Origin: a virus | Virus record (IMG/VR): IMGVR_UViG_3300025645_000475 | Location: 1-23,193 of that record | Direction: 5' to 3' (one strand) | DNA: 23,193 nt | Part shown: one piece after another, positions 1 through 23,193 of the stretch | Layout: each line of letters opens with the position of its first letter | Position numbering within the stretch: position 1 is the first letter of the stretch | The notes under the pieces: generated by a model | Databases searched by the model: none | The model's input: the letters and a program-made list of their open reading frames with translations, nothing else | Told to the model about the DNA's origin: nothing | Program-made: the position numbers and the translations under genes

Positions 1-146
1 GAAAGTATCTAGGCAAGCCATACAGCGAAAAATGTCCAAACGACTGTTGGGTGCAGGTCACAGGCAAGCCCGGTCGAAAAGAAAATCATTGGGGAAGAAA
101 CGCCTGTCGGGCAAAGTCAAACAGAATAAAGGGAGCAAACAAATGA
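1..146 (+). CDS. C-terminal end of an unidentified early protein (partial)
   Basis: This is the tail of a gene that begins before the window. It is read in the frame whose first full codon is base 3 (AAG) and ends at TGA 144-146. The 47 visible residues include KYLGKPYSEKCPNDCWVQV and end in a basic stretch (SNRIKGANK). The mix of Cys, Trp, Tyr and Gly looks like folded protein rather than random translation. The stop overlaps the ATG of the next gene as ATGA, the same coupling used by every later gene in this operon, which supports this frame. I do not recognise the family. The two cysteines (CPNDC) could bind metal, but too little is visible to say. Confidence 0.55.
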   Translation, partial: KYLGKPYSEKCPNDCWVQVTGKPGRKENHWGRNACRAKSNRIKGANK

Positions 147-862
147 GCGAACTACAAAAAGCAATGGCCGAGGTGAACGATCTTAATCGCACCCACGGCG
201 TCACGCAGCGCGGCGGCAAGAAATACACCGAGGTTTTTGTGCGCGTCGAAGCATTCCGCAAGGCATTCGGAACCGATCACGGGATCAATACCGAGATCCT
301 AACAGACGATGGCAAACGGGTTGTGGTCAAAGCATCGATCACCAACAGCGCCGGGATGGTTGTTGGCTCCGGCATGGCTGAAGAAATCAGGGGGCAGGGT
401 AACGTCAACAAGACAAGCGCCCTGGAGAACGCAGAGACAAGTGCCATAGGCCGAGCACTAGCTTCCATTGGCTTGCATGGTGGCACATATGCCAGCCTCA
501 ATGAGATCGATGCTGTACCGCGCAAAGCAGCAGCTCAGAAGCAGGCTCAATCTACGCAGCCGCCACCAGCACCACCCGCCGAAGATATGCTCACACTGAA
601 GAACCACATCGGAGAGGAGAAAGGATCGTATTATCCGCAAGAGTTTACAGCTAATCTTGTCAAGCTAATCGCAGTATATAACAAGCTGGAAGTCAAAGAT
701 GGAGTTGAAATCCCTCCACGCCAGCGCATGACAATGTTGCGTAAGCTGATCGAGCAAAACCAGCAGTCAATCGACAAGCTATCTGACGGGTTCAAGGAGG
801 AGATCGACAAGCGATACAAGAATTGCCTCAAGATTTTGGGCGCACAGTTAGGAAAAGAATGA
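143..862 (+). CDS. Probable phage single-strand annealing protein (ERF/Sak-like)
   Basis: The protein has 239 residues. The core at about residues 25-125 contains the stretch NKTSALENAETSAIGRALA followed by a Gly-rich SIGLHGG turn (about 90-114). This resembles the conserved motif of phage annealing proteins of the ERF/Sak type, which bind ssDNA and promote strand annealing in replication-coupled recombination. A Pro/Ala/Gln-rich linker (about 130-147) joins it to a charged helical C-terminal region (148-239), an N-core plus variable-tail layout common in these proteins. The start at 143 is chosen over an in-frame ATG at 32: it has an AGGGAG ribosome site 7 bases upstream, it overlaps the preceding stop as ATGA, and the longer N-terminus (very Lys/Arg-rich) would be an out-of-frame reading of the preceding gene. 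The family call rests on motif recognition only. Confidence 0.6.
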   Translation: MSELQKAMAEVNDLNRTHGVTQRGGKKYTEVFVRVEAFRKAFGTDHGINTEILTDDGKRVVVKASITNSAGMVVGSGMAEEIRGQGNVNKTSALENAETSAIGRALASIGLHGGTYASLNEIDAVPRKAAAQKQAQSTQPPPAPPAEDMLTLKNHIGEEKGSYYPQEFTANLVKLIAVYNKLEVKDGVEIPPRQRMTMLRKLIEQNQQSIDKLSDGFKEEIDKRYKNCLKILGAQLGKE

Positions 863-1047
863 TGGAGACCTGGAAACAAATGAAGGCGCGTCAAAAGCGG
901 GAGTTGATTGGCGTGGTTGAAGATCTTGCTGGAGAAATAACGCAAGTGAAAGCGGCACACAAACTAGATATGTCTCAAGCCTTGCTCAGTGCCTTCTGCC
1001 GCAAACACAATATCACATGGGAGACAGACGGAAGGAAAAAGAAATGA
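859..1047 (+). CDS. Small HTH-like protein
   Basis: The protein has 62 residues and starts MMETWKQMKARQKREL. The segment from about residue 27 (ITQVKAAHKLDMSQALLSAF) reads like a helix-turn-helix, and the chain ends CRKHNITWETDGRKKK. It may be a small DNA-binding regulator or an accessory to replication. The start ATG overlaps the stop of the annealing protein (ATGA), with AGGAAAAG upstream; a second ATG follows immediately at 862 and either could be used. Its second half resembles the N-terminal part of the next gene (see findings), suggesting a tandem duplication. The exact function is unknown. Confidence 0.6.
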   Translation: MMETWKQMKARQKRELIGVVEDLAGEITQVKAAHKLDMSQALLSAFCRKHNITWETDGRKKK

Positions 1048-1490
1048 ACGGCAAAGATATAATCAAGTGCATCAAAGCAGCAGAGATGAAGCTGACAAAG
1101 AGAGAAACATCTGGTCTTATGTCGATACCCTACGCGACTGTTGTTGAGATCGCAGAAAAATACGGAATAAAATTTATCGATGGAAGGCAGAAGAGCGATG
1201 AACCAAGAAGGCAAGCAGGCATTGGCCCGAAGCCAACGTCAACTATCAATCATGATCGAGACCGCAAAGAAACAAAACCGGCACAATCTCCAGCAACAAC
1301 TAGAAAGCCTATTCGCATTAGGAGAGATACTTCAAAGGGCCATTACAAAAGAAAGCTAAAGAAAAGGTTTCGTGACATACTTCAGAGCGATCTGGATTAC
1401 GCCGTAAAGCATGAGTTAATCTACGCAGCCAAATGGCAGGATCATCAGCGCAGCATAAAGAAAAAAACTAAGGTAGGTGGAACGATATGA
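1044..1490 (+). CDS. HTH-like N-terminus with basic C-terminal extension, unknown function
   Basis: The protein has 148 residues and is translationally coupled (ATGA) to the gene before it, with GGAAGGAAAAAG as ribosome site. Residues 1-55 include LMSIPYATVVEIAEKYGIKF and then DGRQK, and resemble the HTH-like region of the 62-residue neighbour. From about residue 57 to 110 the sequence is Pro/Arg/Lys/Thr-rich and low in hydrophobics, possibly disordered. The last 40 residues (FRDILQSDLDYAVKHELIYA and on) again look folded. The stop overlaps the next ATG (ATGA), which supports the frame at the end. The middle part coincides with another plausible ORF in the +1 frame (1198-1359), so part of it may be a by-product of that gene. 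No function is assigned. Confidence 0.55.
   Translation: MNGKDIIKCIKAAEMKLTKRETSGLMSIPYATVVEIAEKYGIKFIDGRQKSDEPRRQAGIGPKPTSTINHDRDRKETKPAQSPATTRKPIRIRRDTSKGHYKRKLKKRFRDILQSDLDYAVKHELIYAAKWQDHQRSIKKKTKVGGTI
1198..1359 (+). CDS. Nested 53-residue helical ORF (tentative)
   Basis: This ORF lies entirely inside the preceding gene in the +1 frame. It starts at ATG 1198, with GGAAGG about 10 bases upstream, and ends at TAA 1357-1359. The product begins MNQEGKQALARSQRQLSIMI and continues as an amphipathic, Gln/Leu-rich chain (LQQQLESLFALGEILQRAI) that looks more protein-like than the Pro/Arg/Lys-rich reading of the same bases in the host frame. It could be a genuine overlapping gene encoding a small helical protein. 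It could also be chance, since the outer frame stays open throughout. No family is recognised. Confidence 0.35.
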   Translation: MNQEGKQALARSQRQLSIMIETAKKQNRHNLQQQLESLFALGEILQRAITKES

Positions 1491-1597
1491 GCGAAGAGGA
1501 AATGGAAAAAAAGATTGAGATTGCAGGCGCGGTCGGTGCTTTTGTAGGATTTGCCAGTGGAATTGGCGTAATGACCCTGGTAGCCATTATATTCTAG
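1487..1597 (+). CDS. Single-span membrane peptide, 36 residues
   Basis: The peptide begins MSEEEMEKKIEIAG, an acidic/basic N-terminus, followed by one hydrophobic segment from about residue 13 to the end (AVGAFVGFASGIGVMTLVAI and a final IF). It is therefore a probable single-pass inner-membrane peptide with several small-residue (Gly/Ala) positions typical of helix packing. It is the last gene of the rightward operon and is coupled by an ATGA overlap at 1487. Many phages carry such mini-membrane proteins in early operons, often of unknown function. It ends six bases before the foldable element between the two operons. Confidence 0.55.
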   Translation: MSEEEMEKKIEIAGAVGAFVGFASGIGVMTLVAIIF

Positions 1598-1602
1598 GTA
1601 AG

Positions 1603-1680
1603 ATCGTGCGGGTGGCGTGAGAATGATTGGCGCATTCGGAGCACGTTAACCAACAAACAAGGTTGGACCACCCGCTCGAT
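1603..1680. terminator. Three-way-junction element between converging operons (possible terminator)
   Basis: The gap between the stop codons of the two operons (1598-1684) is almost all one foldable element. The outer stem ATCGTGCGGGTGG (1603-1615) pairs with CCACCCGCTCGAT (1668-1680), 12 of 13 positions, with one T-T mismatch. Inside lie two perfect 5-bp hairpins with 7-base loops: GAATG/CATTC (1621-1625/1633-1637) and CCAAC/GTTGG (1650-1654/1662-1666). A further CGTG/CACG pairing (1616-1619/1642-1645) can extend the first hairpin. On the plus strand the structure is followed by ATTTTT (1681-1686), so it can act as a terminator for the early operon. On the minus strand no T-run follows. All the pairs just described are Watson-Crick, so either transcript can fold. 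The terminator role is inferred. Confidence 0.55.
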
Positions 1681-1684
1681 ATTT

Positions 1685-2206
1685 TTACACAGGTTTTGTC
1701 GCCATCTCAAGGGCCGTTTCAAGAGTTTCTTTGTTTCTTCGCGTCCATCCTTTGCCGAAAGTCTCAAAGGTTTTAAGCCGCTCATAAAACTTCTGCCGTG
1801 TATGATACACAGACTCAATAATCCGGTCTGGATCTAGGTCAGAAACGGCCTTTAAAGTCATAGGGCCAATCGCGCCATCCTGTTTGGCTCCAACGGCACG
1901 TTGAATAGCTTTGGCTGGGCGACCGCTGCCAGAGTTTACAGCCCAATCAAATGCGCACCAATCAACACCGCTTGGGAGATCATCACCGCGCACCTTATCC
2001 CAATAGTTTTTCTTGTAGATCGGAGCTACGTCATCAGGCGTCAGGTCGCGCATTTCTTGCTCAGTGCTTTCCCGGCCAATCCACTTATCATAAACAGCCT
2101 TGGTCACACCGAGATTAGTCATACCCCCTGGATCTTTCGGGTGATTTACGAAACCGCCTTCGTGCTTGAGAAGCATCCTTAAACAACGTCCAAAGTTCTC
2201 TTTCAT
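1685..2206 (-). CDS. Endolysin, glycoside hydrolase family 108 (N-acetylmuramidase)
   Basis: The protein has 173 residues and cuts the glycan strands of peptidoglycan at the end of infection. The N-terminal domain carries the family signature HEGGFVNHPKDPGGMTNLGV, with Glu16 as the expected catalytic acid and the DPGG-T-GVT motif at 25-35. The C-terminal part (from about residue 83, CAFDWAVNSGSGRPAKAI, then GAIGPMTLKAV) matches the predicted peptidoglycan-binding domain that follows GH108 in ZliS-type lysins. The start at 2206 is chosen because it overlaps the holin stop (ATGA). An in-frame ATG 63 bases earlier would lie in the holin gene and add a Cys-rich non-homologous leader. There is no signal peptide, so export depends on the holin just upstream. 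It is the last gene of the late operon. Confidence 0.9.
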   Translation of the reverse strand: MKENFGRCLRMLLKHEGGFVNHPKDPGGMTNLGVTKAVYDKWIGRESTEQEMRDLTPDDVAPIYKKNYWDKVRGDDLPSGVDWCAFDWAVNSGSGRPAKAIQRAVGAKQDGAIGPMTLKAVSDLDPDRIIESVYHTRQKFYERLKTFETFGKGWTRRNKETLETALEMATKPV

Positions 2207-2547
2207 TTCTTCAATCCTTTTACTGTACGGATTCCAAACGATGCAGCAATCGAAGCATACATTGCCCACGAAAACCAGCTTGGTGCAGCCTCTAAATTCT
2301 TAAAGCCCTGCTCCATGTACGGCTGTAAACCAGGTATGAAGCTCCCCAGCACGATTGCAATGAAGCATAGCGTCCAGGCTTCATCCTTCCAACTGTCACG
2401 ACTAGCCTCTATTGCAGCCTGCTCCCAGGATATTTCCCCGGTAGCGATTTTCATTTTCGTTTCGGCTTCCGCTTTCTTCACAGCAGTCTTGCCATCGATG
2501 TAACTGGTAGCAAGACCGCCAAGCGATCCTATGATCTGACCTATCAT
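2203..2547 (-). CDS. Holin, GTA-type 3TM family
   Basis: The protein has 114 residues. An N-terminal hydrophobic stretch (MIGQIIGSLGGLATSYI) is followed by a charged DGKTAVKKAEAETKMKIATG helix and an SWKDEAWTLCFIAIVLGSFI segment, then a third hydrophobic stretch near residues 92-106 (WFSWAMYASIAASFG). This order matches the three-TM holins found next to lysins in alphaproteobacterial phages and gene transfer agents. It forms inner-membrane holes that release the cytoplasmic endolysin encoded by the coupled downstream gene (4-base overlap). Its own start overlaps the stop of the EF-hand membrane protein upstream, again by ATGA. Fairly confident. Confidence 0.85.
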   Translation of the reverse strand: MIGQIIGSLGGLATSYIDGKTAVKKAEAETKMKIATGEISWEQAAIEASRDSWKDEAWTLCFIAIVLGSFIPGLQPYMEQGFKNLEAAPSWFSWAMYASIAASFGIRTVKGLKK

Positions 2548-2852
2548 TTCTTTGCCTCCATTGCATTGAACCCGAAGTAAGCAGCAACCACACCCGAAGC
2601 AGCAACCACATACACTGTAGCTATGTCAGCAATTAGATCCGCAGCAGTGTCTAGGCCCAACGCAGAGGCCGCTACAATGGCGAAAGGGTATAGAAGCATA
2701 CCAGCAGCGCAGGCAACAGTTAAACGGCGCTGTGTGTCGCGCTTAGAATCGGCGTCATAAAGCTCTCTCCAACGATCCTCCAGGGCAAGCTTCTGCCATT
2801 CAACCTCATCGATCTTACCGTCTTTGTTTACGTCATACTTATCAAACGTCAT
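2544..2852 (-). CDS. EF-hand membrane protein of the lysis cluster
   Basis: The protein has 102 residues. It begins MTFDKYDVNKDGKIDEVEWQ, which holds a canonical EF-hand loop (residues 7-18: Asp1, Asn3, Asp5, Lys7, Ile8, Asp9 and Glu12 of the loop), so calcium binding is likely. A charged linker (RWRELYDADSKRDTQRR) leads to two hydrophobic segments, about residues 45-66 (VACAAGMLLYPFAIVAASAL) and 72-95 (ADIATVYVVAASGVVAAYFG), predicted to span the inner membrane. A strong AAGGAG lies 8 bases before the ATG. It sits between small membrane proteins and the holin, so a role in lysis or its timing is possible, but this is inference from position. The EF-hand is a single copy. Confidence 0.7.
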   Translation of the reverse strand: MTFDKYDVNKDGKIDEVEWQKLALEDRWRELYDADSKRDTQRRLTVACAAGMLLYPFAIVAASALGLDTAADLIADIATVYVVAASGVVAAYFGFNAMEAKK

Positions 2853-2967
2853 CTTCTAAACTCCTTGCATACTTGAGTGCATGGCTTTTGTGGTGGGTTA
2901 TTATAACAACTTTTCCGTTTTTGTCATACACAACGTAATCACCCTTCTTATTCTGGTATAACCTCAA
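2842..2967 (-). CDS. Small protein with TTG start, unknown function
   Basis: The open frame from TTG 2967 to TGA 2842 encodes 41 residues: start MRLYQNKKGDYVVYDKNGKV, then VIITHHKSHALKYARSLEDDV. The pattern of alternating hydrophobic residues (DYVVYDKNGKVVIIT) looks like a beta hairpin followed by a helix, which is not what a random frame gives. No ATG is available in frame, so TTG, or re-initiation from the overlapping upstream gene whose stop lies at 2948, would be needed. The end overlaps the start of the EF-hand gene by 11 bases. I assign no function. It would be missed by ATG-only gene finding. Confidence 0.5.
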   Translation of the reverse strand: MRLYQNKKGDYVVYDKNGKVVIITHHKSHALKYARSLEDDV

Positions 2968-3112
2968 AGCAATATACTACCGTTGTGCTGTTAGTTATTA
3001 GAACCTTGGCGTCCTCTAGCGCCTCGTTGCACTCCATTTCAGTGGGCAACTGAGCAAGCTGGTAATGCTCCAACTTATTATTTGTGAACATGAACCAAAC
3101 CAAGAACCACAT
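2948..3112 (-). CDS. Small N-terminally anchored membrane protein, unknown function
   Basis: The protein has 54 residues. The ATG overlaps the stop of the preceding gene as TGATG (3114-3110). The chain begins MWFLVWFMFTNNKLEHYQLA: a very short aromatic/hydrophobic N-terminal segment that could be an uncleaved signal-anchor or partial signal peptide, then a polar region with two cysteines (EMECNEALEDAKVL, TVVYCFEVIPE) that might form a disulfide in the periplasm. It belongs to the run of small membrane proteins before the holin. Spanin-like or anti-holin roles are possible, but no lipobox or long coiled coil is seen. The coupling and residue pattern support a real gene. Confidence 0.6.
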   Translation of the reverse strand: MWFLVWFMFTNNKLEHYQLAQLPTEMECNEALEDAKVLITNSTTVVYCFEVIPE

Positions 3113-3585
3113 CACCACTTCCCCTGATATCGACCCAAATAATAAAAACCTGTCACGACCCCAGCCCCAGCAATCAGGAATATAACTGAGCCAAGAACAA
3201 AGTTGATAGCGTTGTCAATCATCTCTTGTTTCTTGTATGCCTCTTCCTTGCGGATGCGCCGCATCTCACCTTCAATCGCCAAGACCTCATCCCAAGCGGA
3301 AGGGCCATAAGTCCAGGAGATGTGATCCTTAATCTCTTTGCGCATGGCCTCCATCTTCTTTTTCTGGGCAAAGATTTCTATGGCATTGGCGCTGTTATCG
3401 CTCATCATCTTATAAAATGGTGGGTTCTTTGTTTTGTCTTCCGCATACTGGAAGTCAGAAAAAGCAGCACCCCATTTGGCTAAGGTGCCGCTCATCTCTT
3501 GAATATCTTTTCCTGCGCTTATCCCCTGCTTGAGAATATTAAACGCGCTAGTGGCTAGACCGACCGCTGTAAAAGGGTCAATCAT
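3112..3585 (-). CDS. Conserved-type phage protein with C-terminal membrane anchor
   Basis: The protein has 157 residues. It begins MIDPFTAVGLATSAFNILKQ, an opening I associate with a family common in marine phages. A long charged helical middle (about residues 75-120, rich in Lys/Glu/Arg/Met) precedes one clear transmembrane helix at about residues 130-150 (VLGSVIFLIAGAGVVTGFYY). The C-terminal GRYQGKW is short and polar. It is preceded by the coiled-coil/TM protein and followed, in TGATG overlap, by another small membrane protein, so it belongs to the lysis or membrane cluster. Topology resembles tail-anchored proteins. A spanin or lysis-timing function is possible but not shown. Confidence 0.7.
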   Translation of the reverse strand: MIDPFTAVGLATSAFNILKQGISAGKDIQEMSGTLAKWGAAFSDFQYAEDKTKNPPFYKMMSDNSANAIEIFAQKKKMEAMRKEIKDHISWTYGPSAWDEVLAIEGEMRRIRKEEAYKKQEMIDNAINFVLGSVIFLIAGAGVVTGFYYLGRYQGKW

Positions 3586-3589
3586 TTTG

Positions 3590-3784
3590 TCAGCCCATCT
3601 TCGTTAAGACTGCGAGCAAGAGTGCAATGATAGATCCTGTAGTTGCAATCATAATACCTTCCATGCGTTTAACACGGCTAAACAGGTCTTTGAACTGGAT
3701 CTTTACCTCAGTCTTAATAGCAATGATCTCTTTCTCAAGGCCATCGATGCGATCATGCGCGGATGATATTGTACGTTTGGTCAT
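3590..3784 (-). CDS. Coiled-coil plus C-terminal TM protein, XhlA-like
   Basis: The protein has 64 residues. It begins MTKRTISSAHDRIDGLEKEI, followed by a heptad-like region (IIAIKTEVKIQFKDLFSRVK, about residues 20-40), and ends in one hydrophobic helix (MIATTGSIIALLLAVL, about 46-61). This layout, soluble coiled coil then tail anchor, is that of XhlA-type haemolysin/lysis accessory proteins encoded beside holins and lysins. The start at 3784 is preferred over an ATG 15 bases earlier because it overlaps the preceding stop (ATGA). Oligomerisation at the inner membrane to aid lysis is inferred. Confidence 0.65.
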   Translation of the reverse strand: MTKRTISSAHDRIDGLEKEIIAIKTEVKIQFKDLFSRVKRMEGIMIATTGSIIALLLAVLTKMG

Positions 3785-4128
3785 TCTATTTCGTCCCAAC
3801 TAGTAGTTTCTTCGTTCCAAGTATAACTTTGCCCATCGTCAGGCATTGCCGTTGGAGCTTCCCATAAGCAGCTAGTCTCATTAAGAACCCAGCTTGGATA
3901 TGGCTGTGGTGCGTAGAACGCATCCCGTGTAGCGTCATAAGTGTAGCCAATGCCAGCGTAGTTTTTACGGAGAGGTGTGCCACCATTAGTATGTACGCCG
4001 CCGTGGGTGTTGTAGCTAGTCTGTATCCATTGACCGGGGCTGCTGTCTACGAATGTATCGAAGAAGTCAGCTTCCGCTACGATGACTTGCTCTACCAAGC
4101 CGTTGTTTACTTTTGCATAATGTGCCAT
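3781..4128 (-). CDS. Conserved marine-phage protein linked to tail fibres
   Basis: The protein has 115 residues. It begins MAHYAKVNNGLVEQVIVAEA and contains the striking segments SYNTHGGVHTNGG and PLRKNYAGIGYTYD, then Trp-rich short repeats near the C-terminus (PSWVLNETSCLWEAP, YTWNEETTSWDE). I recognise this as a protein frequently found after tail-fibre genes in marine phages. Its function is not established to my knowledge; a fibre-tip subunit or fibre-assembly role is inferred from position directly after the glycine-rich adhesin. A clear GGAG ribosome site lies upstream of the ATG. Confidence 0.7.
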   Translation of the reverse strand: MAHYAKVNNGLVEQVIVAEADFFDTFVDSSPGQWIQTSYNTHGGVHTNGGTPLRKNYAGIGYTYDATRDAFYAPQPYPSWVLNETSCLWEAPTAMPDDGQSYTWNEETTSWDEIE

Positions 4129-4139
4129 TTTATATTCTC

Positions 4140-5168
4140 CTACTGGAACTTGTAACGGAATATGAACACACCAGAGCCACCAGCAAAGTTTGTTTGGCGG
4201 TTGCCATATGAACCTGATCCACCATTTCCTGTATTCGCTGCTCCGGCTGTATTTATAGGTGCGCCAGATGTTACAGAGCCGCCGCCGCCGCCCCCTCTTG
4301 CATAGGTTACAGATGATCCACTTATGCTGCTAACTAGCCCCGCACCTCCGTCACCGCCTGTGCTTCCTGTTCCGTCCTGCCCTACGCCAAGAGCGCCCCC
4401 GCCGCCGCCCCCGGCTGTTTCAGCATAGGCTGTCCAGTTGCCAGAACCACCACGGTTGCCCTGACCTGTGGTACCGTAGGCTAAAGCTCTAGACTCACCT
4501 TCTTGCTCACCTGCCGCTGCGCCTCCTCCTCCAGAACCCCCGTTATCTGCGTCAGTGCCGCTAGTACCCCCTGAAGCGCCATGGCCTCCGCCAAGAGCTA
4601 GGCCGTTAAGAGCAAAACTTCGACTACCATTATTAGGATTGGGGTATGAGCCTACACTACCACCAGCGCCTATTATTACACTATACCCAGTGTCTGCAAC
4701 TGGCCTAAAAGAACCATAGAGACACCCGCCAGCGCCGCCACCGCCTCCAGACATATAGTCCGAAGCGGTGGTCAATCCTCCTGCGGCACCGCCTCCAACT
4801 AAAACATACGTTCCCTGTAGAAGTGTGCCAGAGGTATTTGTGATTTGTAACGTACCAGAACTGGTAAAGGTGTGTACCTTATAATCCCCGTCAGTAGTAA
4901 CCGTTCCGCCTGTAGCTGTAATGAATGCTCCAGAATCCTCTGCAGAACCTATTGTGCCAGTGCCATCACCCACGTTAGTCCAGACGTTATTATCAGCAGT
5001 GGCATCTGTAAGGATATACTGCTCACCAGACGTAGAGTTGATCCACAAGTGGCCTACGCCCGATGTAGGGTTACTGTTTGCTGCTGGGTCTGAGGTTGAC
5101 ACCGTGCAGTCAGTTAGATCTGGAAGCTCACTTGCGCCACCATCAGCGTTGTCTCTTGCCTTACTCAT
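4140..5168 (-). CDS. Glycine-rich tail adhesin
   Basis: The protein has 342 residues. The N-terminus (MSKARDNADGGASELPDLTD) is of a type seen in marine phage tail proteins. Residues about 40-70 form a small beta module (VGHLWINSTSGEQYILTDAT). From about 95 a beta region (YKVHTFTSSGTLQITNTSGT) leads into a long Gly-rich region (about 123-335) with runs such as SGGGGGAGG, GGSGGGGAAAG and ARGGGGGG. Such regions form packed polyglycine helices in phage adhesins and bind surface receptors. The C-terminal SGVFIFRYKF closes the domain. Third of three consecutive receptor-binding-type proteins. The Gly-rich loops are expected to be hypervariable and to set host range. Confidence 0.8.
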   Translation of the reverse strand: MSKARDNADGGASELPDLTDCTVSTSDPAANSNPTSGVGHLWINSTSGEQYILTDATADNNVWTNVGDGTGTIGSAEDSGAFITATGGTVTTDGDYKVHTFTSSGTLQITNTSGTLLQGTYVLVGGGAAGGLTTASDYMSGGGGGAGGCLYGSFRPVADTGYSVIIGAGGSVGSYPNPNNGSRSFALNGLALGGGHGASGGTSGTDADNGGSGGGGAAAGEQEGESRALAYGTTGQGNRGGSGNWTAYAETAGGGGGGALGVGQDGTGSTGGDGGAGLVSSISGSSVTYARGGGGGGSVTSGAPINTAGAANTGNGGSGSYGNRQTNFAGGSGVFIFRYKFQ

Positions 5169-5170
5169 GT

Positions 5171-7195
5171 CTACTGTCCTTTATTTGCGAAGGGTTCTGT
5201 TGGCGGTGTGAAGTTGGCGGTATAACGGGCGGTTTTGCTTACACGAAGGTCATCAAGAAAACCTGTAAATTCATTTGCACCATCCGTAGTTCTGCCAATG
5301 TAATAAATGTTTCCGTTAAGAGAAGCATTGTCTATGGCGAAGGAACCTAAAGTTGTGTTGGTTGTTCCGACCTGAGTGCCACCAATAAACACACGCAGGT
5401 TGGCTCCGTCCCTTGTTGCCGCCAAGTGCGTCCAAGCATTTGTTGGGAAATCCCCAGAACCTACAGTGTAATCTAATACTGTGCCACCATTGTATCTACA
5501 AAAGAACCTAACTTGCGCACCAGTGTAGTTAATATTTAGCATATATGAACCGTTGCCATCGGAGTTTCTAGCTGCGCCGACGACACACCTCTGACCTGTC
5601 ACTGTAGTGTAGACCCAGCTCTCAAGAGTAAAATTACCTGCGCCTAAATCTAATGAATTAGGGGGCAAAGTTGCATAATCACCAGTACCATCTAAAGCCA
5701 AAGACGTACCACCGAACTTACTCTGCGTAGAACTGATTTTAGCATCGCCATACAACGTCAGATTGTTCTGCGCTGCGCTGTCTATCGCCTGTCCGTCTGC
5801 CATGTTGAGCAAGAGCTTGGTGTTGGTGACGGCTGTGAGTGGGGCTGTTGGTGGGGTGAAGTTAGAAGTGTAAATTGCTGTACCTTTAATGACACGAGCA
5901 TCGCAAACGTACCCTGTAAATTCTGCAAAACTACCCTGCCATCCAACTTGAAAAGTAGTAGTGTCTGTAAAATTATACATGGTAGTAGAGGTTCCAACAG
6001 ATACCCCGTTTACAAAGAAGTTGTAAGAACTTCCGTTTCTTACTGCGGCTAAATGTGTCCACTCGTTCATTCCAGCGGAGGCCGTGCTTCTTTTTATAAC
6101 AGCCGCACCAGTAGAAAATTGCCACAGACCTCCAGATGAAATACCAAAGAGCCAGCCGTTGTTGGAGCCGCCATTTACCCTTTGCATAATTACGTTAGCA
6201 TTTCCGGTGTTGTAAGTTGTTGGATACGCCCAAGCCTCAATTGTAAAATCATCAGTTCCTAAAACTAGCTCAGAACTATTGTCAACATCTAAATAATCCC
6301 CTGTCCCATCAAAGTAAGCACTCGCACCATTCACCCCTGCGCTATAAACAGAAGATGTCAGGAAGGGGCCAAAGGCTGAGACCGCTGGGTTGCCAATTGT
6401 TGTAATAGTGTGGTCTGACGTAGAGTTGTCAACAAAGCGATTGCTCTGGCAAGTCAGGAGCTTGGTGTTTGTGACTGCTGTTGGAGGAGACGTTGGAAGT
6501 CCTGAAGGCTCGACTGCCGTTCCTTTTATAACTCTTACACTCGCAATGGTTCCAGTAAAGAATTGAGTATCGCCAGCGTGTTGTACGCCAATGTTTAAAC
6601 TGTTGCTGTTAAAATTACTGCTATCGCTGACGTTACTGCCGCTTTGAACTCCATTGATAAAGAACTTGTTTACACCGCTTGCCCGTGTCCAACAAAAGTG
6701 TGACCACTCTCCTTCTGGAAAAGTACCACTTTCAAATAAATAAGAGGATGTAACCTCATTATAGACTTGAAACCTGTTTGATGCGTCTCGACCAAGTTTC
6801 CAACCAGATGCCTCTGCACGATTGTCTACGATGTTTTGAATAGCACCCGACGCTGTTGGAAACGCCCAATATTCAACGGTTAGATCACCTGTGCCGAACT
6901 CATAGTCCGTGCTTGCAGAAGAACTGAGGCCATCACTCCCATCAAACGCCACACCCCACTCACCATCAGGCCGAGCAAACGGGCCGAAGCTACCCTGTGT
7001 TACATTGCCATTTGCTGTGATGGTGTGGTTGCTGGTGGAGCTATCATCGAACACGTTGTTGGTGCCGTTGTTGCTGCCATCGAAGTGAGACAGGAACGAT
7101 ACCGTGTTGAACAGATCGTCAACAGGTATTTCTATGCCACTAAGATTACCAAACCCTCTGGCAGATGCAGCCCCAAATGTAGACAGTAAAGGCAT
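5171..7195 (-). CDS. Tail protein with three LamG/concanavalin-like domains
   Basis: The protein has 674 residues. After a short leader (MPLLSTFGAASARGFGNLSG) come three beta-sandwich modules of the laminin-G-3 type, roughly residues 30-245, 246-460 and 461-665. Each has the pattern 'FDGSGDY', 'DFTIEAWAYP', 'WTHLAAVRNG', 'NFFVNGVSVG' and a closing 'D-RVIKGTA-YT-NFTPPT'. These domains bind carbohydrate or other surface ligands, so the protein is likely a receptor-binding or decoration fibre. Modules are separated by linkers beginning AVTNTKLL. It lies between the T7-type fibre and the glycine-rich adhesin. No obvious virion-anchoring domain is seen, so it may attach through its neighbour. The repeats indicate growth by internal duplication. 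Confidence 0.85.
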   Translation of the reverse strand: MPLLSTFGAASARGFGNLSGIEIPVDDLFNTVSFLSHFDGSNNGTNNVFDDSSTSNHTITANGNVTQGSFGPFARPDGEWGVAFDGSDGLSSSASTDYEFGTGDLTVEYWAFPTASGAIQNIVDNRAEASGWKLGRDASNRFQVYNEVTSSYLFESGTFPEGEWSHFCWTRASGVNKFFINGVQSGSNVSDSSNFNSNSLNIGVQHAGDTQFFTGTIASVRVIKGTAVEPSGLPTSPPTAVTNTKLLTCQSNRFVDNSTSDHTITTIGNPAVSAFGPFLTSSVYSAGVNGASAYFDGTGDYLDVDNSSELVLGTDDFTIEAWAYPTTYNTGNANVIMQRVNGGSNNGWLFGISSGGLWQFSTGAAVIKRSTASAGMNEWTHLAAVRNGSSYNFFVNGVSVGTSTTMYNFTDTTTFQVGWQGSFAEFTGYVCDARVIKGTAIYTSNFTPPTAPLTAVTNTKLLLNMADGQAIDSAAQNNLTLYGDAKISSTQSKFGGTSLALDGTGDYATLPPNSLDLGAGNFTLESWVYTTVTGQRCVVGAARNSDGNGSYMLNINYTGAQVRFFCRYNGGTVLDYTVGSGDFPTNAWTHLAATRDGANLRVFIGGTQVGTTNTTLGSFAIDNASLNGNIYYIGRTTDGANEFTGFLDDLRVSKTARYTANFTPPTEPFANKGQ

Positions 7196-7204
7196 TCTTA
7201 ATCC

Positions 7205-9076
7205 TTATGCGAACTGAGTTTGGCTTGCTAACACTGTGAACGTAGCGTCAGCAGTCTTGATGATTGTAAAGTTATAGCTGTCTATCCCACTGGCATTGCC
7301 TGCGCTTGGAGCCGTACCGCCCTGCCACTTAGGTGTGACCGCTGATCCATCTACCTGATACACGTTGAGATAGTACGGAGTTGCTCCATTAGTCAGCAGC
7401 ACAGCCACGCTCAAGCTCTGACCTATAGCCAAGTTAGCATTGACGTTGCTAAAGTTAATAGTGCGGTTAGCCGTTTGATCCGCTGTGTATAGCTCAACAG
7501 CCTGTGCGGTTGTGTCAAAGGTTATTGTGCCTGTAGTAGACGTTTGCACAGTTACCTTTTCATAGACCTCTTCGATGTCTAGCGTGCCGTTTACAGTGGC
7601 AGAGGTTGCTGTAACGCCAGCGAGCGTTGTGGCCCCTGTAACGCCTAAAGTAGTGCTTGCAGTGAGCGAACCCTGTACTGTTATACCGCCAGCAAACGTG
7701 CCACCAGATGAGGCTGACACTGTATCGGCCACTGTGAAGCTTGCAAAAGCATAGACGTTAAGAAGATCGCCTGTTGCAGCGCCTATGCCTAGAACAACGC
7801 TAGTGCCGTTAGATGCAGTGTAGTCAGACGGATCTAGTATCACGCCGTTCATTACAACTTGGATGTTGAGTGCTGTGTATCCCAGCGTAGCGCCGTTATC
7901 GTCAGCACCAGAGAATGTTGTTTGACCAGACGTTGCTGTAAACTCATACAAGATTAACGAGGCAGAGCCGGAAGACGAAGCTGCAATCCAGTTAGACCCA
8001 TCATAGACACGCATTTCGTTTGCGTCTGCCGAGAAAAATAGCGCCCCTTCGACCAGTGGATTTCCGTCATTGTCTACAGTCGGGCCTGTCCCGTCACCAG
8101 GGTAGCCTGTTTTGCTTCCGAGATACTTATCATCAAATGAATCAAACGCAGCCGCAGCATTCGCCGCAGAGGTGGCCGCAGAAGTGGCAGATGTTGCAGC
8201 CCCAGATGCAGAGGTTGCAGCATTAGTTTCAGATGTAGCCGCAGCCGCAGCAGAAGCCGCAGCCTCACTAGCTTTTGTGGTTGCAGTAGTGGCCTGCGTT
8301 GTAGCCGTTGCGGCGCTAGTTGCGGCGTTGGTCTCAGATGTTGCCGCGTTTGTCTCAGCGGTTTCAGCATTGGTCTCCGCAGTTTCAGCAGCGGTCTGTG
8401 CAGTTTCCGCAGCAGTTTGTGCTGTTGAGGCGTTGGTTGCAGAAGTGGACGCCTCGCTTGCTTTGGTCGTTGCTGTGGTTGCAGATCCAGACGCAGAGGT
8501 TGCGCTAGTGGCCGCATTGGTTTCTGAGGTAGCAGCAGCGGCAGCACTCGCCGCAGCATTAGTGGCGTATGTCTGTGCGTTGCTTATCTCACTGGCAGTC
8601 GGACCCGGCTCTGGATCGCCAGACGTTTCGTTAAAAGATAGAGTCTTGCCCTTACGATCATCCTTTAGAGGTAGCTCCATGTCGGTAAACACATCACCAG
8701 GGTTCACAAACAAGCCACGACTTAACTTCTCATCAAGCTGTTGAGCCATAATCACGTTGCTATCGAGTTGTTCATTCAAGCTTGAAGCCAGAAGATCACC
8801 GGCAGTAACGAAGTCTGTAGTCCGTTCCAGAAGGCGACCACCGATTATTGTCAAAACATCTGAGGCGACAACGGCAGATCCTAGAGTAATAGATCCCGTC
8901 CCATTAGCGTTGATTGTGACCGTGTAATCTGCGGTTAGCGTCAGCAGTGTAGTATTCTTATAGACTGCGATATCGCCTTCTGCTAAGATGTTGAACGTAA
9001 AAGCAAACGGACCGGTTCCGGTATTACCTGTGAACTGAACCCGGCGGGTTACTGGATTAATTGCGATATCACTCAT
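7205..9076 (-). CDS. Tail fibre with T7 gp17-type N-terminus
   Basis: The protein has 623 residues. The first about 125 residues (MSDIAINPVTRRVQFTGNTG, then RTTDFVTAGDLLASSLNEQL) match the T7 gp17 attachment domain, which docks the fibre on the tail. Residues about 160-310 are an Ala/Thr/Ser/Asn-rich stalk. A compact module (about 317-368, YPGDGTGPTVDNDGNPLVEG) and a second beta module (about 375-455, whose NGVILDPSDYTAS echoes the N-terminal fold) follow. Next comes a Gly/Thr/Ala-rich region suggestive of beta-helix, and a C-terminal beta domain (about 500-623). It is the only one of the three fibre-like proteins with a recognisable virion anchor, so it is probably the main fibre scaffold for the other two. 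Confidence 0.88.
   Translation of the reverse strand: MSDIAINPVTRRVQFTGNTGTGPFAFTFNILAEGDIAVYKNTTLLTLTADYTVTINANGTGSITLGSAVVASDVLTIIGGRLLERTTDFVTAGDLLASSLNEQLDSNVIMAQQLDEKLSRGLFVNPGDVFTDMELPLKDDRKGKTLSFNETSGDPEPGPTASEISNAQTYATNAAASAAAAATSETNAATSATSASGSATTATTKASEASTSATNASTAQTAAETAQTAAETAETNAETAETNAATSETNAATSAATATTQATTATTKASEAAASAAAAATSETNAATSASGAATSATSAATSAANAAAAFDSFDDKYLGSKTGYPGDGTGPTVDNDGNPLVEGALFFSADANEMRVYDGSNWIAASSSGSASLILYEFTATSGQTTFSGADDNGATLGYTALNIQVVMNGVILDPSDYTASNGTSVVLGIGAATGDLLNVYAFASFTVADTVSASSGGTFAGGITVQGSLTASTTLGVTGATTLAGVTATSATVNGTLDIEEVYEKVTVQTSTTGTITFDTTAQAVELYTADQTANRTINFSNVNANLAIGQSLSVAVLLTNGATPYYLNVYQVDGSAVTPKWQGGTAPSAGNASGIDSYNFTIIKTADATFTVLASQTQFA
8149..8599 (-). repeat. 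Degenerate Ala/Thr/Ser/Asn-rich stalk repeat in the fibre gene
   Basis: Within the fibre gene, residues about 160-310 consist of short imperfect repeats such as ATSETNAATSA, TAAETAQ and TAETNAETAE. The repeat gives the DNA its strong codon-scale periodicity of GCA/GCC/GCG and ACT/TCT codons. These stalks form long trimeric alpha-helical rods in phage fibres. Repeat number is prone to change by slippage and would set fibre length. Confidence 0.8.
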
Positions 9077-9122
9077 GTCGTTTTCCCGTTCCTTTGTTCA
9101 CTCTATAGCAGATTAGTTCCAT

Positions 9123-11588
9123 TTACTCAAACACGTTTGATAGATCTGGAGATCTTCTTGGCGTCATTTCCCCACGGCTCCACCAGTGGTTCTGACCATA
9201 TTCGCGGCGGTATCTAGATTCCAGCCTGCGCTTCTTCGTTTCAAAATCAGGATCAGCCCACTTCTTTCCCTGGTCCAGAACCATACGTTCTAAAGCAAGT
9301 CGGGAATACCATAGGGATGAACCTGGGGTATAACGTCCAGCAAAGGTAAGGAACTCAGAGGCAACATTCGTGTCCTCTCCTTTGACAGCTTGTGTAAGAT
9401 TGCCGATTGTAAGCTTTCTAAAGTCATCTGCAAATCCGACAACAGGACCGGCAAAGGTTTCTGCAAGCCCACGGTCGTATCTGTTTACATCTGAGAATAG
9501 GAAGTCTCCGTATATACCAAGCCCCCCACCCTGCATGAAAGCTGCGCCCCAAAACTCTGGGCTATCCATTGGCCTTGGATCTCGACCTTTGCTCATTTCC
9601 TTTAGCTGCATCGCAAGAGCGCCCATTAGCGTAGTGCTGATTAGTAGGTCTGCGAAGTAAGTTCCCTTTGTCCCAGTAGTTGGCTGGGCCAATCCTCGCA
9701 TGATGTGTGTATTTACCAGGGTAACACCAAACCCCTTATACATGGCAAAGGATCGTGTAAGCTCACCAGCAAGCGTACCTGGGCGGGTTTCGTCTACCAA
9801 AGCAGCACGGCCCCTAATCGATGTGCTGGGGACAGCAAAGTTAGTTTCTGTTTCCACCATTACCAAAAGGCTAGTGGCTAGATCACGGGCTAGGTCTGAT
9901 CGTATGTCGGTGCGCGCCTCGATGTCTTCAGCTCTGAGGAATGAAGCACCCTCATATTCATAAAGAGGAGTTGCTCTTACAATCTCCCAGCGATCTGCAT
10001 TAATGTTGTAGTGATCTAATGTTTTACGCATCATCGGATCTAGCTGGTCAAACGTCTTGCCTGCGTTATCTGCAAGATTACCCAAGAACTCCATGCCAAA
10101 CGCCCACTTGCCAGCGTTGGTCCAAGGGGAGAGCAATGAAGCCCTCATCACAAAGTCGGCTACTCGCCTGGTAACTTCTGGTCCAGATAGGTCTCCTACA
10201 TAGCGCATTTGAGCGGCAGCGAGAGTTGACCAACCTTCAGCGGTAAGGCCCAACCTGACTGCAAGCTTACCCTTTTCCTCTAGGGATAGCGGGTTCATAA
10301 ACTTTAAATAGTTCTGGACCATTTTAGTTTGAGGCAAACCAACCATTGTTCGAGCAATACGGCCAAAATTCATATCAGTTATGGCAGAGATAGCAGCAGC
10401 ACCTAGCTGTGCTGATTGCAATACCTGTCGAATCCCTGCAAAACTGTAAGCTATACGGCTATCAACAGGGGCATTGATGTTTCCGTTTACGTTTGAGTAC
10501 AAGGTATCTATGGCTGTACTCGACCTACGAGCAGCATTTTCTGCGGCTTGATCTCCAGCAGCATCCTTCTGCAAAGTCTGTTTTACAAAATTCACAGTGG
10601 CATTTGGGTTAGGTCCAAGAACTTCCATTAAAGCAATGTCACGAGACATCGTATCGATATGGCCCATCATCGCATCAAAAGCATTTGGATTGCCAAATTT
10701 CTCTTGGTACTCCATCCAGGCATCTGCATTTTTAAATACAAAGAATCGATGGTCCTGATTGCGCAACGCAAGCGACTTGTTTCCAACCATAGATCCAGGC
10801 TTCAGTTTGTTAAAGCCATCTGTAACTATAGTTTCGTGAGCATCTCTCAGCGCAATTTCTAATTTCTCAGGAGAAAACTTTAAACCTGTCTGCTCATCTA
10901 TCATCTTGTTCAAGTCTAGCCGGGTGCGAATAAACTCATTCCACTCATCATAACTTGATTGACGCACCCTCATTGTGTCGTGCATCTGAGGCATACCCCA
11001 ATCAGCTCTTTTAGGAATTGCTCCGCCAGCAGCGTTGAACCTGGTGCGCAAATATTCAGCAGAAGCCTTCCAAGCCTGGGCCATCTCACGGGCAGCAGGG
11101 CTGTCTGTTGATCCCTCGCTGAACACCTCGCGAACCATATCTTTTAGATCGGCTTTATTCCTTGTCTGTCCAATGACATTACGCCGAAACGTAGCTAAGA
11201 AATCATCGAGCTTGCGCGTGGCGCTTCTAGTAACGGCTTGCTGCACCTGGGCAACGCTATTAAATTTAGAGGTTTCGTCCTGTTCAAACAAAGCTTTTGC
11301 GGCGATGCTTTTGTCTGTCCGTCCTGTAATCGTGCGATAATTATTTAGATCGTTGTTGATTCGTTGCCAGGTAACAGCTTGAAGCATAGCGCGTCTCTTG
11401 CGCTCAGTTGCTTTCTTCCTTGCAGCAACAGTTGTTTCCGTAGCAGCCCTAGCTTTCGCGGCAGCAGAACCCATTTGCCTGTTGTATTTAACCTCAAGCT
11501 CGTCAAACAATCCAAGGATCTCATCAGCCTTTTCTTGAGAGATCTGCCCTTCAGCAACACCGTCATTGATACAGTTTTTAAAAGTCAT
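9123..11588 (-). CDS. Internal virion/ejection protein, helical, 821 residues
   Basis: It begins MTFKNCINDGVAEGQISQEK and continues with a long Lys/Arg/Ala-rich helical region (about residues 35-75) and further mostly helical sequence. There are no cleaved signals. Apolar segments near residues 390-410 and 640-660 (LLISTTLMGALAMQL) could insert into membrane. The C-terminus contains GGLGIYGDFLFSDVNRYDRG, then FLTFAGRYTPGSSLWYSRLA, and ends with charged residues. I find no lytic transglycosylase or kinase motif. Position and size suit the C-terminal half of a gp16-type ejection protein. It is coupled to the 1076-residue protein by ATGA at 11585-11588, and the two may be halves of a larger ancestral protein. 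Function is inferred from context. Confidence 0.7.
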   Translation of the reverse strand: MTFKNCINDGVAEGQISQEKADEILGLFDELEVKYNRQMGSAAAKARAATETTVAARKKATERKRRAMLQAVTWQRINNDLNNYRTITGRTDKSIAAKALFEQDETSKFNSVAQVQQAVTRSATRKLDDFLATFRRNVIGQTRNKADLKDMVREVFSEGSTDSPAAREMAQAWKASAEYLRTRFNAAGGAIPKRADWGMPQMHDTMRVRQSSYDEWNEFIRTRLDLNKMIDEQTGLKFSPEKLEIALRDAHETIVTDGFNKLKPGSMVGNKSLALRNQDHRFFVFKNADAWMEYQEKFGNPNAFDAMMGHIDTMSRDIALMEVLGPNPNATVNFVKQTLQKDAAGDQAAENAARRSSTAIDTLYSNVNGNINAPVDSRIAYSFAGIRQVLQSAQLGAAAISAITDMNFGRIARTMVGLPQTKMVQNYLKFMNPLSLEEKGKLAVRLGLTAEGWSTLAAAQMRYVGDLSGPEVTRRVADFVMRASLLSPWTNAGKWAFGMEFLGNLADNAGKTFDQLDPMMRKTLDHYNINADRWEIVRATPLYEYEGASFLRAEDIEARTDIRSDLARDLATSLLVMVETETNFAVPSTSIRGRAALVDETRPGTLAGELTRSFAMYKGFGVTLVNTHIMRGLAQPTTGTKGTYFADLLISTTLMGALAMQLKEMSKGRDPRPMDSPEFWGAAFMQGGGLGIYGDFLFSDVNRYDRGLAETFAGPVVGFADDFRKLTIGNLTQAVKGEDTNVASEFLTFAGRYTPGSSLWYSRLALERMVLDQGKKWADPDFETKKRRLESRYRREYGQNHWWSRGEMTPRRSPDLSNVFE

Positions 11589-14500
11589 ATTGTGCAGAAC
11601 TCCAATCGAGCAATCATTGCATCCTCGCTATCCATCTCACTTTTAAGATCTCGCAGCGTCACAGTAGTGGATTCAACCAAGCCAGTTTCTTCATTAAGCC
11701 GCTGCCCAATTGGAACTTCAAGATCCATGTCTGCGTCAGCTAAAGCTTCTGTTTGGATAAGATCCTCTGCACCCTCGCGCTCTGCGCTTCTGATAGCGTC
11801 TGGTCCTGTTCGTCCACCCGGAGGTACATCGAAGCTAGATCCGAGTAACGGGTTTTCTCCTGAGATTTCTCTGACGGTTTTAGGTTCATTGAAGCCACCG
11901 TTGTTGTCAATTTCTGCATAGCCATCTGCCACGCCCTCCTGTTTTAATGTTTTGTAAGTAGCTGAAGGATTAGACCCAACCCGATCAAGGTACTCTGGGG
12001 GAATAATTCTTCCGGTAGACACAAATCGCCGGATCATACGTTGAAAAGCGTTCTCAGGAGTTACGTCCATATTTACAAGACGAACTTTGTAACCCTTATT
12101 CTTATATAGCGATATCACATCACGAATACTAGAGGCTGAATAACCTACTTTTGGCAGCACAATATTTGTGCCACGCTCTATCATTAATGCTTGCAATTCT
12201 TTTGCTAAATTAGAACTTTCCTCATGCACAGCAGAAGCCCCAATGCCACCTTCATATTCTGGCAAAGTCTTTTTGATCTCGTCACTATCGAGGATTGCAG
12301 ACCTGTTAGCTATGGCTAACTCATTTGCTATGGTGCTTTTACCAGCAGCCGGGGGACCAAGAACTATAGTAAGTTCTTTGTTTGCCAATACTGGCTCAAC
12401 ATCTAAATTTAACTCTTTAAATGCCAAAGCTTCAGCGTCACGCTCGAACCGAAGCATAGCTTCATCCGTAGAAACAACATCCTCACCGTTTATTTTGTAG
12501 ACGCGAGAATTGTGCCAATCATCTGAATCATAGCCATCAATCTTAACGGTATCTGGCCTAGACTCAATTTCATCTAAGGCCGACAAAACAGATGGATGAT
12601 TGTCTATCTGTTCTCTCGTTGAGTTCTGGTCCAGCAATCTGCTGAGATCTTGCAAGCTACCAGGCTCAATCTCATCAGCACCAAACATATCGGCAATAAG
12701 CTGATCTGCCTGCCGTTCCGAAGCTACGCCTGACGGCTCATCGAATCCTTCAAGGGCTGGCTCGTCTGTAACTTGAGATCTAGTGATCTCCGGCGCACCA
12801 TCGACAGCGCGTCCAATGTCGCCAGTAGATACGCGGTCGAAGTCGCCCGATTCAATTGCTCTTCTGACAGCATCGAGGAATCCACCTGTTGCTGCGACAT
12901 AGCTGTTTGTGTCTCTGGCTGTTCTTGCTGCATCATTGAGGGCGTCTGAGAGCGGCCCTTTGCGGTTTGCAAGCGTTTGGAGGAGCGCGATCGTTTGGGC
13001 ATCTGTATTCGCCTTTCTTTGGTTTACGTCCTTTACAAGAACATTTCCTTCTGCCTCTAATCTCTCAGAGTTTCTTACAAGGGTTTCAAATGCTGCCTTG
13101 TCACGGCGCAATTCTTTATAAGCCCGGTCCAGAACTTTAGCACGTTCCACATAAAGGCTTTCAGTTACCAGCTCTTCACCAAACAATGAGATCTGTTTTA
13201 CCTGGTCGGCATCTGATTCGCGTACCTGACGAACAATAGCCTCTGCCTGGAAAGCATTGCTGGGATCTGCCTTAGCCAAAACCTCAATAGCTGCGTCCTG
13301 GAGACCTTCATCATCGATCAGCCGACCCACAATCGCACCGTAGTTTGGCGGCACAACTCCGTTTACAACAGCACCAAACGCAGTATCACTTAGGCCCATC
13401 ATGTCCCTGGCTTGCCGTACAAGCTCAGAGCGTGGCGGAAGCTCAGATATGCGACTAGGATCTACCCTGAGAACCTTTGCTGCATCTATGGACGTTCCTG
13501 TGCCTTCTGCGATGTTCTTCATTGCCGCGATTACACGGGCCTCTGGTGGCGTTATGCCATCTGTCTCACGAAGCTTGTAAGCAAATACCCGGATATCCTG
13601 AGAAGGATCTTGTGAACGTATGCGCTTTGCCAAACCAAGGCGCTGGTGTCCATCTGCAATAGCCATCCGGCCATCAGCATATTCATAAACAGTAACAATA
13701 CCGGCCTTGTACTTATCCCAGGTAGTAATCCCCTGGAGGCGCTCAGTCACACCGAACTCATCTCCGCCCTCTTTAAACTGGAATGTCTTGGCATCCACCT
13801 CAATATCCATTGGGTCAAGATCGTAAATGACGCCATCTAGGTTATCTACCGATCTTTGCGCAGCCTGGGGACTAATTGGCGAAGTTGGCTCACTTGGAAT
13901 GCGAGGTATTTCGCCCTGCCGTACAGCAGCACTAGCATCTGACAGTCGTGCCTCATGTTCAAATTCAGCCTCAATGCTGTTAGGAGACTGTAAAGGGTTA
14001 GAGGATTCAATGTCAGCTTGGTTGTCTAACGCATCAACTATAGCTTGGTCTTCTATATCCAAAGGCTTTTGCAATTTGTTCTTGAGAACATTCCAGCCTT
14101 TGAGACCCTGCTCTCCGGTCATTCTTATAGTTGCACCAGCAGCAGGCAGAGCCGCGCCGAATGCAGCTTGCATACCTACGTTTTTAATGAAGTCCTCATA
14201 ACTGTACTCTAGTCCAAGTTCGTCATACCATTCCTTAACATCAAGCTCTGTTATAGCACCAGCACCAGCGTTCACAGCCGCGCTTTGCGCTATGTTTTTC
14301 CAAAGAGTTTTGGACCAACCTCCGAATGGCATCGTGTAAAGTGTGACAGGATCTCCAAATCCAGTACCCATTGCTCCAACGAATCTTGCTGCACCCCTGA
14401 TAAAACCAGGGTTATTTCTTACAAGCTCCGCCATTTCCGCTTCTTTGTTCTCAACAAAGCTTTTCATGGTATCGTCTAAGAATTGAGGGTTTACTTTTTT

Positions 14501-14815
14501 CAGTTCAGCGGGAAGCCAATCGCTATTCTGTTCAATATAAGAATAGATCTCTTCGGTCTTTGCTCTGTATCTTGTAGGCGAATTTTCAAACAACCAAATT
14601 GCTGGATTTTCAAATTCATTACCAGTTGAATTAAGCTCTTCAACAATTGGAGACCAAACATCAAGCAACGTAAAGTTCTTACTGTTAGAACCAGTGCCGC
14701 CCGTGTATTTCGTGGCATCAAAAGCCTTTGTCAAATTCTCCGTAATAGAATTAGGTGCTTGAGATATCGCGTTTTGAGGAAGGAAATCTAAGGAATCTGG
14801 TTTGTCAAAGTTCAT
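11585..14815 (-). CDS. Large ejection-type protein with ParB-like and zeta-toxin-like domains (polyvalent protein)
   Basis: The protein has 1076 residues. The N-terminal 250 include apolar, Gly/Ala-rich stretches (GFIRGAARFVGAMGTGFGDP; GMQAAFGAALPAAGATI) that could contact membrane. Residues about 335-535 form a ParB-like domain: GVTERLQGITTWDKYKAGI, the DGHQR motif at 388-392, and a helix-turn-helix-like tail (NIAEGTGTSIDAAKVLRVD). After a helical linker, about 812-945 is a zeta-toxin-type P-loop kinase domain: Walker A GPPAAGKST (820-828), LDSDEIKKTLPEY with candidate catalytic Asp (843 or 845), HEESS (864-868), and RRFVSTGR (929-936). Known zeta toxins phosphorylate UDP-GlcNAc. The usual acidic 'D/E-G-T-G' site reads LPKVGYS here, so activity is uncertain. 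Its place among ejection proteins suggests delivery with the DNA. Confidence 0.85.
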   Translation of the reverse strand: MNFDKPDSLDFLPQNAISQAPNSITENLTKAFDATKYTGGTGSNSKNFTLLDVWSPIVEELNSTGNEFENPAIWLFENSPTRYRAKTEEIYSYIEQNSDWLPAELKKVNPQFLDDTMKSFVENKEAEMAELVRNNPGFIRGAARFVGAMGTGFGDPVTLYTMPFGGWSKTLWKNIAQSAAVNAGAGAITELDVKEWYDELGLEYSYEDFIKNVGMQAAFGAALPAAGATIRMTGEQGLKGWNVLKNKLQKPLDIEDQAIVDALDNQADIESSNPLQSPNSIEAEFEHEARLSDASAAVRQGEIPRIPSEPTSPISPQAAQRSVDNLDGVIYDLDPMDIEVDAKTFQFKEGGDEFGVTERLQGITTWDKYKAGIVTVYEYADGRMAIADGHQRLGLAKRIRSQDPSQDIRVFAYKLRETDGITPPEARVIAAMKNIAEGTGTSIDAAKVLRVDPSRISELPPRSELVRQARDMMGLSDTAFGAVVNGVVPPNYGAIVGRLIDDEGLQDAAIEVLAKADPSNAFQAEAIVRQVRESDADQVKQISLFGEELVTESLYVERAKVLDRAYKELRRDKAAFETLVRNSERLEAEGNVLVKDVNQRKANTDAQTIALLQTLANRKGPLSDALNDAARTARDTNSYVAATGGFLDAVRRAIESGDFDRVSTGDIGRAVDGAPEITRSQVTDEPALEGFDEPSGVASERQADQLIADMFGADEIEPGSLQDLSRLLDQNSTREQIDNHPSVLSALDEIESRPDTVKIDGYDSDDWHNSRVYKINGEDVVSTDEAMLRFERDAEALAFKELNLDVEPVLANKELTIVLGPPAAGKSTIANELAIANRSAILDSDEIKKTLPEYEGGIGASAVHEESSNLAKELQALMIERGTNIVLPKVGYSASSIRDVISLYKNKGYKVRLVNMDVTPENAFQRMIRRFVSTGRIIPPEYLDRVGSNPSATYKTLKQEGVADGYAEIDNNGGFNEPKTVREISGENPLLGSSFDVPPGGRTGPDAIRSAEREGAEDLIQTEALADADMDLEVPIGQRLNEETGLVESTTVTLRDLKSEMDSEDAMIARLEFCTI

Positions 14816-17349
14816 TGGACGGCCTCAATTAACTTCAGAATATCGAACCTAAAAGGTGCGCCACTTAAATCAGAAACATATTTCGGCTCACCGTACTGAG
14901 TTGACCCAAAAGTAATACCGGCCATATTGCCACCCAGAGAAAGAACCTGCCAGTCATTTTTAGTATTTATTATTCCGTCACCATTTACTGAACTCAAAAT
15001 ACCCGCATCTACGACCTGATTGCTTGCTGCATATGCGGAGCTAAAATCAATATTGTTTAGTGCGTTTTCTATAGCTTCAGCACTAACACCGGCAGGCAAA
15101 AGAGTATTTTTTCCGCGAACTTCTTGAATGCCGCCAACAGAAACCCCGTCAGAAGACTTCATTCCAGAAGCCATTTCAATTGACTCTCTCCATAAGTCTG
15201 CGGAAAACTTATCTTGGCCTTGAGAAATATCAGCGTAAATCAGTTTTGCAGTTTCCTGTATTACCTTTTTGGTATTAGGTGCAAACTTCAAAGCCTCGTC
15301 TGTTAGTTCCAAAAATATAGATTCTGTGTTTGTAGGAGTAAAATCATTTATCTTGTTGCCAGCTTTTAAATACTCAAGACCCCGAAGCGCAAAGTTGGCG
15401 GCGCTCATATTTCCTTCATTTACCAAAGCGCCGATACCAGCGAACTCTGGGGAAGAGCTAGATATTTCTGAAAGCATCTGTGGAACCGCTGGACCTCCTC
15501 CTTCGACAATACTGCCGAGGAAAGACATCAGTTTAGACCTATCTGTTTGGGGCGATTTTAAAAACTCTGTAAGGAGATCTCTTTCCTGAGCCGTAAAAAA
15601 TTTAGGCTCTACGCCATACTTAGATGCAATCACCTGAGCGTCAACTACACGCTTCTTAACATTAGCTATAACATCAGGATTTTGTGCAGTTGGATTTATT
15701 GTGGAGATTTGTATTTGATTATTGTTAGAATCTTTCACTCCAACATTCATAGCAAAAGTTAATGGATCATCTGCAAGTTGAGTTTCCATATTGCTCAACA
15801 TTTTTTCAGCAAGGTTTAATTGCTTTAGCTCAATAGATGTATCAACCCCCTCTGCACGGAGACCAGACATATAATCAGCAATCTGCGCTGGGGTATATGC
15901 CTGCAATCGAGATCCAAGCTCACCGGTTTCTAATAAAGTTCCAAGCTCTGCTTGCAGATCTCCACGCAAATTAGGTGGGATTTCAGAAAGTCTTTCCACA
16001 AGGCTCGCCATGTCTTCAGGATTTACGGCTATTCCCTTGTCAACGATATCTTGGAATGTGCTTACATCGCTTGATAGGGCATCAACTATTGGCTCAAACT
16101 GTGCCTTTTCCGCATCAGACGCAGCCTTCATAGCTGTTTTAGCGGCTGTTAAATAAGCTTGAGCAACCTGCAATGTTTCAGCTTCTAGCAAGGTATCAAT
16201 GCCAGCTCCCCCTAATCCCTGTATCCCGGACTTGAGAGACTCAACTTCATTGTAAAGATCTTCAGCCGTCATGGATCTATACACTGATGCATTTTCTGCG
16301 TTGAACTCTAAATCTGCAATAGCAAGTCTTGCTGCTGCGCCTTGATCCCCCAGGGCATCTGCGCGCTGTTTCAGAGTAGCAACTTGTTTTTCAGAAGGCA
16401 TCCCACCCAAAGCAAGAACTCTTTCAAGCTCTGCGACTTCCGATACAACAGCGTTATTCTCACCCCTAGTTACGGCAAGAGCGGAGTTATAATCTGCGTT
16501 TAGTGATTTTCTAATGCCTTGCGTTTGGGATAACGTCATGCCAGGGAGAGCTTGAGTCTCCATGATTTTAAGCATTTCTTGCTTTCCCTCAAGTGATGCA
16601 ACATTAAATTCATACACTAGCTTTTCTTTGTAAGCAGCATTGTAAACATTCTCTGCAAATTCAGCGGCTTCAGACTCTGTAGCACCAAGCCCGATCTGAA
16701 GCTCTGTTTCAACGGCGATCTTCTTGTTTATTTCTTCTATGGTCATGCCGGGAAGGATTGCCGATTCTAATATGCCCTTTGCTCCACGTTCAGCAGCATT
16801 AGATCTTTTTATCGCCTGCTTTTGAGCCTGCAATTTAACATAATAATTAGAATACTTTTCAGTTGCCGTAGCAGCAGCACCTTGCAAATTAACTTTTAAG
16901 ACAGAAGATGCAGTTGGATCTATTACCCTGAGAGACTCCGAGTAACCATCAGTTACATCTGCAAGCTGTGACTGAATGACCGAGAAGGGAGTTTCATTCT
17001 TTTCACCGTCAGTCAAAATACGGGAGATCTCAATCTCAGCAGTATTCTGAATTTCAGCAACAGCAACGCGACTTCCAAGCTCATACGCCGCACGATCAGC
17101 AATGGTAAACGCACCACCCTTTTCATCAATAGCCTCTAGTGTTGAGACCGCGCCCTCTTCCTGCACTCGCTCTTGACCGCGAATTGTAGCAGCCCTAGCA
17201 GCTTCCTTAAAAGCAAAGTCGGACATACGATTAAGTTGCTGAGAAAGGTTCTGAGAATATCTTGCCTGCTCCCGCGTATCAGCAAAATCAATACTACCTG
17301 GTTGACGGGTTCTTACACCTAATCGCTGATATCGTGGGAGCTGTGCCAT
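14812..17349 (-). CDS. Internal virion protein, gp15-like position
   Basis: The protein has 845 residues. It begins MAQLPRYQRLGVRTRQPGSI, then REQARYSQNLSQQLNRMSDF, an N-terminal pattern I recognise from core proteins of marine short-tailed phages. The body is almost entirely helical (Ala/Glu/Leu/Lys-rich), consistent with the tube-forming ejection proteins of T7-like virions. The last 70 residues change to a compact beta-rich module (GDGIINTKNDWQVLSLGGNM; GSTQYGEPKYVSDL). No enzyme motif is seen. It is expected to sit in the head core above the portal and to leave with the DNA. It lies between the gp14-like protein and the ParB/zeta protein, and its stop overlaps the next start (ATGA). Confidence 0.75.
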   Translation of the reverse strand: MAQLPRYQRLGVRTRQPGSIDFADTREQARYSQNLSQQLNRMSDFAFKEAARAATIRGQERVQEEGAVSTLEAIDEKGGAFTIADRAAYELGSRVAVAEIQNTAEIEISRILTDGEKNETPFSVIQSQLADVTDGYSESLRVIDPTASSVLKVNLQGAAATATEKYSNYYVKLQAQKQAIKRSNAAERGAKGILESAILPGMTIEEINKKIAVETELQIGLGATESEAAEFAENVYNAAYKEKLVYEFNVASLEGKQEMLKIMETQALPGMTLSQTQGIRKSLNADYNSALAVTRGENNAVVSEVAELERVLALGGMPSEKQVATLKQRADALGDQGAAARLAIADLEFNAENASVYRSMTAEDLYNEVESLKSGIQGLGGAGIDTLLEAETLQVAQAYLTAAKTAMKAASDAEKAQFEPIVDALSSDVSTFQDIVDKGIAVNPEDMASLVERLSEIPPNLRGDLQAELGTLLETGELGSRLQAYTPAQIADYMSGLRAEGVDTSIELKQLNLAEKMLSNMETQLADDPLTFAMNVGVKDSNNNQIQISTINPTAQNPDVIANVKKRVVDAQVIASKYGVEPKFFTAQERDLLTEFLKSPQTDRSKLMSFLGSIVEGGGPAVPQMLSEISSSSPEFAGIGALVNEGNMSAANFALRGLEYLKAGNKINDFTPTNTESIFLELTDEALKFAPNTKKVIQETAKLIYADISQGQDKFSADLWRESIEMASGMKSSDGVSVGGIQEVRGKNTLLPAGVSAEAIENALNNIDFSSAYAASNQVVDAGILSSVNGDGIINTKNDWQVLSLGGNMAGITFGSTQYGEPKYVSDLSGAPFRFDILKLIEAVQ

Positions 17350-17362
17350 TCTTTAACCTAAC

Positions 17363-17815
17363 CTAACTAAATAACTGACCGGCCATGTAAGCCGCTTCGC
17401 CAACACTTGCGGCGGCGCTTACGTTTGCACTTAGCTGGGCAGTTCGACCAGCGGACCTGTATATTCCAGCCTGTTGTGTTGCCTCACCTAGAGCGAGAGC
17501 CGCGTTGTCCTCAGAGATTGAAAACTCTCTACTGCCTTCCGACATAGCAAACATCTGCATAGTTGCAGCCGATCCAGATGTAGGATCTACACCACCAGCA
17601 CCGGCACGGGCAACAATCGCCGCAAGTGTTTCATTTAGATTTCGCAAAGCATCAGAGCCTTGCTGTTTATAAGCAATCGCCTCAGATCGACCTTTTAAAT
17701 CCGCAGCCTGAGCTTGCTGTTCGTAACCCGCTTGTTGAGCGCGACCAACATCTCTTTGCGCACTAGCCTGCCCTAACTTACTTCCAATCGATATGGCTGT
17801 AAAAGCATATTCCAT
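17363..17815 (-). CDS. Internal virion protein, gp14-like
   Basis: The protein has 150 residues. It begins MEYAFTAISIGSKLGQASAQ, a hydrophobic start followed by an Ala/Gln-rich helix (VGRAQQAGYEQQAQAADLKG), a central helix-turn (LNETLAAIVARAGAGGVDPT, with SGSAATMQMFA following), and a C-terminal helix with apolar face (ANVSAAASVGEAAYMAGQLF). Size, Ala/Gln content and the 'ARAGAGGVDPTSGSA' turn fit the gp14 (internal virion protein B) group, the smallest ejected protein, which helps form the outer-membrane pore. GGGGA serves as ribosome site. It follows the tail nozzle gene by one base, as in T7-like order. Confidence 0.75.
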   Translation of the reverse strand: MEYAFTAISIGSKLGQASAQRDVGRAQQAGYEQQAQAADLKGRSEAIAYKQQGSDALRNLNETLAAIVARAGAGGVDPTSGSAATMQMFAMSEGSREFSISEDNAALALGEATQQAGIYRSAGRTAQLSANVSAAASVGEAAYMAGQLFS

Positions 17816-17816
17816 T

Positions 17817-20015
17817 TTAATTCCCCACGCTCAAACGGTACTCAAGACCGAGAACAATCATTTCCAATGGAACATTCTGGCTAATCGTAATCTGCCCCGT
17901 TCCGCTATAGCCCAGCAAGCCATGCACAGTTTTTATGCCAGTGAAAGCCTCTACCGGTGAGTCCAGCACATCCTCGCCAAAGTTTCTAAACGAGATCTGC
18001 TTGCCGTTAATCGTCATATCCTTCGTGCTGTTCACAATAGCATCAACCTGGATAATACGCTTCTTAAAGCCCTGCACAGATCCAGAAGATAGCACCGGCT
18101 CCGCAGGCATTGTTCTAGCCGTGACCGTGTAATTCAAACCAACCTGGTAGCTAGACGTAGCAGCCGAAGCAAAAGTAACTGTGTAGGGAGATGCTGGGAC
18201 CGTCTGTTCTGGCTCCAGAACGCCATCTCTAATGATCTGGACTGTCTCCCCCTCAAGATGCTGTAACGTCACTGAGGACGCCGCTCCGCCCTCCTTAGCG
18301 CTATCTAGCGTGAGATCTGGGTCAAACTTCTCCAGCATATAATTGTCAGTGCCATCAATCGTCCTTTTAACGATCACATAAACGTCTGCAACCTCAACGC
18401 CAATTGCTATGAACTCACCATCCGTTGTAAACCGACTTGGCGCAATAACATTCTGACCGACCAAGATAGAGTAGACAGCCATCGATCCGTCAGTGCCGTT
18501 TACCACAAACAGGCGATCCGACTCATCCGTAGACGCAGCCCTACGCGCCGCCATATCCACAGGGTTCTTGAGCAAGTGAGAGCTTAACGCCGATATGTTC
18601 TGTACCTGATAGGACGCTGTAGTATCGCCAAACTGGAATACGTTGATAGATTTACCCTGGCGCTGAATAAAGATTGACGCACCGTTTAGCTCTTCTATCG
18701 GAATGCCTGACTTTGCACCGAGCCTAGTTTGCGGACGGACAAAGAAGTTGGACGGTGTAATTGGCTCATTGGTCCCTTGCAGGATTACAAACTCACCACC
18801 TGTCGTAAAGATCCGAAAGTCATTGCCGGAAAACAAATTCACAATAGTGTTTAGCTGATTGGTATTAATCGTTGCCTCAACGCTCTCATCGTCAAGACCA
18901 GAGCCAGCATTGAAATCAAAGTAGTTGATTACACCAGAACCCCAGATTGTGTTGGGGCGAGACTTAGATCCGCCGAAATACAACCGGCCCTCATGGAATG
19001 CAGCAGACCGAGGCCAGCCGCGAGTGTTTGACCAAACATCCTCATAGCCATGTTCACTCTCCCAGAAACCAGCGGTAATGGCGTCCGTGTCAAAGAAGTC
19101 CACTTCCGTTACAGCCTTCATAACTGTAGGCGATACATACTCAACATATCGAGCGCGACCAAATGTGCTTGTGACTTGGGCGTATTCGCCAACGGCAGAG
19201 GGCGCAAAAGCCTCCACCTTGTAACCCGTGGTATTATCGGGAGCCGTATCCCATGCGGGGTAGACAGTCAGCACCTTAGTAGAGGCTACATAGTCCTCAA
19301 CGTGCCGAGTCTGACCGGAGCCTGTGCCGGAAGTTAATGTAATGAACATACCATTTGGCTGATCGTCAGTGCCGTAACTAGACGCCGCCTTCAAGGTAAT
19401 TGTATTCGCTCCACCCGCTTGGGCCGTACCGTTGTCAGTAGTCGTCGACGAAGCTGTGATCGTGATATTGCCGGTTGACGCGCTAGGCGTAATTGTAAAA
19501 TCAGGCATATGCGTATCGAAGGCATAGGCGTACTGAGGAAGGTTTGTTATAGGTAGGTTTTCCAGCGTCCAGCTTGTGTCACTGTTGCGCACAAGTCTCT
19601 TGGTTTGAAGATCCTCATGGCACAAAATAAGCGTATCAACCGCCTGGGTATAGTTAATCTCGTCCAGCATAGCGGTAGTGATGTCGGTCGCTGTAATGTA
19701 ATCGTTACCAGATCCGTTAATATTCGTTTGCAAGACGCCGGCCTTAAAGACATAGATCCTTTGGTTAACAAATACTAACAGGTAGCTATCATCAACGCTA
19801 AACTCAAATGGGATTACCTTGAAATCAGTGAAGCTTGAGCCGAAGTCATAGATGAACTGCGTACCATCACGGCGCTTAAATCCGCCTTGAGGCTGAATGA
19901 TTACATTCGTGGCTTCCTCAAGAGCGTTTTTGTATTGAGCTAAATCGGTACGAGCGCGGATAAGCGGATCAAGCTCGCCAACCGAGAAATTGGTTTGGAA
20001 CTGCATAATCCGCAT
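17817..20015 (-). CDS. Tail tube nozzle / tail tubular protein B (gp12-like)
   Basis: The protein has 732 residues. The N-terminus (MRIMQFQTNFSVGELDPLIR, then ATNVIIQPQGGFKRRDGTQF) is the hallmark of the gp12-like nozzle proteins of short-tailed phages: N-F-S-GEL-P, followed by N-I--P-GG--RR-GT-F. The rest is beta-rich, with a central domain that includes HEGRLYFGGSKSRPNTIWGS and a long C-terminal beta part ending EMIVLGLEYRLSVGN. The protein forms the distal tube through which DNA leaves and that seals it before infection. The start at 20015 has GAGA upstream; a second in-frame ATG three codons later is also possible. Confidence 0.88.
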   Translation of the reverse strand: MRIMQFQTNFSVGELDPLIRARTDLAQYKNALEEATNVIIQPQGGFKRRDGTQFIYDFGSSFTDFKVIPFEFSVDDSYLLVFVNQRIYVFKAGVLQTNINGSGNDYITATDITTAMLDEINYTQAVDTLILCHEDLQTKRLVRNSDTSWTLENLPITNLPQYAYAFDTHMPDFTITPSASTGNITITASSTTTDNGTAQAGGANTITLKAASSYGTDDQPNGMFITLTSGTGSGQTRHVEDYVASTKVLTVYPAWDTAPDNTTGYKVEAFAPSAVGEYAQVTSTFGRARYVEYVSPTVMKAVTEVDFFDTDAITAGFWESEHGYEDVWSNTRGWPRSAAFHEGRLYFGGSKSRPNTIWGSGVINYFDFNAGSGLDDESVEATINTNQLNTIVNLFSGNDFRIFTTGGEFVILQGTNEPITPSNFFVRPQTRLGAKSGIPIEELNGASIFIQRQGKSINVFQFGDTTASYQVQNISALSSHLLKNPVDMAARRAASTDESDRLFVVNGTDGSMAVYSILVGQNVIAPSRFTTDGEFIAIGVEVADVYVIVKRTIDGTDNYMLEKFDPDLTLDSAKEGGAASSVTLQHLEGETVQIIRDGVLEPEQTVPASPYTVTFASAATSSYQVGLNYTVTARTMPAEPVLSSGSVQGFKKRIIQVDAIVNSTKDMTINGKQISFRNFGEDVLDSPVEAFTGIKTVHGLLGYSGTGQITISQNVPLEMIVLGLEYRLSVGN

Positions 20016-20016
20016 A

Positions 20017-20634
20017 TTAGTATCTCACATCAATAAGAGAATAATCCTCAATGATCTGCGGCGGCTTACCGCGACTATCTATGTTCATTGCCTCACGCAT
20101 CAAGCCACCACGGTTTGACTCACCGGGTGAGCCATATGCCAAGGCTCGAAAGTAGTCTGACTTGCTAATCTGATCGGTAATTGTAAAGGCTAACTCAGCA
20201 GCCAGTGAGGTGCGGAGAAGGCGCACAAAGTAATTTGGCATTTTGCTTTCATCGATTGTACCTTGGTAGTCGATAAAGACCTTCTCGAAATTTGTGTATA
20301 ACTGATCGCCGTAAACTTCCCATCCATACCGAACCGGGTTCTCGCCAATACCAGCGCTTGTAAATAGGGCTAAGACACCAGAGAGCATATCTCCCGGCAT
20401 CTGATAGGCATACTTCCATTCATCGATAGGAGCAGTAGACAGCCGATTTAGCTGCACCTTTTTAACGCTCCAGCTCCATTGATAGTTTGAAAGCAGCGAG
20501 TCACGGAGATCTGGATAAAGTCGATCACAAGCCTGGGCTGAGTCAGATCCTTCTGTAAAAGAAGAAATGGGCGAAGCGCCCAACAGTATCAGAGCATCCG
20601 AGCAGATCGAGAGTGAAGTATCACCAGCAGCCAT
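20017..20634 (-). CDS. Tail tubular protein A / head-tail adaptor (gp11-like)
   Basis: The protein has 205 residues. It begins MAAGDTSLSICSDALILLGA, then SFTEGSDSAQACDRLYPDLR and SLLSNYQWSWSVKKVQLNR, the typical gp11-like adaptor pattern (cluster of helices with the conserved Y-------L--Y-W-----). It docks twelve-fold below the portal and carries the nozzle. The start at 20634 is chosen because it has GGAG in good position and begins the family-like sequence; an open frame extends further upstream but runs through the hairpin region and into the preceding gene. It ends one base before the nozzle gene. Confidence 0.9.
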   Translation of the reverse strand: MAAGDTSLSICSDALILLGASPISSFTEGSDSAQACDRLYPDLRDSLLSNYQWSWSVKKVQLNRLSTAPIDEWKYAYQMPGDMLSGVLALFTSAGIGENPVRYGWEVYGDQLYTNFEKVFIDYQGTIDESKMPNYFVRLLRTSLAAELAFTITDQISKSDYFRALAYGSPGESNRGGLMREAMNIDSRGKPPQIIEDYSLIDVRY

Positions 20635-20657
20635 AATCGTTCTCCGTAAAGGGTAAA

Positions 20658-20680
20658 GGGGGCCAGTGGGTCCAGCCCCC
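20658..20680 (-). terminator. GC-rich hairpin between head and tail genes
   Basis: A perfect 6-bp stem GGGGGC (20658-20663) / GCCCCC (20675-20680) with an 11-base loop lies in the 53-base gap between the small head protein and the adaptor. Read on the minus strand the stem can be extended by A-T, G-T and A-T pairs and is followed by TTTACCCTTT. It resembles a weak intrinsic terminator or an attenuator that would lower tail-gene transcription relative to capsid. It could also be an mRNA end stabiliser. Confidence 0.55.
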
Positions 20681-20687
20681 TCTTTCT

Positions 20688-20927
20688 TTAGATTACTGCC
20701 GTTGTAATAACGCCAGAGGTGTTGGTGGCGACAAGCGTTTGACCGCCATCGCTGCCGTATGTGTAGATCCAATCACCAGTAGTGATAAGAGCCTCAACTG
20801 TGTTGAAATAACCAGAGCCTGCAATAGTAGCTTTGTTATCACCAGAAGATTTGTAGCTATAGATAGCTGGAGCATTGCCGCTTTTAGAAGCGCCAACTGT
20901 TGCCCAATTTGCTGTTGCGAATGCCAT
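20688..20927 (-). CDS. Small head protein, possible capsid decoration
   Basis: The protein has 79 residues. It begins MAFATANWATVGASKSGNAP and continues as a beta-rich chain (IYSYKSSGDNKATIAGSGYF; WIYTYGSDGGQTLVATN) with many Ser/Thr/Gly and few charges. It is placed directly after the major capsid gene, with its own strong GGAG, and before a terminator-like hairpin, so it should be expressed at nearly capsid level. A decoration or head-structural role is inferred from position and size; the family is common in marine phages, but I cannot name it with certainty. Confidence 0.75.
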   Translation of the reverse strand: MAFATANWATVGASKSGNAPAIYSYKSSGDNKATIAGSGYFNTVEALITTGDWIYTYGSDGGQTLVATNTSGVITTAVI

Positions 20928-20939
20928 GTCTTATTCTCC

Positions 20940-21773
20940 TTATTCAGTGCAAGAAATTTTGACAATGCCTTCGCCGTCGATTGAGACGGAACCAGCAGAG
21001 AACATGGAGCTAACCAAGAACGATGTCTTTTCTGGGACATAGTTGACTTCGGTTTTCTGAGCCATCGACTCAGCATAGCCCATCGAATCTTTGTGCCAGG
21101 CAAAGCAAGTACGAGTAGAAGGCTTAGGAATGCCGCCTTCGTCGCGGTCGCCCATTGTCAAGATGTTGAAGCCCATGAACGTGTTGATCTCACCCTGGAC
21201 AAGAGCTTTTACAGAAGCAAAGTCTTGGCTTGTGATTTCAGTTTCACCGAGCAAAGCGTCAAGCTGAGAAGCGTGCATGAGCAAGTTACGGCCTTCAGAA
21301 GGTACGTTCTTCTCATTCATAGCTTTCGCAGTAGCGCGGAGCTTTTCGATGTTCATGTTTGTGCCAGCACCACCGATTGTTGTTGCAACAGTAGATGTGC
21401 CAGTGGCCGCGTTCAGAGCATCGATCATGATCTGGTCCATGCGACGAGCAATAGACTTAGATACAACCTGTACCAATTCAGAACGCTCATCAAAGTTGAT
21501 GTGGGACTGTTGGAAGATGTCTGAGTATTCTGCTGCAATGTAGTCTTCCATTGTCGCAGTTACTTGGCCGTATGTGACGTTAAGTGGAGTAACATCGGTT
21601 TGTGGTACGCGGAGCGTAGCTACACCTTTACCGATTGTTGGGAACTTAACAGTGTTACCGGCAACGCCGGTGCGGGTCCGCATTGTGCCACGAAGCACAG
21701 ATTCGGCTTGATACGCTTGTTTGACCTCAGAATCGAAAAGATCAACAAACGCGGTTGAGACGTTAATCGCCAT
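20940..21773 (-). CDS. Major capsid protein (HK97-fold type)
   Basis: The protein has 277 residues. It begins MAINVSTAFVDLFDSEVKQA and holds segments of the phage capsid family that I recognise from marine short-tailed phages: RTRTGVAGNTVKFPTIGKGV, ERSELVQVVSKSIARRMDQI, the P-domain-like helix LRATAKAMNEKNVPSEGRN, and the A-domain-like end (YVPEKTSFLVSSMFSAG). Preceding in-frame residues (MKRKRRFLQ) come from the ribosome site and are not used. The start at 21773 has a strong GGAGG (minus strand, at 21787-21783) spaced 9 bases away. It lies behind a structured leader and next to the scaffold, as expected for the most abundant protein of the virion. Confidence 0.92.
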   Translation of the reverse strand: MAINVSTAFVDLFDSEVKQAYQAESVLRGTMRTRTGVAGNTVKFPTIGKGVATLRVPQTDVTPLNVTYGQVTATMEDYIAAEYSDIFQQSHINFDERSELVQVVSKSIARRMDQIMIDALNAATGTSTVATTIGGAGTNMNIEKLRATAKAMNEKNVPSEGRNLLMHASQLDALLGETEITSQDFASVKALVQGEINTFMGFNILTMGDRDEGGIPKPSTRTCFAWHKDSMGYAESMAQKTEVNYVPEKTSFLVSSMFSAGSVSIDGEGIVKISCTE

Positions 21774-21782
21774 TTGCAAAAA

Positions 21783-21926
21783 CCTCCTTTTGCGTTTCAA
21801 TTAAACGCTTCCGTTATCCGAGGTTCCGGGCGGTCGCTTGCGCGTTATGGCCGCGCCAACCAGTAGATTACTACATCCAACGGGCCGAGCACGGTTAGCC
21901 GTTAAGGCTAAAATACACGCAAGCGA
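21783..21926 (-). promoter_or_regulatory. Structured 5' leader of the capsid gene
   Basis: The 172-base gap between scaffold and capsid genes is the only sizeable one in the late operon and is full of complementary segments. A perfect 9-bp pair TCGCTTGCG (21834-21842) / CGCAAGCGA (21918-21926) encloses two perfect hairpins: GTAG/CTAC (21863-21866/21871-21874, loop ATTA) and TTAGCC/GGCTAA (21895-21900/21906-21911, 5-base loop). A further hairpin GCGTTT/AAACGC (21792-21797/21803-21808, 5-base loop) stands just upstream of the GGAGG ribosome site (minus strand, 21783-21787). A role in mRNA processing, stability or initiation of capsid synthesis is inferred; a phage promoter here is also possible, though no consensus was recognised. 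Confidence 0.55.
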
Positions 21927-21945
21927 TATTTATTGCAAGTCTCTA

Positions 21946-22707
21946 TCACTTCTTCTGAGATTTGAACCACTTGTCTTCCATTTGAGTGCGCCAAGCAGCA
22001 TCGCTATTCCAGCGAGGATCTGCAATAGCCACCTGTAGATCCTGCTTTGTCATGGTCTCTTGCTGGATCGTAGGCTTAATAGGAATGTTTTCATTCGTGA
22101 TTGCCTGGTGATACTTCAAGAAAGCATTGATCGCGTCAGCGTTGTTCAGTGAATATGCTATCGCTTCACGCTCAGAGTTATTCAGAGGAGCCTTCATCAA
22201 GACGCGCTCAGTCATTTGGATCTTCTCAGAGGCATTGGCCCCTAGTTTTTCCATCTCCGCGCGCTGATCGTACTGTACGCTCTCTTGCTCATCCTTAGAC
22301 AAGGCAAGTACACGGCCTGCAAGATCTTCGAATGCGCCCTGGCTAATCCCGTTTTCTTTAGCCCAATCCTGATATACGGCGACAGTCGGATCGTCAGAGT
22401 CCAAACCCTGATCCGCAAGTGCAGATACATCATACTCTTCCGGTGCTTTATGTTTTCCGGCTTTAAACTTTTTCTCAAGCTCTGCATAACTCTTTGCCAG
22501 CTTTTCAACATCTGGGCCGTCCTCATCCCAAAATTTTTCTGGATAATAATCTGGCCGCTCTAACGGCTCATCATCACTTGCAGCAGCAGGCTCACCCTGC
22601 GGCTCTTCATGCACAGCAACCGGCGCATCCTCTTGAGGAGTGTCCGGCTCCGCTACGTTAATCATTGGGGCGTCAGCCTCCACTTGTTCTGCCATTGCTT
22701 CAGCCAT
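21946..22707 (-). CDS. Capsid assembly scaffold protein
   Basis: The protein has 253 residues. The N-terminal 50 residues are acidic and Pro/Glu/Ala-rich (disordered). Then comes the segment PDYYPEKFWDEDGPDVEKLA, followed by a coiled-coil-like KSYAELEKKFKAGKHKAPEE, and a mostly helical remainder ending with a basic patch (TQMEDKWFKSQKK), which is where podovirus scaffolds bind the coat protein. This acidic, helical layout and the gene order portal-scaffold-capsid match T7 gp9-type scaffolds. The start overlaps the stop of the Bbp19-like gene by 8 bases. It directs procapsid assembly and leaves before maturation. Confidence 0.85.
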   Translation of the reverse strand: MAEAMAEQVEADAPMINVAEPDTPQEDAPVAVHEEPQGEPAAASDDEPLERPDYYPEKFWDEDGPDVEKLAKSYAELEKKFKAGKHKAPEEYDVSALADQGLDSDDPTVAVYQDWAKENGISQGAFEDLAGRVLALSKDEQESVQYDQRAEMEKLGANASEKIQMTERVLMKAPLNNSEREAIAYSLNNADAINAFLKYHQAITNENIPIKPTIQQETMTKQDLQVAIADPRWNSDAAWRTQMEDKWFKSQKK

Positions 22708-22957
22708 TGTTTGACCTTTCTATTCTTTTCTCAATCATGCGTACCATCTCTGCCATGCCTGTCCTTACATAGCCGAAACTCGCATCCTCTCCAGGGAACC
22801 AAGTCGGTTGCTCAATCGTTATGCTGCGCAAATGACTTAGAACACGTTGCCCCTCTGTGCTTTTAAACACCTTGCCATATAGAACGTCTATATCAGCAGC
22901 CTTCGGGCTTTCGCTTGTTGCTTGGGTTAAACCTTCCCACCCATCGGGTGAACTCAT
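22700..22957 (-). CDS. Bbp19-like small structural protein
   Basis: The protein has 85 residues. It begins MSSPDGWEGLTQATSESPKA and contains DVLYGKVFKSTEGQRVLSHL followed by DASFGYVRTGMAEMVRMIE, which fits the Bbp19-like pattern (F-S-TPEG-RVL--L, ..., --F--G----V--I). The family is found between portal and scaffold genes in short-tailed phages; its exact role is not established to my knowledge. It is coupled to the portal gene by ATGA at 22954-22957. Confidence is moderate because the match is by motif. Confidence 0.7.
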   Translation of the reverse strand: MSSPDGWEGLTQATSESPKAADIDVLYGKVFKSTEGQRVLSHLRSITIEQPTWFPGEDASFGYVRTGMAEMVRMIEKRIERSNNG

Positions 22958-23193
22958 TGCATAGCCTCCATTGTTGCTCCACCATCATCAGCAGTCGGTG
23001 GCCCTTGTTCGGCCATTGCTTGCGCCTGCATCTGTTGCATCATCATTTCCTGCTCTTCCGCTGTGGTAAGCAAGTCCTGCTTGATGTTCATCTTATCGGC
23101 AATGAATGCTGTGATCCGTGGGATCGACAATGCCATCTGACCCTGTGGGCCTAGAGAGTTGGCAATCTGCATAAACTGCACGATATCGTTTAC
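22954..23193 (-). CDS. Portal (head-tail connector) protein, C-terminal end (partial)
   Basis: The frame is open to the window edge. The 79 visible residues begin VNDIVQFMQIANSLGPQGQM and ALSIPRITAFIADKMNIKQD, typical of the C-terminal helical part of gp8-type head-to-tail connectors. They are followed by a Met/Gln/Glu-rich tail (EEQEMMMQQMQAQAMAEQGP) ending in ATMEAMQ. Such tails are variable and may reach the barrel or core. The dodecameric portal is the DNA channel and packaging docking site. The position directly before Bbp19-like, scaffold and capsid genes supports the call. Confidence 0.85.
   Translation of the reverse strand, partial: VNDIVQFMQIANSLGPQGQMALSIPRITAFIADKMNIKQDLLTTAEEQEMMMQQMQAQAMAEQGPPTADDGGATMEAMQ

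Follow-up and report, generated by a model that had tools for sequence, protein, structure and literature searches.

The element lying between two convergent genes in the window, that is, in the whole 23.2-kb stretch analysed (virus record IMGVR_UViG_3300025645_000475, 23,193 nucleotides), is a member of a family of branched phage RNA structures not catalogued before. This family is a new one of a known kind, the structured 3′-UTR RNAs, and not a tRNA relative. Its closing stem (P1) is conserved in pairing and not in sequence, its P2 arm is conserved and its P3 arm is variable. The best explanation, which we hold tentatively and at slightly less than an even chance, is that late (lysis) transcripts have these RNAs at their 3′ end and that P2 binds a specific partner.

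A three-way junction between convergent genes

The element is present as a single copy in the window, where, as the sequence-only reading had described, it fills the gap between converging genes. This gap (1598–1684, 87 nt) runs from stop codon to stop codon, and both flanking stop codons lie 10 nt or less from the element (Table 1). The same reading had proposed a 13-bp outer stem with one mismatch, two inner hairpins of 5 bp with 7-nt loops and a 4-bp extension. RNA folding of the plus strand gave exactly this structure (−30.8 kcal/mol, z −3.1), and only one of 200 shuffled sequences folded equally well. Twelve of the 13 outer pairs are formed at 1603–1680, the sole mismatch being T1607·T1676, and the loop of arm 2 (P3) occupies positions 1655–1661. 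Folding of the minus strand is almost as stable (−29.0 kcal/mol, z −2.8), with P1 and arm 2 present and arm 1 absent from its minimum-energy structure. Since homologues carry compensatory changes, the window element is far beyond chance.

Table 1. Features of the window element and of the two genes that flank it.
Feature	Position	Strand	Basis or remark
Whole element, three-way-junction RNA	1602..1681	− (probable RNA sense; 3′ UTR of late/lysis transcript)	Match to covariance model R1
P1 arm a, closing stem (GCGGGTGG)	1608..1615		Folding; P1 covaries between lineages
P1 arm b (CCACCCGC)	1668..1675		Folding and covariation
Outer extension of P1, arm a (ATCG)	1603..1606		Sequence and folding
Outer extension of P1, arm b (CGAT)	1677..1680		Followed on the plus strand by ATTTTTA
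P2a arm a (CGTG)	1616..1619		Folding and natural-sequence alignment; weak alone
P2a arm b (CACG)	1642..1645		Folding and natural-sequence alignment
P2b arm a (GAATG)	1621..1625		5-bp hairpin; AAAAG/CUUUU counterpart in L029, L032, L033 and L037
P2 apical loop (ATTGGCG)	1626..1632		Conserved as UGGCR (plus sense) or YGCCA (minus sense)
P2b arm b (CATTC)	1633..1637		Covariation; pattern-free members
P2 internal loop	1638..1641		Plus-sense family consensus GGUAG(C), minus-sense GCUACC
P3 arm a (CCAAC)	1650..1654		Folding and natural-sequence alignment
P3 arm b (GTTGG)	1662..1666		Folding and natural-sequence alignment
GH108 endolysin, last gene of late/lysis operon	1685..2269	−	Pfam PF05838, 1.9e-31; PHROG 315 endolysin
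36-codon ORF with hydrophobic stretch, last plus-strand ORF	1487..1597	+	No family match

Members in environmental viral contigs

Relatives of the endolysin, 80 in all, were taken from IMG/VR with no reference to the element, and a homologous element of 70–138 nt was found directly after the endolysin stop codon in approximately 25 of the nearest ones. Viral contigs were also scanned with the core 16-mer (minus sense GCTACCRAATGYGCCA) and with a second pattern for the hairpin. Many pattern matches were chance occurrences in coding sequence (Gly-Ala-Phe-Gly-Ser codons), and such matches were removed by demanding the closing stem. Together, pattern and covariance-model searches of metagenomic viral contigs yielded about 100 distinct copies with around 38 different closing-stem 7-mers, some of which are shifted readings of one stem, so that the truly independent stems are fewer.

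Covariance model R1, from which the window was left out, recovered the window element at 1681–1602 on the minus strand with 82.7 bits (E 2.7e-19), compared to 23.3 bits on the plus strand. The covariance model also found ten unused endolysin loci, five of which had been missed by the pattern scans (L029, L030, L032, L033 and L037), and matched 12 of 18 records from remote lineages, of which one (L245) was already represented in the model. A single core copy was present in 35 of 36 matched records. A dispersed, REP-like repeat, which would occur in many copies per genome, was rejected on these counts and on the single copy in the window.

Rfam 15 gave no match in the window, with no family reaching its gathering score; at E values up to 10 the only match was WsnRNA59, with 14.6 bits (gathering score 49), and the L005 element had no Rfam match up to the same value. 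DNA searches of the cultured-phage collection found no member, the matches in Bacteriophage 4A and Dunaliella virus SI2 being chance only upon inspection. At the corresponding gene ends, the cultured phages whose endolysins are most closely related (CRP-821, CRP-810, CRP-901, Ruegeria 45A6 and BPP-1) carry no element. Among 84,980 bacterial and archaeal genomes there were five pattern matches, all chance-like, and no convincing member. HTCC5015 (L203) reached an E value of 0.0066 in the locus set, fell below threshold in its whole genome and was discarded; none of 185 genomes of its class, which is unlikely to be the host group, carries the element. No account of such an element was found in the literature.

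After another endolysin (L048:4585–4680) there is a different GC-rich structure (TGCGGGCCACG ... CGTGGTTCGCA, then CGATC), perhaps a very remote member, which the covariance model did not report at E values up to 1.

Conserved pairing in P1 and conserved sequence in P2

The plus-sense consensus reads (ATCGT)-P1-J-P2a-GAATG-(N0-4)UGGCR-CAUUY-GGUAGC-P2a′-P3-P1′, relative to which the P2 internal loop of the window has one base deleted. P1 spans 6–14 bp across the family, and its sequence differs by lineage while pairing is kept inside each element. In a set of 31 core sequences, in which every combination of P1 and P2b 5′ arm was represented once, 98.4% of cells were paired, and covariation was 0.70 compared to 0.157 in shuffled and at most 0.12 in slid controls. 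Because P1 in this set was located by complementarity, a separate cross-lineage test matters: 16 of 38 lineages have CGT immediately 5′ of P1, and each of ten distinct P1 7-mers taken after it had its exact complement downstream in its own element, as against 0 of 90 cross-lineage combinations. Among 30 natural sequences that did not include the window, 13 pairs had double changes compared to 5.4 in shuffles. The covariation in related phages that the sequence-only reading had proposed to look for is thus present, stem changes being compensatory above both shuffled and slid controls.

Minimum-energy folds recovered P2b in only 19 of 45 lineages on the plus strand and in only 25 on the minus strand. 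The pattern-free members (L029, L030, L032, L033 and L037) have an AAAAG/CUUUU-type P2b rather than GAAUG/CAUUC. The third arm differs by type in its stem (CCAAC/GTTGG in the window, TAACC/GGTTA in the L237-type and TCATC/GATGA in the L004-type) and in its size, from a 5-bp hairpin in the window to a domain of at least 60 nt in the L004-type.

That the element might be tRNA-derived, as the sequence-only reading had also suggested, now appears extremely improbable. The core 16-mer TGGCGCATTCGGTAGC does resemble a D-arm, and its GGTAGC and GGTTAGC tails resemble D-loop length variants. However, neither ARAGORN nor Rfam, even at an E value of 10, detected a tRNA or tmRNA, there is no T-loop, and P1 is variable in length. 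The covarying P2b pairing (GAATG/CATTC, and AAAAG/CUUUU in L029–L037) is incompatible with a D-stem. A D-stem of the GCGC/GCGC kind is not conserved, its 3′ half reading GCAC, GCAA, ACGC or CTCG without matching changes, and it is P2b that covaries instead. Furthermore, the wobble pairs described below favour the opposite (minus) strand.

Within P2, UGGC, CATT and GG are nearly invariant while P1 drifts freely, which implies sequence-specific recognition; this invariance is partly a product of the search patterns, although the pattern-free members still keep the loop. It also bears on passive 3′-end protection, in which a stable junction would block 3′ exonucleases and stabilise late mRNA with no specific partner. 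The tight placement after stop codons and the GC-rich closing stem seen in nearly all lineages are consistent with such a role, whereas the near-invariant P2 bases next to a drifting P1 argue against it, and we regard it as improbable.

Wobble pairs and the sense of the RNA

Both strands fold, and folding energy alone is unable to fix the strand. The P1 sequences form a series from GUGGGUGGC/GCCACCCAC (L029) through GUGGGUGGC/GCCACUCAC (L032, L033 and L022) to GUGAGUGGC/GCCACUCAC (L037), the middle step of which is a G·U pair in the minus sense and an A·C opposition in the plus sense. Additional U·G pairs, at the inner end of P1 and at the outer pair of P3, fit the minus sense only; a counter-case is the L004-type P2b, GAATG/CATTT, which wobbles in the plus sense. 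On balance, the wobble counts suggest that the minus strand, the sense of the lysis operon, is probably that of the RNA. Since most wobble pairs favour this strand, late/lysis mRNA probably has the element as its 3′ end.

A site acting at the DNA level, as a folded single strand or cruciform for replication, packaging or recombination, would agree with the folding of both strands and with the single copy per record. Elements and flanking genes have also been reshuffled here: among L005, L008, L011 and L023, two element types and two types of flank just outside P1 occur in all four combinations, which indicates recombination between gene modules at the element site. Against a DNA-level site, the changes in P1 pass via the G·U of one strand and not evenly, and the position of the element tracks gene 3′ ends; we consider it very unlikely.

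Placement at gene 3′ ends

In 94 copies, which are not independent as about half are of the GTGGGTG and GCGGGTG types, 74 lay within 50 nt of an ORF stop codon. The stop of an ORF of 100 aa or more was found within 50 nt upstream in the minus sense for 61 of the 94 and in the plus sense for 34, compared to 6.5% and 7.3% of random positions, respectively. When counted by closing-stem 7-mer, 27 of 36 were flanked by a stop on one side or both. Endolysins of three different families (PHROG 315, 181 and 938) occur among the minus-sense neighbours, and some lineages are located near replication genes or between genes of the same direction. With compensatory changes in a three-way junction conserved at the gene 3′ ends of many phages, the element is, as first proposed, more than a simple terminator hairpin.

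The main rival to the 3′-UTR RNA reading is a bidirectional transcription barrier, in which the element would halt both converging transcription complexes, by intrinsic or factor-assisted means, and in which the conserved arm would be needed; we consider this possible, though on the unlikely side. Stop codons converge on the element from both sides, each within 50 nt, in 21 of the 94 copies as against 0.7% of control positions. On the plus strand of the window P1 is followed by ATTTTTA, and L038 has T-runs on both sides. Two GH108 endolysin relatives without the element (L068:852–900 and L070:4519–4565) have in the same place an ordinary GC hairpin with TTTTT, resembling a bidirectional terminator (GGCGGCCC TTGA GCCGCC TTTTT). 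However, only 7 (plus) or 9 (minus) of 38 lineages have a T-run of at least four after P1, a terminator scan does not pick up the window site, and the conserved sequences of the P2 loop and internal loop are unneeded for intrinsic termination. As most lineages are without a U-tract, canonical intrinsic termination is unlikely to be the function that the family has in common.

Several other placements were observed. In L113 (990–1328) and L229, the element follows a gene annotated by PHROGs as phosphofructokinase, with a same-direction gene about 200 nt further on, a non-convergent arrangement. Variants with a GCGGCGCGCC stem (L210, L123, L216 and L252) are situated at or inside long ORF calls, where the gene calls are uncertain; that of L123 adjoins a DNA polymerase gene.

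The window phage itself is distantly epsilon15/BPP-1-like, its 821-aa virion protein having around 30% identity to those of phiV10 and SPN1S. The nearest cultured relatives of its endolysin are from Roseobacter phages (approximately 66%), in which the element was absent where checked. The product of window positions 32–862 (+) resembles an ERF/Rad52-type single-strand annealing protein (SAIGRALASIGLHGGTYAS), and only PHROGs of unknown function match it.

Discussion

The leading readings of the element are two that the sequence-only reading had raised, a functional RNA and a processed 3′ end. We favour a stable 3′-UTR-derived RNA, or a protected 3′ end, that has a specific partner, because YGCCA and GCUACC are near-invariant beside a drifting P1, and these sequences point to the YGCCA loop and the GCUACC internal loop as a putative recognition arm. 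Past structure and position, we infer the steps as follows. The element would be transcribed together with the lysis operon, and the AU-rich spacer after the stop codon would then be cut. P1 would protect the RNA ends, so that a small stable RNA or a protected mRNA 3′ end may build up late in infection, and P2 would bind its partner, be it a host or phage protein or an RNA. Read on the plus strand, the window DNA would also resemble an intrinsic terminator serving the early operon that converges on the element.

A bolder possibility, for which we would give less than one chance in two by a clear distance, is that the family constitutes a trans-acting class of phage noncoding RNA, freed from the 3′ ends of late transcripts, whose arm captures one host or phage factor during lysis. 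If so, this class would be common to phages with unrelated lysis enzymes; to our knowledge, structured RNAs common to unrelated phage modules are uncommon. The element is well conserved and single copy, has no entry in Rfam 15, did not turn up among the cultured phages or bacterial genomes sampled, and is placed precisely at gene 3′ ends, often those of lysis operons. It therefore offers a concrete, testable RNA of about 70–125 nt, with a conserved putative recognition arm, in environmental phages.

Like the structured RNA families of Rfam 15, the element has a secondary structure conserved with covariation, and unlike them it brings no family to its gathering score. It shares with tRNA, in the window, a closing stem with two arms of 5 bp and 7 nt as well as a D-arm-like 16-mer, but it matches no tRNA model and its supported base pairing differs. 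As in bidirectional intrinsic (rho-independent) terminators, a GC-rich stem stands between convergent genes, with TTTTT after the plus-strand stem of the window; in contrast to these, it is a three-way junction with a sequence-conserved arm and, in most lineages, no U-tract. The general kind used here for comparison is that of the 3′-UTR-derived small RNAs of bacteria and phages. Whereas those are defined by a processed transcript and the element is known here from sequence, it is, like them, structured, present in single copy and located at the end of an operon, after an AU-rich spacer that follows the stop codon.

What the first reader, a model, noticed from the sequence alone, without database searches (positions are those of the whole stretch)
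11585..14815. A probable ejected virion protein carries ParB-like and zeta-toxin-like kinase domains
The 1076-residue protein lies in the place of a T7 gp16-like ejection protein yet includes a ParB-like domain (DGHQR at residues 388-392) and a P-loop domain with zeta-toxin features: Walker A GPPAAGKST (820-828), DSDEIKK, HEESS, and R--RR----GR. Proteins fusing such modules are known as polyvalent proteins of phages and conjugative elements, proposed to be delivered with DNA as conflict effectors. If packaged and ejected, this one could block host cell-wall precursor use (zeta toxins phosphorylate UDP-GlcNAc) or act on host or rival DNA within minutes of entry. No epsilon-type antitoxin is visible nearby, so control may rely on being packed in the head or on limited dose.
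Basis: partly seen in the sequence, partly recalled or inferred. Interest (0 to 1): 0.8.

Follow-up and report, generated by a model that had tools for sequence, protein, structure and literature searches.

The report
Swappable phage toxin with nested gene
A large protein that a virus of bacteria probably injects with its DNA carries an exchangeable toxin-like enzyme, and inside the very DNA that codes for this enzyme lies a second small gene, read in another frame, that may code for the matching antidote.

Summary
In detail: the 1076-aa gene (minus strand, 11585-14815) has the stated motifs, a Pfam Zeta_toxin match (5e-19) with zeta fold, and a ParB/Noc-like fold. Two further results. (1) Residues 716-1028 are an exchangeable cartridge between a constant arm and a constant 48-aa tail: relatives carry the zeta-like kinase, a Tas1-like alarmone synthetase, a second class with alarmone-synthetase fold, or nothing. 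Window and L005 match at 92% and 95% on either side but not inside. (2) The zeta cartridge holds a nested +1-frame gene (11740-11925, 61 aa, Shine-Dalgarno AGGAGG). Across 41 zeta relatives 61 codon columns stay open (synonymous shuffles: at most 26); third-position change halves there; in other carriers the same small gene runs past the toxin's stop. It is a candidate antitoxin, so 'no antitoxin nearby' is probably wrong. The kinase keeps zeta's catalytic residues but lacks two that serve UDP-GlcNAc (E116, T118), so the cell-wall target is doubtful. Virion delivery rests on gene context; antitoxin function is inferred. Nearest known kinds: polyvalent proteins, MuF polymorphic toxins, epsilon/zeta systems. 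Verdict: new variant of a known kind.

The parts
11585..14815 (-). 1076-aa polyvalent, ejection-type protein (P0001)
13829..14815 (-). N-terminal scaffold arm, residues 1-329, mostly helical, fast-diverging
   Evidence: weak phrog_8824 match
13211..13828 (-). ParB/Noc-like domain with helical extension, residues 330-535, DGHQR 388-392
12671..13210 (-). conserved middle segment, residues 536-715, left border of the slot
11732..12670 (-). exchangeable cartridge, residues 716-1028, here a zeta-like kinase with a nested gene
11846..12385 (-). kinase core, residues 811-990: Walker A 820-828, K826, D845, R930, PKVG 888-891
11740..11925 (-). nested +1-frame gene, 61 aa, ATG over the ADG codons of the kinase, AGGAGG nine bases upstream; candidate antitoxin; lies wholly inside the swapped DNA
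11588..11731 (-). constant C-terminal tail, residues 1029-1076, kept with every cartridge class and in empty slots
9123..11588 (-). downstream 821-aa virion structural protein (phrog_684); start overlaps the stop of P0001
14812..17349 (-). upstream 845-aa protein, ejection protein by position only; stop overlaps the start of P0001
17363..17815 (-). 150-aa internal virion protein (phrog_418)
17817..20015 (-). 732-aa tail protein (phrog_376)
20940..21800 (-). major head protein (phrog_3437)
7205..9076 (-). tail fibre protein

Best explanation
P0001 is an ejection-type virion protein with an exchangeable effector cartridge near its C-terminus, and the zeta-type cartridge is a self-contained pair: a zeta-family kinase plus a small gene nested in its 3' part in the +1 frame. 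Shown by sequence: a constant arm and a constant 48-aa tail bracket a slot that holds the kinase, one of two alarmone-synthetase-like enzymes, or nothing; the contents change often between near-identical phages; cartridges are under purifying selection; the nested frame is open, conserved as a protein, often preceded by Shine-Dalgarno sites, and lies wholly within the swapped DNA. Inferred: the small protein is an antitoxin that protects the producing cell while virions are built; the large protein is packed without it, ejected with the DNA in a few copies, and its C-terminal part reaches the cytoplasm, where the kinase phosphorylates a nucleotide-type host molecule and slows or redirects the host. 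The acceptor is probably not UDP-GlcNAc bound in the classical way.
For: Zeta fold and motifs. Swap: window/L005 92.3% over 8.0 kb to codon about 715, no similarity inside, 95.5% over the next 3.1 kb; five more pairs alike (L028/L031, L028/L044, L038/L039, L040/L070, L053/L065); 24 cartridge changes on a tree of 80 arms, minimum 3. Other cartridges: Tas1 E 5e-16, alarmone-synthetase fold Z 15.6. Tail: a model from zeta rows alone finds 39 of 39 other nonredundant rows. Selection: cartridge dN/dS 0.05-0.28 in 13 of 14 pairs. Nested gene: 61 open columns in 41 rows, shuffles at most 26, 0 of 60 reach it; Shine-Dalgarno of 4 or more bases before 40 of 55 distinct ORFs against 7.8% of control places; frame-0 dS lower there in 7 of 7 pairs and third-position change 0.28 to 0.13 while first-position change does not fall; a profile of latter halves that lie mostly outside toxin ORFs finds nested ones in 13 of 50 (E<0.01) and none in frames 0 and +2. 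Context.
Against: No virion proteomics for this protein or a close relative. No isolate with this scaffold and an occupied slot among the 37 phage records with a match; the isolate with the scaffold, SI2, has an empty slot. No sign of a nested gene in the two synthetase classes, so a built-in antitoxin is not general. 27 of 109 zeta rows lack the ORF by my rule, some because the toxin has GAC instead of GAT there or the held DNA ends. The small protein matches no Pfam family (E up to 1) and no PHROG or PDB entry credibly. N-terminal arm poorly modelled. In window/L018 the cartridge dN/dS is 2.1 on almost no change.
Confidence: 0.6

Rival explanations
1. The nested gene is real but not an antitoxin: a second small effector, a chaperone for packing, or a regulator.
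For: No known family; the only PDB rows are weak and include a flagellar chaperone (E 0.07). Function was not tested.
Against: It travels with the zeta-type kinase in many different carriers and was not seen with the other cartridge classes, as expected of a cognate partner.
Confidence: 0.28
2. One reading: a classical zeta toxin that phosphorylates UDP-GlcNAc and blocks host cell-wall synthesis after ejection, controlled by packing alone.
For: Zeta_toxin 5e-19, best fold matches, K46, D67 and R158 sites kept; zeta kinases fused to MuF in phages are described (PMC5512222 section 25).
Against: The E116 site is P in 106 of 109 cartridge rows and the T118 site V in 103 of 109, where E116A zeta was inactive (PMC6356619) and valine at the T118 counterpart of PezT gave a nontoxic variant (PMC3062530). 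A gonococcal zeta uses UDP-MurNAc with other residues, so another UDP-sugar is not excluded.
Confidence: 0.12
3. The cartridges are counter-defence enzymes, for example a polynucleotide-kinase-like repair enzyme, and swapping follows host defences.
For: Best single-sequence PDB match is the RNA-repair kinase Pnkp1 (E 1e-4); polynucleotide kinases at Z about 13.
Against: Zeta toxins align over more residues with higher Z (16.5); the defence library gave one weak match, E 0.032; a conserved partner gene fits a toxin better.
Confidence: 0.13
4. The protein is not packaged; the kinase and its partner act as a toxin-antitoxin pair in the infected cell, for example against co-infecting phages.
For: No direct virion evidence; a toxin-antitoxin pair could work inside the producing cell.
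Against: Four-base overlaps with virion-type neighbours, same place in SI2, matches of two empty relatives to internal virion protein phrog_342.
Confidence: 0.15

Closest known systems
Polyvalent proteins (Iyer et al. 2017, PMC5512222)
   Same: Disparate enzymatic domains in one large phage late protein; ParB-type, zeta-like and RelA/SpoT domains are all listed as components
   Different: In the parts read, zeta kinases are in conjugative elements or fused to MuF; no slot that is reloaded among near-identical phages and no nested partner gene is described
MuF polymorphic toxins of temperate phages (Jamet et al. 2017, PMC5576092; Apk2, PMC12226406)
   Same: Constant virion-type carrier, variable toxin including (p)ppApp synthetase, proposed loading in the head, partner immunity genes
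   Different: No MuF match; cartridge internal with a constant tail; for zeta the candidate partner is nested instead of downstream; for the synthetases none was seen
Epsilon/zeta and PezAT toxin-antitoxin systems
   Same: Kinase fold, Walker A, catalytic Asp and Arg sites; a small partner gene
   Different: Partner here is nested or overlaps the toxin's 3' end, in the +1 frame, and had no credible PDB match; substrate residues E116 and T118 not kept; kinase is part of a 1076-aa protein
Tas1/Apk1 type VI effector and small alarmone synthetases
   Same: Sequence match of one alternative cartridge class (E 5e-16), fold match of the other (Z 15.6 to 8vx3, 12.9 to Tas1)
   Different: Where Tas1 has GVN at the acceptor motif, the class has DRK in 15 of 15 rows
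HCTV-5 gp114, annotated as zeta toxin and ParB nuclease domain protein
   Same: Both kinds of domain in one 1293-aa head-region protein
   Different: Haloarchaeal tailed virus; only the kinase part aligned to P0001; site reads DKVA
T7 gp16 ejection protein
   Same: Place among internal virion genes before the tail fibre; weak phrog_342 matches in two empty relatives
   Different: P0001 itself has no phrog_342 or transglycosylase match

Membership tests
Zeta toxin family (PF06414) | Profile match over the curated cut-off | tested here: met
   68.9 bits against 22.3
Zeta toxin family (PF06414) | Fold of zeta/PezT | tested here: met
   Z 16.5 to 1gvn, 15.2 to 2p5t
Zeta toxin family (PF06414) | Catalytic K46, D67, R158 | tested here: met
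   K826, D845, R930; kept in 96, 97 and 97 of 97 distinct cartridge rows
Zeta toxin family (PF06414) | Catalytic R171 | tested here: inconclusive
   R936 fits by eye, R in 95 of 97 rows, but lies outside the alignment to zeta
UDP-GlcNAc-type zeta toxin | E116 and T118 | tested here: not met
   P888 and V890; P in 106 of 109 and V in 103 of 109 rows (T in 4), DGTG in cyanophage PSS2
Epsilon/zeta toxin-antitoxin system | Separate adjacent antitoxin gene | tested here: not met
   Both neighbours overlap by 4 bases
Toxin-antitoxin pair in the wide sense | Conserved small partner gene linked to the toxin | tested here: met
   Nested +1 gene
Toxin-antitoxin pair in the wide sense | Partner neutralises the toxin | not testable with these tools
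   needs co-expression
Polyvalent protein | Two or more disparate domains in one phage late protein | tested here: met
Polyvalent protein | Delivered with DNA | not testable with these tools
   needs virion proteomics
MuF polymorphic toxin | N-terminal MuF domain | tested here: not met
   No MuF family among Pfam matches with E up to 1 for P0001 or five family members and one other carrier
MuF polymorphic toxin | Small immunity ORF downstream of the toxin gene | tested here: not met
   Next gene is an 821-aa virion protein; the candidate partner is nested instead
MuF polymorphic toxin | Variable toxin on a constant carrier | tested here: met
ParB/Srx superfamily | Fold and active-site motif | tested here: met
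   Foldseek to Noc 2.7e-4 and ParB 9.8e-4; DGHQR invariant in 30 of 30 rows; no Pfam match
DdrB-like ParB domain | DdrB-specific helix and tyrosine | not tested
   DdrB was not compared
T7 gp16-type ejection protein | Homology to gp16 and presence in virions | tested here: inconclusive
   Position fits; phrog_342 only in two relatives, E 1.3e-6 and 1e-8

The most novel reading that the evidence does not exclude
A phage-borne polymorphic effector system on a podovirus-type ejection protein, in which one interchangeable cartridge is a complete toxin-antitoxin module with the antitoxin gene nested in the toxin's own coding DNA in another frame. One recombination therefore swaps weapon and antidote together; virions carry only the large protein, so the antidote stays behind in the producer. 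The acceptor pockets of kinase and synthetases are remodelled, predicting new substrates.
Probability: 0.42. Interest if true: 0.93.

Novelty: new variant of a known kind. Interest (0 to 1): 0.84.

Why it matters
If true, phages of this type carry a modular delivery port for enzymes whose contents turn over faster than the carrier, and the zeta-type load brings its own antidote hidden in the same DNA. That explains how such loads can be swapped in one step. It gives natural near-isogenic sets (zeta-like, Tas1-like, second synthetase class, empty) to ask what an ejected effector does to a host. The nested gene is a small, definite, testable prediction that gene callers tend to miss because it overlaps a longer ORF. 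The altered acceptor sites (PKVG, DRK) predict new substrates, and the constant tail is a candidate packing signal.

Tried and rejected
First rejected, then restored: the nested ORF. On re-checking, 7 of those 10 runs lie at the same end of the cartridge, frame-0 dS falls there, and the joint test over 41 rows is decisive. My interest score rose because of this, and the explanation changed. Caution: synonymous change also falls towards the tail in some synthetase pairs (L019/L021, L035/L036, L053/L066), perhaps by recombination near the conserved tail; but there first-position change falls or stays low, whereas summed over the zeta pairs it does not fall. The first 8-10 residues of the small protein are a shadow of the conserved kinase residues ADGYAEIDNNG, so the homology test used residues 26 onward. 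That test, told fully: of the five solo genes used for the profile, L167 and L171 were not found by the reverse profile and L170 only at E 0.11; of 34 peptides in the reverse search 19 were found, several being near-copies of training rows. Alignment A8 holds 38 of the 55 distinct peptides (near-copies and odd lengths left out).

Considered an assembly artefact: not the sole explanation, because the zeta junction is in window, L003 (99.4% over 9.5 kb, through codon 1026) and L002, and the Tas1-like junction in L005, L006 and L008, from differently numbered metagenomes. Reads were not available. Considered decay: rejected; dN/dS 0.047-0.284 in 13 of 14 pairs.

PF00940 (T7-type RNA polymerase) gave 0 of 39 records, but the 14 controls also gave none, so it says nothing. 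Integrase PF00589: 3 of 39 chosen records of unknown completeness; lifestyle is not settled. Four loci came from bacterial genomes: three match the ParB region in proteins of 2613 to at least 3701 residues, one (L202, contig of a Rhodobacteraceae MAG) is a 776-aa empty-slot form. Pfam did not recognise the Tas1-like cartridge and saw nothing credible in an a3 one; NCBIfam and PADLOC gave nothing for one example each. tblastn with one example of each alternative class found nothing in 50,697 phage records. The arm's profile against PDB gave spurious ubiquitin-type rows. VIA rows were filled by the kinase, so other parts were barely tested there. A Sulfitobacter podovirus paper has no mention of ParB, zeta or toxin (PMC10386132, term search). 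Prior description: searches listed no paper that I recognised as describing such a slot, and those none on an antitoxin nested in a toxin gene; I saw titles and abstract openings of the listed rows only (15 of 610 and 15 of 278 in the last two), and most subscription journals are not held.
Full report
What is in the window. The gene is a minus-strand ORF of 1076 codons at 11585-14815, in a run of late genes on the same strand: major head protein (20940-21800), tail protein (17817-20015), a 150-aa internal virion protein (17363-17815), an 845-aa protein without PHROG match (E up to 0.1) or tblastn match in the phage collection (14812-17349), P0001, an 821-aa virion structural protein of phrog_684 (9123-11588) and a tail fibre (7205-9076). 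P0001 overlaps both neighbours by four bases. The 821-aa neighbour has relatives in 113 phage records, most often named Vibrio (40), Pelagibacter (14), Escherichia (13), Salmonella (12) and Pseudomonas (11). That this is a podovirus-type phage is inferred from these genes.

The kinase part matches Pfam Zeta_toxin at 5.2e-19. The AlphaFold model of the whole protein (30 rows; mean pLDDT 65, blocks of 80-94 over 721-970) matches zeta and PezT first (Foldseek 7e-7; VIA-align Z 16.5, rmsd 2.8, 199 residues), then AvrRxo1 (14.1) and polynucleotide kinases (13). The ParB-like part has no Pfam match, belongs with phrog_10691 (1e-68), and its model matches Noc and ParB. The N-terminal arm is modelled poorly.

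The slot. Translation of ten relatives showed that several share residues 1 to about 715 and the last 48 but carry something else between. A scan with the arm found 186 loci, of which the tool kept 80. Of these, 68 hold a closed ORF with nearly the whole arm: 28 zeta-like, 26 Tas1-like (one, L020, stops inside the cartridge within a few codons of its contig's end), 8 of a class called a3, 6 empty; the other 12 were open-ended or partial. After removal of near-copies 52 remain: 22 Tas1-like, 19 zeta, 7 a3, 4 empty. Loci from different calls can be the same contig.

What the alternatives are. The Tas1-like class (15 aligned rows) matches the solved type VI effector Tas1 at 5e-16; Pfam does not see it. 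The a3 class has no PDB sequence match; hhalign links it to the first class, partly through low-complexity sequence, and its model (mean pLDDT 92.7) has the small alarmone synthetase fold: Z 15.6 to the exported synthetase 8vx3, 12.9 to Tas1 (Foldseek).

How clean the swap is. Window and L005 are 92.3% identical over 8.0 kb ending at codon about 715, have no similarity inside, and are 95.5% identical over the next 3.1 kb; L002, also zeta, is 94.6% identical straight through. L028 (zeta) and L044 (a3) are 97.8% and 98.7% identical on the two sides (96% in the last 1.2 kb of the arm); L031, on a close arm, holds the Tas1-like one. L034 has lost the cartridge in frame relative to L035, 234 codons, between two copies of GATGATA; L045 has the same length and remnant. 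On a tree of 80 arms (the 52, the window, SI2 and 26 rows from the cartridge scans, which favour zeta and a3) the labels need 24 changes against a minimum of 3; shuffled labels average 34.2 and none of 200 is as low, so there is some inheritance; the a3 label alone is as scattered as chance (11 changes, 234 of 500 shuffles as low). It is a quick tree with long branches; the shallow pairs carry the argument. Synonymous divergence is lower in the middle segment than in the N-terminal arm in 13 of 14 pairs (saturated arms counted as higher) and the reverse in L035/L036, which suggests recombination through the flanks (inference).

The nested gene. In the window a +1-frame ORF of 61 codons (11740-11925) starts at an ATG that overlaps the ADG codons of the kinase (residues 963-965), nine bases after a perfect AGGAGG, and ends nine bases before the right border of the swapped DNA. 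Over 41 nonredundant zeta rows of this family, 61 consecutive codon columns are free of +1 stops in at least 95% of rows; synonymous shuffles reach a mean of 14 and at most 26 (0 of 60 as long). The +2 frame shows nothing (11; 56 of 60 as long). In the Tas1-like class (22 rows) the longest runs are 16 (7 of 60 shuffles as long) and 14 (0 of 60, but short), in a3 (12 rows) 24 (19 of 60) and 11 (5 of 60). By a rule that needs an ATG over xDG and at least 45 codons, 82 of 109 zeta rows from all carriers have it, 55 distinct peptides, mostly 57-67 aa; of the 41 family rows 36, of the 19 from the arm scan 18, and the one missing there (L091) has an open frame with a similar peptide. Shine-Dalgarno-like sites of four or more bases precede 40 of 55 and of five or more 23 of 55, against 7.8% and 0.7% of like places elsewhere in the cartridges. 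Frame-0 dS falls in this stretch in 7 of 7 pairs (for example 0.65 to 0.20 in L085/L095). Over 10 pairs third-position change falls from 0.28 to 0.13 while first-position change stays (0.10, 0.12), as expected where frame-0 third positions are second positions of another coding frame. In other carriers (L161/L162, L167, L170, L171, L178) the toxin ends 32 residues after this point and the small ORF runs 82-103 bases beyond, as an ordinary overlapping downstream gene. A profile of the latter halves of these genes finds the nested +1 halves in 13 of 50 at E<0.01, in frames 0 and +2 none of 50 each, in 250 residue shuffles none; the reverse profile finds L162 at 3e-11 and L178 at 2e-8. The product has a variable middle and a latter half often reading FDYxxAExRA...V..VLKKL, and no recognisable family. 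I read it as the antitoxin of this kinase; that is inference.

The same cartridges sit in other carriers. Of 104 loci from the two cartridge scans 50 are full rows of this family; the rest are partial or other carriers. L108 (a3) and L134 (zeta), proteins of over 2600 residues, are 89% identical over 1648 columns and 73% over 514, with the slot between. L168, L174 and L180 have arm, zeta and tail without the ParB part.

The tail. A model of the last 48 residues, built from these rows, matches 119 of 120 at the C-terminus (exception: L020); one built from zeta rows alone finds 22 of 22 Tas1-like, 12 of 12 a3 and 5 of 5 empty nonredundant rows. It probably serves the carrier, for example packing (inference).

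Activity. Cartridge dN/dS is 0.047 to 0.284 in 13 of 14 pairs; window/L018 gives 2.09 on almost no synonymous change. In the kinase K46, D67 and R158 of zeta correspond to K826, D845 and R930, E116 and T118 to P888 and V890. Of 109 cartridge rows 106 have P at the first site and 103 V at the second (4 have T); PSS2 has DGTG, HCTV-5 DKVA. E116A zeta lost ATPase activity and toxicity (PMC6356619, passages); valine at the T118 counterpart of PezT gave a nontoxic variant (PMC3062530, passages); a gonococcal zeta phosphorylates UDP-MurNAc with other residues (PMC5923241, passages). In the Tas1-like class the acceptor motif GxN (syn3; PMC12226406, passages) is DRK in 15 of 15 rows. Both enzyme types keep the catalytic core and change the acceptor site.

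Mechanism proposed. Shown: domains, slot, swap, selection, nested frame, gene context. Inferred: packing, ejection, and C-terminal exposure in the cytoplasm by analogy with T7 gp16, whose C-terminal part is modelled there as six copies (PMC8954989, passages); the small protein shields the producer and is left behind; the kinase then modifies a host nucleotide-type molecule. How producers of the synthetase cartridges are protected is unexplained. The host is unknown; one empty-slot relative lies on a contig binned as Rhodobacteraceae, which may be misbinned.

Known and new. Polyvalent proteins (PMC5512222: abstract, sections 15, 22, 25 and passages) already include ParB, zeta-like and RelA/SpoT domains; MuF toxins of temperate phages combine a virion-type N-terminus with variable toxins including (p)ppApp synthetases, 89.4% of 191 followed by a small ORF (PMC5576092 and PMC12226406, passages); a haloarchaeal virus protein is annotated with zeta and ParB domains. 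What I did not find in the searches (listings only) is a MuF-free ejection-type carrier with an internal reloadable slot, or a zeta-type kinase with its partner gene nested inside. I call it a new variant of a known kind.

Noticed in passing
L010, L011, L040, L044, L068, L070 (before the ParB part): An optional insert of about 80-90 residues just before the ParB-like domain: a second variable site in the same protein.
   Followed up: partly
L031, L064, L078 (cartridge start): A second ParB-like stretch (DGNSTYAIA or DGNSTYSIA, by eye) lies in front of the Tas1-like enzyme.
   Followed up: no
L108 and L134: Proteins of over 2600 residues from other phages hold a3 and zeta cartridges at the same place of one scaffold.
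   Followed up: partly
L168, L174, L180: Arm, zeta cartridge, nested ORF and tail without the ParB part, so the ParB block seems removable too.
   Followed up: partly
L161, L162, L167, L170, L171, L178: Short zeta proteins (286-536 aa as held) whose small partner ORF overlaps the toxin's end and runs past it, a more ordinary toxin-antitoxin layout.
   Followed up: partly
L133, L135, L155, L183: Here the kinase has GAC where others have GAT, so the nested ATG is missing; L133 reads like a portal protein fused to the kinase (by eye).
   Followed up: no
window 14812-17349: The 845-aa upstream protein has no PHROG match and no tblastn match in 50,697 phage records.
   Followed up: partly
L202: A Rhodobacteraceae MAG contig carries a 776-aa empty-slot form, a possible pointer to the host group.
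   Followed up: partly
L035/L036 pair: Synonymous divergence jumps from 0.03 in the N-terminal arm to saturation in the ParB part, a sign of recombination within the gene.
   Followed up: no
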